Shown here: positions 1 through 64,000 of the stretch, in pieces
How the letters are laid out: the number at the start of each line of letters is the position of its first letter
Numbering within the stretch: the stretch's first letter is position 1
Assembly: GCF_030296755.1 (NCBI RefSeq)
Contig: NZ_AP027741.1
Span: 868,001-932,000 of the forward strand
Direction of reading: 5' to 3'
Length of the DNA stretch: 64,000 bases
Origin: Methylophaga marina
Lineage (GTDB): Bacteria > Pseudomonadota > Gammaproteobacteria > Nitrosococcales > Methylophagaceae
Notes under the pieces: generated by a model
Seen by the model: only the letters and a program-made list of their open reading frames with translations
Told to the model about the DNA's origin: nothing
Databases searched by the model: none
Translations under genes and position numbers: made by a program

Positions 1-388
1 CCTCATCAATTTCTTTTTCTATCAAGCGTTCATCAACGCCTTCATAACGCCCGGCCAGCAGAATCAACTTCTCTTTACCAACCAGTTGTTGCAGACTTTT
101 CTGGTCCAGTTTTCTGCCCTGCGGTGAGAGATAGATAACCGTTGCATCTTCACCCAGCTTTTCTTTTGCTGATGATATTGCCTCTTGCAGAGGCGCAACT
201 TTCATTACCATACCAGGACCACCGCCATATGGCCTGTCGTCTACAGTTCGATGTCGGTCATAAGCAAAATCTCGCGGATTCCAGTAGTCTACTTTCAATA
301 AACCATTTGTTACCGCTCTGCCTGTTACACCGTAATGAGTAACCGCATCAAACATTTCAGGAAAAAGGGATATCACACCTAAGTGCAT
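1..388 (-). CDS. trmD: tRNA (guanine-N1)-methyltransferase TrmD (C-terminus cut by window edge)
   Basis: TrmD methylates G37 next to the anticodon of a subset of tRNAs using S-adenosylmethionine, which prevents +1 frameshifting. The 129 codons present begin [14 protein letters not shown], the usual TrmD N-terminus, and continue through the [12 protein letters not shown] loop and the [13 protein letters not shown] motif of the trefoil-knot SAM site. The remaining half lies beyond base 1. It follows rimM by 13 bases in the conserved rpsP-rimM-trmD order, where rplS would be expected next. Identification is firm; completeness cannot be judged. Confidence 0.95.
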
Positions 389-401
389 TATCCGTCTCCC
401 A

Positions 402-920
402 TCAATAGTCTTTACTCCAATCAACTTGGATTAGTTCTTCATCCAAATCGACCAGTTTTACAATCTCATCCACAACAAAGGGAATCAATATCTCAGTTTT
501 ATTGCCTTCAGCTTTAACAACCAACACGTCATTTGCACCGGTTTCAAGCAGATGGTCAACTTTTCCTAATATTTCTTGCTGAAGATTGATTACGGTCAGA
601 CCTTCTAAGTCATTCCAATAAAACTCATCTTCATCAACAGGTTCCAGTTGAGATTTTTTAATCGCCAACTCAGCACCAAGTAGTGGCTGAACCTGATCGC
701 GGTCTGTGACGTTCTCAATTCCCATCACAACCCCTTTTCCTTGCAAACGGCCTCCAGATACTTTTATCTCAAGCCATTCACCACGTCTTGATAAAAACAG
801 TGGTGAATATTGCAGGATATTCGCCCTAGGTTCAGTAAAAGAATACACTTTGACCCAACCTTTGACGCCAAAGGCACCGGATATTTTACCTACCGGGATA
901 AACTCCTCGGATGTTGACAT
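402..920 (-). CDS. rimM: Ribosome maturation factor RimM
   Basis: RimM assists late assembly of the 30S head by binding S19. The 172-residue product has the family length. It shows an N-terminal RimM beta-barrel ([20 protein letters not shown]) and a C-terminal PRC-barrel starting near [12 protein letters not shown]. It lies 19 bases after rpsP and 13 bases before trmD on the same strand, so the three are almost certainly one ribosomal operon. The ATG is placed just after the rpsP stop and gives a standard N-terminus. No anomalies seen. Confidence 0.96.
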
Positions 921-939
921 ATCCTAGCGCCCTTGCGAT

Positions 940-1188
940 TTATGCTGCTTTTTGTGCTTCTTCAATCAGCTTAGCAACGCGTTCTGATGTTTGCGCGCCT
1001 TGGCTGATCCAATGAGCAACACGGTCTAAGTCAACGCGAAGCTTTTCTTCTTGACCACGAGCAACCGGGTTGAAGAAACCAACGCGTTCGATGTAACGAC
1101 CATCACGCTTGCTGCGTGAGTCTGTTACGACGATACCGTAAAAAGGGCGTTTTTTTGCGCCACTGCGTGTCAATCTAATTGTTACCAT
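940..1188 (-). CDS. rpsP: 30S ribosomal protein S16
   Basis: S16 is a primary-assembly protein of the small ribosomal subunit. The 82-residue product starts [20 protein letters not shown], the invariant opening of bacterial S16, and carries the [18 protein letters not shown] segment. It is the first gene of the rpsP-rimM-trmD set, 83 bases downstream of ffh on the same strand. The gap is short, so read-through from ffh or a promoter inside the gap are both possible; I see no clear terminator between them. Confidence 0.97.
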
Positions 1189-1271
1189 AATTTAGCCCGT
1201 TGAAAACTGGATCGGAAAACCGTCGTATTCTACGCAACTCTCCGATATTTGAAAAGTCCTTTTAACACTTA

Positions 1272-2639
1272 TTAGAAAGGAAGGCCTCCACCCATCGGAA
1301 ATTTACCACCTAAACCTCTCATCATTTTGGCCATCCCGCCTTTAGAACCCATCTTCTTCATCATTTTTTGCATCTGGCTAAACTGTTTTAGAAGACGATT
1401 CACATCTTGAATTTGTGTGCCACTCCCCGCGGCAATTCTTTTTTTGCGCGAGCCTTTAATAATTTCAGGCTTTTGTCGTTCTTTCTTCGTCATGGAATTG
1501 ATAATAGCTTCGAGCTTGGCTAACTCTTTATCATTCACCTGCTGTTTAGCCGCAGCCGGAATATTCCCCATGCCAGGCATTTTTTCCATTAAAGAACCTA
1601 TTCCGCCCATCTTGCCCATTTGGCGCAATTGTTCCTGAAAATCTTCCAGGTCAAAGCCTTTACCTTTTTTCAGTTTATTAGCCAGCTTTTCTGCCGAGCC
1701 AACATCCATTTTACGCTGAGCTTCTTCGACCAATGACAGCACATCGCCCATTCCGAGGATTCGTGAGACAACACGATCAGGATGGAAAGGTTCAAGTGCC
1801 GCTGTTTTTTCACCCACCCCCATAAACTTAATGGGTTTACCAGTAATATGTCTTATTGATAAGGCAGCACCACCACGAGCATCACCATCTGTCTTAGTGA
1901 GAATGACACCTGTCAGGGGTAAGGCTTCATTAAATGCTTTTGCGGTATTCGCGGCATCTTGGCCGGTCATACTATCGACGGTAAATAACGTTTCAATCGG
2001 ATTAATAGCAGTATGAATCTGCTTAATCTCATCCATCATGTCATCATCGATATGCAATCGACCAGCCGTATCAATGATGACCACATCGACATAATCTCGC
2101 TTTGCTTGCTCTATGGCATCACGAGCGATATCAACCGGATTTTGTGAAGACTGGCTGGGGAAAAATCGAGCATCAACTTCTTTTGCAAGTGTTTCTAATT
2201 GATCAATCGCGGCAGGTCGATAAACGTCCGCACTAGCGACCATGACAGATTTACGCTCACGTTCTTTTAGCCATCTAGCTAACTTCGCCACACTGGTTGT
2301 TTTACCTGCACCTTGTAGGCCAGCCATTAAGATTACAGCGGGTGGCTGGGTATTAAGATTCAGTGATGAAGAGCCATCGCCCATGACAGCGACGAGTTCA
2401 TCATTAACGATTTTTACTAAAGCCTGACCTGGCGTTAAACTACGGAGAACATCTTGCCCCATCGCGCGTTCTTTGACATTTTCAATGAACTCGCGCACCA
2501 CGGGTAGAGCGACATCAGCCTCAAGTAATGCCATACGTACTTCACGAAGTGTTTCTTTGACATTTTCTTCAGTGATACGTCCCTGACCACGAATTTTTTT
2601 GAGTGTACTGCCGAGTCTATCGCTTAAGCTATCAAACAT
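1272..2639 (-). CDS. ffh: Signal recognition particle protein Ffh
   Basis: Ffh is the GTPase of the bacterial signal recognition particle. With 4.5S RNA it brings ribosomes making inner-membrane proteins to FtsY. The 455-residue product has the helical N domain, the P-loop GLQGAGKTT near residue 107, DTAGRLH, TKTDGDARGGAAL, and a methionine-rich M domain (about 300-455) ending KFPMGGGLPF. The length is normal. It heads the minus-strand group ffh-rpsP-rimM-trmD and is divergent from the YpjD-type gene, an arrangement seen in other gammaproteobacteria. Confidence 0.97.
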   Translation of the reverse strand: MFDSLSDRLGSTLKKIRGQGRITEENVKETLREVRMALLEADVALPVVREFIENVKERAMGQDVLRSLTPGQALVKIVNDELVAVMGDGSSSLNLNTQPPAVILMAGLQGAGKTTSVAKLARWLKERERKSVMVASADVYRPAAIDQLETLAKEVDARFFPSQSSQNPVDIARDAIEQAKRDYVDVVIIDTAGRLHIDDDMMDEIKQIHTAINPIETLFTVDSMTGQDAANTAKAFNEALPLTGVILTKTDGDARGGAALSIRHITGKPIKFMGVGEKTAALEPFHPDRVVSRILGMGDVLSLVEEAQRKMDVGSAEKLANKLKKGKGFDLEDFQEQLRQMGKMGGIGSLMEKMPGMGNIPAAAKQQVNDKELAKLEAIINSMTKKERQKPEIIKGSRKKRIAAGSGTQIQDVNRLLKQFSQMQKMMKKMGSKGGMAKMMRGLGGKFPMGGGLPF

Positions 2640-2702
2640 AGATCACCTTGTTAGCTGATGATGTCCTAATAAGAATTTTAGGATTAGTTAATTCAATACA
2701 CC

Positions 2703-2730
2703 ATTATAACTGATATATTGTTTCGGTCAT
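2703..2730 (-). promoter_or_regulatory. Candidate sigma-70 promoter for ffh
   Basis: Reading the minus strand, a perfect TATAAT occupies 2703-2708, with an ATGACC -35-like hexamer 16 bases upstream (2725-2730). The start would fall near 2696, about 57 bases before the ffh ATG. The -10 is strong and the -35 weak. It overlaps the candidate divergent promoter for the YpjD-type gene. Confidence 0.45.
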
Positions 2731-2747
2731 TGTTACATCGTTATATT
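2718..2747 (+). promoter_or_regulatory. Candidate sigma-70 promoter for the ypjD-corB group
   Basis: TTGTTT at 2718-2723 and TATATT at 2742-2747 are separated by 18 bases, giving a start near 2754, about 43 bases before the ATG at 2797. The two divergent promoters share the same 45 bases, so their firing could be mutually exclusive. This is inferred from motif match only. Confidence 0.35.
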
Positions 2748-2796
2748 ATTGAAGTAATAGGGTAAAAAAAATTAGGTTCAAGGATCACACATAATT

Positions 2797-3594
2797 ATGG
2801 CAATAGCGAATGCATTAGCATTTCTACTTTATTTAAGCAGTAGCGTTATTCTTATCAGACGTTTTGTACAAAAGGATCCAACGTCAGTCAATGCCAGTAT
2901 CCCCGTTGGGATTTTGATCATCATGGCATTACTTTTTCATGGCACAGATATCTTTTTTACCATGAGAAATGCTGGAGGTTGGGAACTGGGTCTGTTTACA
3001 ACATTTTCACTGACCACTTGGCTGATGGCATTTATCGCGTTGATTATCGGTTTTCGTTTACCTAATACGCATCCAGGCATTATTGTCTATCCTCTGGTGG
3101 CCTTGAGCTTGATGCTAAAGGTGGAGCTCCCCTCTCCTGAGCCTCCATCTATCTCTCAACCCGCATTGGAATGGCATATACTATTATCGCTTGCCGCTTA
3201 TAGTTTTTTTATGCTCGCTGCCATACAAGCCATCATCCTAGCGGTCCAGGAAAAACAACTTCATCAACGTCACTTGAATGGGTTAATCCGAAAACTACCG
3301 CCCCTACAAACGATGGAACGGGCCCTCTTTCAACTCTTGAGCAGTGGCTTTGTACTATTGACGCTGGGCTTGATTACTGGCCTGATGTTTGTTGATGATC
3401 TCTTTGCTCAGCATCTTGTGCACAAGACCGTCCTGTCTATCATTGCCTGGTGTGTATTTGCCAGTCTGCTTTGGGGAAGATGGCGATATGGCTGGCGCGG
3501 ACAAACAGCAGTGAAATGGACACTTGCTGGATTTATTTTTTTGTTACTTGCTTATATGGGCAGTAAATTCGTTCTTGAATACTTGATGAGCTAA
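2797..3594 (+). CDS. CcsA/YpjD family inner-membrane protein
   Basis: A 265-residue polytopic membrane protein with about eight hydrophobic segments. It resembles the cytochrome c assembly (CcsA/CcmC-like) fold as found in YpjD (CorE) of enterobacteria. Conserved-looking histidines sit in or near the membrane segments (for example ALEWHILLSLAAY and QHLVHKTVLSIIAWC), where the larger family binds haem. It lies between ffh (divergent) and a CorB-type gene, 6 bases upstream of the latter, the same order as in E. coli. The role is unproven; the E. coli homologue has been linked to cobalt/magnesium phenotypes rather than cytochrome biogenesis. Confidence 0.8.
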   Translation: MAIANALAFLLYLSSSVILIRRFVQKDPTSVNASIPVGILIIMALLFHGTDIFFTMRNAGGWELGLFTTFSLTTWLMAFIALIIGFRLPNTHPGIIVYPLVALSLMLKVELPSPEPPSISQPALEWHILLSLAAYSFFMLAAIQAIILAVQEKQLHQRHLNGLIRKLPPLQTMERALFQLLSSGFVLLTLGLITGLMFVDDLFAQHLVHKTVLSIIAWCVFASLLWGRWRYGWRGQTAVKWTLAGFIFLLLAYMGSKFVLEYLMS

Positions 3595-3600
3595 CGGTTT

Positions 3601-4881
3601 ATGCTAGAAGAAACCTCTATATTGGTTCTATTCCTTATCCTATTTTTTTTATTGTTTCTGTCGGCATTTTTCTCAAGCTCAGAAACAGCGTTAATGTCAC
3701 TCAACCGTTATCGTCTGAGACATTTAGAACAAGAAGGTCACCGTGGCGCGGTGATTGCCAGTCAGCTATTAAATCGCCCCGACAGACTGATCGGCCTCAT
3801 TCTACTTGGCAATAATTTCGTCAATATCCTCGCTTCAGCTATCGCGACAGTCATTGGCATAAAACTGCTTGGAGAAAACGGTATCGTTGCCGCCACGTTT
3901 GCACTCACACTTATTGTGTTGCTTTTCGCGGAGGTCACACCAAAAACACTGGCAGCCTTACACCCTGAAAAAGTCGCTTTTCCAGCCAGCTTTGTATTGA
4001 AACCTCTACTATTCTTGTTATACCCACTTGTCTGGTTCACAAATGGTATTACCAATAATATGGTCAGACTGTTTGGTGTGTCACCAGAACAAGCGGCTAC
4101 TTCAGCGATTAATACTGAAGAGCTGCGGGTCGCACTAATGGAAGCGGGTAGCATGATTCCAACACGTCACAAAGACATGCTGATGAGCATCCTTGATCTG
4201 GAAAAAGTGACGGTGAATGACGTCATGGTGCCAAGAAATGAAATCGAAGGTTTGGATATCAATGCCCCTTTTCCTGAGATTGTGCAACAACTCTCTCATT
4301 GTGGTCATACCCGTTTACCTGTTTATGAAGACAGTATGGATAATATTGTGGGTATTCTTCACCTACGCAAAGCCTTACATCTCATCTCACAGAATAATCT
4401 CACTCTGGACAGTCTCCGCAGTATCATTAAAGGCGCTTACTTTGTTCCAGAAGGCACGCCTTTAAATACACAACTCATCAACTTCCAAAGAAATCGCCGT
4501 AGAACAGGGCTGGTTGTGGATGAATATGGCGATCTATTAGGCCTGATAACACTGGAAGATATTTTCCGGGAAATCGTAGGTGAGTTCACCGCTGATACCA
4601 TTGACGAAGACAAAGATATTCATCCACAAAATGATGGCAGTTATCTTATCAACGGTACGGCCAACATTCGCGAAATAAATCGAAATAATAGCTGGGACTT
4701 ACCAACAGATGGCCCTAAAACCATCAACGGTCTCGTGCTTGAGTATCTGGAAAGTATCCCTGATCCTGGCGTCAGCGTTCGAATGGGAGAATACGTTATT
4801 GAGGTCATTCAGACATCAGATAACGCCATTAAAACAGTGCGTATCAGACATTTACAGTCTGAACTGGAACAGGAAGAATAA
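3601..4881 (+). CDS. CNNM/CBS-domain transporter, HlyC/CorC (CorB/YfjD) family
   Basis: A 426-residue membrane protein. Residues 1 to about 185 form a CNNM transmembrane domain (FFSSSETALMSLNRYRLRHL, LILLGNNFVNILASA). Two CBS repeats follow around 200-325 (VMVPRNEIEGLD, TRLPVYEDSMDNIVGILHLR, GDLLGLITLEDIFREIVGEF). A CorC/HlyC transporter-associated domain runs to the end. This is the CorB/YfjD architecture, implicated in Mg2+/Co2+ movement across the inner membrane. It is 6 bases from the YpjD-type gene and 2 bases from the next gene, so it probably belongs to one transcript. Confidence 0.88.
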   Translation: MLEETSILVLFLILFFLLFLSAFFSSSETALMSLNRYRLRHLEQEGHRGAVIASQLLNRPDRLIGLILLGNNFVNILASAIATVIGIKLLGENGIVAATFALTLIVLLFAEVTPKTLAALHPEKVAFPASFVLKPLLFLLYPLVWFTNGITNNMVRLFGVSPEQAATSAINTEELRVALMEAGSMIPTRHKDMLMSILDLEKVTVNDVMVPRNEIEGLDINAPFPEIVQQLSHCGHTRLPVYEDSMDNIVGILHLRKALHLISQNNLTLDSLRSIIKGAYFVPEGTPLNTQLINFQRNRRRTGLVVDEYGDLLGLITLEDIFREIVGEFTADTIDEDKDIHPQNDGSYLINGTANIREINRNNSWDLPTDGPKTINGLVLEYLESIPDPGVSVRMGEYVIEVIQTSDNAIKTVRIRHLQSELEQEE

Positions 4882-4883
4882 AC

Positions 4884-5345
4884 TTGTCGCTCAGATATAT
4901 AAAATTATCTGGTCTGAGCGAAAGTGAAAGTCGTGCCTTAAAGTCGATGTTACGTATCGCATCGCCCTTACTCACTTGTCAGTGGACTATTACAGAAAAA
5001 CATGATGCTGATTTAGAAATTTATAGTTTTGACTCAGCTGCAGGGCTCAAAGCGTGGAAAAATCATTCCTCCACCCTGGCCGCACTGTTGACCCACCAGT
5101 CTGAGCATAACGATGCCATTGATATCATTTTCAAAAAACCGCTACATAAAACCCAGTTTGCTGAAACACTAAACCTGGCAGCAGAACAATTGTCAAAGCA
5201 CTATTTGCAGTTATTAGATGAGACTAATTTACAGCCAATTCAAACCCATAAAAAAAGCTGGCTCAGCAAAATCACAGACTTTATTCGTATTCAAAAAAAC
5301 CGCGCCCCACCTTCCTGCATTGAACTTGCAAGTCATTACGCATGA
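4884..5345 (+). CDS. Hypothetical protein, probably the N-terminal partner of the following PilZ-like protein
   Basis: A 153-residue soluble product starting at TTG, 2 bases after the corB-type stop. I do not recognise a family. The sequence alternates hydrophobic strands and helices (LRYIKLSGLSESESRALKSM; DADLEIYSF), loosely like a receiver-type fold, but I see no phospho-acceptor. Its end overlaps the next gene, which continues in the +1 frame. Removing one A from the A7 run at 5293-5299 would fuse the two into one reading frame of about 644 residues. Several other genes here carry homopolymer errors, so a single split gene is a real possibility. Two overlapping genes remain equally allowed. 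Confidence 0.6.
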   Translation: MSLRYIKLSGLSESESRALKSMLRIASPLLTCQWTITEKHDADLEIYSFDSAAGLKAWKNHSSTLAALLTHQSEHNDAIDIIFKKPLHKTQFAETLNLAAEQLSKHYLQLLDETNLQPIQTHKKSWLSKITDFIRIQKNRAPPSCIELASHYA

Positions 5346-6819
5346 AACAAGTACGGTTTCAGCAATAAAAGATCCAGCGTTACTACTGATATGGATCAAC
5401 CAACTACCCCATGATTTTTATCAGCGTGTCCCTTCTTTATTAAGCAACCTGAAAGCGCTTATTCATCAGAAAATTAAACCAGGCCTCTTACTGCAGCTAT
5501 TAGAAATGTATCGTGCTCAGGTCAACGAACTGTTGTTCACCCGAGATATCGCCGCAGTAAAGCGTGATTTATATATCAACACGGAAAGTCTTCGTACGAT
5601 AAGCCTGATAAACGAGCTCATCAGTTTATTGTCCATAGCCTATCAACAAATCATTCAGGTTCATTACCAACGTGGGAAAACGCCACTTGCTAATCCAGTT
5701 ATGTTATTGGCACTGAACAGAACGGCTGAGATGCTTAGCTTGCAGTTACTTCATAACTTTCAGTACTACCGGCTAGCCCCAACTGGCGCCTGGAAACAAC
5801 TGCACGAAATGTTTCTCTATCAAGAACAAGCACAAACTTTACATCAGGACCTCTCCGTTAAACCTTACTATCAAAGTCGTAGTTTTTTCGAAATTTATGG
5901 CCAGATTGTTCTGACTGCATTGACCGATCCTTATAGTCAGATGAGGTTTGATGTGCTGCGCTTGTACAGACTTATGGCGCAATTCACCGATAAGATTGTG
6001 ATCGACAGCATGTCTGAACAGCAAAGTAAGGTGAATAGTCGCTTCTTACTACTGGGGCACTTCTGCATTGATGCCAAGCAGGATATCTGCCCACAACCAC
6101 TTCATAAAACAGACATATCAATAAGACATGCCCCAACAAGTCGGCGTCTGGACACACAAGCCGTATTAAGAGCCATTGAATCAACGTTACGTGATGCAAA
6201 AAGTCATCGTACACAGACGGTCATGTCGTCGGAATTGAGACTGGTCAAACATATCATCCCTCAACTCAACACAACTTATGAGCGACGTTTTGAACGTATC
6301 AGAGAACAGTCATCCAAGCCCATACATATCAGTTTAGGTCTAGAGTCAGTTCATCAAAGCCTTCAAGGTAATGTCGTCAATGCGTTGGAGTGGCAATTAA
6401 TTAATCACAGTCAGACAGGGTTGATGGCAAAACGCGCGAATAAAGGCTGTTATCACCTAAATATCGGTGACTTTGTGGGTATTTTCGAAAAAAACAGTCT
6501 TCTTATGCTGGCTGTCATCAAATGGTTACAAATTGATATCCATAATGACGTCCAGATTGGGCTTGAACAAATAGAGGGGCGACCAGTTCCTGTAAAATGC
6601 CACCCCGAGAATGATGAGGAAGCATATCCTGGTTTGTTGCTGGAGACAGAATTTGATTCTCGCCCACACATCATTTTGACAGACAAAGGCTTATTCTCAC
6701 CCAAAAGAAAAATACGGCTGGAAGGGCAAAATCTATCTAATTCAATTATTGCTAATGGGCTTATCGACAGCAGTTTGGATTATGAAATTTTCAACTACAG
6801 CCTCAATCTTGGTTCATAA
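5320..6819 (+). CDS. PilZ-like C-terminal domain protein (putative c-di-GMP effector)
   Basis: A protein of about 500 residues. The N-terminal two thirds are helical and leucine-rich (LPHDFYQRVPSLLSNLKAL; LLLQLLEMYRAQVNELL). The last 150 residues contain NIGDFVGIFE, LAVIKWLQIDIHND, VQIGLEQIEGRPVPV, the strand pattern of a divergent PilZ-type barrel. A clear N-terminal RxxxR c-di-GMP motif is not evident. The start is uncertain: the TTG at 5320 gives LNLQVITHE, which looks like a domain beginning, whereas the ATG at 5218 runs 128 bases inside the previous gene with an unconvincing sequence. It may be the second half of one frameshifted gene with 4884-5345. The window's Amt-GGDEF-EAL protein is a possible source of c-di-GMP. 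Confidence 0.62.
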   Translation: MNLQVITHETSTVSAIKDPALLLIWINQLPHDFYQRVPSLLSNLKALIHQKIKPGLLLQLLEMYRAQVNELLFTRDIAAVKRDLYINTESLRTISLINELISLLSIAYQQIIQVHYQRGKTPLANPVMLLALNRTAEMLSLQLLHNFQYYRLAPTGAWKQLHEMFLYQEQAQTLHQDLSVKPYYQSRSFFEIYGQIVLTALTDPYSQMRFDVLRLYRLMAQFTDKIVIDSMSEQQSKVNSRFLLLGHFCIDAKQDICPQPLHKTDISIRHAPTSRRLDTQAVLRAIESTLRDAKSHRTQTVMSSELRLVKHIIPQLNTTYERRFERIREQSSKPIHISLGLESVHQSLQGNVVNALEWQLINHSQTGLMAKRANKGCYHLNIGDFVGIFEKNSLLMLAVIKWLQIDIHNDVQIGLEQIEGRPVPVKCHPENDEEAYPGLLLETEFDSRPHIILTDKGLFSPKRKIRLEGQNLSNSIIANGLIDSSLDYEIFNYSLNLGS

Positions 6820-6884
6820 ATGCGTGTCGATCGCATATCATGGATGGACTTGTCGAGATAAAAACTCAAAAACGGAATACCAAT

Positions 6885-9353
6885 ATGCGTACCTTTATAA
6901 AAATTGTCGTCTTTTTAATCGTTATTGTTATAGCAGGCCTTATTGCTCTGCCATTTTTCATCGATCCTAACGACTATAAAGATGAAATTTCACGTGAAGT
7001 TGAAAAAGTCACTGGACGAAACTTGACTCTACAGGGTGATATTGGTTTATCCGTGTTTCCCTGGATTGCCCTCGATCTAGGTCCGCTGTCACTAAGCAAT
7101 GCAGAGGGTTTTAACGCAGAAACATTTGCTAAAGTTCAGGCCGCAGAAATTCGTATCAAGCTTATTCCGCTACTAAAAAAGCAGTTAGAAATGGATACCA
7201 TCATCCTCGATGGTCTTGTACTTAATCTTGAAACAGATAAAAGTGGTAAAACCAACTGGGATGATCTGGTTAAGCCTGATGCCACAGAAGAAGCAACAGT
7301 CACTGAGGCGGAATCTACAGCTGATTCTGATGAACAATCCAGTCCTGCCTTACAAACCATTACCGTTGCAGGCATCAAACTCAGCAATGCTAATATTCTC
7401 TGGTCAGATGCGTCTAAAGGAGAAAGTTATCAGTTACGTAATCTTAATCTGACAACTGACCCTCTCGAACCAGGCGTTCCCACGGCTGTTGATATGGACT
7501 TTGATGTCATCAGCACAAAACCAGAAGCCAAAGCGCATGTCACACTGACAACCAATGCTGCTGTGGACATGGAGAAACAGCAATATGCCTTAGAGGGCTT
7601 CTCATTCTCAGCCATTGCAGAAGGTAAAGAGCTGGCTTTCAATCAGGCTGATTTATCTCTTAAAGGTGATATTAAAGCGGATCTAGCAAAACAATGGGTG
7701 GAAGTAAGTGACCTCGCGCTAGCAGCCAAAGCAACAAATAACCAGCAAAAAGTGGATGCCAAATTAACGGGACAAGTCACTTCCAATCTGGCTACCCAGC
7801 AATCCAATATCGATAATCTAGACATCACTGCCACCATCCAGGATCCAAGCTTACCTGATGAACAAGCTGAATTTCACCTGACCAGTGGTATCAAAGCTGA
7901 CTTAAAACAAGAGACCCTCACCGTGTCTGCTCTTGTCTTAAAACTGCAGGATTTACTCCTTGAAGGGGATATTCAGGCTAAAGATATCCTCAAAGAGAAA
8001 CCGACCTTTGCAGGCAGCATTCATATCCAACCTTTCAGCTTAAGAAAATTGGCGTCTGATATGAAAATTGAATTGCCTGAAATGAGCGATGAATCCACAC
8101 TGGAGAAAGTCGAACTTCGTTCAGAACTGAGTGGTTCTACCAATCAAATTAATCTAAAACAGCTGGCTCTGACTTTGGATCAAAGTAATCTGACAGGACA
8201 ATTTGCTGTAAGCAATTTCAGCAAACCTGCGTTCAATTTCAATCTGAAACTGGATCAAATTGATGCAGATCGCTATATGCCGCCTGTAAAAGAAGAAAAA
8301 GAGACAGATAAGACTCCAACCACAAATGACAACGCAAACAAAGCAGCGACAGCTGAAGAAGCTTTACCGCTGGATGCATTGCGCCAAATCAATGCGAAAG
8401 GCAGCATTGATATTGGCAAATTAAAAGCCACAGGCCTGAACAGTGAAAATATTCATATTTCCATTGATGCCGGCGATGGCCTGGTTAAACTTACCCCACT
8501 TAAAGCAAACTTATATCAAGGACAATACAACGGTAATATCATTCTTGATGCACGCAGTGACGCATTAAAACTGTCACTGAATGAACAAGTAAAAAATGTT
8601 CAGGCTGGACCCTTACTCAAAGACATGACCGGGGATGCCAAAATCAGTGGGACCGCCAATGCGAATGCCAAGTTAACAGGCTCTGGAGCCACCGTTTCAC
8701 AAATCAAGCAAACCCTGACAGGTAATGGTGGCTTTGCTTTTACAGACGGTGCATTGCAAGGTATCAATATTGCCGAGATTATTCGTAAAGCCAAAGCGGC
8801 TTTAAAAGGTGAATCACTGCCTGCATCTGACGCGCCCGTTCAAACTGACTTTTCCAGTATGTCTGGCACGTTTACGGCAAACAATGGTGTTATCAACAAT
8901 CAGGATCTCGCCGTTAAATCCCCTTTGCTGCGTATCGATGGCGCCGGCAAAGCAAACCTGGCAAATGAAACACTAGACTATGGCTTAAAAGTCGCTGTCG
9001 TCGGAACAAGTAAAGGTCAAGGCGGTAAAGAGCTTGAAGAACTTAAAGGTGTGACCATTCCCATCAAAATCACTGGCACATTCTCAGAACCTAAACCCAC
9101 CGTGGACCTCGCTAATCTTGTCAAAGATAAAGCAAAAGAAGAACTCAAATCTAAAGCAGAAGAAAAGCTTAAAGAAAAACTGGGAGATGATTTAGGCGGT
9201 CTTCTTGGTGGCAAATTAGGAGGTTCAAAAGCCAAGTCTGAAACTCAATCAACAGAGGCGGAGAATGCAACTGATGCTGAGTCTGAAGAAGAAAAGTCCT
9301 CTGATAAAAAATTAGAAGATGCCGTCAAAGATAAATTGAAAAACTTCTTCTAA
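6885..9353 (+). CDS. asmA: AsmA family protein
   Basis: AsmA-family proteins are anchored in the inner membrane and extend as long beta-rich structures into the periplasm; they affect outer-membrane lipid or protein homeostasis. The product (822 residues from this ATG) starts with a transmembrane anchor (KIVVFLIVIVIAGLIALPFF) followed by IDPNDYKDEISREVEKVTGRNL, the hallmark AsmA opening. AsmA repeats and a C-terminal domain with GNGGFAFTDGALQGINI follow. The end is Lys/Glu-rich. It is longer than E. coli AsmA (617 residues) owing to linkers at about 460-510 and near the C-terminus. An ATG 45 bases upstream would put charged residues before the anchor and is less likely. It is closed by a terminator. 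Confidence 0.9.
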   Translation: MRTFIKIVVFLIVIVIAGLIALPFFIDPNDYKDEISREVEKVTGRNLTLQGDIGLSVFPWIALDLGPLSLSNAEGFNAETFAKVQAAEIRIKLIPLLKKQLEMDTIILDGLVLNLETDKSGKTNWDDLVKPDATEEATVTEAESTADSDEQSSPALQTITVAGIKLSNANILWSDASKGESYQLRNLNLTTDPLEPGVPTAVDMDFDVISTKPEAKAHVTLTTNAAVDMEKQQYALEGFSFSAIAEGKELAFNQADLSLKGDIKADLAKQWVEVSDLALAAKATNNQQKVDAKLTGQVTSNLATQQSNIDNLDITATIQDPSLPDEQAEFHLTSGIKADLKQETLTVSALVLKLQDLLLEGDIQAKDILKEKPTFAGSIHIQPFSLRKLASDMKIELPEMSDESTLEKVELRSELSGSTNQINLKQLALTLDQSNLTGQFAVSNFSKPAFNFNLKLDQIDADRYMPPVKEEKETDKTPTTNDNANKAATAEEALPLDALRQINAKGSIDIGKLKATGLNSENIHISIDAGDGLVKLTPLKANLYQGQYNGNIILDARSDALKLSLNEQVKNVQAGPLLKDMTGDAKISGTANANAKLTGSGATVSQIKQTLTGNGGFAFTDGALQGINIAEIIRKAKAALKGESLPASDAPVQTDFSSMSGTFTANNGVINNQDLAVKSPLLRIDGAGKANLANETLDYGLKVAVVGTSKGQGGKELEELKGVTIPIKITGTFSEPKPTVDLANLVKDKAKEELKSKAEEKLKEKLGDDLGGLLGGKLGGSKAKSETQSTEAENATDAESEEEKSSDKKLEDAVKDKLKNFF

Positions 9354-9376
9354 ACGATAAATACTCTTTCGTATCT

Positions 9377-9408
9377 GCCCGCCTTGATACACCATCAGGC
9401 GGGCTTTT
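9377..9408 (+). terminator. Rho-independent terminator after asmA
   Basis: GCCCGCC (9377-9383) pairs with GGCGGGC (9398-9404) around a 14-base loop and is followed by TTTT. It sits 24 bases after the asmA stop and just before the mutY start, so mutY needs its own promoter or read-through. Confidence 0.85.
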
Positions 9409-9420
9409 AATTTGAAAAAC

Positions 9421-10460
9421 ATGACAAAACCTTTCCATTTCGCTGATGCATTACTCGACTGGTTCGATCACTACGGTCGTAAGAATCTGCCCTGGCAACA
9501 AAATCCAACGCCCTACCACGTCTGGTTGTCTGAAATCATGTTGCAGCAAACGCAAGTTTCCACTGTCATTGATTACTACACACGATTTATTCAGCGCTTT
9601 CCCAACGTCTACTCATTAGCCGAAGCAAAACAAGATGATGTTTTAGCGTATTGGTCAGGTTTAGGTTACTACGCCCGTGCTCGTAATTTGCACAAAACAG
9701 CTCAAATAGTCAGCGCAGACTACACCGGCGCTTTTCCAGAAACGTTAGAAGAACTGATCAATCTACCAGGTATTGGACGCTCTACCGCGGGTGCGATTCT
9801 GACACTCGCCTATCACCAGAAATATCCTATTCTAGATGGGAACGTGAAACGCGTCCTGACACGTTTTTTTGCGATAGATGGCTGGCCTGGCAATAAAAAA
9901 GTAGAAGATAGTTTATGGGAAAAAGCGGAATCACTACTGCCCGATAAACGTATTGCTAATTATATTCAGGCACAAATGGATTTAGGGGCAACACTTTGCA
10001 CACGAAGTAAACCGGACTGCCCACGTTGCCCATTACAATCCCACTGTTTAGCCTATAACAATGGTAACCCCACAGCTTATCCAGAAAAAAACCTAAAAAA
10101 GCCATCCCTACCAGAACATGTTACTGGCTTGTCTGTCAGAATAACGATGAGTTATTTATGGAGCAAAGACCTTCAACGGGTATCTGGGGCGGTTTATGGA
10201 GTTTTCCAGAACGTCCGGATAAGCAGGATCTGATGGCTTATTGTGAGCAGACTTTGCATTTTTCTATCGATAGCATTGAAGAGTTACCTGAAATGACGCA
10301 TGTGTTTAGCCATTTCAGATTAATGATTCGACCACTCTTAATAAAATCACGTATTAATGCTGTGACCGACAACAGCATCGGCAACTGGTATAAAATAAAC
10401 GACATTATGCAACTGGGTCTTCCGGCACCAGTGCGTTCTTTTTTACACACTTTACAATAG
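9421..10460 (+). CDS. mutY: Adenine DNA glycosylase MutY (reading frame interrupted by a 1-base loss)
   Basis: MutY removes adenine mispaired with 8-oxoguanine. Visible are the catalytic-helix EIMLQQTQV, the helix-hairpin-helix LPGIGRSTAGAIL, the catalytic Asp in PILDGNVKRV, and the iron-sulfur ligands spaced C-x6-C-x2-C-x5-C (LCTRSKPDCPRCPLQSHC). After residue about 225 the frame is lost. Continuing one frame back gives KKAIPTRTCYWLVCQ and the MutY C-terminal FMEQRPSTGIWGGLWSFPE. The break lies in A-rich runs (A7 at 10085-10091, A6 at 10095-10100); one extra A restores 346 codons. The A6-G is in phase as A-AAA-AAG, the dnaX-type slippery heptamer, but I see no strong downstream stem. The ATG at 9421 is chosen over the TTG at 9412. 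Confidence 0.92.
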
Positions 10461-10468
10461 AGGCAAAT

Positions 10469-10737
10469 ATGGCACGCACAATACACTGTGTAAAACTTAA
10501 CAAAGAAGCCGAAGGTTTAGACTTCCCCCTTACCCTGGTGAAATGGGAAAAACGCTTTATGAATCTGTTTCAAAAGAAGCATGGCAAATGTGGTTAAGCC
10601 AACAAACCATGCTGATTAACGAATATAGGCTGTCACTTGCCGATCCCAAGTCGCAAGCATTTCTGAAAACTGAAATGGAAAAATTCTTTTTTGGTGAGGG
10701 TTCGGCACCTCCAGCAGACTTTGTTCCAAAAGGATAA
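10469..10737 (+). CDS. yggX: Fe(2+)-trafficking protein YggX (frame interrupted by a 1-base loss)
   Basis: YggX helps protect and repair iron-sulfur proteins from oxidation and is commonly next to mutY. The ATG at 10469 opens [20 protein letters not shown], with the conserved Cys7. The downstream frame gives [16 protein letters not shown] and ends [17 protein letters not shown]. The two are joined if one C is added to the C5 run at 10525-10529, restoring PPYPGEMG and an 89-codon protein of the usual size. A GAGG ribosome site precedes the ATG, 8 bases after mutY. It is followed by a terminator. An error in the sequence is likelier than inactivation. Confidence 0.92.
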
Positions 10738-10763
10738 AATCCGCAAACCAATCAAAAAAATGA

Positions 10764-10792
10764 GGGCTGTTAGATTTAACGGCCCTTTTTTT
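10764..10792 (+). terminator. Rho-independent terminator after yggX
   Basis: GGGCTGTTA (10764-10772) pairs with TAACGGCCC (10777-10785) with one G-U pair, and is followed by seven T. It ends the mutY-yggX transcript. Confidence 0.88.
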
Positions 10793-11029
10793 ATTTATCA
10801 CCAAAATCTATTACATTACCAATAAATATATATAAAACAATTTAATAAAACATAAATCATCTTTACATTCAGACTTAACCCAGGATATGTAACAAAAAAA
10901 ATATTGCTTTTTATCATAAATAAAGTGTCTTTTTTTTATTTTATATGGTTACAATGCCATTAAGCTTCTTAGAAGTGTCAATCGGTCAACAAGGAGTTGT
11001 GCCGATAGTGTTATTAAATTGAGGTTGAT
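10793..11029 (+). promoter_or_regulatory. AT-rich promoter and leader region of the cold-shock gene
   Basis: No gene is visible here. The region is very AT-rich. A -10-like TACAAT lies at 10950-10955 with no convincing -35. A start near 10962 would leave an untranslated leader of about 68 bases before the cold-shock ATG, consistent with the leaders known for cspA-type genes. The Shine-Dalgarno region contains a GAGGT just upstream of the ATG. Confidence 0.4.
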
Positions 11030-11239
11030 ATGGCAGAGCAAGTTACAGGTAAAGTTAAGTGGTTCAATGATGCAAAAGGATTCGGTTTTATAGAGCAAGT
11101 TGATGGTCCAGACGTATTTGTCCATCACTCAGCGATTAAGTCAGAAGGCTTTAGAACATTGAAAGAAGGTCAAACAGTTACCATGGAGGTAACTCAGGGG
11201 CAAAAAGGTCCGCAAGCAGAAAACGTCATCCCCGGTTGA
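11030..11239 (+). CDS. Cold-shock protein, CspA family
   Basis: A 69-residue OB-fold nucleic-acid chaperone that melts RNA structure. RNP1 (KGFGFIE) and RNP2 (VFVHHSAI) are intact, and the start is the usual [14 protein letters not shown]. Length and composition are typical. It stands alone between two terminators, so it is monocistronic with its own AT-rich leader. Which Csp paralogue it is, and whether it is truly cold-induced, cannot be told from sequence. Confidence 0.95.
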
Positions 11240-11263
11240 GTAAGAAGTAAACCAAAAATAGAA

Positions 11264-11295
11264 AGGCCGTTCAGCCATCACTGCACGGCCTTTTT
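11264..11295 (+). terminator. Rho-independent terminator after the cold-shock gene
   Basis: AGGCCGT (11264-11270) pairs with ACGGCCT (11285-11291), followed by a run of T to 11295. It lies 25 bases after the csp stop. Confidence 0.88.
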
Positions 11296-11364
11296 CATTT
11301 CAAAATGCTTTAAATAAAGCCATAGAAATAATTGATAGAACGACTATTGCAGCAAAGGACTCAC

Positions 11365-12132
11365 ATGAAATTAACACCAACCAGCATCATTTTAGGCATT
11401 GCTTTCAGCTTCACTACTTCTCATGCCATGGCAGACTGGGGCGGTTTAGTTAAAGATATTCAAGAAAATAGTAAAACATTACTCAATTCCTCTATCTCAG
11501 ACGCTACATCATCCAAACAGTCTAACAATCTGGATATATCTACTATTATTTCTGGTCTTAAAGAAGCATTGAAGGTAGGCAGTGAGCGTGCCGTTGCGAG
11601 TGTCAGCCAACCGAACGGTTATCTAAAAAATGCCGATATCCGTATCCCACTCCCTCCTCAAATTGAAAAAGTGGGTATGGTAATGCGCCAGTTTGGAATG
11701 GAAGGTCTGGCAAATGAATTTGAGACCAGTATGAATAGAGCGGCTGAAAAAGCGGCACCACAAGCAACGACTATTCTAGTCAATGCTATAAAAGCCATGA
11801 GCATTGATGACGCGAAAAAAATATTGAATGGTGGTGACAACGCTGCAACACAATATTTCAAACAGCACACAGGGGAAGAACTACGAACATTATTCAAACC
11901 AACCATAGAGGAAAGTCTGGACCAAGTGGGCTCGACTAAGTACTACAATCAGCTCACCGATAAAGTTGCAGACGTACCTGTGGTAGGAAAAGAGATTAAT
12001 ATGGATTTACCTGATTATGTGACTGAACAGGCTCTTGATGGCTTGTTTACCATGTTGGCAGCTGAAGAGAAAAAGATCCGGGAAAACCCAACGGCTCGCA
12101 CAACAGAATTGCTTAAAACTGTATTTCAATAA
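11365..12132 (+). CDS. DUF4197 family periplasmic protein
   Basis: A 255-residue protein with a cleavable-looking signal peptide (MKLTPTSIILGIAFSFTTSHAMA, cut likely after AMA). The mature part matches the DUF4197 pattern: ISGLKEALKVGSERAVASVS, a NADIRIPLPPQIEKV motif, repeated helices, and DLPDYVTEQALDGLFTMLAAEEKKIRENP near the end. The function of this family is unknown. The ATG at 11365 has an AAAGGA site upstream; an in-frame ATG 33 bases earlier would put charged residues ahead of the signal and is less likely. Next downstream is the cytochrome gene, 78 bases away on the same strand. Confidence 0.85.
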   Translation: MKLTPTSIILGIAFSFTTSHAMADWGGLVKDIQENSKTLLNSSISDATSSKQSNNLDISTIISGLKEALKVGSERAVASVSQPNGYLKNADIRIPLPPQIEKVGMVMRQFGMEGLANEFETSMNRAAEKAAPQATTILVNAIKAMSIDDAKKILNGGDNAATQYFKQHTGEELRTLFKPTIEESLDQVGSTKYYNQLTDKVADVPVVGKEINMDLPDYVTEQALDGLFTMLAAEEKKIRENPTARTTELLKTVFQ

Positions 12133-12210
12133 TGAATCTTTCTCAATAGCTACTATTGAACGATTGAATGTAATAACATAGCGCTTACATAGAAAATAAA
12201 GGAAAAATTC

Positions 12211-12975
12211 ATGGCTCAATCGCACAAGCTGAACCTCGCCAGTCAAGGCACTTCATTAAAAGCTTTGTTTAGTGGATACCTGATGGTGGTCGCTGTTGGC
12301 TATCTGATGGCTATCGTTCAGATTCAACTCACGCATGGCTTGGCGGATGGTAAATACGGTCTATCTGTTGATGATATTGTTATCAGCTATTATGGCAACC
12401 GAAATAACTCTTTATTGGAAAACAAACTAAGTGGCTCAATGAAGCCGATGGCGAGTGATGAAGATCGTGCTGCCATAGTTACATGGGTGCATCAGGGCGC
12501 CACGGAAGCCGCTTATGAAGGCACTGGTATTAAACAAATCTTTGAAGCCAATTGTATCCCATGTCACAACGCTGACTCAGGTATGCCTATCCCTGACTAC
12601 ACTGATTTTAAAAATATCAAAGAACGTGCGGTTGTAGACACCGGCGCCTCATTCCAGTCACTCGCTCGTGTCTCACATATTCACTTATTTGGTATTGCCT
12701 TTATCTTTATGTTTGTAGGTTTAATCTTCAGCTTGGCTTCAGGCGTACCTAAAGCACTGAAAGTTACCGCAATAGTGACACCTTATGTCTTCCTAATTGT
12801 TGACATTAGCTCATGGTGGCTGACAAAACTTAATCCAAACTTTGCATGGATGGTCATCATAGCCGGTGGCGCCATGGCGATGTCATTTGCCTTTATGTGG
12901 TGTGTATCGATGTATGAAATGTGGATTATGCCAAAACGCCACAGTGACGACCGTGATGCATTATTAGACGAATAA
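12211..12975 (+). CDS. Membrane-anchored c-type cytochrome (four TM segments, one CxxCH)
   Basis: A 254-residue membrane protein. One transmembrane segment lies near the N-terminus (FSGYLMVVAVGYLMAIVQIQL). A periplasmic loop carries a single haem-binding motif (ANCIPCHNADSGMPIPDY). About four further hydrophobic segments follow, and the end is charged. Histidines before the second segment (LARVSHIHLFGIAFIFM) could be haem ligands. Homologues are often wrongly named elongation factor 1-alpha. The redox partner is unknown. A good AAGGAAAAA ribosome site precedes the ATG. It is closed by a terminator. Confidence 0.8.
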   Translation: MAQSHKLNLASQGTSLKALFSGYLMVVAVGYLMAIVQIQLTHGLADGKYGLSVDDIVISYYGNRNNSLLENKLSGSMKPMASDEDRAAIVTWVHQGATEAAYEGTGIKQIFEANCIPCHNADSGMPIPDYTDFKNIKERAVVDTGASFQSLARVSHIHLFGIAFIFMFVGLIFSLASGVPKALKVTAIVTPYVFLIVDISSWWLTKLNPNFAWMVIIAGGAMAMSFAFMWCVSMYEMWIMPKRHSDDRDALLDE

Positions 12976-13002
12976 GTCATCACAAAACACTACTTAAAAC
13001 TC

Positions 13003-13037
13003 AAGCCATTTACCCCTTTCGGGTAAATGGCTTTTTT
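13003..13037 (+). terminator. Rho-independent terminator after the cytochrome gene
   Basis: AAGCCATTTACCC (from 13003) pairs with GGGTAAATGGCTT (from 13021), a 13-bp perfect stem with a 5-base loop and a run of T. One of the strongest terminators in the window. Confidence 0.93.
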
Positions 13038-13167
13038 ATTTGTTTCTCTTCAGAATAATGGTCGGTCTATCGGGAAAGTCTTCCATTTCGTTATATAACG
13101 TATAGATTTATTTTCTGAAATATCGTAAAAACAGAATAAATCAGATCTAGAAAGGGTACCCCCAGTC

Positions 13168-16100
13168 GTGGATACATTATGGTTACTTTGCTCAGCTTGC
13201 CTTGTGTTTACTATGCAGGCCGGATTTCTCTGTTTGGAAAGTGGCTTGGTCCGCAGTAAAAACAGCATTAACGTCGCCGCAAAAAATATTACTGACTTTA
13301 CTATATCCAGCGCCATCTTTTGGTTAATTGGCTTTGGCATTATGTTTGGGGATAGTGTTTCTGGCTTTTTTGGTTTAAGCCATTTTATGTTTGGGGATAC
13401 CCCCACAGCTAATGCCACCACTTTCTTTATTTTTCAGATGATGTTCTGCGGCACGGCCGCCACCCTGGTTTCTGGTGCCGTAGCCGAACGTACCAGTTAT
13501 ATTGGTTATGTGATTATTACAGTGACTATCACCTTATGTATCTACCCTATTATCGGTCATTGGGCCTGGGCAGGTATTTTCACAGGCACTCCCACAGGCT
13601 GGCTTGAAATGCTGGGGTTTGTTGATTTTGCCGGCTCGACAGTTGTGCACTCTGTCGGTGGCTGGGTAGCCTTAGCGGCTATTTTGATCATTGGGCCGCG
13701 TATTGGACGCTACGATGTCGATAACCGACGTATCCCTGGCAGCAATCTGCCCATGGCCGTGTTAGGTGCGATGCTTATCTGGTTTGGCTGGTTTGGCTTT
13801 AATGGTGGCAGCACACTGGCCTGGTCAGATAATGTGCCCAGCATATTACTCAATACCTTAGTTGCCGCACTTTGGGGTGGTATCTCAACCACCCTTCTGA
13901 AATACATCTCCGACGGCTATGTTGATGTATTAATGATTATTAACGGTGTATTAGGCGGTTTAGTCTCAATCACGGCAAACTGTCATGCAGTGAGCAGTGA
14001 CCAGGCGTTTTTAATTGGCATCATTGGTGGGATTATCGTCTTTTATGGTGACAAGCTGCTCGAGTGGAAAAAGATCGATGATGCTATCAGTGTTATTCCT
14101 GTGCATTTATTTGCAGGTATCTGGGGTACGGTTGCACTCGCATTACTTGGCGATCCTGCCAAAATTGGCACAGGGCTGAGTCGATTAGATCAGTTAGAAG
14201 TGCAACTTTTAGGGATTGCCAGCATCGGTCTTTACAGTTTTGTCATTGCCTATGTAGTGTTCAAAATAATCAATCACTTTTATCCACTGCGTGTTGATGC
14301 GAATGCAGAATTAATCGGGCTCAATGTGGCGGAGCACCGTGTCAGTACCGAAGTTTTTGACCTTCTTGCTGCCATGCATCACCAGCAACAAAAGTCTGAT
14401 TTTTCATCTACTGTCCCTGTTGAGCCTTTCACTGAAGTGGGTCAAATTGCTCAACAATACAATCGCGTTATAGATAAGGTTAATCAAGAGATAAAACAAC
14501 GCGATCAAGCATTCTCTGCTTATAAAGAGAGTGAGTTTCGAAAAGGTGCCATTTTGCAGGCAGCCATGGATTGTATTGTGACTGTCAACGAACGCGGAGA
14601 AATTATTGAGTTTAATCCAGCTGCTGAGCAGTGTTTTGGTATGTCGAAGCGCTCAGTGATGGGACAAAACTTTTTTGCTTTATTTATTACTGAACAGTCT
14701 CGTACTGCAGCGATGAATAATTTATCACAAGGCTTTGTCAGTGGTGATGGATTGGTGCTGAAACGACACAATATTGCTGAGTTAACACGAAGTGATGGCG
14801 AAGAGTTTCCTGCTGAAGTAGTCATCACACAAACTACAGACACAACACAGCCGCGTGTCGAATATACCTTGCATATCCGTGATATTACCCAGCAAATAAA
14901 GCTACAGAATCGCCTTAAACAACTGGCTTATAACGATCCGCTCACCGGGCTCTATAACCGTACTTATTTTATGAGCCATTTAAAGCAGCTACTGCAATAT
15001 CATCAACAAACGCCCGGTTCGGTCGTGTTGATGTTTCTGGATTTAGATCAGTTCAAAAAAATTAATGACAATCTGGGTCATAAAGCCGGTGATGAACTGT
15101 TATGCGAAGTCGCTCATCGTCTCGGTAAAGTGACACGAGAACTTGATCTGGTTGGACGTTGGGGTGGTGATGAGTTTGTCATTGTCCTGTCTGGTGATAT
15201 CACGCTCGAGAATGCCGAAAGCAAAGCCATGGATATTTTGAGTGTGATGCGGGCTCCAGTGACCTTGGCTCAACAAAATCTGGTCGTGCCTACCAGCATT
15301 GGTATTGCTATATCCGTAAACGGTCAGGTTCAAGCTGAACAGCTGTTACAGCACGCTGACATTGCTATGTACAAAGCCAAGCAGGCAGGACGCAACACCT
15401 ATCGCGTTTTCCTTGAAGAAATGAGCGAAAAATCCCTGCAACATTTTCAACTTGAACATGCATTACCTGATGCTATCAAGAAAAATCAGTTATTTTTGGA
15501 ATATCAACCAAAAGTGTCTTGTGAAACCAGTGAAGTAGTCGGTTTTGAAGCCTTATTACGCTGGAAACACCCGGATCATGGCTTAATCATGCCTGGTGAC
15601 TTTATTCCGGTTATTGATGAATCCAATATGATCATAGATGTGGGGGAATGGGTCATTGAAAATGTCATCAAGCAGTTGTCAGCATGGCGTGATGCCGGTG
15701 CGACCCTATTACCCATCGCCATCAATATCTCAGGTCATCACCTGCACTCCAATACATTAAGCGCTTATGTTGAAAAACTGATGACGCAGTATGGCATCCG
15801 CGGCGACATGCTGGAATTTGAGATTACGGAAGGCGTTTTAACCGGCAACACAGAAGAAAGTATTGCGGCTTTGTCAGCGTTGAAAAAAACGCATATCCGC
15901 TTATCAATCGACGATTTTGGCACCGGCTATTCCTCTCTCAGTTACCTGAAAAAATTTCCTGTGGATGTGCTGAAAATTGATCAGGCCTTCATTAGAGAGT
16001 GCAGTATCAATATTGAAGATGCCGCGATTTGCAAAGCGATTATTACATTAGCCAAAAGTCTTGGCCTGGAAGTCATCGCAGAAGGCGTTGAAAATCAGGA

Positions 16101-16218
16101 ACAATTACAGTTCCTGAAACAACACCACTGCGATGTTTATCAGGGATATTATTTCAGCCGGCCTATAGCAGCAAAACACGTCATGACGTTATTAGAGCAA
16201 AACCTTTCTGTGACTTAA
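13168..16218 (+). CDS. Ammonium transporter fused to PAS-GGDEF-EAL (Amt-type c-di-GMP sensor)
   Basis: A 1016-residue fusion starting at GTG. Residues 1 to about 385 are an Amt channel with around eleven membrane spans. The twin-histidine pore residues are present (GSTVVHSVGGW and IPVHLFAGIWGT). A linker follows, then a PAS domain (about 450-570; QAAMDCIVTVNERGEIIEFN), a GGDEF domain (DPLTGLYNRTYF, GRWGGDEFVIVLS), and an EAL domain (GFEALLRWKHPDHG, EITEGVLTG, DDFGTGYSSLSYL, EGVENQEQ). Both catalytic motifs are intact, so it could make or degrade c-di-GMP according to ammonium. Amt-diguanylate cyclase fusions are known in a few bacteria. No glnK is adjacent. It stands alone, convergent with uup 6 bases away. 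Confidence 0.95.
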   Translation: MDTLWLLCSACLVFTMQAGFLCLESGLVRSKNSINVAAKNITDFTISSAIFWLIGFGIMFGDSVSGFFGLSHFMFGDTPTANATTFFIFQMMFCGTAATLVSGAVAERTSYIGYVIITVTITLCIYPIIGHWAWAGIFTGTPTGWLEMLGFVDFAGSTVVHSVGGWVALAAILIIGPRIGRYDVDNRRIPGSNLPMAVLGAMLIWFGWFGFNGGSTLAWSDNVPSILLNTLVAALWGGISTTLLKYISDGYVDVLMIINGVLGGLVSITANCHAVSSDQAFLIGIIGGIIVFYGDKLLEWKKIDDAISVIPVHLFAGIWGTVALALLGDPAKIGTGLSRLDQLEVQLLGIASIGLYSFVIAYVVFKIINHFYPLRVDANAELIGLNVAEHRVSTEVFDLLAAMHHQQQKSDFSSTVPVEPFTEVGQIAQQYNRVIDKVNQEIKQRDQAFSAYKESEFRKGAILQAAMDCIVTVNERGEIIEFNPAAEQCFGMSKRSVMGQNFFALFITEQSRTAAMNNLSQGFVSGDGLVLKRHNIAELTRSDGEEFPAEVVITQTTDTTQPRVEYTLHIRDITQQIKLQNRLKQLAYNDPLTGLYNRTYFMSHLKQLLQYHQQTPGSVVLMFLDLDQFKKINDNLGHKAGDELLCEVAHRLGKVTRELDLVGRWGGDEFVIVLSGDITLENAESKAMDILSVMRAPVTLAQQNLVVPTSIGIAISVNGQVQAEQLLQHADIAMYKAKQAGRNTYRVFLEEMSEKSLQHFQLEHALPDAIKKNQLFLEYQPKVSCETSEVVGFEALLRWKHPDHGLIMPGDFIPVIDESNMIIDVGEWVIENVIKQLSAWRDAGATLLPIAINISGHHLHSNTLSAYVEKLMTQYGIRGDMLEFEITEGVLTGNTEESIAALSALKKTHIRLSIDDFGTGYSSLSYLKKFPVDVLKIDQAFIRECSINIEDAAICKAIITLAKSLGLEVIAEGVENQEQLQFLKQHHCDVYQGYYFSRPIAAKHVMTLLEQNLSVT

Positions 16219-16224
16219 ACCTGC

Positions 16225-18119
16225 TTAGCTGTTGGCCTTTTCCTCCAACAGCTCCCAGCGCTCGAAAGCTTCTGACATTTTTGCTTCTAATTCAGACAGT
16301 GCTTGTTGAACCTGGCTGACTTTGTCTGCCTCTTGCTGATAGAAATCTGGCTCCGACATCTTTGCTGTTAGAGTTTCTTGCTCCATTTCCAGCTTTTCAA
16401 TAATGGCTGGCAACGCTTCAAGATCCAGTTTTTCTTGGTAAGTCAGTGTGGATTTCTTTGCGGGTTTACTCGCTGGCTTTTCAACTGCAGGTTTAGTTTC
16501 AACTTTTGGTTTGTTGTTTTGTGTTTCCGTGCGTTGTCTTAACCAGTCATCATAACCACCGACATATTCACGTAGTTCGCCGTCGGTATCAAACACAATA
16601 CTGCTGGTGACCACATTATTAATAAAAGAACGATCATGGCTGACCAACAGTAAGGTACCAGAGTAGTTCAGCAACAAATCTTCCAGCAATTCCAATGTCT
16701 CAGCATCGAGATCATTAGTCGGTTCGTCCATCACCAGTAAGTTAGCAGGTTGGGTAAACAGTTTCGCTAGTAACAGCCGATTTCGTTCGCCGCCAGATAA
16801 GGCTTTGACCGGTGTTCTCGCTCGGTCAGGCGTAAACAGAAAGTCCTGCAGATAACCAATAATATGTTTACGGCTACCGTTAATTTCTACGTGATCACTA
16901 CCCTGTCCCACGTTTTCAACCACCGATTCTTCTTCATCGAGTTGGCTGCGTAATTGATCAAAAAAGCAATTTCCAGGTTGGTACCGAGTTTCACTGAACC
17001 GTGTTCAGGTTCGATTCGTTTCAACAAGATGGATAACAGTGTACTTTTACCGCAGCCATTCGGACCGATGATACCGATACGATCACCACGCTGAATGACA
17101 ATAGAAAAATCGTCAAACAACATTTTGCCATCATAACTTTGGCCAATATGTTCAGCCTCTAATACCAGCTTGCCGCTTCTGTCAGCTTCCTGCAGTTGAA
17201 TATTTGCTGTTCCCTGACGCTCACGTCGTTGACTACGCTCTTTACGCAAAGCTTCCAAAGCTCTGACGCGGCCTTCATTACGCGTGCGACGAGCCTTGAT
17301 GCCCTGGCGAATCCAGACTTCTTCCTGAGCCAGTTTTTTATCAAACTGCGCATTTTGTTCAACCTCTGCCGCCAGCAACTCTTCACGCTTTTTCAGGTAG
17401 TTTTCATAGTCACCAGGGAAGCTGACCAGATTGCCACGATCCAGTTGAACAATACGTGTGGCTAATGCCTGCAGGAATGTCCGATCATGGGTGATAAACA
17501 AGACTGTGCCACCATAACTTTTCAAAAAGCCCTCAAGCCAGGTGATCGATTCGATATCCAAATGGTTAGTCGGCTCATCGAGCAAAAGAATATCTGGCTG
17601 TTTGACCAATGCCTGTGCCAGTAACACCCGACGTTTTTTACCACCAGATAAACTATCAAATTCTGCATCAGGGTCTAAAGATAATTTTGAGATAACTGTT
17701 TCGACGCGTTGCTCTAATGACCAGCCATCAGCCGCTTCAATTTTATGCTGTGCTTTTTCGAGTTTATCCAACAGAGCTTGTGAGCTATCTGTTTGTAATT
17801 GATGAATAATATCGTGATATTCCACCAGCAGCGGCGCCACTTGACCCAAGCCAGCCGCCACCACATCAAATACTTTGCCGTGTGTACCACTGGGGACTTC
17901 TTGTTCCAGACGCGAAATGACGAGGTCTTGAATACCGATCATTTCACCTGAATCAGCCGTGACTTCACCGGCAATCAATTTCATCAGTGTCGATTTGCCG
18001 GCACCGTTGCGACCAACTAAACACACTCGCTCACCACGATCGAGTTGAAAATCGACATTATTTAATAAATTTGGACCGCCAAAACTGACGGTGATTTGTT
18101 TTAATGACAGTAATGCCAC
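16225..18119 (-). CDS. uup: ABC-F ATPase Uup (frame interrupted by a 1-base loss)
   Basis: Uup is a soluble ABC-F protein with two ATPase domains and a C-terminal coiled coil that acts on ribosomes or branched DNA. The N-terminal piece (GTG start, 18119) has GRNGAGKSTLM, LSGGKKRRVLLAQ and [11 protein letters not shown], then IIGPNGCGKSTLL. The frame breaks after GTNLEIAF. The following frame resumes with SVVENVGQGSDHVEINGSRK, LSGGERNRLLLAK, VMDEPTNDLD and a coiled-coil tail. One more A on the plus strand in the A6 run at 16960-16965 (T on the coding strand) restores FFDQLRSQLDEEE and a 631-residue protein of the expected size. It follows yheS by 2 bases. Confidence 0.93.
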
Positions 18120-18121
18120 AG

Positions 18122-20017
18122 TTATTCCTCAGCAGCTTGTGCTGCTTCTAATTGTTCGCTGGCATCAAACCATTGCATTTCAGTTTCTTCCAGCTGTGTT
18201 TTAAGATCCGCCTGCTGTTGTAATAAGTCTTTTAACTTATCCTTGTTAGCATCGGTATAAAGTGCTGTGTCGGCAAGTTGCATTTCTAGTGTGGATAACG
18301 CTTCATTGAGCTTCTCCATCTTCTGCTCGGCTTTTTTCACCGTGTTACGAAGCGGTTGCAGCTTCTGCCGTTGCTGAGCGGCGAGTTGTCTGTCCTGTTT
18401 TTTATTATTAATCGCAGTAGACGACTCGGCTGTTTTTTCCGGTTTATCTTTATTTAATAACCACTGACGATAATCATCCAAATCGCCATCAAATACGGTC
18501 GCCAGCCCATTCGACACCAGCCATAAATCATCGGTGACCGTACGTAGTAAATGTCTGTCATGCGAGACAACGACGAGTGCGCCTTCAAAATCCTGCAAGG
18601 CTACAGTCAAAGCTAAACGCATTTCCAGATCAAGGTGATTGGTTGGTTCATCCAGTAACAATACGGCCGGTTTCTGATAGACCAGAATAGCGAGCACCAA
18701 TCTGGCTTTTTCACCACCAGAAAATGGCGCAACCGGCTCTAATGCTTTGTCACCGTGGAAACCAAAACCACCGAGAAAATTTCGGCACTCTTGTTCTGAA
18801 GCCAGTTTATTCAAACGTTGGATGTGCTTTAAGGGACTGTCATCTGGTCTTAGCTGTTCCAGCTGATGCTGAGCAAAATAACCAATGCGAATCTCTTTGC
18901 CTTCTTTACGTTTACCGCTCAGAGGCTCTAACACGCCGGCAATGAGCTTAATTAATGTCGACTTACCCGCCCCATTCGGCCCTAACAGCCCGATTCGATC
19001 TCCCGGTGCCAACCGCATTTTGATATTGCTGATCAGAGGCTTATTTTCATCATACCCCACCGACGCTTTATCTAAATCCAACAAAGGTGTGGCCAGACGA
19101 CTTGGCGGGAAAAAATCAAAATGAAACGGTGAATCCACATGGGCTGGTGCGATTAATTCCATTCGCTCCAGCGCTTTAATACGGCTCTGGGCTTGTCGAG
19201 CTTTTGTCGCTTTCGCCTTAAACCGCGTCACAAAACTGCGCATATGGGCAATTTCACGCTGTTGCTTTTGATGGGCCGCTTGTTGATTGGCCAGATGCTC
19301 AGCTCGAGCCAGTTCAAAGTCTGAGTAGCTACCGGTGTATAGTTTTACACGCTGTTGTTCAATGTGCGCGATATGTGTGACGACCCGATCCAAAAAATCA
19401 CGGTCATGCGAAATCACGATTAACGTGCCAGGGTATGCTCGCAACCATTCTTCCAGCCAATAAACAGCCTCTAAATCCAGATGGTTAGTTGGCTCGTCCA
19501 GGAGTAATAAATCAGAACGGCACATTAATGCTTGTGCCAGATTGAGTCGCATTCGCCAGCCACCTGAGAAAGCGGTCACAGGCCAGCTCTCTTGCTCAGC
19601 CGTAAAACCCAAGCCATGTAACAGTTTGCCTGCACGGCTATTTGCTGTGTAGGCATCAATCGCGGCCAATTTATCGTGTAACACGCTGACTAGGTGACCA
19701 TCATGATTGGCTTCTGCTCCAGCCAGTTGTTGGTTCAATTCAGTTAACTCGGCATCACCTTCCAGTACATAATCCAGTGCAGAAGTGTCCACGGCCGGTG
19801 TTTCCTGGGCCACATGAGCGATGGTCCAGACATCAGGAATCGACACCTCACCGGTATCGGCATGAAGTTGTTGACGTAACATCGCAAACAAACTGGATTT
19901 ACCGGTACCATTTGCACCGGTCAGACCAACCCGCTGTCCGGGGTGAACAATAAGATTGGCTGATTCAAACAGTAATTGCGTGCCGCGACGAAGAGAGACT
20001 TGATTGAACTTTATCAT
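18122..20017 (-). CDS. yheS: ABC-F ATPase YheS
   Basis: A 631-residue soluble ABC-F protein; the family binds the ribosomal E site and eases stalled translation. Two nucleotide-binding domains are intact: [37 protein letters not shown]; then [37 protein letters not shown]. The inter-domain linker is arginine/lysine-rich (RFKAKATKARQAQSRIKALERM), and the C-terminal 100 residues are coiled coil. Family-specific features (HLDLEAVYWLEEWLR) favour YheS over EttA. It is just upstream of uup in a likely two-gene transcript. Confidence 0.93.
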   Translation of the reverse strand: MIKFNQVSLRRGTQLLFESANLIVHPGQRVGLTGANGTGKSSLFAMLRQQLHADTGEVSIPDVWTIAHVAQETPAVDTSALDYVLEGDAELTELNQQLAGAEANHDGHLVSVLHDKLAAIDAYTANSRAGKLLHGLGFTAEQESWPVTAFSGGWRMRLNLAQALMCRSDLLLLDEPTNHLDLEAVYWLEEWLRAYPGTLIVISHDRDFLDRVVTHIAHIEQQRVKLYTGSYSDFELARAEHLANQQAAHQKQQREIAHMRSFVTRFKAKATKARQAQSRIKALERMELIAPAHVDSPFHFDFFPPSRLATPLLDLDKASVGYDENKPLISNIKMRLAPGDRIGLLGPNGAGKSTLIKLIAGVLEPLSGKRKEGKEIRIGYFAQHQLEQLRPDDSPLKHIQRLNKLASEQECRNFLGGFGFHGDKALEPVAPFSGGEKARLVLAILVYQKPAVLLLDEPTNHLDLEMRLALTVALQDFEGALVVVSHDRHLLRTVTDDLWLVSNGLATVFDGDLDDYRQWLLNKDKPEKTAESSTAINNKKQDRQLAAQQRQKLQPLRNTVKKAEQKMEKLNEALSTLEMQLADTALYTDANKDKLKDLLQQQADLKTQLEETEMQWFDASEQLEAAQAAEE

Positions 20018-20060
20018 GGCACGAATTGTATCAAGGCCCGGGCCTGTCTAGCAGAATTTC

Positions 20061-20747
20061 TTACGATGCGGTCTCGGGTAACTGCCAGTTTATGGGTGAT
20101 AGCCCATGTTGTGTCAGGTAGTCATTCGCCTGACTGAAATGACGACAGCCAAGAAAGCCGCGATGTGCAGATAATGGCGACGGGTGAGGTGCTTTTAAAA
20201 CCAGATGTTTCTGCGGGTCAATCACGCTACCTTTTTTCTGGGCGTAGCTACCCCACAACATAAACACGACATTTTCACGTTGTGCATTTATGGTTTCGAT
20301 GACTTTATCAGTGAACTGTTCCCAGCCTTTACCTTGATGGGCATTGGCATTTGAATCTTCGACGGTTAATACCGCATTGAGTAACAATACTCCCTGCTTC
20401 GCCCACGACTCCAGATAGCCATGCTTGACAGGCATCACACCGAGATCGGCCTCTAGCTCTTTATAAATATTCACCAGTGATGGCGGCACTTTGACGCCGG
20501 GTTTGACCGAAAAGCATAAGCCATGAGCCTGACCTGGCTGATGGTAAGGATCCTGTCCGAGGATGACGACTTTTACCTCATCAAGTGGTGTGGTTTCTAA
20601 AGCATGAAACCAATCAGCGGAATGAGGATAGATTTTTTTATGCTGATCTTTTTGCTGACGTAAAAACGTCTTCAGATTTTGCATATAAGGTGCTTCAAAT
20701 TCTGACGCCAAAACGGTCTGCCAGCTGGGCGCATGTTCCAGAACCAT
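20061..20747 (-). CDS. ung: Uracil-DNA glycosylase
   Basis: Ung removes uracil from DNA at the start of base excision repair. The 228-residue protein contains the catalytic water-activating motif [20 protein letters not shown], the LLNAVLTVE loop, and the DNA-intercalation motif [14 protein letters not shown], all family A. Length is normal. It lies 43 bases upstream of yheS on the same strand. No uracil-DNA-glycosylase inhibitor or other phage gene is nearby. Confidence 0.97.
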
Positions 20748-20926
20748 GTTTATTCCTTACAAAAAACTCAAGGTATGATACCGAATGTTATTGACTGTAA
20801 AACAGCTTTCACAGAATAAATGCGATACAAGAAGTTTTTCCTTAAATAAAACAGGAGAATATCCGATAGGGTCATCATCTCCCTGATGCTAGCCTATGTG
20901 TATTGTTTATTGCAGGTGTCACTTTC

Positions 20927-21421
20927 GTGAGAACACATTTACACATCCTCATCAGTCTTTTTATGATTGGGCTACTAAGCGCCTGTGACAACAATGAAGA
21001 AGACTATGACCTGAGTGCTTCTGATACGACAGTGCCATCACCACTAGAAAAAGAGGATATACCCCAATGGTTGGAAGCCTACGATGATCTGACACCTCAA
21101 GACTGGCTTATTTTACGCAGTGCCGCCGCATTGAGAGGTGAAGTTACAGATCGTGACCATCGGGTTGAAATTTTGAAGCATGCCTCACAACACTTCCGTG
21201 AAAGTCCACGCATGATTGCCAACAGAGCGGTACAGTTGGAAGACATGTTGTTAGAAATAGGTATTGAAGAGAGCGCTGTTAGCCTGATAGATATGTTTAC
21301 CCACTTGCCAACCGAAGGCACGCCTCATAATTTCTCAGCCTATTGTCAGTACTATTTTAATATGCGGTCAAAAGGCTATCATCAAGGGTACGCCCTCACC
21401 CAATTATCAAAACTGAAATAA
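20927..21421 (+). CDS. Putative lipoprotein of unknown function
   Basis: A 164-residue product from a GTG start with a signal peptide and lipobox (LISLFMIGLLSAC), so the Cys after LLSA is probably lipidated. The mature part is acidic and helical (EDIPQWLEAYDDLTPQDWLIL; NRAVQLEDMLLEIGIEES). I do not recognise a family. An in-frame TTG at 20903 would add eight residues, but the GTG at 20927 has a CAGGTG site at suitable spacing. It stands alone, convergent with the CpxP-like gene; an imperfect hairpin (21424-21481) lies between them. Confidence 0.68.
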   Translation: MRTHLHILISLFMIGLLSACDNNEEDYDLSASDTTVPSPLEKEDIPQWLEAYDDLTPQDWLILRSAAALRGEVTDRDHRVEILKHASQHFRESPRMIANRAVQLEDMLLEIGIEESAVSLIDMFTHLPTEGTPHNFSAYCQYYFNMRSKGYHQGYALTQLSKLK

Positions 21422-21488
21422 ATGCAGCAGCTCTCCCCATCATTTGGGACGGGAGAGAGGATTGGTCAGGGAGAGCCGTGCATATTCT

Positions 21489-21956
21489 CTAGCCGGGAAA
21501 TGGTGCATTAAAACTCAGCATCTTAAGTTTTAATGCTTGGCGTTGTTGCTCGGTAAGCACTTCAAATAGCTCATGAGAAAACTGAGCCTTTGTTAAGGCA
21601 TAACGTTTGTGAATGACCAAGGATTGATCAATTAATTTTTCCAGCTTGTGCTTATCAAAATCATCAGACAATGCCATTTCTTGAATACGGCGTCTGACTT
21701 GTCGTGCCTTCTCTCGATCCTCCTCCATTAAGTCGCGCTCTTTTTCCAGCAACATTAAAACTTTTGAATTTTGAGCCGGAGTTAAATTGAGATCGTGTAA
21801 GAAAAACCCTACATCATCAGGCTTTGGTTTGTGTTGCATGTTTGGATGCACCAACGACACTTCATGATGTTTTATGTGATTGGCCTCGCCATTCATAGTA
21901 ATAGCGATGGCAACAACAGGCAGAATAATCATCAGTAAAATTATTTTCTTTATCAT
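21489..21956 (-). CDS. Spy/CpxP-like periplasmic protein
   Basis: A 155-residue protein with an N-terminal signal (MIKKIILLMIILPVVAIAIT). Two LTxxQ-type motifs characteristic of the CpxP/Spy family follow, here as LNLTPAQNSKVLMLLEKERD and ELFEVLTEQQRQALKL. Such proteins are periplasmic chaperones, or, as CpxP, bind and silence the CpxA sensor. An upstream in-frame start at 22019 adds 21 hydrophilic residues before the signal and is unlikely. It is divergent from the CpxR/CpxA-like genes, the classic cpxP | cpxRA arrangement, so regulation by the adjacent regulator is expected. Confidence 0.82.
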   Translation of the reverse strand: MIKKIILLMIILPVVAIAITMNGEANHIKHHEVSLVHPNMQHKPKPDDVGFFLHDLNLTPAQNSKVLMLLEKERDLMEEDREKARQVRRRIQEMALSDDFDKHKLEKLIDQSLVIHKRYALTKAQFSHELFEVLTEQQRQALKLKMLSFNAPFPG

Positions 21957-22129
21957 TGTCTTTAACCTACTTTCAGGCCAATCACCTTGAACTTGAGAGC
22001 CAGTATCACGCATCAGCATGTTAACGAGGGTTAGACAAAGGTAAAAACAAGTAAAGATTGCTGGCTAAAGCTGGAGCCATCATTCAGTACACTCTATGAT
22101 GGCAGCATCAACAGAATAAGGAGTTGGCT

Positions 22130-22816
22130 GTGGCGAATGTACTCATCATTGACGATGATGCTGAATTGGTTGAATTATTTGAGGAGTATCTGGAGCAAGA
22201 ACAGTTTCAGGTGAAAAGTAGCTTAACCGGTAAAGTTGGTTTGGAAATGGCGCTCAGTGGCTCGTTTGACTTGATTATTCTGGATATGATGTTGCCAGAT
22301 ATTTCAGGCACAGAAATCCTGCTACAAATTCGCCAGAAAAGTCTGATTCCGGTACTGATGTTCACCGCTAAGGGTGATGATATTGATCGTATTATAGGCC
22401 TGGAGTCGGGTGCTGATGATTATGTGCCCAAACCCTGCACACCAAGAGAGCTCGTTGCTCGTATTCGTGCGATTCTTCGGCGAATGGATGCTGTTATGGT
22501 GGATATGCAGTCACAGGATATTCAAATAGGTCCTCTTCAACTGAGTGCTCAAAAACGACAGGCCTTGTGGTTTGAAAAGCCACTGGAGTTGACCAGTACT
22601 GAATTTAACCTACTCGAAGCATTGGTGCGTAAAGCCGGTCAAGTTGTCAGCAAAGATGAACTATCTCAACGCGCACTGGGTCGGCCATTGGTGCGGTTTG
22701 ACCGCAGTATTGATGTGCATATGAGCAGCATTCGTCAGAAACTGGGCAACCAGCAAGACGGACAGTCCTATATTCAGACAATAAGAGGCAAAGGTTATCA
22801 ATTCATTCGGGAATAA
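22130..22816 (+). CDS. OmpR-family response regulator, CpxR-like
   Basis: A 228-residue two-domain regulator. The receiver domain has acidic DDD near the start, the phospho-acceptor Asp about residue 52 (LIILDMMLPD), and the conserved Lys in VPKPCTPRELVARIRAILRR, which is CpxR-like. The C-terminal winged helix (LTSTEFNLLEALVRKAGQVVSKDELSQ; DRSIDVHMSSIRQKLG; IRGKGYQF) binds DNA. The GTG at 22130 is chosen: an AAGGAG site lies 7 bases upstream, too close for the in-frame TTG at 22124. The kinase gene follows 8 bases later. Confidence 0.9.
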   Translation: MANVLIIDDDAELVELFEEYLEQEQFQVKSSLTGKVGLEMALSGSFDLIILDMMLPDISGTEILLQIRQKSLIPVLMFTAKGDDIDRIIGLESGADDYVPKPCTPRELVARIRAILRRMDAVMVDMQSQDIQIGPLQLSAQKRQALWFEKPLELTSTEFNLLEALVRKAGQVVSKDELSQRALGRPLVRFDRSIDVHMSSIRQKLGNQQDGQSYIQTIRGKGYQFIRE

Positions 22817-22824
22817 TCATTAGG

Positions 22825-24273
22825 ATGAGTAAGTTATTCTGGAAATTCTTTACTGTGTTCTGGCTGGCATTATTATTAGCCGGACTCAGCGTGGGAACGG
22901 TCGTTTGGTTACATCATAAATCCATACAAGAACAAGCCAATAAAACCGATCCGGAAATCGATGTTGATGCGCATGCTTTTGTCTCAGTCGCCGCCGAAAT
23001 TTTCAGCTATGGTGGTAAGACTGCATTAATTACTTTCTTGGAAAAAGCGCATCATGCACCATTTCCAGACGTCTATGCCATCGATGATAAGGGGAATGAC
23101 GTACTGGGTCGCTCTATTGATCCCAAAGTTGTGGGCTACGCGCGAGCATTATTTCTGCAGGGGAGTTCCCCCTCGCCATCCGCTACGTTTCTGATAAAGA
23201 AAATAATGCATTACTCTTTTTCTCGCCAATAAAACGCGGGGTATCAGAAACACTCTTTATCGGGCCACCGCATGAGCGACGTGAGTTTGGGCCAGCTCCC
23301 ATGCTCAATGAACCTTTTCCAACACCACCCTTTGAAACCAGGCGCATTCCCCCTCCCCCTCTGAAACCGTGCCCTATCCACTCGTTTTATTGATTGGCTC
23401 TGGTTTGATTGCAGCGATTTTTTTAGCGCGTTGCTGGCCTGGTACTTTACCAAGCCCATCGGATTACTGAGACAGTCTTTCTCAAAGTTAGCAGAGGGCC
23501 AACTTAACACCCGCATAGGCAACAAAATGGGGCATCGACGAGATGAGTTGGTGGAACTGGGCCAGAATTTTGATGATATGGCCGGAAAGATTAGTCATCT
23601 AATGTCAGCACAACAACGCCTTTTGCACGATGTCTCACATGAACTTCGTTCACCACTGGCGAGAATGCAAGCGGCCATTGGTATTGCTGAACAACAACCA
23701 GAGAAAACACCAGAAATATTAAATCGTATAGAGCGGGAATCACAACGCATGAGCGATCTGGTCGGTGAATTACTCGTCTTATCCCGTCTGGAGACTGGCG
23801 TGACGGATAATGTTCATGTGGAGATTAGCTTGAATGATCTGCTGGATGAAATTATCAGTGATGCCCGTTTTGAAGCCAGTAGTAAACAGATAACAATCCA
23901 TTACACGATTGCTGAAGATATTTTTATTACGGTAAGAAGTGAATTGATACACAGAGCTATCGAAAATATTCTGAGAAATGCTATTAAGTTCTCTCCTGAA
24001 AATGCAGAGATCACTCTGCGGGTAACAACGGACAGCATAAAGCAACGTTTATGTATTGTGATCGAAGACAACGGTCCTGGTGTTGCAGAAGCCGATATTG
24101 AATCCATATTCAAACCCTTCTTCCGGGGACAGCTCACACATAGAAATGACAGTATAGGTTTAGGCTTGGCTATCGCGTATCGAGCGGTGAGTGCACATCA
24201 TGGTGAAATTAAAGCAGCTAACAGGCAGGAAGGTGGTCTTCGAGTTGAGGTCGAATTACCCTATAAAAAATAA
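22825..24273 (+). CDS. Sensor histidine kinase, CpxA-like (three 1-base losses in the sequence)
   Basis: The partner kinase of the CpxR-like regulator. It has an N-terminal membrane segment (FFTVFWLALLLAGLSVGTVVW), a periplasmic domain, a second membrane segment ending LLAWYFTKPI, HAMP, the phospho-acceptor His in HDVSHELRSPLARMQ, and an ATPase domain (NILRNAIKFSPEN, DNGPGVAEADIES, GLGLAIAYRAV). The frame breaks three times: near the G4 run 23160-23163, the C runs 23349-23359 and the T7 run 23418-23424. Each break is mended by one base, giving 483 codons. The mended periplasmic part is proline-rich (PFPTPPFETRRIPPPP). Three clustered homopolymer losses with an intact start and end point to sequencing errors. 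Confidence 0.88.
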
Positions 24274-24278
24274 TCCGT

Positions 24279-24752
24279 TTAGGCGGTTAAAGAAACATGG
24301 CGTTTAACATTAGTTTCAAGGCTTAACGCTTCTTTATCGTTTATTTGAGCTGAACTCCTCGCTTTGGGTTTCTGATTAATTGTATCGATATCACTCACCA
24401 ACACACCGACATCATCAACACGAAGATTGTATGCTTGAGGCCGTTTTTCTGGCTTGCCATCATTCGCCTGTATTCGTATAGCTAGCTCATTAGCGAGTTC
24501 ATATTGCTTATTAGGAATTACGCCTTGGCCATCTATTATTTCGTTGGCATCATTTTGCAATGGAAAAGAAGATTTATTGTTATTGGCTCGACTTTCCGCT
24601 ATCTGCTGAAGCGCTTTTTCTATCGTGTCTTTATCAAGAAAGCTTTGCTCTTCTTCATTCAACTTTGCATAAATAGCATTGGCCTTCTCAGTTATATTCG
24701 TTGACCTTGAATATTGATAATGCAGATTATTAGATAGACCGTTTATAGCCAT
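24279..24752 (-). CDS. Hypothetical protein (unrecognised, 157 residues)
   Basis: A hydrophilic 157-residue product with no signal peptide, membrane segment or cysteines. It is rich in Asn, Gln, Lys, Asp and Glu (KANAIYAKLNEEEQSFLDKD; SFPLQNDANEIIDGQG) and looks partly disordered. I recognise no family. It converges on the CpxA-like gene with only 5 bases between the two stops. A reasonable AGGATAAGGG ribosome site precedes the ATG, and a 16-base perfect palindrome lies about 30 bases further upstream. Its coding potential is supported by uninterrupted length and plausible residue use only. Confidence 0.55.
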   Translation of the reverse strand: MAINGLSNNLHYQYSRSTNITEKANAIYAKLNEEEQSFLDKDTIEKALQQIAESRANNNKSSFPLQNDANEIIDGQGVIPNKQYELANELAIRIQANDGKPEKRPQAYNLRVDDVGVLVSDIDTINQKPKARSSAQINDKEALSLETNVKRHVSLTA

Positions 24753-24783
24753 AACTTTACCCTTATCCTTTTTAAGGGTGACG

Positions 24784-24799
24784 ATAGCTTTAAAGCTAT
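24784..24799. repeat. 16-base perfect palindrome upstream of the 24279-24752 gene
   Basis: ATAGCTTTAAAGCTAT is a perfect inverted repeat 32 bases upstream of the ATG of the unrecognised minus-strand gene. It may be an operator for a dimeric regulator. Its AT-rich core (TTTAAA) also makes chance occurrence possible. Confidence 0.4.
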
Positions 24800-25029
24800 G
24801 TCACTTAGTTATCTCACACTATATTTCTATTAACTTATTGATAATAGACAGGAAAAAGTAAACCTATGTAAAAGCATGTAAAGGACTCATGAACACACGG
24901 AGCAGAGAAATGACGCTGATTTGTAGCCTAACAACGCTGCCTAAACAAAAAATATGATCTTTTTCTATGAGTTAAGCAACTGACTTAAATAGAGAAATAC
25001 TAAACCTCCAATTAATTTCAAAAAACTAC

Positions 25030-25058
25030 TTGCTAATTTAAATGATAATCATTATCAT
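25030..25058 (+). promoter_or_regulatory. Fur-controlled sigma-70 promoter
   Basis: TTGCTA at 25030-25035 and TATCAT at 25053-25058 are separated by exactly 17 bases. Laid over the spacer and -10 is a perfect 7-1-7 Fur box: TGATAAT (25043-25049), one base, ATTATCA (25051-25057). Fur with iron bound there would block RNA polymerase. The predicted start is near 25064, and no gene with a ribosome site begins directly after it. The transcript meets a strong terminator about 105 bases on. Confidence 0.82.
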
Positions 25059-25063
25059 TATTA

Positions 25064-25169
25064 ACCGATGGAGTTGATAGGAATTTGTGACAACAAAGGC
25101 CGACCTACTCCCTCTCTCTTAAATCTGAAAACCGAGTTTGTTGCCAGTCTTTTGGCTGGCAACTTTTTT
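25064..25169 (+). ncRNA. Candidate Fur-repressed small RNA (RyhB/PrrF-like)
   Basis: A predicted transcript of about 106 bases running from the Fur-box promoter to a Rho-independent terminator. It has an unstructured-looking middle with a C/U-rich stretch (CUCCCUCUCUCUU, about 25117-25130) able to pair with purine-rich ribosome sites. That is the typical seed of iron-responsive sRNAs such as RyhB and PrrF. The 3' end is a GTTGCCAG/CTGGCAAC stem with six T. Length, promoter and terminator agree with the class. Expression and targets are not shown; it could instead be a leader attenuating msrB. Confidence 0.6.
25140..25169 (+). terminator. Rho-independent terminator of the candidate small RNA
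   Basis: GTTGCCAG (25140-25147) pairs perfectly with CTGGCAAC (25156-25163), with an 8-base loop and six T (25164-25169). It lies about 100 bases upstream of msrB and follows no protein gene on the plus strand. Confidence 0.92.
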
Positions 25170-25271
25170 CAGTCACTCCCCGTCGATGGCTTTCAAAAAA
25201 TCCCTTTGAGCTGATTTTTCTACGTGTTTTGCCTACAATGTTATTTTTTCTAGGTACAACTTTGACAAAAA

Positions 25272-25670
25272 ATGCCCGACAAACTGATAAAATCTGACGC
25301 TGAATGGCGTGAAGAACTGAGCGAAGATCAATTTTATGTAACGCGTCAGTCTGGCACAGAACCCGCATTCTCTGGCATCTACGTCGATCATGATGATCAA
25401 GGCGTCTATAGATGTACCTGCTGTAAACAAGCCTTGTTTTCGTCTGAAAATAAATTCGATTCTGGTTGCGGCTGGCCAAGTTTTTCTGCTCAGATATCTC
25501 ATGGCGTGGTCAACCATCTGGCCGATCACAGTCATGGCATGGACCGAACAGAAGTACGCTGTCAACACTGTGATGCACACTTAGGTCATATCTTCGACGA
25601 TGGTCCGGCACCGACAGGGCTTCGTTATTGTATTAATTCGGTAGCACTCGATTTTGACGACCAAAACTGA
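25272..25670 (+). CDS. msrB: Peptide-methionine (R)-S-oxide reductase MsrB
   Basis: MsrB reduces the R form of methionine sulfoxide in proteins. The 132-residue product has both zinc CxxC pairs (YRCTCCKQ and VRCQHCDAH), the CGWPSF motif, and the catalytic cysteine in [11 protein letters not shown]. Length is typical of the cytoplasmic single-domain form. A -10-like TACAAT (25234-25239) precedes it and may be its own promoter, separate from the Fur-box promoter upstream. The next gene overlaps its end by 17 bases. Confidence 0.96.
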
Positions 25671-25914
25671 ATGGACGGTTTATATCATCGAGGCAGATAA
25701 CGGTCATCTCTATACCGGTATCACCACTGATTTATCGCGCCGATTTCAAGAGCATCAAGCCGGCAAAGCTGGTGCGCGTTTTTTTCACACCAGTCAGGCA
25801 AAAAAGATTGTCTACCAGGAAACACAGCCTGATCGCAGTCAAGCTTCTAAACGTGAAGCAGCTATAAAAAAACTCAGCCGACAGGCGAAATTAGCCCTTA
25901 TCGCTACACGCTAA
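25654..25914 (+). CDS. GIY-YIG nuclease-superfamily protein (YhbQ/UPF0213)
   Basis: An 86-residue protein starting at TTG within the msrB end. The GIY-YIG signature appears as [18 protein letters not shown], with the following Arg ([17 protein letters not shown]) and the family-wide YQE further on. It matches the small UPF0213/YhbQ type, whose E. coli member is about 100 residues and has reported nuclease activity on damaged or branched DNA. Translational coupling to msrB is likely. Confidence 0.88.
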
Positions 25915-25979
25915 CAATCTGTATAATGGCGCTTTTTTTCAGCGTCATTCTTGTCGCAATCAGATAACAGGATATTCCC

Positions 25980-27581
25980 TTGCTCAGTACTGCAAATATC
26001 ACCATGCAATTTGGTGCTAAACCCCTATTTGAAAATGTGTCCGTCAAATTTGGTGACGGCAACCGTTATGGTCTCATTGGCGCTAATGGTTGTGGTAAGT
26101 CCACCTTTATGAAAATTCTCGCTAAACAACTTGAGCCTACCTCAGGCACGGTTATGCGTGACGTGAATGAATCATTTGCCGTATTAAAGCAGGATCAGTT
26201 CGCGTATGAAGATCAACGCGTCATTGATGTGGTAATCATGGGACAACCTGAGTTATACGAAGTCCACATTGAGCGTGACCGCATTTATAACCTGCCAGAA
26301 ATGAGTGAAGAAGACGGTCTCAAAGTCGCTGAACTGGAAGGTCAGTATGCAGAAATGGATGGTTACACCGCTGAATCACGTGCCGGTGAACTATTACTGG
26401 GTGTCGGCATTCCTGTTGAACAGCACTACGGCCCGATGAGTGAAATCGCACCAGGTTGGAAACTCCGTATTTTACTGGCACAAGTGCTGTTTGCTGACCC
26501 GGATATCATGCTGCTTGACGAGCCGACTAACCATCTGGATATCAACACAATCCGCTGGTTGGAAGACACACTTAATCAGCGTAACAGTACCATGATTATC
26601 ATTTCGCATGACCGCCATTTCCTGAACAGTATTTGTACACATATGGCCGACATGGACTATGGTGAACTGCGAATCTATCCAGGTAACTATGACGAATATA
26701 TGCTGGCATCGACACAGGCTCGTGAACGTTTGATGGCGGATAATGCAAAGAAAAAAGCGCAGATTAAAGAACTTCAGGGCTTCGTTGCTCGCTTCTCTGC
26801 GAACGCATCCAAAGCTAAACAAGCCACTTCTCGCCAGAAACAAATGGAGAAAATTCAGTTGGAAGATATCAAACCTTCCAGCCGGGTCAATCCCTTTATT
26901 CGTTTTGAACAGGACAAGAAGCTATTTCGTAATGCATTAGAAGTCAGCAAAATCACCCAGTTTTATGAAACGGATGAAACCTCATTATTTAAAGACTTTA
27001 GCTTTATGACTGAAGTTGGTGAGAAAATTGCCATTATCGGCCCCAATGGTATTGGTAAAACCAGTTTAGTCAAAACCCTGGTAGGTGAGCTTCCACCTAA
27101 ATCAGGTGAAGTGAAATGGTCAGAGAATGCCAATATTGGTTATTACGCGCAGGATCATGATCATCTATTTAAAGATGATTTGACCCTGTTTGAATGGATG
27201 TCTCAGTGGGCCGGACCTGAAGACGATGAACAAGTCATCAGGGGCACTCTGGGTCGCTTATTATTCTCGGGCCACACCATCGACAAAAAAGCCAATGTGT
27301 TATCTGGTGGTGAAAAAGGTCGGATGTTATTCGGTAAATTGATTCTGCAACGTCCGAATATTCTGGTCATGGACGAACCCACGAACCATATGGATATGGA
27401 ATCAATTGAATCGTTGAATATGGCACTAGAACAATTTGAAGGCACGCTGATCTTTGTCAGTCATGATCGTGAATTTGTCTCTTCACTCGCGACACGCGTC
27501 TTTGATATGGAAGCCGATGGTATTACGGACTTCCGTGGTAGCTATGATGAGTATTTAAAAAGTCTGGGTGTAACAAATTAA
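25980..27581 (+). CDS. ybiT: ABC-F ATPase YbiT
   Basis: A 533-residue soluble ABC-F translation factor. It is strongly like enterobacterial Ybi[21 protein letters not shown] at the start, [89 protein letters not shown] and [10 protein letters not shown]. The start is a TTG with a CAGGA site about 10 bases upstream. The second domain has IGKT instead of the more usual VGKS, which keeps the P-loop functional. This is the third ABC-F gene within 11 kb. Confidence 0.94.
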
Positions 27582-27599
27582 TTCAGCAAAATAGCCATA

Positions 27600-27627
27600 A
27601 GGCTGGGAGCGTAAGCCCCCAGCCTGA
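27600..27627. terminator. GC-rich hairpin between convergent ybiT and lpd-like genes
   Basis: AGGCTGGG pairs with CCCAGCCT across a short loop between the two converging stops. There is only a weak T tract on either strand, so it may act as a bidirectional terminator or a transcript-end stabiliser. Confidence 0.5.
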
Positions 27628-27628
27628 A

Positions 27629-29053
27629 TTAATCTAAGGCTTCGGCCTGGAAGGCATCACAACGGGATAAGTCAAAACTGTGTGATGTTTGTATTTTCTT
27701 ATTCGCATCACGCAAAGCTGTTCGCATCCCCTCTTCCAGTACCGGATGATAAATTGGCATCGACAGCACTTCGGTTGCCGTCAATTCCTGACTGATAGCC
27801 AAAGCCAGCGAATGAGCCATGTGCTCAGCCGCAGGACAAGCCATTTCTGCCCCCACAATCTTTCCAGATGATTTATCCAAGTAAACTCGCATCACTCCCT
27901 GGTTTCGTTGTGCAGCCCGCGCCCTACCCTGATCTGTAAAGCTCGCTTCCCCTATGACGATTGTCTGCTGATCAAGTTGTTGCAAAGCAGTGCCCACCAC
28001 AGCACAGCCTGGTTCACTAAATACAATACTGAGAGGTATACGACGACAATAGGCTTCTACATGGTCACTCATTACATTATGCCCTGCGATACGCCCTTCA
28101 TCAGCCACTTCGTGTAATAACATTTTATCGGCCGTCGCATCACCAGCGATAAATACCGCTGAGCCTTCTATTTGAGTCGTATTCGGATTAATGTCTGGCA
28201 TCCCCTTGTCATCAAGGCTGACATCCAGTTTATTCAGTCCCATGCCATCCAGATTGGGGCGTCTACCCACTGCTACCAGCACTTGATCCACTTCCAATTC
28301 ACTTTTCTGAGTGATGACTTTGACCCCGTTTTCAGTCTCCTCTAAATCCGCTTCAGTTTCTGTGTAGAGCGTAAATTCTTTAGCCAGTGTTTCGTGCAAT
28401 GCCTCACTGACCTTTTTATCTGTCAGTCCCGCCAACATAGACTCTGCGCCAAATGCCGTGACTTCGATACCCAATCGTGACAGAGCCTGAGCCATTTCAA
28501 TACCAATAGCCCCCAGACCGATAACAGCGATCCTGGGCTTTAAATCAGTTTGTTCAAACAAGATATTGGTGGTGAGAATTTTATTGTTGCCTATTTGCTC
28601 CCACTCAGGCGGTAGTACAGGTCTGGAGCCAGTGGCGATAATGATCTTTTTGGCGGTATACACATCATCGTTCACTCTGACAGTGTTGGGCCCGGTGAGC
28701 GTGGCTCGACCGGTGATCACCTTATCCTCAATCTGACTGATCGACTTTAATGTACTGGAAACAAAATAATCTCGTATATGACGTAGCCGGCGTAATACCG
28801 CTGGTATATCAATACTGAGTTGTTCCGCATTCTGGATACCAAACTCAGCAAAAGTATGACGACGGTGATAAGCATTTGCCGCTTCAATAAGCAGCTTGGA
28901 TGGCATACAGCCAACTCGGGCACAGGTGGTGCCATATTCACCTTCGTTAATTAACAAAAACGCATCCGTTTTCTTCTGCACTTGCTTGAGCGCGGCTAAA
29001 CCTGCGGTACCTGCCCCGATAATAATGACATCGGTCTGGGTTGTATTTGACAT
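27629..29053 (-). CDS. Dihydrolipoamide dehydrogenase-like flavoprotein disulfide reductase
   Basis: A 474-residue FAD/NAD-dependent pyridine nucleotide-disulfide oxidoreductase. It has the FAD motif VIIIGAGTAGLAAL, the redox cysteines in GTTCARVGCMPSKLL, an NAD-binding IAVIGLGAIGIEMAQAL, FAD-binding VFIAGDATADKM, and the C-terminal catalytic His-Glu as YHPVLEEGM in place of the usual HPTLSE. It groups with stand-alone Lpd homologues; no 2-oxoacid dehydrogenase E1/E2 genes are adjacent, so its substrate may not be lipoamide bound to a standard complex. It is 23 bases after dodecin on the same strand, with an AAAGGA site. Confidence 0.85.
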   Translation of the reverse strand: MSNTTQTDVIIIGAGTAGLAALKQVQKKTDAFLLINEGEYGTTCARVGCMPSKLLIEAANAYHRRHTFAEFGIQNAEQLSIDIPAVLRRLRHIRDYFVSSTLKSISQIEDKVITGRATLTGPNTVRVNDDVYTAKKIIIATGSRPVLPPEWEQIGNNKILTTNILFEQTDLKPRIAVIGLGAIGIEMAQALSRLGIEVTAFGAESMLAGLTDKKVSEALHETLAKEFTLYTETEADLEETENGVKVITQKSELEVDQVLVAVGRRPNLDGMGLNKLDVSLDDKGMPDINPNTTQIEGSAVFIAGDATADKMLLHEVADEGRIAGHNVMSDHVEAYCRRIPLSIVFSEPGCAVVGTALQQLDQQTIVIGEASFTDQGRARAAQRNQGVMRVYLDKSSGKIVGAEMACPAAEHMAHSLALAISQELTATEVLSMPIYHPVLEEGMRTALRDANKKIQTSHSFDLSRCDAFQAEALD

Positions 29054-29076
29054 GATAGTCCTTTGAGGAGCGATAT

Positions 29077-29286
29077 TTAATCTTCGATTCTAAACCCAAC
29101 TTTGATGGTGACCTGCCAGTATTTCACACCATCATTTTCAATATAACCACGGGTTTCAATCACTTCGAACCAGTGCATATGTTTGACCGTTTCACCGGCT
29201 TTTTTGATGGCATTTTGAATCGCCTGATCGGAACTTTCACTTGAACTACCGGTTAATTCAATCAGTTTATAGGTATGTTCACTCAT
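29077..29286 (-). CDS. Dodecin (flavin-binding storage protein)
   Basis: A 69-residue protein matching the dodecin family: HTYKLIELTGSSSESSDQAI, the conserved Trp in KHMHWFEVIETRGYI, and KYWQVTIKVGFRIED at the end. Dodecins form hollow dodecamers that bind flavin pairs in stacked sites and buffer free flavin. The Trp that stacks on the isoalloxazine ring is present. It is first in a two-gene unit with the FAD-dependent Lpd-like enzyme. A good GAGGAGA site precedes the ATG. Confidence 0.92.
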   Translation of the reverse strand: MSEHTYKLIELTGSSSESSDQAIQNAIKKAGETVKHMHWFEVIETRGYIENDGVKYWQVTIKVGFRIED

Positions 29287-29479
29287 CTCTGTCTCCTCAC
29301 TGTCAGAAAGTCATTTGAATTTCCATCATAAAACCTAAAACCCGACATTACCAGAAATGCGCAATATCACATTAAACAAATGATTTTTCTATCTTTTGCC
29401 ATTTCAGGATCGTATAATATGCCGTTTATCATCCCGCTCCTCAGTTTTGCGTTCAAAACTGACATTCACAGGTTTTTGC

Positions 29480-31312
29480 ATGTCCACAGAACAACTTGAC
29501 TCGATCCCCTCATTCAGTGAGCTGGGTATCGCTCCCGCTATTGTCAAAGCAATCAAAGAAGCCGGTTACGAAACACCGTCACCGATTCAAGCCCAAAGTA
29601 TTACGCCATTATTAGAAGGTCGTGATTTGCTGGGTCAGGCCCAAACCGGTACAGGTAAAACGGCCGCCTTTTCTCTCCCTCTATTAAGTCGTTTGAATGA
29701 TCGTCAAAAGACACCACAAATTCTGGTACTCACCCCCACGCGTGAGTTAGCTATTCAAGTCGCTGAAGCCATGCAAGGTTATGGTCGTCATATGAAAAAC
29801 TTCCATGTGTTACCTGTTTATGGTGGTCAAAGCATGGGCATTCAATTACGCCAGTTACAACGTAGCCCACAAGTTATCGTCGGTACGCCTGGTCGTATTC
29901 TTGATTTGATTCGTCGCGGTAAATTACCCCTCGAAGATTTGAAAGCACTGGTGCTGGATGAAGCTGATGAAATGCTGCGCATGGGCTTTATTGATGATGT
30001 TGAAACCATTCTGAAAGAAACACCAGAAACACGTCAGGTGGCTTTATTCTCAGCCACCATGCCTAAACCAATACACCGTGTTGCACAGCGTTATCTCAAT
30101 AATCCTGTTGATGTGCATATCAAATCAAAAACATCGACCGTAGATACGATCACACAACGCTACTGGCAGGTAACCGGGTTACATAAACTGGATGCATTGA
30201 CGCGCATTCTTGAAGTTGAAGACTTTGATGGCATGATTATCTTCGTGCGTACTAAAAATTCGACAGTGGATTTATCTGAAAAGCTAGAAGCACGTGGTTA
30301 CGCCAGTTCACCACTAAACGGTGATATGAATCAGGCGCTACGTGAAAAAACCATCGAAAGAATGAAAGCAGGCAAGATTGATATCTTGGTTGCCACCGAT
30401 GTGGCTGCTCGCGGTCTGGATATCGAACGTATGAGCCATGTCGTTAATTACGATATTCCTTATGACACCGAATCTTACGTTCACCGCATTGGTAGAACGG
30501 GTCGTGCAGGCCGTAAAGGTGAAGCAATTTTATTCGTCTCTCCACGTGAAAAACGTATGTTGGGTGCGATTGAAAAAGCCACTAAACAGACGATTACTCG
30601 GATGCAACTGCCTAGTAGCGAAGATATTGCTGACCGTCGTGTTATGGCCTTTAAACAAGACCTGACAGAAACCATCGAATCTCAAGATCTCGCTTTTTTT
30701 GAAAATCTGATTCGTCAGTATCAAGAAGAACATAATGCGGATCCGATTGAAATGGCGGCCGCCCTTGCCTTCCAGGTACAGAAAAGTCGTCCTTTAAATC
30801 CTCCTGTTGTCCATTCAGAACGCAAACAACCTAGAGAGCGAGCTGAGCGTGGTGATCGTCCTGAACGAGCGAATCGTGGTGAACGTGGTATGCGTTCAGA
30901 AAGACCACCAAGAGCAGAACGTAGTCCTCGCCGTCAGGCAGCTCATCAGGCTGAAGAAGGTATGAAAACATACCGGATCGAGGTCGGTGTAGAACAAAAT
31001 GTTGAGCCAAAGCATATCGTGGGTGCTATCGCCAATGAAGCTGGTATGGATAGTCGTATGATTGGCCGTATTACGATTAATCAGGATCACAGCCTGGTTG
31101 ATTTGCCTGATGGTATGCCAAAAGATATTTTCCAGCATTTAAGAAAAGTCTGGGTTAATAATAAGCAGCTCGAGATTAGTCTGCCCGGCGCTGAGGCAGA
31201 TATGTCATCTGCGAGATCAGAAAGAAAACCTCGCCGAAATGGACCGCCAGGAAAAACCAAGAAACGTCCAGCCATAGCCGCAAAAAAGCAAAGAAAAGCT
31301 AACCGCGACTAA
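29480..31312 (+). CDS. deaD: DEAD-box RNA helicase, DeaD/CsdA type
   Basis: A 610-residue ATP-dependent RNA helicase active in ribosome assembly and RNA decay, often cold-induced. Motifs in order: Q motif (ETPSPIQAQSI), AQTGTGKTAA, PTRELA, TPGR, DEAD, SAT, and VHRIGRTGRAGR. An arginine-rich low-complexity region follows (about 465-510), then a DbpA-type RNA-binding domain (YRIEVGVEQNVEPKHIVGAI; IGRITINQDHSLVDLP) and a basic tail. The ATG at 29480 is preferred to one 84 bases upstream because it begins the conserved helicase N-terminus. It is followed by a terminator. Confidence 0.94.
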   Translation: MSTEQLDSIPSFSELGIAPAIVKAIKEAGYETPSPIQAQSITPLLEGRDLLGQAQTGTGKTAAFSLPLLSRLNDRQKTPQILVLTPTRELAIQVAEAMQGYGRHMKNFHVLPVYGGQSMGIQLRQLQRSPQVIVGTPGRILDLIRRGKLPLEDLKALVLDEADEMLRMGFIDDVETILKETPETRQVALFSATMPKPIHRVAQRYLNNPVDVHIKSKTSTVDTITQRYWQVTGLHKLDALTRILEVEDFDGMIIFVRTKNSTVDLSEKLEARGYASSPLNGDMNQALREKTIERMKAGKIDILVATDVAARGLDIERMSHVVNYDIPYDTESYVHRIGRTGRAGRKGEAILFVSPREKRMLGAIEKATKQTITRMQLPSSEDIADRRVMAFKQDLTETIESQDLAFFENLIRQYQEEHNADPIEMAAALAFQVQKSRPLNPPVVHSERKQPRERAERGDRPERANRGERGMRSERPPRAERSPRRQAAHQAEEGMKTYRIEVGVEQNVEPKHIVGAIANEAGMDSRMIGRITINQDHSLVDLPDGMPKDIFQHLRKVWVNNKQLEISLPGAEADMSSARSERKPRRNGPPGKTKKRPAIAAKKQRKANRD

Positions 31313-31334
31313 AGGCCATATAAGCACTCAAAAG

Positions 31335-31369
31335 AGCCCGCAAGTGAATCGTACTGAGCGGGCTTTTTT
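31335..31369 (+). terminator. Rho-independent terminator after deaD, running into the next start codon
   Basis: AGCCCGC (31335-31341) pairs with GCGGGCT (31358-31364), followed by six T. The first in-frame ATG of the next gene begins at 31370, the base after the T tract. Confidence 0.88.
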
Positions 31370-32653
31370 ATGTCTTTATTCCCACTAACTTCCGCAATGC
31401 AGACACTCATGCCACAATACGCGCATGCTGAATATTATCTGGATCGCTTTTTTCTCATCGCGTTTCTCGTTGCCTTGTTTAAATTACTGGTACTGGGCGA
31501 TCAGTTAATATTCACCCAACTCATGCAAGCCATGTTTGAACTGGCCAAAACCGCCTTTGAGATTTCTCTCGGGCTGACAGGTGTGCTGGCACTATGGTTG
31601 GGTATCATGAAAATCGGGGAGCGAAGCGGCTTTATTCAATTACTGACGGCGGCTTTAACACCATTATTTCAACGCCTCATGCCCGATATTCCCAGAAACC
31701 ATCCAGCTATTGGGGCCATGGTGATGAATATCTCTGCTAATGCACTTGGTCTGGATAATGCCGCGACGCCGCTGGGCATCAAAGCCATGAAGGAACTACA
31801 GAAATTAAATCCGTTCAAAGATACTGCCAGTAATGCCCAAATACTGTTTCTGGTGATTAATACCTCTGCTGTCACCTTGTTTCCCGTCACCATCTTTACT
31901 TATCGTGCACAAATGGGCGCAGCCAACCCAACCGATGTCTTTATTCCCATTCTAATTGCCACATATATCTCTACTTTGGTTGGTTTACTCAGTGTGGCAT
32001 GGGTACAGAAAATTAATCTTCTGGATCGTGTTATTTTGGCTTATCTGGGTAGTTTCACAGCGTTTGTGCTGGCCTTACTCATCTATTTTTCTCATCTACC
32101 GCAGCAAGAAATGGTCAGCCAATCGTCATTAATCAGTAACCTAATTTTATTTACCTTGATCATTATATTTATCACAGCCGCCTGGAAAAAAAGGATCAAT
32201 GCTTACGATGCCTTTGTTGATGGGGCAAAAGAAGGGTTTGAAACAGCCATCACCATTATTCCCTATCTGGTAGCTATGCTCGTAGCTATTGGTGTATTTC
32301 GCGCCAGCGGTGCTATGGATATGCTTGCTGAAGGCTTACGCTATATTATTTTGAGCCTGGGTTTAGATGACCGCTTTATAGAAGCCTTACCCACCGCATT
32401 GATGAAGCCTTTTAGTGGCAGCGGCGCACGAGCAATGATGGTCGATACGATGCAAGCCTATGGTGCAGACTCATTTTCCGGACGACTTTCGGCTATTGTT
32501 CAGGGAAGTACTGAAACCACCTTTTATGTTTTAGCAGTCTATTTTGGCTCTGTTGGTATCAAGCACATCCGTCATGCTATCGGCTGTGGACTCGCCGCAG
32601 ATATAGCCGGTATTTTGGCGGCTATCACTGTCGCCTATTGGTTTTTCGGCTAG
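31370..32653 (+). CDS. Nucleoside-recognition (SpmA/SpmB-like) membrane protein
   Basis: A 427-residue polytopic inner-membrane protein with two Gate/nucleoside-recognition domains, as if SpmA and SpmB were joined. The first half has SANALGLDNAATPLGIKAM, the SpmA hallmark; the second has DGAKEGFETAITIIPYLVAM and FSGSGARAMM, the SpmB hallmark. Such fusions occur in non-sporulating proteobacteria, and their cargo is unknown. The start is doubtful: ATG 31370 abuts the deaD terminator, with no proper ribosome site. ATG 31397 or 31409 are alternatives and leave the first membrane segment whole. Confidence 0.85.
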   Translation: MSLFPLTSAMQTLMPQYAHAEYYLDRFFLIAFLVALFKLLVLGDQLIFTQLMQAMFELAKTAFEISLGLTGVLALWLGIMKIGERSGFIQLLTAALTPLFQRLMPDIPRNHPAIGAMVMNISANALGLDNAATPLGIKAMKELQKLNPFKDTASNAQILFLVINTSAVTLFPVTIFTYRAQMGAANPTDVFIPILIATYISTLVGLLSVAWVQKINLLDRVILAYLGSFTAFVLALLIYFSHLPQQEMVSQSSLISNLILFTLIIIFITAAWKKRINAYDAFVDGAKEGFETAITIIPYLVAMLVAIGVFRASGAMDMLAEGLRYIILSLGLDDRFIEALPTALMKPFSGSGARAMMVDTMQAYGADSFSGRLSAIVQGSTETTFYVLAVYFGSVGIKHIRHAIGCGLAADIAGILAAITVAYWFFG

Positions 32654-32805
32654 TAAGTAAAAAAAACATACCTACTCAAGAAAAATTTGCTAAATTTTGC
32701 AACCTGTTCAACCCCTTACCTCAATGGAACCAGCAGGTCACCCGACTAACAGCACTCCATCTAAGTAATTGGTCTGGTTTATTTGTCCGTTTGGAGATTC
32801 CATGC

Positions 32806-33444
32806 TTGAAGCCACTACTACAACCTACTGAGTCAGCGTACGATCTTATCGCCGATACCATCGCCGATCGCGGCTACTGTGTTCTTCCACAACTTCTTCA
32901 CGCTAATCTTAATCATGCCCTTCATCAGCGTGTCATGAATTTAGATGATGATGATTTCAAACGCGCAGGTATTGGACGAGAACAGGATTTTCAGTTGAAT
33001 AACGCTGTTCGACGTGATCAAACTCGTTGGTTAACCCCAGACAATAGCACTGATAAGGCTTATCTCGATCAAATGTCAGAGTTTAGGCTCGCTATAAACC
33101 GCCGACTGTTTATGGGCTTGTTTGACTATGAAGCTCACTACGCACATTACGCACCCGGCGCTTTTTATAAAAAACATATGGATGCTTTTAAAGGTGAATC
33201 TAATCGGGTTTTAACTACCGTGCTCTATCTCAACCCAGAATGGCAGGAAGAAGATGGCGGTCAGTTGTTAATTTATGCGCCTGAGACTAACACTGTCATT
33301 GAGACGGTCAACCCAAATTTTGGCAGTTTTGTTATTTTCTTGAGTGAGGAGTTTCCTCATGAAGTAGTCAAAAGCTGTCGAGATCGTTACAGTATTGCTG
33401 GTTGGTTCCGATTACATGATCCTTTACAAGCCCCGTTGATATGA
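32806..33444 (+). CDS. 2OG-Fe(II) oxygenase superfamily protein
   Basis: A protein of about 212 residues with the double-stranded beta-helix of iron/2-oxoglutarate oxygenases. Metal ligands HxD in YKKHMDAFKG and the distal His in EFPHEVVKS are visible, with the 2OG-binding Arg in RYSIAGWFRLHD. It resembles the P4H-like clan; the substrate is unknown. The frame is open from 32638, but the upstream part is not convincing protein. TTG 32806 lies 9 bases after GGAG and is my choice. An ATG at 32802 is out of frame and stops after nine codons. The end overlaps def by four bases (ATGA). Confidence 0.8.
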   Translation: MKPLLQPTESAYDLIADTIADRGYCVLPQLLHANLNHALHQRVMNLDDDDFKRAGIGREQDFQLNNAVRRDQTRWLTPDNSTDKAYLDQMSEFRLAINRRLFMGLFDYEAHYAHYAPGAFYKKHMDAFKGESNRVLTTVLYLNPEWQEEDGGQLLIYAPETNTVIETVNPNFGSFVIFLSEEFPHEVVKSCRDRYSIAGWFRLHDPLQAPLI

Positions 33445-33980
33445 CAAAAGACTTCACTATTTTTCAGTTAGGGCACCCAGTTCTTCGCCAAGCAACTGAA
33501 AAAGTTGAAGATATTCTAAATCCTGAGTTCCAGGCCCAACTCGATGCGCTCATGGAATTTGTTCTTGAAAAAGGTGGCATGGGCATAGCAGCGCCACAAG
33601 TGGGCATCTCACAACGTTTTTTTATCATGTCTTCCCATCCTAATGCCCGTTATCCGCATGCGCCTGATATACCTGCGTTTTTTGTCATTAATCCAGAGAT
33701 TATTACTACCTCAAATACACAAGAAAAAGATTGGGAAGGTTGTCTGAGTTTACCCGGTATTCGTGGTTTAGTTCCGCGTCACACACATATACTGGTTCGT
33801 TATCAAACGCGTCATGCAGAATGGGTCGAAACGCATTATGATGATTTTCTAGCACGTGTTTTTCAGCATGAATTTGATCATCTGCAAGGACATGTTTTTC
33901 TTGACCGTGTTGAGACAAATTTTGACATCATGATGGAACAAGAGTGGCAGAAACTAATGATGACAAGAACAGAGAGTTAA
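33441..33980 (+). CDS. def: Peptide deformylase
   Basis: Removes the formyl group from the initiator methionine. The 179-residue product has all three motifs: GMGIAAPQVG, EGCLSLPG and HEFDHLQG, with the Cys and two His that bind the metal. It overlaps the oxygenase gene by 4 bases and is followed 7 bases later by a PNPOx-like gene. It is not next to fmt, so it may be a second deformylase; that cannot be judged from this window. Confidence 0.93.
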   Translation: MTKDFTIFQLGHPVLRQATEKVEDILNPEFQAQLDALMEFVLEKGGMGIAAPQVGISQRFFIMSSHPNARYPHAPDIPAFFVINPEIITTSNTQEKDWEGCLSLPGIRGLVPRHTHILVRYQTRHAEWVETHYDDFLARVFQHEFDHLQGHVFLDRVETNFDIMMEQEWQKLMMTRTES

Positions 33981-33987
33981 AAACCAT

Positions 33988-34500
33988 ATGGGACAAAAGT
34001 TTGATGCCTTATCTGATCGCTTAATCGAATTCATCCAACAGCAGCACATTTTTTTTGTGGGCACGGCAACAGAAGACAGTCGGGTTAATATTTCGCCTAA
34101 AGGAATGGATTCTTTGCGTGTACTGACACCAAATAGAGTGATTTGGCTAAATGTCACGGGTAGTGGTAATGAAACCGCTGGTCATATTCAGCAATTGCCA
34201 AGAATGACAGTCATGTTCACTGCATTTCATGGTAAGCCAATGATCCTGCGTCTGTATGGTACTGCCAAAGTCATTCATCATAATGATGCCGAATGGAGCG
34301 ACTTATATCACTTATTTGATGCCCTTCCCGGTGCACGGCAGATCTTCGATCTCAGCATTGAGCTCGTGCAAACATCCTGTGGTATGGCCGTCCCTTACTA
34401 TGCTTATCAGGGCGAACGTGAACAACTCAATAATTGGGCTGAAAAAAAGGCGTTGAAGGGATTGAAGACTATTGGCGAGAAAAAATGCCAAGACCATTGA
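33988..34500 (+). CDS. Pyridoxamine 5'-phosphate oxidase-like flavin-binding protein
   Basis: A 170-residue split-barrel protein: FFVGTATEDSRVNISPKGMD, RVIWLNVTGSGNETAGHI, RMTVMFTAFHGKPMILRLYG. This is the flavin-binding PNPOx-like fold seen in many small FMN- or F420/haem-binding proteins. It lacks the C-terminal domain of true PdxH, so pyridoxamine oxidation is unlikely. It is 7 bases after def and probably co-transcribed. Confidence 0.82.
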   Translation: MGQKFDALSDRLIEFIQQQHIFFVGTATEDSRVNISPKGMDSLRVLTPNRVIWLNVTGSGNETAGHIQQLPRMTVMFTAFHGKPMILRLYGTAKVIHHNDAEWSDLYHLFDALPGARQIFDLSIELVQTSCGMAVPYYAYQGEREQLNNWAEKKALKGLKTIGEKKCQDH

Positions 34501-34543
34501 TGGCATTGTGACTGACATTGAAGATAAGAATTTAAGCTAAAGC

Positions 34544-35173
34544 ATGCTCGAATATACGGAATACACAAAATTTCTGGTGTCATTAATCGCCATTGTTAAT
34601 CCCCTAGGCATTATTCCAATCTATATTAGCCTGACAGCTGACTATAGTAGTGCTGAACGAGCGAAGATCGCGCGAACCGTCATTATTGCAGCGACTACTA
34701 TTCTGCTGGTGACAGCCTTTTTCGGGCAATGGGTATTAGAGTTTTTTGGTATCAGCATCAATTCATTTCGTGTTGGCGGCGGTATCCTGCTCTTATTGAT
34801 GGGGATAGGGATGCTACATAACACCAGTAAGGGCTTGAAACAAAATCATGAACTGGCACAACAGTCTGGTGAGTCAATTGCCGTCGTGCCTCTCGCCATG
34901 CCACTACTGGCAGGTCCTGGCGCCATCAGTACCGTCATTATCAATGCATACAAAGGACATGGTGTCGCTCACTACAGCCTGATTGCTCTGGACATCATTC
35001 TGCTGGGCTTACTGCTATGGATTTTATTGCTGCTTGTGCCGTGGATAGCAAGACGTATGTCAAGCAATGGTATTAACATTGCGACACGTATTATGGGACT
35101 GATTCTCACAGCCATCGCCGTTGAATTTATTGCCAATGGTTTGAAAGGTTTATTTCCTGCTTTGTCCGCTTAA
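34544..35173 (+). CDS. MarC family inner-membrane protein
   Basis: A 209-residue protein with six hydrophobic segments and the family motifs LIAIVNPLGIIPIYISLT near the start, SFRVGGGILLLLMGIGML, and VPLAMPLLAGPGAISTVI. MarC proteins have no agreed function; the old antibiotic-resistance link was not supported. It ends 5 bases before the convergent DUF3549 gene. Confidence 0.9.
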   Translation: MLEYTEYTKFLVSLIAIVNPLGIIPIYISLTADYSSAERAKIARTVIIAATTILLVTAFFGQWVLEFFGISINSFRVGGGILLLLMGIGMLHNTSKGLKQNHELAQQSGESIAVVPLAMPLLAGPGAISTVIINAYKGHGVAHYSLIALDIILLGLLLWILLLLVPWIARRMSSNGINIATRIMGLILTAIAVEFIANGLKGLFPALSA

Positions 35174-35178
35174 GCTTC

Positions 35179-36228
35179 TTAACCAAACATCTTTCCGACT
35201 TGCTGCGTCAACTCAGCTGAGCGATTTGGGTTACGTAAAGCAGACATGACCTTGTCTCGCATGGCAGGCATGTACATCAAGTCGGCCAAGATATGGCTAA
35301 AGCCTTCATAATCCGCTTCATTAATAGCGAGCCTCTCAACATAGAGCTGACACAGTTCTGGCTCTTCAAGCACTTTCCAACATCTACCAGCGATAACAGC
35401 CAGGACTTCGATATGACGGCTGATGTCTGAACAAAGCACTTGCTTGACCATACCTTCAACTATGCCCTGAGCAGAACTATTTGACACAGCCCTTAGGCAG
35501 GCACAAATTTCTGCCATATCAGGCTGATTCTGTTCCAACTCATTCTTCAATCGCCACTGTAGTGCTTCGACCAGATTATTAGCGGGCTCTGCATTTTCCA
35601 TAAAAGACGTCAACATATGAAAAGGTTGAGGCGGTAATTGAGGCAGGGTTTGTATTATGGCTTTCGTCAACGCTCTATCATCAGTTCTCACTGCCACATC
35701 AGCCACACCCTGCATGCCGAGCACTTGCCAACTGTCGAACGATTTTTGCCCAGTAAAATACGCAAAGGCCGCTTCATAGAATGACGAGGCTTTTAAACTC
35801 AGACTCTTTGTGGCCTGAGCATTAAAGGCGGCCATCCGATCTTCACGAGGATTAAAACTGTATGGACTATCTTTTAGGGCACCTTCTATGTAATTTCCAT
35901 CTGCAGCTGCGAGTAAACACTCACCAACTCTATCCAGAACCATCACCAGAAACTCATCTCGCGCCGCTTGTATCAGCAAGCCCTGCTCATCAAGCGGAAA
36001 CTTCAAAAACCAGACGTAATGTCTATCTGTGAACTGAGGATGCCAAAAAATAATGCCAAATAAGGCTGTACGTTGAAACGGATAAGGATATGGCACTTCA
36101 GCCGCTTCAAAGCGGGTAAATTTCTTTGCACTCAGCTTGGTCACTCTGCGTCCCATATCAAAAACACGATAATGGGCGCCACTCTGCTCTAAGAAATCAC
36201 TTAGGGTGGTAATGGTATTGTCGCTCAT
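35179..36228 (-). CDS. DUF3549 family protein
   Basis: A 349-residue soluble protein beginning TTLSDFLEQSGAHYRVFDMG and containing YPYPFQRTALFGIIFWHP, LKFPLDEQGLL and helical repeats to the end (MRDKVMSALRNPN). I recognise it as the DUF3549 family, found in gammaproteobacteria with no known function. It lies 13 bases after argJ and probably belongs to the secA-argJ transcript. Confidence 0.85.
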   Translation of the reverse strand: MSDNTITTLSDFLEQSGAHYRVFDMGRRVTKLSAKKFTRFEAAEVPYPYPFQRTALFGIIFWHPQFTDRHYVWFLKFPLDEQGLLIQAARDEFLVMVLDRVGECLLAAADGNYIEGALKDSPYSFNPREDRMAAFNAQATKSLSLKASSFYEAAFAYFTGQKSFDSWQVLGMQGVADVAVRTDDRALTKAIIQTLPQLPPQPFHMLTSFMENAEPANNLVEALQWRLKNELEQNQPDMAEICACLRAVSNSSAQGIVEGMVKQVLCSDISRHIEVLAVIAGRCWKVLEEPELCQLYVERLAINEADYEGFSHILADLMYMPAMRDKVMSALRNPNRSAELTQQVGKMFG

Positions 36229-36241
36229 GGATAGCTCTAGC

Positions 36242-37468
36242 TTAAGTGCGATACTCTGCGTTTATTTTCACATAGTCATACGAAAAGTCACATGTCCAAA
36301 CTTGATCATGTGCAGCACCACGGTTCAATTTCACCGTGATGGTAATTTCAGACTCGGCCATGACAGCCTGCCCCTTCTCTTCAGTATAATCTGGATCAGG
36401 CTGGCCGGATTTAACGATACAGACATCATTAATAAAAATAGACACACCTGATAAATCAAAATCAGCTAAACCGCTTCGTCCCACTGCCGCAAGGATTCTT
36501 CCCCAATTTGGATCAGAAGCAAACAGTGCTGTTTTGACTAATGGTGAATGGGCAATGGTATAGGCAACCTGGCGGCATTCTTCCTGGCTTTGTCCTTGCT
36601 CTACATTAATGGAAATAAACTTGGTCGCACCTTCACCATCACGTACGATAGCTTGCGCCAGATAACAACAAATATCATTCAGCGCCTTTTGCAAGGCTTC
36701 GCCTTCTTCTGAGGTAATCTGAGTAATCTTTGCGTTGCCTGCCTGGCCCGTGGCCATTAGCACACACGCATCATTTGTAGAGGTATCACCATCCACCGTG
36801 ATGCGGTTGAAAGAATGATTCATGGCGTTGTTTAACATGGTGGTTAAAACAGCATAATCTACGTTGGCATCAGTCGCAATATAAGCCAGCATCGTGGCCA
36901 TATCAGGTCGAATCATGCCGGATCCTTTAGATATACCGGTTATCGTGACTGTTTTGCCAGCTAATTCAACTTGCACAGACTTCGCCTTAGCGAGCGTATC
37001 TGTTGTCATAATGCCTTGAGCAGCGGCTAACCAGTTATCAGCTGATAGACCATCATAGGCATCAGCCAAAACGGCACGGATCTTATCGACAGGTAATGGT
37101 TGACCTATTACACCTGTAGAGAATGGTAAAACATTCGCTTCATTGACACCAGCGACTTCTGCTACAGCCTGACAGCACGCTTTAGCTGCAACCAGGCCAG
37201 CTTCACCAGTGCCCGCGTTAGCATTGCCAGAATTAATTAATAAATATCGTGTCGCTTCAGCTGCTTGATGCTGTTTCGCCACAATGACAGGGGCAGCACA
37301 AAAAGCATTCTTTGTATAAACCGCGGCTGTTTGTGTGCCTTCGGCGAGTTCTATCAATACAACATCTTGTCTGCCTGGCTTTTTTATTCCTGCACTAGCC
37401 GTGGCAAGGCGAATACCATCAATGGCCAGTAAATCTTCCGCCTTAGGTGCTGACAAATTGACTGCCAT
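36242..37468 (-). CDS. argJ: Bifunctional ornithine acetyltransferase / N-acetylglutamate synthase ArgJ
   Basis: ArgJ recycles the acetyl group in arginine synthesis. The 408-residue precursor is cleaved at the conserved Thr in GMIRPDMATMLAYIATDA, giving alpha and beta chains; that site is intact. Other family features are AVYTKNAFCAAPV, LINSGNANAGTGE, PFSTGVIGQPLP and DPNWGRILAAVGRSG. The ATG at 37468 overlaps the secA stop (TAATG) and gives the usual MAVNLSAP start. An ATG seven codons upstream lies inside secA. Linkage of argJ to secA is common in proteobacteria. Confidence 0.95.
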   Translation of the reverse strand: MAVNLSAPKAEDLLAIDGIRLATASAGIKKPGRQDVVLIELAEGTQTAAVYTKNAFCAAPVIVAKQHQAAEATRYLLINSGNANAGTGEAGLVAAKACCQAVAEVAGVNEANVLPFSTGVIGQPLPVDKIRAVLADAYDGLSADNWLAAAQGIMTTDTLAKAKSVQVELAGKTVTITGISKGSGMIRPDMATMLAYIATDANVDYAVLTTMLNNAMNHSFNRITVDGDTSTNDACVLMATGQAGNAKITQITSEEGEALQKALNDICCYLAQAIVRDGEGATKFISINVEQGQSQEECRQVAYTIAHSPLVKTALFASDPNWGRILAAVGRSGLADFDLSGVSIFINDVCIVKSGQPDPDYTEEKGQAVMAESEITITVKLNRGAAHDQVWTCDFSYDYVKINAEYRT

Positions 37469-40185
37469 TAACGAATAGCTCCATGACATTGTTTGAATTT
37501 TTTACCACTGCCACATGGGCATGGATCGTTACGACCGATTTTACTGCCGTCACGAGTATAAGGTTGATGAGCGGCAAGATCTTCTTCTTGATTCTCTTCA
37601 CTGGCTAGTTGTTGAGCCTGCTCGTGTTGATACTCCATTTCAGCTGTCTGACGGCGCTGTTCTTCAACCGCTTCCACATCTTCTTCTGCTCTAATCTGTA
37701 CGCGAGAGATGAGTTTAATCACCTCATGCTTAATATTGTCGAGCATTGCTTTGAACAGGCTGAACGATTCACGTTTATATTCCTGCTTAGGATCTTTCTG
37801 TGCGTAGCCACGTAAATTAATCCCTGTACGCAAATAATCCATCTGGGCCAGATGGTCTTTCCATTGGGAGTCCAGCGTTTGTAACATGATGGCTTTTTCA
37901 AAGTGACGCATTAATTCTGAGCCAACCGCTTCTTCTTTTTGTTTGTATGCCTTCTCTGCTTCTTCTACGATACGTTCTCTTAATGACTCTTCATGTAAAG
38001 AGTCATCATTTTCTAACCATTCGGCTACAGGTGCTTCAAGAGCAAACTCTTCTCTGAGTGCTTCCTCTAAGCCTGAAATATCCCACTGTTCATCAATGCT
38101 ATTAGGTGGAATATACATACTGATAACATCATTAATCACCGTGCTGCGCATTGATGAGATGGTCTCTGAAACATCGTCTGCAGCCATCAGCTCATTACGC
38201 TGCTCGTAAACAACCTTACGTTGATCGTTGGCGACATCATCAAATTCGAGCAATTGTTTACGAATATCGAAGTTATGCCCTTCCACTTTGCGTTGGGCAT
38301 TTTCAATCGCACGTGATACCCAAGGGTGTTCAATAGCTTCACCCTCTTCCATGCCTAATTTCTGCATGAGTCCAGCCATCCGGTCTGAAGCAAAAATACG
38401 CATTAGATTATCTTCAAGAGACAGATAAAAGCGTGTTGAGCCAGGGTCACCCTGACGACCGGAACGGCCACGAAGTTGATTATCAATACGACGAGACTCA
38501 TGACGCTCAGTACCAATGATATGCAAACCACCTGCTGATAATACCGCTTCATGACGGTTCATCCACGCTTGGCGGATGGTTTGTTTTTGTTCGTCACTTG
38601 TATCTTCTGGCAAACCATCTAACTCAGCATCTAAACTACCGCCGAGAACAATATCGGTACCACGACCAGCCATATTGGTGGCAATCGTTACCGCTGAAGG
38701 CATACCTGCATTCGCAATAATATGTGCTTCTTTTTCGTGGAATTTAGCGTTGAGCACTTCGTGTGGAATTTTGGCCTTTTTAAGCAGGCTATGAAGATAT
38801 TCTGAGCTTTCAATAGACGCTGTCCCTACCAGGACAGGTTGTCCACGCTTCACACAATCTTTTACATCTTCCAGAATGGCATCGTATTTTTCTTTTGCGG
38901 TGAGATAAATACGGTCTGCTTCATCTTTACGTTGCATTTCTTTGTGGGTCGGAATGACCACAACTTCCAGGCCATAAATGGATTGCAGCTCGTAAGCTTC
39001 AGTATCCGCAGTACCTGTCATGCCCGATAATTTAGAATACAGACGGAAATAGTTCTGGAAAGTGATAGAGGCTAAGGTTTGATTCTCGTTTTGAATCTTC
39101 ACATTTTCTTTGGCTTCAACCGCTTGGTGTAAGCCTTCAGACCAACGACGACCGGGCATGCTTCTTCCGGTGAATTCATCGACGATGACAATTTGGTTAT
39201 CCTGAACAATGTAGTCCACGTCGCGTTGGAACAAGACATGCGCACGTAACGCAGCAGTGACGTGGTGCATTAAACCAATATTGGCCGCATCATATAAGCT
39301 GGCATCGGCTGATAACAAACCGATATCAGTGAGCATCGACTCAATTTTTTCATGACCGGACTCGGTAAAGTGAACCTGCTTATTTTTTTCGTCTAGTGTG
39401 TAGTCACCTTCTACGGTAACGTCATCGCCCTCACCTTCTTGTTTGCTCAAGCTAGGGATAAGCGTATTAATTTTTTGATATAACTCTGAACTGTCTTCTG
39501 CTGGCCCAGAAATGATCAGCGGTGTTCTGGCTTCGTCAATCAGAATAGAGTCAACCTCATCGATGACAGCAAAATTTAATTCACGCTGGACTCTCTCTTC
39601 CAAACGAAACGCCATATTGTCACGAAGGTAATCGAAACCAAATTCATTATTGGTGCCGTAAGTGATATCACAGTTATAGGCTTCACGACGTTCATCATTA
39701 CCCAGGCCGCCAACAATAACGCCTGTTGTCAGGCCAAGGAACTCATATAGTTTACCCATTTGCGTGGCGTCACGTTTTGCCAGGTAATCATTAACCGTGA
39801 TGACGTGAACACCTTTACCTTCAAGTGCATTCAAATAGACAGCCAATGTCGCAACAAGTGTTTTACCTTCACCGGTTTTCATCTCAGCGACTTTGCCATC
39901 ATTCAACACCATGCCACCGATTAATTGGACATCGAAGTGACGCATGCCGAGAACACGTTTACTGGCTTCACGCACAACGGCAAAAGCTTCAGTCAATATG
40001 TCATCGATAGTTTGGCCATCAGCAAGACGCTGTTTAAATCCCTCAGTTTTGGCTCGTAACGCCGGGTCATCAAGTTGTTCTATTTCTGTCTCAAACTTGG
40101 CAATCTCATCTATCGTCTTACGCATTTTTTTCAATACGCGCTCGTTACGACTACCAAAAATTTTACTGAAAAACTTGCTAACCAT
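37468..40185 (-). CDS. secA: Preprotein translocase ATPase SecA
   Basis: SecA drives secretory proteins through SecYEG. The 905-residue product has [13 protein letters not shown] (Walker A), [16 protein letters not shown], the preprotein cross-linking and helicase-2 regions ([26 protein letters not shown]), and the C-terminal zinc site [19 protein letters not shown] for SecB. Full length. No secM-like gene precedes it; the M23 peptidase gene lies upstream instead. A TATAAT on the minus strand (40246-40251) about 60 bases upstream could be the -10 of its promoter. Confidence 0.98.
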
Positions 40186-40245
40186 TTTTTCGCCTTAAAC
40201 TGTGTTGATTACGGCGTGAACACCGATAAAAGTAATAAACTTGTG

Positions 40246-40251
40246 ATTATA
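40246..40251 (-). promoter_or_regulatory. Candidate -10 element for secA
   Basis: A perfect TATAAT on the minus strand, giving a start near 40239 and a leader of about 54 bases. No good -35 is visible. Slightly upstream, TGTGG and CCACA flank a 7-base loop (about 40288-40304), a small hairpin of unknown meaning. Confidence 0.35.
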
Positions 40252-40331
40252 ACGCGGACAAAGTCAGTGTTTGTAGATCACATTGTTTCATGTGGAGACT
40301 TCCCACAAATAAAACAAGAGCTCAAAAGAAT

Positions 40332-41246
40332 TTACTTGATAAAACTATAAGGATTGATATGTTGGCCGTCACGTAAGACTTCGTAGTGAACGTGTGGGCC
40401 GGTTGACCGCCCTGTCGATCCCATCAGCGCCAACACTTCACCCTTGCTGACGCGCTCGCCCTTACTCACCTTTATTGTTTTATTGTGGGCATATCGTGTG
40501 ACATAGCCGTTACCATGGTCGACTTCGACTAAGCCACCATAACCGCCACGATCACCCACCCAGCTGACAATACCATCGGCTACAGCCATGACTGGACTGC
40601 CTTCTTTGCCGGCAATGTCGATACCTTCATGGAAGGTTTTTTTACCATTAAACGGGTCGATACGATTGCCATAAAATGATGACACCCAGCCATTTTTAAC
40701 CGGTTTACCTTCAGGAATACCTGCCGCAATATTTTCTTTTGTTATGAGATACTCTTCAAGGGCATTTAATGTATCACTCTGACCACGTAATTGACTTGAT
40801 AGCTGTTGGATACCTCTTTCCAGTGCCTCACTATTAAGAGGCGAGCCATCATGTTCAATACCACCTTGACCAGGATGCTCATCTAAAGAAAAGTCTTCTG
40901 TCTCAAAGCCTGCAATTTGCGCCAGACGCTCACTGAACATTTTCAAACGTATAGTTTCTGCCTGTAAACCACCGAGCTGTTTGGCATAAAAATCTTGTAA
41001 ATTTTCTTCTTGATTTTCGTCCAGGTTCTGAGTGGTATCGATGGGATTTGAACTAGAAGAGAGAGTAGGAACGGGGACAGGCTGGAGATTTTCTGTTATG
41101 CGGTCTGTATAGAGCCATTTCGCCAGGCTATAGCTACTAACACTAATAAGGCATGTCAGCATCAGCATCAGCACGAACAAACTGGATCGCGTTAAATGCC
41201 AATGCTTATGGGTCTTGCTGTTTGAGGATATAATGATAACCTGCAT
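40332..41246 (-). CDS. M23 family metallopeptidase (murein hydrolase or activator)
   Basis: A 304-residue protein with an N-terminal membrane anchor (LFVLMLMLTCLISVSSYSL), a helical, coiled-coil-prone middle and a LytM/M23 domain (about 200-300). Zinc and catalytic residues are present: HEGIDIAG (His and Asp) and HVHYEVLRDG (HxH). It is therefore probably an active endopeptidase that cuts peptidoglycan crosslinks, acting in the periplasm. It sits between secA and the DUF721 gene, near the dcw cluster. Confidence 0.9.
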   Translation of the reverse strand: MQVIIISSNSKTHKHWHLTRSSLFVLMLMLTCLISVSSYSLAKWLYTDRITENLQPVPVPTLSSSSNPIDTTQNLDENQEENLQDFYAKQLGGLQAETIRLKMFSERLAQIAGFETEDFSLDEHPGQGGIEHDGSPLNSEALERGIQQLSSQLRGQSDTLNALEEYLITKENIAAGIPEGKPVKNGWVSSFYGNRIDPFNGKKTFHEGIDIAGKEGSPVMAVADGIVSWVGDRGGYGGLVEVDHGNGYVTRYAHNKTIKVSKGERVSKGEVLALMGSTGRSTGPHVHYEVLRDGQHINPYSFIK

Positions 41247-41276
41247 TGTTATCCTTTTTCAGTCACTTAAAATAAT

Positions 41277-41729
41277 ATGTCAAAAAAACCTGAGCGCATT
41301 GGTCAACTCTATCAAAACGATAACCAGATGAAATGGTTATCAATTCGCGCCCAAAAACTGAACAAGCTTAACACCATTTTACAAAAAAGCCTGCCTTTAA
41401 AATTTAGTAATCATTGCACATTGGCAAACATCACGGAAGATAAAATCATCATTCTCACTGATAAAGCCAATTATGCGAGTTTATTGCGCTTTCAGGCTGC
41501 CTTTATTTGTAAAACCTTATCAGCGCATTTACCGAATCCAGTAAAAAAACTGGAGGTCAAGGTCAGACCACAAAGCGAACCGCTTAAATCGAAAATGAAT
41601 CCGAATACGCTCCGTGTATCAACTGAAACGGCAGAACTTCTAACAAGTACTGCCGCTGAAATGCAAGACGGCCCATTAAAGGCCGCCTTGAATAAACTCG
41701 CTAAACGTCAATCCAATCAGAAAAATTAG
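41277..41729 (+). CDS. DUF721/DciA-like protein
   Basis: A 150-residue protein with the DUF721 core ([38 protein letters not shown]). The family includes DciA, the ancestral loader of the DnaB replicative helicase. Helical C-terminal tail. It is divergent from the M23 gene and its stop overlaps the lpxC stop on the other strand (41726-41729). Placement near secA and lpxC is typical for gammaproteobacterial DUF721 genes. Confidence 0.82.
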
Positions 41730-42643
41730 CTTGAAATTGAGGCAGCAGGTCGACTGAAAAGAATGGGGGCATCTTTATCGTCTTCGAAGCTGACCAACTC
41801 CCAGGCATCTTCCTGAGCTAATAATTTCCGTAATAATTTGTTATTCACCTCATGTCCTGACTTATGGCCTTTGAAAGCACCAATCAGACTGTGTCCCAGC
41901 AAATACAAATCACCGATGGCATCCAGCACTTTATGACGAACAAATTCATCTTCATAACGTAAGCCATCTTCATTCAACACACGGTAATCATCAACCACGA
42001 TGGCATTATCCATACTGCCACCTAATGCCAGATTGTTTTCGCGTAATTTTTCGATATCTTTCATAAAACCAAATGTGCGTGCACGACTGACTTCACGAAC
42101 AAACGATGTGGAGGAGAAATCAACATCGACTTGTTGAGGTCGTCCAGTAAATGCAGGATGCTCGAAATCGATAGTAAATGACACTTTAAAACCATCAAAT
42201 GGTTCAAATTTCGCCCATTTATCACCGTCTTCCATCACAACTGGTTTTTTGATGCGGATGAACTGTTTAGCCACATTCTGCTCTTCAATACCTGCCGACT
42301 GCACCAAAAACACAAAGGGACCGGCACTGCCGTCCATAATGGGTACTTCAGCTGCATTCAGGTCAATATAAGCATTATCAATACCTAAGCCGGCAAATGC
42401 AGATAATAAATGCTCCACTGTTGAAACACGTTGACCATGTTCAATCAGCGTGGTCGATAGAGCGGTTTCACCCACATTCTCAGCTTTTGCCTGAATCTCG
42501 ACAACCGGGTCCAGATCCACTCTACGAAAAATAATGCCTGTATTAGGGGCGGCAGGTCGCAGGGTCAGATATACCATCTCACCACTATGCAAACCGACAC
42601 CGGTCGCACGAATCACATTCTTCAATGTTCGTTGCTTTATCAC
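41726..42643 (-). CDS. lpxC: UDP-3-O-acyl-N-acetylglucosamine deacetylase LpxC
   Basis: The committed step of lipid A synthesis. The 305-residue product has the zinc and catalytic motifs [27 protein letters not shown] and [15 protein letters not shown]. The start [18 protein letters not shown] is canonical. It closes the dcw cluster, 73 bases after ftsZ. No terminator is seen after it. Confidence 0.98.
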
Positions 42644-42716
42644 GGTGTTTTACCCCCTTAAACAGTTACAGATCAAAGCATAATATCATAAGCAGAATAT
42701 AAGCAGCTATACTAAA

Positions 42717-43871
42717 TTAATCCGCCTGACGACGTAGAAATGCTGGAATATCCAAATAATCCATATTGACATCTCCGTTGGCGACTTGTTTCTGCTGACT
42801 ATCTTTACCATTGCGTATGACTGTTGGTTCATCGTAATCGATTTCAACTGGCTTTTTCACAATTTCAATTTGTGGTGCAGCTTCTTCCGGCGCTTTCGCT
42901 ACAGCGACTCTGGGTGCGCCTAAACCCGTCGCCACAACGGTCACTCTCAACTCGTCAGTCATGTCTGGGTCAATCACGGTTCCAACAACTACTGTAGCGT
43001 CATCTGAAGCAAATTCTTTAATGGTGTTACCCACTTCTTCGAACTCACCAATACTCATATCCAGACCAGCAGTAATATTGACCAATACGCCACGGGCACC
43101 AGCCAAATCGACATCTTCTAATAATGGGCTTGAGACCGCTAATTTCGCCGCTTCACGTGCACGATGCTCACCTTTAGCATGCCCCGTGCCCATCATTGCC
43201 ATACCCATTTCAGACATCACAGTACGAACGTCAGCAAAGTCAACGTTAATCATACCTTCACGTGTGATTAATTCAGCAATACCCTGCACAGCTCCTAATA
43301 AGACATCATTCGCTGATTTGAACGCGTTCAGTAAGGTCATATCCTTACCTAATACTTTCAATAATTTTTCGTTAGGAATCGTGATCAGTGAGTCAACATG
43401 CTGTCCTAACTCTTCGATACCCGCTTGCGCAATTTTCATACGCTTGCCACCTTCGAATGGGAAAGGTTTGGTAACGACAGCTACCGTCAGAATACCCATT
43501 TCTTTGGCCACTTGAGCAACGACCGGTGCGGCACCTGTGCCAGTACCACCACCCATACCGGCTGTGATAAAGACCATATCTGCACCATCGATAACTTCCA
43601 TGATGCGTTCTCTGTCTTCTAACGCTGCTTGACGACCCACATCAGGATTGGCACCTGCACCCAAGCCTTTAGTAATGTCACCACCCAGTTGCAGTTGTGT
43701 GGTTGCTGAGCTTTTACGTAATGCTTGAGCATCCGTGTTTGCACTGATGAAATCCACCCCTTCAATTTGGTTGACGACCATATGCTCAAGCGCATTACCG
43801 CCACCGCCACCAACACCAATCACTTTAATGACAGCATTTTCACTGTATGTATCAATTAATTCAAAAGTCAT
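42717..43871 (-). CDS. ftsZ: Cell division GTPase FtsZ
   Basis: FtsZ forms the division ring. The 384-residue protein has the tubulin signature [31 protein letters not shown] at the start, and the conserved C-terminal peptide [14 protein letters not shown] that binds FtsA and ZipA. A strong GGGGGAG ribosome site precedes the ATG. It follows ftsA by 50 bases, unlike the overlapping genes upstream, which allows separate, higher translation. Confidence 0.98.
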
Positions 43872-43921
43872 AACTTCTCCCCCAAAAAATTGTGTAAAAC
43901 AAACATGCTCAATTACTCAGC

Positions 43922-45175
43922 TTAAAAATTCCCTTGGAACCAGCTTTTCATTCTTGCCAGCATGCCTTTTAAGCCTTCACTTACTTTAATTTCACCATGC
44001 CCTGGGGCATGCTCCTGATTGCCAAATAACAGCAACCCAACACCTGTTGCATGAATTGGGTTACGCACCACATCAACAAGTCCCCCGACATGCTGTGGCA
44101 CTCCCAAACGCACAGGAAGGTGGAAGACCTCTTCAGCAAGCTCAATAGCGCCTTCCATTTTCGAACTACCGCCTGTCAGCACAATGCCCGCAGCCAGTAA
44201 TTCCTCAAACCCACTACGACGTAGTTCAGCCTGAACTAACATCAATAATTCTTCATATCTCGGCTCAACCACTTCAGCTAGAGTTTGTCTAGCAAGCTGA
44301 CGTGGCGGCCTGTCCCCCACACTCGGTACCTCAATGGTTTCATCTTCACGAGCCAGTTGTGTCAATGCACAGGCGTATTTAATTTTGATTTCTTCGGCAT
44401 ATTGCGTGGGTGTGCGTAATGCCACGGCGATATCATTGGTGACCTGATCACCAGCAATCGGAATGACCGCTGTGTGGCGAATAGCGCCATCAACGAACAC
44501 AGCTATGTCCGTGGTTCCACCGCCGATATCAACGATACAAACACCCAGTTCTTTTTCGTCCTGATCTAAGACAGAGTAACTGGATGCCATTTGCTCAAGC
44601 ACAATGCCATCAACTGTTAAACCACAACGTTCAATACATTTTGTGATGTTCTGAGCCGCACTGACAGCTCCCGTAATCAGGTGAACTTTTGCTTCCAAAC
44701 GTACGCCTGACATCCCAATTGGTTCACGTATGCCTTCCTGGTTATCGATAATGTATTCCTGTGGCAATACATGCAGTAATTGTTGGTCTCCGGGGAAATG
44801 CACAGCTCGTGCTGCATCCATCACCCGATCAATATCACCCTGAGTCACTTCCTTATCGCGAATAGCCACCGTGCCATGAGAATTCAGGCTTCGAATGTGA
44901 CTTCCGGCAATACCTGCATAGACTGAATAAATCTGGCAACCGGCCATCAATTCAGCTTCTTCAATCGCACGCTGAATCGACTGCACTGTCGATTCGATAT
45001 TGACAACAACCCCTTTTTTCATGCCTCTGGCAGGGTGAGAACCAATGCCAATAATTTCGAGCGCATTATCATTGGGGCCGGCATCAACAACAGGTGCCGC
45101 GACAATTGCGACAACCTTTGATGTTCCGATATCCAATCCAACGATAAGTTCTCTTTCAGTTCGTTTCGACATCAT
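43922..45175 (-). CDS. ftsA: Cell division protein FtsA
   Basis: An actin-like ATPase that tethers FtsZ to the membrane. The 417-residue product has LIVGLDIGTSKVVAIVA, CIVDIGGGTTDIAVF, GIVLTGGSSKMEG and an amphipathic C-terminal helix (GMLARMKSWFQGNF) that binds the membrane. It overlaps ftsQ by 4 bases. Confidence 0.97.
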   Translation of the reverse strand: MMSKRTERELIVGLDIGTSKVVAIVAAPVVDAGPNDNALEIIGIGSHPARGMKKGVVVNIESTVQSIQRAIEEAELMAGCQIYSVYAGIAGSHIRSLNSHGTVAIRDKEVTQGDIDRVMDAARAVHFPGDQQLLHVLPQEYIIDNQEGIREPIGMSGVRLEAKVHLITGAVSAAQNITKCIERCGLTVDGIVLEQMASSYSVLDQDEKELGVCIVDIGGGTTDIAVFVDGAIRHTAVIPIAGDQVTNDIAVALRTPTQYAEEIKIKYACALTQLAREDETIEVPSVGDRPPRQLARQTLAEVVEPRYEELLMLVQAELRRSGFEELLAAGIVLTGGSSKMEGAIELAEEVFHLPVRLGVPQHVGGLVDVVRNPIHATGVGLLLFGNQEHAPGHGEIKVSEGLKGMLARMKSWFQGNF

Positions 45176-45957
45176 ACTGTTCCATTAAAATCAGGTTGCT
45201 GGCCGGATTTCCATACCACTGCCAGCCCATTGGTGTAACGCATATCAATTTCTTTAATCAGGTCTTTAAATGTTCCTAGCCCACCCGAATAGACGTTAAC
45301 AAAGCGGGTCAACCTGTCTTCATCATCTGTACGGCCCAATTTAAGATGTAATCCTTCTTTAAAATCTACTTGCCAGGCACGACGTTTATCCATGCTCATA
45401 CTGATGACTCGTAAGCCCAACACATTCACTTTTTGCTGAACATCGACCAGTCGTCGCGACAGCATTTCACTAGTGCCATCTGGGCCATGCAACTGAATCA
45501 AACCATCAGGCATTGTATCTTTGCTGGGCTTAAACACTTTGCCGTGACGGTTGACCAAGCCATCATCATTCCAGCGAGCAACCGCTTCATGCTCAGCAAC
45601 CATCAAATGCAAGGTGTCTGGCCAGATTCGTCTCACTTGTATTTGCTCGACCCAAGGCAAGGTCTCACCTGCTTTTTGAATACTGGCTACATCTACATCT
45701 AAAAAACTGCCTCTGACAAAAGGCATCACCGCTTTGACTAATTCATTTCTGTCGGTATGGCGTAAAGTGCCATCTACCGTCACGTGCTTCACAGGCAAAG
45801 TATCGGCTTCACGCAGATACATTCCCCCTGCCACTAAGACGACGACCAAAGCCAACGTGGCGGCATGTTTGAACAATTTTTTCCATGCCAGTGGCGACCT
45901 GGGCTGTTTTACCTTAGCTGGCTCTTGTAATATGGCGCCTCTCCGCTGTTTAGCCAT
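45172..45957 (-). CDS. ftsQ: Cell division protein FtsQ
   Basis: FtsQ links early and late division proteins. The 261-residue product has a basic cytoplasmic start, a single membrane segment (KHAATLALVVVLVAGGMYL), a POTRA domain (LPVKHVTVDGTLRHTDRNEL), and the FtsQ beta domain to the end. It overlaps ddl by 1 base and ftsA by 4. Confidence 0.95.
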   Translation of the reverse strand: MAKQRRGAILQEPAKVKQPRSPLAWKKLFKHAATLALVVVLVAGGMYLREADTLPVKHVTVDGTLRHTDRNELVKAVMPFVRGSFLDVDVASIQKAGETLPWVEQIQVRRIWPDTLHLMVAEHEAVARWNDDGLVNRHGKVFKPSKDTMPDGLIQLHGPDGTSEMLSRRLVDVQQKVNVLGLRVISMSMDKRRAWQVDFKEGLHLKLGRTDDEDRLTRFVNVYSGGLGTFKDLIKEIDMRYTNGLAVVWKSGQQPDFNGTV

Positions 45958-46895
45958 CAGCCCTCACCTCTGAAGCTTGTTTCTAAAATGCGGCAGACTA
46001 AATCATCGAATGACATTCCAGCTTGCTTCGCAGCCATGGGGACTAGACTGTGATCGGTCATACCGGGAACACTGTTTGCTTCAAGTAAAAACAGATTGCC
46101 TTGCTTGTCACGCATAAAGTCGATACGCCCCCATCCTTGCATGCCTAGGGCATTAAAGGCTTTTAACGCGATGTCTTGCATACCTTTTTCAACATCGGCT
46201 TCCAAACCGCAGGGACATAAATATTCAGTGTCATTGGCGTGATACTTGGCGTCAAAATCATAAAATTCATGTGGCGTTTTTAACCGGATGGCAGGTAAAG
46301 CTTCACCGTCTAAAATGGCAACGGTATATTCCTCCCCGTGTATCCACTGCTCAGCGATAACATCGGTGTCATATTTCAATGCCAAATCAATGGCCTTTTG
46401 TAAGTCACTGTGGTCATTGACCTTGGACATTCCAATGCTGGAACCTTCGTTAACAGGCTTAATGATGAGAGGTAGCCCTAAATCAGCAACTAATTCATCG
46501 GTATTGGTTTGTGCAGACACAGGAACAAACAGGGCAGTTGGTAAACCCTGTTGAATCCACGCTAATTTGCTCAATCGTTTGTTCATAGACAGTACAGAAG
46601 CACTAATTGCACTTCCGGTGTAAGGCAGATTGATGGCCTGTAAAAAACCTTGAATTTCACCATCTTCACCGCCACGTCCATGGAGGACGATAAACGCACG
46701 ATCAAATTCACCACTGTTCATTTTTTGACAGATATCGAAGCTGACATCGATGCCATACGCATCGATACCACTACGTTGTAAGCCAGCTAATACCGCATTG
46801 CCACTAATGAGTGAAATCTCACGTTCAGCAGATCGGCCGCCCATCAGTACAGCAACACGACCAAATTCAGCAGCAGACACAGTGTGTTTTATCAT
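45957..46895 (-). CDS. ddl: D-alanine--D-alanine ligase
   Basis: Makes D-Ala-D-Ala for the pentapeptide. The 312-residue ATP-grasp enzyme shows VAVLMGGRSAEREISLISG, LPLIIKPVNEGSSIGMSKV, GEEYTVAILDG and LLEANSVPGMTDHSLVP. Position between murB and ftsQ favours DdlB. Overlaps both neighbours by 1-4 bases. Confidence 0.96.
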   Translation of the reverse strand: MIKHTVSAAEFGRVAVLMGGRSAEREISLISGNAVLAGLQRSGIDAYGIDVSFDICQKMNSGEFDRAFIVLHGRGGEDGEIQGFLQAINLPYTGSAISASVLSMNKRLSKLAWIQQGLPTALFVPVSAQTNTDELVADLGLPLIIKPVNEGSSIGMSKVNDHSDLQKAIDLALKYDTDVIAEQWIHGEEYTVAILDGEALPAIRLKTPHEFYDFDAKYHANDTEYLCPCGLEADVEKGMQDIALKAFNALGMQGWGRIDFMRDKQGNLFLLEANSVPGMTDHSLVPMAAKQAGMSFDDLVCRILETSFRGEG

Positions 46896-47781
46896 GATGG
46901 CTCTCCGATTATATGCACTTCTGGAATCAGCTTAACGCCGTGCTCTTGCTCAACCCGTTGCTGTACTTCAAAGATGAGTGTCTCGATGTCTTTTGCTGTG
47001 GCATCACCATTATTAACGATAAAGTTTGCATGTTTATCTGACACACTGGCACCGCCCACTGTGAGTCCTTTCAGACCACTGACTTCAATCAAACGACCAG
47101 AAAAGTCGCCTGGTGGGTTTCGAAAAACTGAACCAGCACAAGGTTGATTGGTGGGTTGACTGATATTTCTTTTTTCAGTAGGTCGCGGATAAGCTCCAGC
47201 TCAGTCTCTTTATCACCTTGTTCAAATCGCATTTTTGCTGCTACGAACCACTGATTTTCTGGCAAGTTCACATGACGGTAGCTGACCTCAAACTGATCAG
47301 CATTGTAGAGATGTAACTCACCTTGTTTATCAATCGTTGTGACTTCTACGACGGAGTCCCATGTCTCAATACCATGAGCACCAGCATTCATGGCTAAGGC
47401 GCCACCTAAAGTACCCGGTATCCCTGCCCAGAAAGCAGCACCTTTTAAGCCAGCCTTCGCCGCTTGTTTCGCTAACTTGCTGCAATAGAGTCCGACTTCT
47501 GCCGTAATCTCATTATCAGTGACATCGATGGTTTGTAATGCGCCGGCAGTGACAATCACAGTGCCGGCAAAACCACCATCACGAATTAATAAGTTACTAC
47601 CCAGACCGACCCATAGCACAGGTTCTTCTGCAGGTAGTTGTTGTAAAAACAGGGCGAGATCATTTCTGTCGGTAGGACGGTAAAGCTGTTTTGCCGGCCC
47701 TCCTACACGCCATGAGTTATAACGAAAGAGTGGCTCATTTGTTTTTAGTTCACCTTTTAAAGTCCGAGGTAATGCCATCAT
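46892..47781 (-). CDS. murB: UDP-N-acetylenolpyruvoylglucosamine reductase MurB (frame interrupted by a 1-base loss)
   Basis: MurB reduces the enolpyruvyl group to make UDP-MurNAc, using FAD and NADPH. The first part is clear ([48 protein letters not shown]). After [10 protein letters not shown] the frame is lost. With one more base in the T6 run at 47170-47175 (A on the coding strand) it continues [20 protein letters not shown], containing the catalytic Ser-type GSVFRNP motif, then [15 protein letters not shown] and HANFIVN. The mended protein is 296 residues. The gene is essential and I see no second copy, so a sequencing error is the natural reading. Overlaps murC and ddl by 4 bases. Confidence 0.93.
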
Positions 47782-49202
47782 TCAGCACCCCCATCGTTTA
47801 AGATCTCAGGTAAAGCCTGTGCCATCCGGCCGATATCACCAGCACCTAATGTCAACAACACATCGCCGTCTTGTAGTAAGCCCGGTAATAATGCGTAGAG
47901 TTCCTGCTTGTCTTCTGCAAATACAGGCTCAACCTGACCACGCAAGCGGATAGCCCGACATAAACTACGTGCGTCTGCCCCGGCAATTTTTGCTTCACCG
48001 GCTGGATAGACCTCTAACACAACTAGCACATCAACACTGGATAAGACATGCGCAAAATCTTCAAACAAGTCACGTGTGCGTGTGTAGCGATGAGGTTGGA
48101 ATACCAATACTAAACGGTTATTTGGCCAACCACCGCGTGTGGCGGCAAGCGTCGCTGCGATTTCAGTTGGATGATGCCCATAATCATCAATCAGCATGGC
48201 CTGACCTGTACCCGCTTTAACCTGACCCAGTAGATTAAAGCGTCGCCCTACACCATCAAACTTCAGTAAGGCTCTTTGGCAATCAGTGACACTGACATCA
48301 AGGTTACGTGCTACAGCCATGGCAGCAGTCGCATTCAAGGCATTGTGTAAGCCAGGCATATTCAATGTGACAGGGAAGCTCTGTCCTGAGCGTTTCTCTA
48401 CCACGGTGAAAAAGCTTTGCCCCTGATGTTGCGTGAGTTCCATTAACTGATAATCAGCATCAGGGTTTTGTCCGTAAGTGATAAACGGTCTGGTTACATC
48501 AGCCAATAACGATTGGATAACCGGATCATCAAGACATAACACTGCCAGTCCATAGAATGGTAAGTGATGAAGAAACTCAATGAAGGTGGCCTTCAATTTG
48601 CCAAAATCACCGTCATATGTCGCCATATGATCTTCATCAATATTCGTCACCACCGCAATCATTGGCTGCAGGTATAAGAATGATGCGTCACTTTCATCAG
48701 CTTCAGCGACCAGATAACGCCCTGTACCCAAACGCGCGTTCGTGCCGGCACTATTTAAACGTCCACCAATCACAAAGGTAGGATCCAGCTCGCCTTCGCT
48801 TAATAAGGCGGCTATCAAGCTGGTTGTTGTGGTTTTACCATGCGTTCCTGCTACAGCAATGCCATAACTAAATCGCATCAGCTCGGCCAACATTTCCGCT
48901 CTGGGTACAACAGGAATCAATTGCTCTCTGGCTGCCACTAATTCAACATTATCTTCGCTGACAGCAGTAGTAACGACCACCACATCAGCATCGTCAAGAT
49001 ACGATGCATCATGGCCAATCATAATGGTCGCACCCAGACTACGAAGATGCTTGATCAAGCTGTTCTCAGCTAAATCACTACCACTAACTTGATAACCCAA
49101 GTTCAATAATACTTCTGCGATACCGCCCATACCCACGCCACCAATACCGATGAAGTGGATATGCTTAACGCGGCTCTGCATGGCTGAGGTCAGTCTATCC
49201 AT
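47778..49202 (-). CDS. murC: UDP-N-acetylmuramate--L-alanine ligase MurC
   Basis: Adds L-Ala to UDP-MurNAc. The 474-residue product has [19 protein letters not shown], the ATP loop [26 protein letters not shown], and [17 protein letters not shown] 49202 lies 8 bases inside murG and gives the standard start [12 protein letters not shown]. An in-frame ATG 23 codons upstream has no family support. Confidence 0.96.
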
Positions 49203-50271
49203 TGGCAGCCTCCATACAAATATCAGCGATATGCGCTGCTGTGCCCATTTTTGCGACTTGTTTTGCCGCATTTGCCATGTTTAATAACCCTTCTCTATCA
49301 CCATCTAATCTACGAACCGTATTCGTTATCACATCAGCATCTAAATGTTGATCTGCCATTAAAATTGCTGCATTCGCATCCACCAAGACAGCGGCATTGT
49401 GGGTCTGATGATCATCCACGGCATATGGATAAGGCACTAAAATTGATGCAATACCGGCCGCAGCGACTTCTGCCACAGTCAGTGCGCCAGCTCGGCATAT
49501 CACTAAATCAGCCCATGCATATGCCGCTGCCATATCCTCAATAAACTCTTTAACATCAGCCTCAACACCAGCGTCTTTATATGATTGGCGGCAATCATCA
49601 CTATGCTTGCTACCACACTGATGGATGACTTCAGGACGATGGTCAGCGGATATCTTGGCTAAGGCTTGCGGCACGTAAGTATTCAATGACCGGGCGCCCA
49701 GGCTTCCGCCCAGGACCAATAGATTTAATCGACCTGATTTTTCTGTCTGACGAAGGTGTGGCATTGGTAAATCTTCAATCGTTTTCCTCACCGGATTACC
49801 AACCCACTCTGCATCGATTTTTTTATCAAAACTGTCAGGGAAACCGGTTAGCACTTTGTCTGCTAATTTTGCTAATAAACGGTTCGTCAGACCTGGAATC
49901 GCATTTTGCTCATGAATAATTAATGGTTTTCCCATCAACCATGCTGCAAATCCACCAGGACCAGAGGCAAAACCACCCAGCCCCATCACTACATCAGGTT
50001 TTAATTGACGAATGAGTGAGCCCGCTTCCAGTATCGCTTTGACGACTTTAAATGGCGCCATTAACCAACCAAGCACACCATTCCCACGTAAGCCTTTGAC
50101 TTTAATTTCTGATAATAGATAGCCAGCTGCAGGCACTAATTTCGCTTCAATACCATGAGCGGTACCAATCCACGATACTTCAACATCTCTCAGACGTAAC
50201 TCTTCTGCCACCGCAAGCGCAGGGAAGACATGTCCACCGGTACCACCCGCCATAATCATGACTCTTTTCAT
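49195..50271 (-). CDS. murG: Lipid II synthase MurG
   Basis: The glycosyltransferase that adds GlcNAc to lipid I at the inner face of the membrane. The 358-residue GT-B protein shows [33 protein letters not shown] and the donor site [19 protein letters not shown]. Overlaps ftsW by 4 and murC by 8 bases. Confidence 0.97.
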
Positions 50272-51407
50272 CGTCTGATCCTCGCTGAGGCTTTTTCAGG
50301 TATTCGTGTTTCCATATCGACACGGAATAACAGTGCAATCGCCGCACACACAATCACCAAACTACTGCCGCCATAACTCATTAATGGCAAAGTCAGACCT
50401 TTTGTCGGAAGCGCCCCCATGTTCACACCAATATTGACGCAAGCCTGTAACCCCAACCAAATGCCGATGCCATAAGCGATCTGTGCACCAAATACTTGTC
50501 CAGCCTGCTCTGCAGCTCGTCCGATCGCTAGGGCTCTCCAGATAAACACGAAGAACAACACAATGACAGTCAGTGCACCAATCAGTCCCAGTTCTTCTGC
50601 AATAATCGAATACAGAAAGTCGGTATGCGCTTCTGGTAAATAAAATAACTTCTGCATACTGCTACCAAGGCCCACACCGAACCAATCGCCACGACCAAAG
50701 GCAATGAGTGCCTGTGTTAACTGAAAACCACTACCAAATGGGTCAGCCCAAGGGTCCATAAAACTCTGTAAACGTTCCAGACGGTATGGTGCAATCCAGA
50801 CCAGCATCGCAAATAGCAGCCCCATCACACCAATCAATGTCGCAAACACATCTAATCTGGCACCACCTAAAAACAGCATGGCAAGCACGGTTGACATGAT
50901 CACCACCATCGATCCCATATCAGGTTGTAATAACAACAATAAGGCGGCTACACCTAACAGGGTCAGTGGCGCTAAGACTTTTAAAAATGAGACGTGCAGC
51001 TGTCCATGGTGACGTTGCAAGTAATCAGCAATGTAGATAATGGCAAACAGCTTAATCAGCTCTGCTACTTGTAAATTGACAGGGCCAAGAGGTAACCAGC
51101 GTGAGCTGCCATTGACTTCACGTCCAACGCCTGGAATAAGCACCATAATTAACATCGCCACACCAGCCATTAGCAGTTGTGGGGCAATGCGCTGCCAAAC
51201 GGCTAATCTGACAGAAATGAATCCCCAGGCAATGGCTATACCCACTGCAGCAAAGGCAAACTGGCGTATGAAAAAGTATAAAGGTTGCTCAAGACGACTA
51301 TCTGCAACAGTAATCGACGCAGAACACACCATCACAAGACCGATAAACAGCAATGCGCCGGTAGAAAACAACAAGCTTTTATCAAATTGCAGTGAAGACT
51401 CACTCAT
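50268..51407 (-). CDS. ftsW: Peptidoglycan glycosyltransferase FtsW
   Basis: A SEDS-family polymerase of the divisome that works with FtsI. The 379-residue protein has about ten membrane segments, LLQPDMGSMVVIMSTVLA, and the catalytic-region motif AHTDFLYSIIAEELGLIG, then LPTKGLTLPLMSYGGSSL. Overlaps murD and murG by 4 bases. Confidence 0.96.
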   Translation of the reverse strand: MSESSLQFDKSLLFSTGALLFIGLVMVCSASITVADSRLEQPLYFFIRQFAFAAVGIAIAWGFISVRLAVWQRIAPQLLMAGVAMLIMVLIPGVGREVNGSSRWLPLGPVNLQVAELIKLFAIIYIADYLQRHHGQLHVSFLKVLAPLTLLGVAALLLLLQPDMGSMVVIMSTVLAMLFLGGARLDVFATLIGVMGLLFAMLVWIAPYRLERLQSFMDPWADPFGSGFQLTQALIAFGRGDWFGVGLGSSMQKLFYLPEAHTDFLYSIIAEELGLIGALTVIVLFFVFIWRALAIGRAAEQAGQVFGAQIAYGIGIWLGLQACVNIGVNMGALPTKGLTLPLMSYGGSSLVIVCAAIALLFRVDMETRIPEKASARIRR

Positions 51408-52758
51408 GCTGCAATCTCCCTAACGGCTTGTTCGAAACAATTTCCACGTTCAACATAGCTACTGAACATATCGAAACTGGCACAGGCAGGAGACAATAAA
51501 ACATTGTCGCCTTCCAACGCGATTTGCTGTGCAATTTTAACAGCATCAGCCATATCTTTTGCTTGAAGCTGATCAACACCAGTCGGAATGACTTGGGCGA
51601 TTTTATCGGCATCTAATCCCAGCAGAATAACTGCCTTCACTGAGGCTTTGAGTGATGGTGTCAGTTCCGAAAAATCCTGTTCTTTTCCGACGCCACCAGC
51701 AATGAGAATAATTCTGCCATTACCTGCCAACCCGTTAATGGCGGCAACTGATGCACCCACATTGGTTGCTTTAGAATCATTAAACCAACGCACACCATTC
51801 AGCTGTCTGACGAGACGACAACGATGTGGTAGGCCTTTATATTCTCGAATGGCTGACAACATGGATGACATGGGTAATGCCATCGCTGAGCCCAGTGCCA
51901 GCGCTGCCAGCGCATTGGCAATATTATGCATACCAACGATTTTCATCTGATCGATGGGTAATAAGGGATATTCGCCCTCAGCTAGCCATGTTTGTCCTTC
52001 TGTTTCTAATAAACCGAAGTCGACGCCTTGTGACTCATGAAGACTAAAACCGATAATGTTTCGGCCAGGCTGGCTCATGCTGTTCACAATCGGGTCATCC
52101 CGATTAATCACCATGACACCATCACCGTTAAAGATGGTTTGCTTAGCGCGTTGATAAGCCTCTACGGAGTCATATCTGTCCATGTGATCCGGACTGACAT
52201 TCAGCACAACAGCAGCAAAAGCATTCAATGAACGCACAGTTTCTAGCTGGAAACTGGATAGTTCAAGAATATAGAAATCGGGAGCGGACTCTTCTAACAG
52301 ATCTAAAGCGGGTGTTCCTAAATTCCCCCTGCTCTGACTGTTTTCCCTGACACTTGTGCCATCAGGGCCAAAAGCGTGGTGACCGTGCTTTTACCATTTG
52401 AACCTGTAATCGCCACAATAGGCGCATCAGCATAGCGAGCAAACAACTCAATATCACCCACAATCTCAATGCCTGCCTGGCGTGCAATTTCAAATTCAGG
52501 AAGACGCGGATCGACTCCAGGACTCAAAACAATCAGATCAGCTTTTAAGATCCAGTCCTGATCCAGCCCGCCGGTTTTAATTAATACTTGTGGATACGCA
52601 TTTTTCACATCCTGAACAGAAGGTGGATTCTCACGGGTATCCATGATGGCAATACCTAGCGCTCTATTGGCTAAAAAGCGAGCACACGATAACCCGGTCT
52701 GACCCAGACCGATGATTAGGCAATTTTTATGTGAAAGACTATTCATGCCGTATGTCAT
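51404..52758 (-). CDS. murD: UDP-N-acetylmuramoylalanine--D-glutamate ligase MurD (frame interrupted by a 1-base loss)
   Basis: Adds D-Glu to the precursor. The N-terminal part has [16 protein letters not shown] and the ATP loop [17 protein letters not shown], then runs to VRAGGI and meets a stop. One more base in the C5 run at 52325-52329 (G on the coding strand) continues [52 protein letters not shown] and [19 protein letters not shown], giving a 451-residue MurD. It is essential and no other copy is seen here, so the break is probably an artefact. Overlaps mraY and ftsW by 4 bases. Confidence 0.93.
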
Positions 52759-53837
52759 CGTATTTTCAACGTTGCTAGACCAATCAATACCAGAAAGACT
52801 GTCACAATCCAGAACCGGACGATGATCCGTGGTTCTGGCCAGCCTTTGAGCTCATAATGATGGTGAATCGGTGCCATAAGAAATACACGTTTACCGCGCA
52901 GCTTGTATGAGCCCACTTGAATCATGACCGACAGTGTTTCAATCACAAACACGCCTCCCATGATCAGTAAAACCAACTCTTGTCTGACTAATACGGCTAC
53001 TGTACCCAGTGCGGCACCCAGTGCCAGGGCACCCACATCCCCCATAAAGACTTGTGCGGGATAGGTATTGAACCAAAGAAAACCGAGTCCAGCTCCCACC
53101 ATAGCCGCACAGAAAACAACGAGTTCGCCGGCACTTGGAATAAAGGGAATTTGTAAATAGCTTGCAAACTCAAAGTGTCCAGCGACATAACTGAATAAGC
53201 CTAATGCAGCCGCGACCATCACCGTAGGCATAATGGCTAGGCCGTCCAGGCCATCGGTCAAATTCACTGCATTGCTGCTACCCACAATCACCAAATAAGT
53301 CAGCAGCATGTACCAACCACCCAAAGGAATCACAATCTCTTTAAAAAACGGCACGATCAATTGCGTTTCAGCCGGCACAGTGACCGTCATAAATAAAAAG
53401 ATAGCTGCTCCGGCACCAAAGACAGATTGCCAAAAATATTTATATCGGCTCAGCAAACCACGAGGGTCTTGACGAACTAATTTGATGTAGTCATCTACAA
53501 ATCCAATCAGCCCAAAAGCTAATGTAATAATCAAAACTACCCAGACATAACGGTTGGTCAGGTCAGCCCAAAGTAGTGTGCTGACAGCAATTGCCACCAA
53601 TATCAGAGCGCCACCCATGGTGGGTGTGCCTTTCTTGCTGAAATGAGATTCTGGACCATCTTGTCTGACAACCTGACCAATCTGTCTAAAACTCAAATGA
53701 CGGATCATGGTCGGTCCGATAATCAATGCAATACCCAAGGCCGTCATGACCCCAAGAATGGCTCTCAGTGTCAGGTACTGAAACACGTTAAAGCCACTGT
53801 AGTATTGGCTCATATAATCACTCAATAACAGCAGCAT
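52755..53837 (-). CDS. mraY: Phospho-MurNAc-pentapeptide translocase MraY
   Basis: Forms lipid I on undecaprenyl phosphate. The 360-residue, ten-span protein has [40 protein letters not shown], the [10 protein letters not shown] motif and [12 protein letters not shown]. Overlaps murF by a single base (TAATG) and murD by 4. Confidence 0.97.
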
Positions 53838-55192
53838 TACTGTGCCTCCGAGGCTAGCGCATCGGCTAATTTATCCAATTGCATAAAACGTGATCCTTTA
53901 ATCAAACAGGTCACATCTGCTGTTAAGGTGTTTTGCAAAAGCTGTTGCAATGTTTGTATGTCCTCAAAATGAATGGCGTTATCACCAAACTCAGCAGCTG
54001 CGAGCTGGCTCTTCTCTCCCACCGTAAATAGCGATGTCACGCCTGCGGCTTTTGCTTGTAAGCCCATGCTCTGATGAATGGCATCACACTCACCACCTAA
54101 CTCACCAAAATCTCCCAGAACCAACCAACGAGGTTCATCAAAACCAGACAAGGTTTCCAATGCCCGCAGGTAGGAGCCGGGATTAGCGTTGTAGGTATCG
54201 TCAATCAAGCGACTCCCTGACAAACCTTTACGCATTTGTAAGCGGTGAGGTACGGCTTGTAGTGTGTTCAGCCCGCGAACCATTGCATCAACAGGAATAT
54301 TCAGCGCCACACATATGGCTATGGCCGCCAACGCGTTGTTCACATTATGTAAGCCGGGCAAAGGTATAGTCATATGGTGGTTAATACCATCAATATGAAC
54401 AAGGAAATGACTTGCCGCAGGCTCTGGCTGGATATAGTCGGCGAAGATATCCACTTTTGTTTGCAATCCAAAACGGATAGTTTTTCTACCCGCAATCAAG
54501 GGTTGCCATATCGATTCGTATGGCATATCGGCATTTACCACTGCAATGCCGTTCTTTTTCAATCCTTGATAAATACTGCCTTTTTCTTTAGCTATACTCT
54601 CTTCGCTACCTAAACCTTCGATATGGGCAGACGCAATATTATTAATCACTGAAACATCGGGTGATACGATACTCATCAGATAAGCAATTTCGCCCGGATG
54701 GTTTGTGCCCATCTCAATCACCGCATAGTCATCCGATTTGTCAATACGACAAATGGTTAAAGGCACGCCCAGATCGTTATTTAAATTGCCTTGTGTTGCA
54801 GTGACTGTGCCCACTTCAGACAAAATAGCTTTGACCATTTCTTTTAGGCTGGTTTTACCATTACTGCCAGTGATGGCGATAACTTTTGCATGGCATTCTG
54901 CTAACCAGGCTTTTGCAATTTGTCCAAAAGCTATTCGAACATCATCTACCTTGATCTGTGGTAATTCATCATCTTGATATTCACTAACTAATGCCGCGAC
55001 AGCACCATTTTCTCTGGCTTTTGCTAAGTAGGTATGACCATCGACATGTTCCCCTTTAAAGGCAATGAATAAATCACCTGGTGTCACTTTACGTGAATCA
55101 ATGACAGCACCTGTTACCACAACATCAGCAACGTCATTCTGGGCTGAGACAATCTCAGCAATCTGTGTAAGCGTTAGCTGAAGCCCCATCAA
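53837..55192 (-). CDS. murF: UDP-MurNAc-tripeptide--D-alanyl-D-alanine ligase MurF
   Basis: Adds D-Ala-D-Ala, completing the pentapeptide. The 451-residue product has the ATP loop [50 protein letters not shown] and [10 protein letters not shown]. Overlaps murE by 4 bases. Confidence 0.97.
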
Positions 55193-56733
55193 TGACCTCC
55201 CACCACGTTTTTTATGCCCGTTGAGTATGAGTCGAACACGGCTTTAACCACAGCCGCATCACTAAACGGATAGCGAACATGATTGATTTCCTGATAGGAC
55301 TCATGCCCCTTACCTGCAATCAGCACAATATCTTCTTGCTTGGCATGATTGATGGCATAGCTAATAGCTAGCTTACGATCGAGTTCAACGCGAATTTTCT
55401 GCGGTTCATCACACCCCGCCAGGATATCTTCAATAATCAGCAGATGGTCTTCGGTGCGAGGATTATCATCCGTAATAATGACCTGATTAGCTTCTCTTTC
55501 TGCGACTTTACCCATAAGTGGGCGCTTACCACGGTCTCTATCCCCGCCACATCCAAATACACACCAGAGCTGCCCCGTTTTGGGTAAGTGAACTTGCAAG
55601 GTCTTCAGTGCCTGATGTAATGCGTCAGGTGTGTGAGCATAGTCGATGACCACTGTGGATTGACCCGGCTGAGTATATGTTTGCATGCGCCCACTTACTG
55701 CCTGACATTGATTAATAGCTTCAGCGCATTGTTGTTGGTCTAGTCCCAGTGCTGTAAGCACACCTATCGCAGCCAGTATATTGTCAACATTGAACTCACC
55801 CAGTACTGGCAAGCTTACAGGCAGTTTATTTGCATTAACCTGCGCTTCAAAGGACACACCATCTGCTTTGTATGCGATCTGCTCTGCACGAATATTCACC
55901 TGATTTTGTGCACCGCCGTATGTCAGTAAGTTCACACCAGATTTCAGTTTCGAGATGACATCTGTACCAAAGGCATCATCTGCATTAATCACGGCGTATT
56001 CCACACTCTCCATATCAAACAAGCGTTTTTTTGCTGCAGCGTAGTTGGCCATGGTTTTGTGATAATCAAGGTGATCCCGGCTGAGGTTGGTCAGCACGGC
56101 CACATTGATATCAACACTATTTAATCGGCCTTGGGCTAGGGCGTGGGATGAAGCCTCCAATGCCACGTATTCACAGCCTTCACGCTTAAACTTCGCCAAC
56201 AGCTTCTGCATGGTAACGGGGTCAGGCGTTGTCATCCCGGTCATTTCCAGATCACACAAACGCCCTGCTCCCATGGTGCCAATCACACCACATGGTTTGT
56301 TTATTGACTCCAATGCTTGGGCGATAAATTGACTGACTGAGGTCTTACCATTGGTCCCGGTGACAGCAATCACAGTCATGCCCTTGGACGGGTGGTCGTA
56401 AAAACGTGCCGCTATAAATCCAGCTTTTTCAGCTAGATTTTCAACTGAGTAAGCCATAACCACTGCTTCAGTGAGCATTTGAAGCTCAGTCTCAGTTAAG
56501 GGTTGTTGCTCATCAATCAGGACAGCAAAAATATCCTTTTCCAATGCTTGTCGAAGGTGCTTTTCTCTATCCAACGTATTTTTAGCTAAAGCCAGAAACA
56601 GACCACCGGCAGCAACCCGTCGGCTGTCCATACTGATATCGCTCAATGTACATTCTTGTAAGGTGGATTTATCCACAACAAGATCACTGAGTAATGCCAT
56701 CAACGACTGAGATTTTACAATTGAAGTCATCAT
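55189..56733 (-). CDS. murE: UDP-MurNAc-tripeptide synthetase MurE (meso-DAP type)
   Basis: Adds the third residue of the stem peptide. The 514-residue product has AVTGTNGKTSVSQFIAQAL, LEASSHALAQGRL, the carbamylated-Lys region, and the specificity motif DNPR in TDDNPRTEDHLL, which marks meso-diaminopimelate, as expected for a Gram-negative. Overlaps ftsI and murF by 4 bases each. Confidence 0.96.
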   Translation of the reverse strand: MMTSIVKSQSLMALLSDLVVDKSTLQECTLSDISMDSRRVAAGGLFLALAKNTLDREKHLRQALEKDIFAVLIDEQQPLTETELQMLTEAVVMAYSVENLAEKAGFIAARFYDHPSKGMTVIAVTGTNGKTSVSQFIAQALESINKPCGVIGTMGAGRLCDLEMTGMTTPDPVTMQKLLAKFKREGCEYVALEASSHALAQGRLNSVDINVAVLTNLSRDHLDYHKTMANYAAAKKRLFDMESVEYAVINADDAFGTDVISKLKSGVNLLTYGGAQNQVNIRAEQIAYKADGVSFEAQVNANKLPVSLPVLGEFNVDNILAAIGVLTALGLDQQQCAEAINQCQAVSGRMQTYTQPGQSTVVIDYAHTPDALHQALKTLQVHLPKTGQLWCVFGCGGDRDRGKRPLMGKVAEREANQVIITDDNPRTEDHLLIIEDILAGCDEPQKIRVELDRKLAISYAINHAKQEDIVLIAGKGHESYQEINHVRYPFSDAAVVKAVFDSYSTGIKNVVGGH

Positions 56734-58433
56734 TTGTGAGCCACCTGCATCTGGGTCATCGGTAAATCGTCAGGGGCAATATTCAACAAGCGCATTGCAC
56801 CCGCCATCACTTCTGCAAACACAGGCGCAGCAACTGCGCCACCGTAATATTCACCTTGTGGCTCATCAATCATCACGACCATAGCTAAACGTGGAGCTGA
56901 TGCGGGGATGATGCCAGCAAAGACAGATTGATAACGATCATCAGCATAACCACCGCTGATCGCTTTTTTCGCGGTTCCGGTTTTTCCAGCTACATGATAA
57001 TTCGCCACAGCAGCACGTGTGGCGGTTCCGCCTGGTTCAATGACCTTCACCATCATCTGCACGACATCACGCATGATGTCTGCTGAGAATTCTCGTCGTC
57101 CTTTTGGCACTTTATCTGTTTTAATGAAGGTGACAGGTTTGAGAATGCCACCATCAGCTAAAACGGTGTAGGCTCTGGCAAGTTGCATCGCACTGGTCGA
57201 TAAACCGTAACCATATCCCATGGTGGCGATATCCAATGTGCGCCATGACTGAGGATCCGGCATGGTTCCCATCGCCTCACCTGGAAAATAAGCACCCGTT
57301 GCCTCGCCCAAGCCGAAACTGGCAAAGTCATGCCACAGTTCAGCAGGATCAAGAGCCAACGCAATCTTACTGGCACCGACATTACTTGATTTCTGGATAA
57401 GGGTCGTCAAGTCGATTTCACCATAGTCTCTGAAATCTTTTATGGGGTGGCCACTTACTCGATAATAGCCAGGGTGTGTATTAATGATGGTGCTTTGATC
57501 AAACTCACCCGATTTAATACCACTGACGACCGTAAATGGCTTGACCGTTGAGCCCGGTTCAAACAAATCAGTAACAGCGCGGTTTCTGAGATCACTTGGT
57601 TTGAGGCCGGCTCTATTGTTTGGGTTATATGAGGGCTGATTAGCCATCGCCAGCACTTCACCCGTACGCGTATCAAGAATGACAGCAGTACCTGATTTTG
57701 CCTGATGTTCAGCAACGGTTTTCTTCAAGGCTTGGTAAGTTAAATATTGCAGTCTGAGATCAATGCTCAACTGCACATTTTCGCCGGATTTAGCCGGACG
57801 AATCAGCTCACCACCTTCAACGTAGTTACCACGGCTGTCACGCACCATACGCTTCAATCCAGGGCGACCAGTCAGCACTGCATCGTAAGTCAGCTCAAGT
57901 CCTTCCTGACCGATATCATCAATATTGGTAAAACCCACAATATGTGAAGCAACTTCACCAGCTGGATAATAACGTTTGTATTCACGTTGAAGCGCCACAC
58001 CCTGTATGCCCAGCGCTTTTACTTTTGCTGATAATTCCGGTGTGATACGACGTTTCAGATACACAAATTCTCGGGACTGATTCTCTTCAATCTTATTTTT
58101 AATTTTTTGGACGGATAAACCCAGTAACTGTGCCAGTTGTGGTATGCGGGGATCACTCGCTAATACATCCTGAGGATTTAACCAGACAGAATGTACAGGT
58201 GTACTTATTGCCAATGGTTCACCATGGCGATCCACAATCATGCCGCGATGAGCAACGATAGGCACTTGACGAAGATGGCGGGCATCACCTTGATGACGCA
58301 AAAACTCAGGATTTAAGACCTGGATATCAGCCAAACGCCAGCATAATCCAGCCACCATCAATACGAACATGATGCGAACCAGGTTGAGGCGCCAAGCGCC
58401 AACTTGTTGCACTTTCTGACCGCGCTGCTTCAT
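56730..58433 (-). CDS. ftsI: Septal transpeptidase FtsI (penicillin-binding protein 3)
   Basis: Crosslinks septal peptidoglycan. The 567-residue protein has a short cytoplasmic start, one membrane anchor (LVRIMFVLMVAGLCWRLADI), the pedestal domain (AHRGMIVDRHGEPLAIS), and the class B transpeptidase motifs SxxK in EPGSTVKPFTV, SSN in QKSSNVGASKIAL and KTG in VAGKTGTAKKA. Overlaps ftsL and murE by 4 bases. Confidence 0.97.
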   Translation of the reverse strand: MKQRGQKVQQVGAWRLNLVRIMFVLMVAGLCWRLADIQVLNPEFLRHQGDARHLRQVPIVAHRGMIVDRHGEPLAISTPVHSVWLNPQDVLASDPRIPQLAQLLGLSVQKIKNKIEENQSREFVYLKRRITPELSAKVKALGIQGVALQREYKRYYPAGEVASHIVGFTNIDDIGQEGLELTYDAVLTGRPGLKRMVRDSRGNYVEGGELIRPAKSGENVQLSIDLRLQYLTYQALKKTVAEHQAKSGTAVILDTRTGEVLAMANQPSYNPNNRAGLKPSDLRNRAVTDLFEPGSTVKPFTVVSGIKSGEFDQSTIINTHPGYYRVSGHPIKDFRDYGEIDLTTLIQKSSNVGASKIALALDPAELWHDFASFGLGEATGAYFPGEAMGTMPDPQSWRTLDIATMGYGYGLSTSAMQLARAYTVLADGGILKPVTFIKTDKVPKGRREFSADIMRDVVQMMVKVIEPGGTATRAAVANYHVAGKTGTAKKAISGGYADDRYQSVFAGIIPASAPRLAMVVMIDEPQGEYYGGAVAAPVFAEVMAGAMRLLNIAPDDLPMTQMQVAHK

Positions 58434-58723
58434 GGTTTTATCACCACTGTCATATCAGATTTAGGCACAGTCATATCCAGACGTCGTTTCGCTTCTTGCT
58501 CTACACGACTTGGGCTTGCCCAAGTGCTTTCTTCCAACAATAAACGTCCCCACTCTTCGTTCAGAGCATCACGTTGTTTTTCTAATTGTTGCAGTTGCAC
58601 AAATTCATTTCGGCTCATGTGTTTTGTGTAAATCACAGACACAGCAGAAACCAAAACGACAAAAGCCATTACGAATAATGGCGTATCAATCTTGATGGTT
58701 TCTAACAGTGCTTTTAAATTCAT
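58430..58723 (-). CDS. ftsL: Cell division protein FtsL
   Basis: A 97-residue bitopic protein: membrane segment ([17 protein letters not shown]) then a leucine-zipper-like coiled coil ([20 protein letters not shown]). It forms the FtsQLB complex. Although poorly conserved in sequence, size, topology and place between rsmH and ftsI make it certain. Overlaps both by 4 bases. Confidence 0.94.
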
Positions 58724-59658
58724 GCCAGCTTCTCCGCTATACGAAGCACGGCACTACGAGCGCGTGGATTGAGTTTGATTTCTTCTTCTGATGCTTTGAT
58801 AGCTTTGCCAATCACTTTCAGACGAGGATTTAATTGATCTACAGTGACGGGGAAATGAGACGGCAGATCATCACCACGGGCTTCATCGCGGAAAAACCGT
58901 TTCACAATGCGATCTTCGAGTGAGTGAAAACTAATCACCGCCAAACGACCACCCACGGCTAATACATCCAAAGCCTGCTCTAAAGCCGTTGTGAGTTCTT
59001 CCAGCTCATTGTTGATAAAAATTCGAATAGCCTGAAATGTTCTGGTAGCTGGATGCTTGAACTTGTCGCGTGATGGACTGGCTTTATCCACTAAATCGGC
59101 TAACTGTTTAGTCGTTGTAATAGGATGTTCATCACGTGTTTCCACAATCGCTCTGGCAATACGTTTGCCATAACGTTCTTCACCCAGCGTTTTTATCACA
59201 TCAGCAATTTCATCCATATCAGCTGTTGCTAACCACTCTGCTGCACTTAAACCCGCTTCAGGATTCATTCGCATATCAAGTGGTCCATCTTTCATAAAGC
59301 TGAACCCACGATCAGCATCGTCTAACTGTGGTGATGACACACCAATGTCCATCAAGATTCCATCGACATTGCCTTGCCAGAGACGAGCATGAACCGCTGT
59401 ATTGAGTTCTGAGAAATTGCCATGTTCTATTGAAAAACGGGGATCTTTTGCAGCCAGAGCCTGACCTGTTTTGATCGCTTGAGGATCACGATCCAAACCC
59501 AATAAGCGGCCATTGTCAGACAACAACGCAAGAATGGCACGGCTGTGTCCGCCGCGACCAAAGGTAGCATCAAGATATTTACCATCTGCCTTCACTGACA
59601 AGCCCTGTATGGTCTCGCTTAACAAGACTGGCAGATGTTCCGAGTCGTTCTCAGTCAT
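58720..59658 (-). CDS. rsmH: 16S rRNA (cytosine-1402-N4)-methyltransferase RsmH
   Basis: N4-methylates C1402 in the ribosomal P site. The 312-residue protein has [13 protein letters not shown], the SAM loop [45 protein letters not shown] and [17 protein letters not shown]. RsmI, which adds the 2'-O methyl to the same nucleotide, is encoded 1.1 kb away (60806-61657). Confidence 0.97.
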
Positions 59659-59667
59659 AATTCCGCC

Positions 59668-60120
59668 TTATATCGACAGGCTTTCTAGTTCAGCCGGTAA
59701 AATCTCGCCAAAATCTTCTTCTAAACATTCATCCATGAGTTCATTCCAAGTTTGTTCATTCCACAACTCAAACTTGTTACCTTGACCAATCATCACCATG
59801 TTTTTATCAAGGCCTGCAAACTCACGTAATTTAGCGGGTAATAAAATACGGCCATTGCCATCCATTTCACATTCAGTGGCATAACCGAGAAGCATTCTTT
59901 TTAATCGACGTACTTGAGGATTCAAACTGGGTAATGCGGAAAGTTTTTCTTCAACAATTTCCCATTCAGGTAATGGGTACAACTGCAAACAATGATCAGA
60001 ATGATCGATGGTGATGACTAATCGGCCTTCACAACAGACGTCAAGATGCTTGCGGAACTTGGCTGGAACAGCCATCCGTCCTTTTGCATCAAGATTGAAA
60101 GTTGCCACGCCTCGAAACAC
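59668..60120 (-). CDS. mraZ: Transcriptional regulator MraZ
   Basis: MraZ is an AbrB-like DNA-binding protein that represses its own dcw promoter. The 150-residue product has two SpoVT/AbrB half-repeats: FRGVATFNLDAKGRMAVPAK and TECEMDGNGRILLPAKLREF, with the DxxGR signature in each. It starts at GTG, with a GAGGA site upstream. It is first in the cluster, 9 bases before rsmH. Confidence 0.96.
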   Translation of the reverse strand: MFRGVATFNLDAKGRMAVPAKFRKHLDVCCEGRLVITIDHSDHCLQLYPLPEWEIVEEKLSALPSLNPQVRRLKRMLLGYATECEMDGNGRILLPAKLREFAGLDKNMVMIGQGNKFELWNEQTWNELMDECLEEDFGEILPAELESLSI

Positions 60121-60143
60121 TGGTCATCCTCAAAAAACACGAT

Positions 60144-60167
60144 CCACTAAGATCCACTTTCCCCCAC
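60144..60167 (-). promoter_or_regulatory. MraZ operator (three direct repeats)
   Basis: Three GTGG units on the minus strand, seen as CCAC at 60144-60147, 60154-60157 and 60164-60167, spaced exactly 10 bases, one helical turn. They lie just after the predicted start of transcription and 24 bases before the mraZ codon. MraZ of other bacteria binds such TGGG/GTGG direct repeats. Confidence 0.85.
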
Positions 60168-60175
60168 TTGTCGAC

Positions 60176-60204
60176 ACTATAGGAGTGCAAATGTCCGAAG
60201 TCAA
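60176..60204 (-). promoter_or_regulatory. Main dcw promoter (Pmra)
   Basis: On the minus strand, TTGACT (60204-60199) and TATAGT (60181-60176) are separated by exactly 17 bases, 5 of 6 and 5 of 6 matches to consensus. Start near 60169. It drives mraZ and probably the whole block to lpxC. Confidence 0.85.
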
Positions 60205-60360
60205 GCCTGTGAATAAACAAAATCCTCTTTTTATGACAATGACTTAGAGACTTTTCATAAAAGTGGGAGAAAATGACTGGAGGTGTTTATCAAGGAGGTC
60301 TTTCTTATCAAAAAACTGGCATGTGAAGTTAAAGTAAATTCTAGATTACGTATCTAAAAG
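60205..60360. other. Intergenic stretch between the dcw promoter and the rnpB terminator
   Basis: No gene supported. Two ribosome-site-like GGAGGT sequences (about 60279-60284 and 60294-60299) stand in an imperfect tandem repeat ending in TATCAA. A 17-codon plus-strand frame (60273-60326) includes them but lacks other support. Confidence 0.4.
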
Positions 60361-60413
60361 ACAAAAAAATAACTGCTCAGACAGAAAAATTGACTCTGTC
60401 TGCAGCAGTTATT
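60361..60413 (-). terminator. Rho-independent terminator after rnpB
   Basis: A long hairpin: AATAACTGCT (60368-60377) with AGCAGTTATT (60404-60413), and inside it AGACAGA with TCTGTCT. On the minus strand it is followed by seven T. It lies 18 bases beyond the rnpB 3' end. Confidence 0.9.
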
Positions 60414-60430
60414 TCGATGATGACATGTTA

Positions 60431-60785
<355 letters not shown>

Positions 60786-60805
60786 TGCGCTATTCTACCT
60801 AAAGG

Positions 60806-61657
60806 CTAAGTTTTCTGCTGTAATTTCAACGCCAGCTGATAGGCTTCATTTTTACTGCCACCAGTGATGTTAGCCACCATCGCTGCCGCTTTTTTGACCG
60901 GGAGCTCAGTCAGCAGAATTTGTAGTAGCCGACTGATCTCTTGCTCATCTGCCGTGGTCTCACTCTGACTGCCCTCTATTAATAAAACGCACTCACCACG
61001 CTGCTGGTTATCATCCGCTTTTACCCATGCCAGAAGCTCGATTAACGATCGCGTTTCAATAGTCTCGTGAAGTTTCGTTAACTCCCGTGCCAGACAAGCG
61101 CGTCGTTGTTCACCAAAAATAAGCACCGCTTCCTCTAGTGCCGACACCAGACGACGTGGACTTTCATAGAATATTAAGGTCCTTGTATCGGACTTAAGCG
61201 ATTCCATAAACTGTTTACGAGCTGACGATTTAGCAGGCAAAAATCCTTCAAAGCTGAACCGGTCAGAAGCAAGGCCTGACGCAGACAAGGCCGTAATTAA
61301 GGCACAACATCCAGGAATGGGAGTAACGCGAATTCCCGCTTCTCTTACCGTCGTCACCAAGCGATAGCCAGGGTCACTGATTAACGGCGTTCCCGCGTCA
61401 CTGATTAAGGCGACCGACTCACCTCCTAGTAATCGTTGACAGAGAGCATCACTGCGTTGCTGCTCATTATGCTCATGCAAGGATATACTGGGTGTTTGGA
61501 TGGCATAATGCTGTAACAGATATTTGCTATGCCGTGTATCTTCAGCAGCAATGACATCAACACTTTTCAATACCTCAATCGCTCTTGCTGAAAAATCGTT
61601 TAAATTACCGATGGGTGTAGCGACAATGAATAATTGACCTGCTTGGCTCTCGCTCAC
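60806..61657 (-). CDS. rsmI: 16S rRNA (cytidine-1402-2'-O)-methyltransferase RsmI
   Basis: Adds the 2'-O methyl to C1402, the same nucleotide RsmH N4-methylates. The 283-residue tetrapyrrole-methylase-fold protein has LFIVATPIGNLNDFSARA, VDVIAAEDTRHSKYLL, ALISDAGTPLISDPGYRLV, PGCCALITALSASGL and FEGFLPAKSSAR. It ends about 20 bases before the rnpB 5' end. Divergent from lpoA. Confidence 0.96.
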   Translation of the reverse strand: MSESQAGQLFIVATPIGNLNDFSARAIEVLKSVDVIAAEDTRHSKYLLQHYAIQTPSISLHEHNEQQRSDALCQRLLGGESVALISDAGTPLISDPGYRLVTTVREAGIRVTPIPGCCALITALSASGLASDRFSFEGFLPAKSSARKQFMESLKSDTRTLIFYESPRRLVSALEEAVLIFGEQRRACLARELTKLHETIETRSLIELLAWVKADDNQQRGECVLLIEGSQSETTADEQEISRLLQILLTELPVKKAAAMVANITGGSKNEAYQLALKLQQKT

Positions 61658-61747
61658 AGTGTTTCCTTAATCTTAAATACAGTGTGGTCGTAATATACGC
61701 GAACAGGTAAGATGATGCCTCCTATGACTAAATTATAGAATGACCTT

Positions 61748-63601
61748 ATGTCCCTGAAACGCAGCTTCTGGTTATCCGCCATTATCCTCCTGAGCTTGAC
61801 GGCTTGTCAGCCAGTGCAATCACCTATCAGCATGACAAAGCCCGCACAAATTGAAACGCTCTCTTCAGAACTTTCGGGACAATACCGGGAAGCGGCCGAG
61901 GAATACGCTCAACTTGCTCTAACAAATGATGGCGCAGAACAAGCGGCCTACCAATTGAAAGCGGCTCAAATGTATTGGCAGTCTGGACAAGTTGAGCAAA
62001 GCCAACAATCACTTGAACAGATCAAACTTAGCTTACTCCACCCATCTCGACGCTATGAAGCAGCAATTCTGGGTGCCAATATTGCTCTCTTTAACAGTGA
62101 TGGCGAGCGAGCCCTAAAAGCACTCAGCAATGTTCAGGAAAAAGACTTAGCCGCTCAGAACCTGAAAAGTGTGCTTAAGCTCCAGGCTGATGCCTATACT
62201 CTGACCGGAAACTGGTTAGAAAAAGCTAATACACATCTGAAACTGGAAAAAATCCTGACGGATGCCGACGCGTTAAAGAACAATCGAGAAGCTTTATGGC
62301 AGGCATTAATGCAAATGACACCGCAAGCCCTGGACCTATTCAATCCCGGCTATCCACCCGCTGAAGATAGTGGTTGGTTTGCACTGGCCTATAATATAAA
62401 AGCGTACCAAGATAACCCGGAAGTGCTGGCTGTCGCACTCGAAGACTGGAAAAGAAGTTATCCCAACCATCCAGCCGATCCTGCGCTTTACCAAAAAACA
62501 TTAGCCTCCGGCACGCATATACCAAAAGACATCAATAATATTGCTGTTTTATTACCCCATTCTGGTCCATTTGTTGAGGCTGCAAAAATTATCAAGGATG
62601 CCATCATTGCGGCACAATATGTCAGCGGCTCAACAGCACAGTTACACTTCTACGACATCGAGACTGATGCCATCAGCGGGCAAAATAATGTGCTAACTCA
62701 ATATGACGCCGCCGTAGCTGAAGGCGCCAGTGTCGTCATTGGACCTTTACAAAAATCATCAGTAGAAACATTAGCCACCCACCCAGACCTGAGCGTTCCG
62801 GTGCTGGCTTTAAATCGCACAGATGATGAGCAGACCTACAAAAATTTGTATCAGTTTGGCCTGGCACCAGAAGATGAAGCCGTCGCTGTTGCCACTTACG
62901 CGAAACAATTAGGTTACAAACGCAGCATCGTGCTCGCTCCATCCAATGATTGGGGACAACGCATTACCTCAGCCTTCACTACGCAATGGCGTAAAGAAGG
63001 AGGCAGTACATTGATCGTCTCGAACTACAATGAGGCTGAAAATGATTTCAGGGATACACTCATTCCTCTGATGGGCTTGAATGAGAGCGAGCAGCGTTAT
63101 AAATCCCTTCAGGGCACGCTGGGTCGCTCACTCGACTTTGAACCACGTCGACGTGAAGGTGTGGATTTTTTATTTTTAGTCGCACGCCCACTCAAGGCTC
63201 GACAGTTAGTACCTCAGCTCAAATATCACCGCTCTGGTCAATTACCACTGTTGGCTACCTCACATGTGTACAGTGGTCAGGCCGATCCACAACAAAATAT
63301 TGATTTAAATGATTTGGTCATCAGTGATATTCCTTGGGTATTTGAGGAGTTAGCGAGTGAAGATCCGGTTTACCAATCATTGAAAAATCAGTCGCCAGAG
63401 AACTTTACCAGCGCAATACGACTCTATGCTCTTGGCGTTGATGCGTACAAATTGATACCTCAACTCAATACGCTGAGCCGTGATCCAACAAGTTCGATGG
63501 AAGGCGCTACTGGCAGCTTATCCATCAATGCACTAGGACACGTCACGCGCAAAATGCGGTGGGGAAAATTTGAACAAGGTGAGCTAAAGCTTATTAAATA
63601 A
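61748..63601 (+). CDS. lpoA: Outer-membrane lipoprotein LpoA, activator of PBP1A
   Basis: LpoA reaches from the outer membrane to PBP1A and stimulates its peptidoglycan synthesis. The 617-residue protein has a lipoprotein signal (SAIILLSLTAC, lipobox LTAC), a helical TPR-like N-terminal half (AAEEYAQLALTNDGAEQAAY), and a C-terminal periplasmic-binding-like fold from about residue 260 (NIAVLLPHSGPFVEAAKIIK; VVIGPLQKSSVETLA). Position after rsmI and before yraN matches E. coli (yraM). Confidence 0.93.
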   Translation: MSLKRSFWLSAIILLSLTACQPVQSPISMTKPAQIETLSSELSGQYREAAEEYAQLALTNDGAEQAAYQLKAAQMYWQSGQVEQSQQSLEQIKLSLLHPSRRYEAAILGANIALFNSDGERALKALSNVQEKDLAAQNLKSVLKLQADAYTLTGNWLEKANTHLKLEKILTDADALKNNREALWQALMQMTPQALDLFNPGYPPAEDSGWFALAYNIKAYQDNPEVLAVALEDWKRSYPNHPADPALYQKTLASGTHIPKDINNIAVLLPHSGPFVEAAKIIKDAIIAAQYVSGSTAQLHFYDIETDAISGQNNVLTQYDAAVAEGASVVIGPLQKSSVETLATHPDLSVPVLALNRTDDEQTYKNLYQFGLAPEDEAVAVATYAKQLGYKRSIVLAPSNDWGQRITSAFTTQWRKEGGSTLIVSNYNEAENDFRDTLIPLMGLNESEQRYKSLQGTLGRSLDFEPRRREGVDFLFLVARPLKARQLVPQLKYHRSGQLPLLATSHVYSGQADPQQNIDLNDLVISDIPWVFEELASEDPVYQSLKNQSPENFTSAIRLYALGVDAYKLIPQLNTLSRDPTSSMEGATGSLSINALGHVTRKMRWGKFEQGELKLIK

Positions 63602-63603
63602 TT

Positions 63604-63963
63604 ATGTTTGCCAGGGATAAAGGCCAACAAATAGAACAACAGGTTTCACGGTATCTACAAAAGCAGGGGTTGCGTTTAATCGAACAAAACTACCAATGCC
63701 GTGGAGGTGAAATCGATTTAATTATGAAAGAAAAGAATACCTTGGTTTTTGTCGAGGTTCGATTTCGAAAAAATGCACGTTTTGGTTCAGCACTGGAGAG
63801 CGTGAACAGGCAAAAGCAGGCAAAAATTATCCTAACAGCCCAACATTACATCCAAACAACAGCCTCATCTGCAGAGCAGTTTAGATTTGATGTTGTTGCC
63901 GTAAGGCCAGCTGACTCCTCTTTACAGATTGAATGGGTGAAGAACGCTTTTCAACTTATTTAA
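63604..63963 (+). CDS. yraN: YraN family (UPF0102) endonuclease-fold protein
   Basis: A 119-residue protein of the restriction-endonuclease-like superfamily: EQNYQCRGGEIDLIMKEKNT and LVFVEVRFRKNARFG give the E-D-ExK type metal site (EIDLI, VEVRFR; the usual Lys is Arg here). The role in the cell is unknown; it is thought to act on Holliday-type DNA. It starts 2 bases after the lpoA stop, so the two are one transcript. Confidence 0.92.
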   Translation: MFARDKGQQIEQQVSRYLQKQGLRLIEQNYQCRGGEIDLIMKEKNTLVFVEVRFRKNARFGSALESVNRQKQAKIILTAQHYIQTTASSAEQFRFDVVAVRPADSSLQIEWVKNAFQLI

Positions 63964-64000
63964 CTTATAACGATATAAGTACAAGGTTATTACAAGGAAA

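Follow-up and report, generated by a model that had tools for sequence, protein, structure and literature searches.

The question raised by positions 25030–25169 is whether this intergenic stretch encodes a small RNA that is released when iron is scarce. The window, i.e. the whole stretch of 64 000 nucleotides that was analysed, corresponds to positions 868001–932000 of a single-contig 3.1-Mb Methylophaga genome, referred to as G000. An iron-responsive small RNA under a Fur box had been proposed for the site in the initial annotation, and this interpretation is supported, the iron response itself being a prediction. The locus very probably encodes a Fur-repressed, trans-acting, iron-sparing sRNA that would act by blocking ribosome binding. 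Its anatomy, its conservation, its complementarity to mRNA leaders and the co-occurrence of such sites with the RNA were observed.

The promoter was located by direct reading and by a promoter scan of the plus strand, exactly as annotated, with a −35 element TTGCTA (25030–25035) and a −10 element TATCAT (25053–25058) separated by a 17-nt spacer; 9 of 12 positions match the consensus, and TT of the −35 element was present in 9/9 and TTG in 8/9 aligned members. Although it was the sole promoter-like site found within 24800–25400, the match by itself is no evidence, because shuffled sequences yield 1.6 such sites on average. Overlapping the −10 element is TGATAATCATTATCA (25043–25057, plus strand), a perfect 7-1-7 inverted repeat of 15 bp that was likewise confirmed by reading and scan, and which is a predicted Fur-binding site. 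No other site in the 64 kb agrees with TGATAATNATTATCA at every position, the closest ones having two mismatches, and its ATCATTA (25048–25054) was unchanged in 9/9 aligned members, G009 among them. A Fur box lying over the promoter is expected of the class of Fur-repressed iron-sparing sRNAs, and the putative box here has this position and is conserved in relatives. At the other end, a terminator scan and the alignment identified an intrinsic terminator on the plus strand (25140–25169), consisting of a ten-pair stem GTTGCCAGTC-TTTT-GGCTGGCAAC at 25140–25163 followed by six T at 25164–25169; its place and T run agreed with the initial annotation, which had given the stem 8 bp. No other terminator was found within 24800–25400 (shuffles 0.4), and in G013 the stem is rewritten into a different one that still forms nine pairs.

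With the start taken from the −10 element and the end from the terminator, an sRNA of ~105 nt is predicted at 25065–25169 on the plus strand, in line with the ~106 bases proposed earlier, and its folding z-score is −3.83. It is flanked by a gene on the minus strand for a 157-aa protein unmatched in both Pfam and NCBIfam at E ≤ 0.001 (24279–24752), and on the plus strand by msrB (SelR domain; 25272–25670), which is a neighbour and not part of the RNA and has its own conserved TACAAT at 25234–25239. The MsrB protein is 100% identical to that of Methylophaga isolate SAT92, 92% to that of M. aminisulfidivorans and 90% to that of M. sulfidovorans. The earlier statement that no protein gene with a ribosome site lies between promoter and terminator needs qualification, since a 48-aa ORF (25068–25214) runs through the unit; the frame from the same start is, however, kept in 0/9 other members compared, and the short intergenic unit ending at the terminator holds no ORF common to all members. 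That the unit is instead a Fur-controlled gene encoding a very short peptide, or that the RNA has a dual function, with a frame ending in LPLS-stop within the core, is unlikely. A possible start for a frame through the core is present in 7/10 members compared: in G006, G005 and G013 a shared 13-aa frame opens with ATG, is preceded by GGAG at a distance of 7 bases and closes with ALTLPLS-stop; the frames of the others open with GTG in G000 (ending LLPLS), with TTG in G004, and with ATG in G015 (ending LPLSKV) and G009 (ending ISL). Against this, G022, G014 and G012 have no ATG-, GTG- or TTG-started frame of that kind, the subgroups disagree in start codon, in length and in the sequence preceding LPLS, conservation of the core extends to either side of the stop codon, and LPLS arises from the conserved pyrimidine tract itself. 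A start codon, ribosome site and frame conserved across the members, as would be expected of a dual-function RNA, were not found, although the G005/G006/G013 subgroup may be an exception.

For conservation, 58 relatives were searched by BLAST with the 156-bp unit, ahead of any covariance model, and matches were obtained in 8 other Methylophaga (E 2.6e-12 or better), comprising near full-length copies in 4 same-genus genomes, 3′-half matches in 3 and a 71%-identical copy in 1. The unit is present in the cultured strains M. aminisulfidivorans MP and M. sulfidovorans. Mean pairwise identity over 8 members reached 96% in the core, 77% in the terminator and 75% across promoter and Fur box, and was 53% in the 5′ arm with its loop, as against 34% in the upstream and 45% in the downstream flank; judged on the alignment, this block pattern of high element and low flanks is that expected of an sRNA gene and more than chance would give. 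A covariance model of the transcript alone (R1) detected 10 of 24 Methylophaga genomes at E ≤ 1.4e-13, with one match per genome; eight of these ten had trained the model, and G014 and G079 had not. A divergent 11th copy was found in G009, also outside the training set, at E 0.017. R1 gave no match at E ≤ 1 in 39 other genomes of the family and order, and over 369 genomes of the class it gave two matches only, both in Methylophaga and none outside the genus, in searches of a size at which weak members could be missed because the filters are stricter. The G009 copy is convincing by its place and its own elements: it directly precedes the same ABC-F gene and has a Fur-like box, a GAUGG/CCAUC hairpin, UCUCUCU and a GCCAGCC terminator. 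Box, seed and terminator are therefore conserved in relatives, as the proposal of an sRNA had called for, in 10/24 Methylophaga and in the divergent G009.

A second model (R2) was built with G009 in the training set, which is the only reason for the high R2 score of G009. Over the 24 genomes of the genus R2 found no further member; the 19 weak-match loci inspected had no CTCTCTC or TCTCTCT within 300 bases of the match; and with filters off, 97 kb around abcF in G007, G016, G008, G019 and G011 gave nothing at E ≤ 1. A plasmid search for the unit gave no match. Weak R1 matches in G007 (E 0.10) and G008 (E 0.17) were rejected, as the matched stretch holds no CTCTCTC; the one in G007 looks like a terminator after another ORF. 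The 13 Methylophaga genomes in which the RNA was not detected include G001 (55% complete) and G010, G018 and G019 (68–85% complete), and absence is not claimed for G001, because of its completeness, nor for G002 and G003, where the place lies beyond the contig end. On a ccoN tree, from which G004, G010 and G021 were left out and in which several deep nodes are weakly supported, the clear RNA-bearing members group together along with G002 and G003, and G009 falls in another part beside G008, where nothing was found. Since all of them in this tree but G009 group together, the RNA-bearing genomes are not independent. One possible reading of this distribution is that the RNA is ancestral and has since been lost or has drifted strongly.

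The distribution also bears on the idea that the unit is a cis-acting leader or attenuator of msrB instead of a trans-acting RNA. In the 10 clear members it does immediately precede msrB and share its strand; the strong terminator, however, stops it ~100 nt short of msrB, and msrB retains a conserved TACAAT block of its own. In G009, moreover, the RNA precedes the ABC-F gene with no msrB between, and both msrB and the ABC-F gene are present in other Methylophaga that have no copy of the RNA. This reading is highly unlikely.

Folding placed a 5′ stem-loop at 25067–25114 (plus strand), in which GA-U-GGAGU (25067–25074) pairs with ACUCC-C-UC (25107–25114), so that CUCCC would be hidden. Its loop and inner arm vary between members, and the pairing of the 5′ GA-GGA(G) with the (C)UCC-UC of the core was predicted in 8/8 clear members that were folded. 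Only 2 of 16 predicted pairs differ on both sides, such compensatory change being scarce because the paired bases hardly vary. The near-invariant 32-nt core, ACTCCCTCTCTCTTAAATCTGAAAACCGAGTT, spans 25107–25138 and contains the proposed seed UCUCUCUUAAAU (25113–25124), which is predicted to be mostly single-stranded and is complementary to the leaders of rpe, edd and the encapsulated ferritin gene (encFtn). In the 8 clear members the mean unpaired probability was 0.70–0.72 for the 11 nt from 25113 and 0.19–0.40 for the preceding CUCCC; the corresponding values in G009 were 0.58 for the seed stretch and 0.0 for CUCCC. A possible second pairing block, UGAAAACC (25126–25133, plus strand), complements TTTTCAG-type stretches in some edd and ccoN leaders and is suggestive. 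The C/U-rich stretch noted in the initial annotation does exist, at 25104–25120, ~10 bases away from the 25117–25130 given there. A conserved, predicted single-stranded seed complementary to iron-protein leaders, as is characteristic of the class, was thus found, with exceptions in ccoN, encFtn and edd.

Target sites were searched with several patterns. The first seed pattern, AAGAGAGAGGGAGT, with 2 mismatches allowed in 5 genomes, led to ccoN and gave 47 matches against 93 for the reversed control, i.e. no excess. Complementarity to purine-rich ribosome sites, as described in the initial annotation, is for this reason too loose a description; the informative match includes UUAAAU. Start codons preceded by AGAGAG-RRG were then collected in G000, G013 and G005 with no gene specified beforehand. 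This returned edd and ccoN in all three genomes and encapsulated ferritin in G000; matches against reversed control numbered 12 vs 2 in G013 and 9 vs 3 in G005, and G000 alone shows no excess, because its count was 13 vs 13. The exact 10-mer TTTAAGAGAG, the complement of CUCUCUUAAA, was then searched in 8 RNA-bearing and 8 RNA-less genomes. In the former 58 sites were counted, including 7 that are the RNA gene itself, vs 30 with the reversed control; the latter had 20 vs 46, and in G000 alone there was no excess (8 vs 7). The 71 sites outside the RNA gene were classified. Of these, 20/51 in RNA-bearing genomes and 0/20 in RNA-less genomes lie at gene starts, before a gene-opening ATG with 3–14 nt between (Fisher p 3.9e-4, which overstates the evidence because genomes and sites share ancestry). 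The filter against an in-frame ATG upstream dropped the encFtn sites of G000 and G012 together with five SufU-like sites of RNA-less genomes; these five of the 20 RNA-less sites lie inside the coding start of one gene that we take to be SufU-like. The 20 start sites belong to 8 gene families, namely rpe (7 genomes), edd (5), fabA (2), c-type cytochromes (2), catalase (1), a presumably ZapA-like protein (1) and two unknown proteins (2), half of the families (fabA, ZapA-like and the two unknown) having no known iron link. Identities above cut-off were TIGR01196 for edd, TIGR01163 for rpe, TIGR04535 for the encapsulin-associated ferritin, TIGR00780 for ccoN and TIGR01749 for fabA; catalase was named by Pfam, and the cytochromes are similar to TIGR03874 (methanol metabolism-related), with scores short of its cut-off. 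As a separate observation, a 96–101-aa protein without Pfam match (L388:250-537, minus strand, and L286) has TTTAAGAGAG (G006) or AAGAGAGAGG (G013) just before its start codon.

Unbroken complementarity in the G000 leaders extended over 13 nt in rpe, 13 in encFtn, 12 in edd and 8 in ccoN. For background, 383 G000 leaders were taken from the window and twenty 20-kb stretches; none exceeds 10 nt and 8 reach 8 nt. Added up, the runs in these leaders come to 46, a total that none of 2000 core shuffles reached (mean 20, largest 35), although these run figures measure rarity and are no blind test, because the leaders were found through the complement. It could be argued that the Fur-controlled sRNA is real but that the leader matches are chance purine-rich ribosome sites, its true targets being others. 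Pyrimidine-rich RNAs do pair with many leaders, ccoN pairing is present in genomes without the RNA, and several genes with a site have no known iron link. The run, however, includes UUUAAG besides the purine tract, 0/383 same-genome leaders match 11 nt, the eight RNA-less genomes have no start site, the rpe site is invariant within a diverged leader, and the edd energies do not overlap between RNA-bearing and RNA-less groups. This reading is unlikely, and complementary sites at the starts of iron-linked genes (rpe, edd and encapsulated ferritin), which the initial annotation had suggested looking for, are taken as candidate targets.

The individual candidates differ in how closely they follow the RNA; all duplex energies given below disregard the accessibility of the mRNA site. 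In rpe, TTTAAGAGAG is carried by 7/8 RNA-bearing genomes, and the eleven bases TTTAAGAGAGA of the leader are invariant in the seven, the bases on both sides differing between subgroups. The same leaders hold a conserved TTTCAAAAGCTGAAAAA and an inverted repeat GATAC-GGTAAA-GTATC 45–85 bases before rpe in 7/7 genomes, one base of the repeat being different in G005; in L354 the two are located at 470–510, with rpe at 555. Among the ten clear RNA-bearing genomes, the 12-mer precedes edd in six and a close variant in the four others. Pairing of edd with the G000 core gave −20.5 to −25.9 kcal/mol in all 10; in 9/9 RNA-less genomes read the values were −9.0 to −13.0 (six), −15.6, −15.8 and −18.0 (the last in G008), so that the groups are fully separated. 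The G015 core has two changes and pairs weakly with its own edd (−15.0).

For encFtn the 13-mer was found in G000, G079 and G012, whereas G014 and G022 have a near match; five of the ten clear RNA-bearing genomes, as well as G009, showed no match. encFtn also pairs in G011 (−25.0) and G019 (−22.6), both without detected RNA. In G000 the encFtn gene (L318:1465-1659; C1 ~746440-746637) reads 65 aa and then shifts frame at an A run, whereas G079 and G012 read 96 aa; the frameshift is either a recent mutation or an assembly error. The case of ccoN is weaker, because its leaders pair as well in several genomes without detected RNA (−22.1 in G016, G020 and the incomplete G001 and −20.5 in G007, vs −17.9 in G000 by the same calculation), and duplex energy alone did not single it out, 8/383 background leaders being as good, or 4/383 with shorter leaders. 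A perfect match, TTGATCTAGATCAA, to what we take to be the FNR consensus lies 164 bases before ccoN (L168 ~1644–1657, minus strand), so that this operon may answer to oxygen besides answering to iron through the RNA. GAGAGA sites are kept before encFtn, edd or ccoN in G008, G010, G011 and G019, in which no RNA was detected, edd sites being those of G008, G010 and G011 and encFtn sites those of G011 and G019; either these genomes have an unseen divergent RNA with a CUCUCUC seed, or some matches reflect ribosome-site composition. With respect to iron, Edd has a 4Fe-4S cluster, EncFtn stores iron, and CcoN and catalase hold haem. Edd is also named as an Fe–S enzyme in the BrrF study (PMC7377471). 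The iron link of Rpe is conditional, because the enzyme can use Fe(II) or manganese, and a review argues for manganese in vivo under oxidative stress (PMC9936198).

The proposed mechanism is as follows. Fe-Fur bound at 25043–25057 would exclude RNA polymerase, and iron scarcity would lift this repression and release the ~105-nt RNA. The 5′ stem-loop would hide CUCCC and leave UCUCUUAAAUCUGAAAACC open, and the open seed could then pair with the leader bases that immediately precede the start codons of rpe, edd and encapsulated ferritin, with ccoN (cbb3 oxidase) as a possible target and catalase and a methanol-metabolism-type c-type cytochrome as candidates in single species. Pairing would keep ribosomes off the rpe, edd and encFtn mRNAs, with or without decay by RNase E, and the expected outcome would be a lower demand for iron and less iron storage. 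In this scheme we infer transcription, Fur binding, any role of Hfq and the repression itself.

Rpe and Edd catalyse steps in the rearrangement and cleavage arms of the ribulose-monophosphate/Entner–Doudoroff route. We tentatively suggest, as a plausible reading that falls short of probable, that an iron-sparing RNA has here been wired into one-carbon metabolism, with rpe and edd as the best-conserved targets and the cbb3 oxidase, a methanol-type cytochrome and the encapsulated ferritin beside them. If so, iron shortage would directly throttle methanol assimilation, either in addition to the usual TCA-cycle targets or in their place. The RNA is a candidate iron-responsive regulator for a genus of marine methanol users, and its list of targets, which includes two enzymes of central sugar-phosphate metabolism, can be tested. 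It would add one more iron-sparing plan that, by Rfam thresholds, is unrelated in sequence to RyhB and PrrF. The presence and absence of the RNA within one genus, and likewise of seed sites in the same leaders, may offer a natural system in which an sRNA regulon is forming or decaying.

Known families were searched with the whole window against Rfam 15 at gathering threshold. Only bacterial RNase P RNA class A was returned, at 60430–60784 on the minus strand (327 bits), and no family at the sRNA locus. In the covariance search of RyhB and PrrF families that had been recommended with the initial annotation, no family reached its gathering score. RyhB (RF00057; gathering 55 bits) was not detected at the window locus at E ≤ 10 and scored 14.8 bits, a chance-level value, in the G015 transcript. 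PrrF (RF00444; gathering 90 bits) was the best Rfam match for the window locus, at 24.2 bits. Six further loci were scanned: the one in G015 gave a full-length PrrF match of 34.7 bits, and the other five had none at E ≤ 1. That the RNA is a distant member of the PrrF family is quite unlikely, as both scores lie below gathering, no match is left for the window or G015 transcripts once promoter and Fur box are omitted, and R1, with its strict filters, found no intermediates outside Methylophaga in the 369 class genomes. In titles and the opening parts of abstracts on sRNA, iron limitation and Fur in Methylophaga and methylotrophs, a survey with subscription papers and preprints outside its range, no such RNA is reported.

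Classic RyhB has the layout hairpin–seed–terminator. RyhB of E. coli is a Fur-repressed sRNA that silences iron proteins under iron scarcity (PMC9936198); the Methylophaga RNA would share this role, with a different seed and, so far, different main targets. In the alignment, PrrF of Pseudomonas is alike in having a TTGAC-type promoter with a Fur box, a CUCC-type pyrimidine region and a terminator in the same order, and is unlike in that the score of 24–35 of 90 bits is lost without the Fur box and that the Methylophaga RNA has one R1 match per genome. BrrF of Burkholderia is also a low-iron sRNA, and edd is reported to be regulated in a BrrF-dependent manner, a precedent for the silencing of edd by such an RNA, with catalases among the predicted targets; it differs in lying in the 3′ end of hemP with no Fur box of its own, and most of its predicted pairings avoid the Shine–Dalgarno sequence (PMC7377471). 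IsrR of Staphylococcus, likened here by its description, has C-rich regions able to pair with ribosome-binding sites of iron-protein mRNAs, but these are three in number, and it belongs to another phylum (PMC11257911). The targets reported for HrrF of Haemophilus are different, being molybdate uptake and deoxyribonucleotide and amino-acid synthesis, and HrrF establishes that lineage-restricted Fur-controlled sRNAs without similarity to the classic ones occur (PMC4144887). The Methylophaga RNA is predicted to work like RyhB, PrrF, HrrF or IsrR, yet lies outside the RyhB and PrrF sequence families by Rfam thresholds; because lineage-restricted Fur sRNAs are already established, it would be of a known kind and of a family new to Rfam 15.
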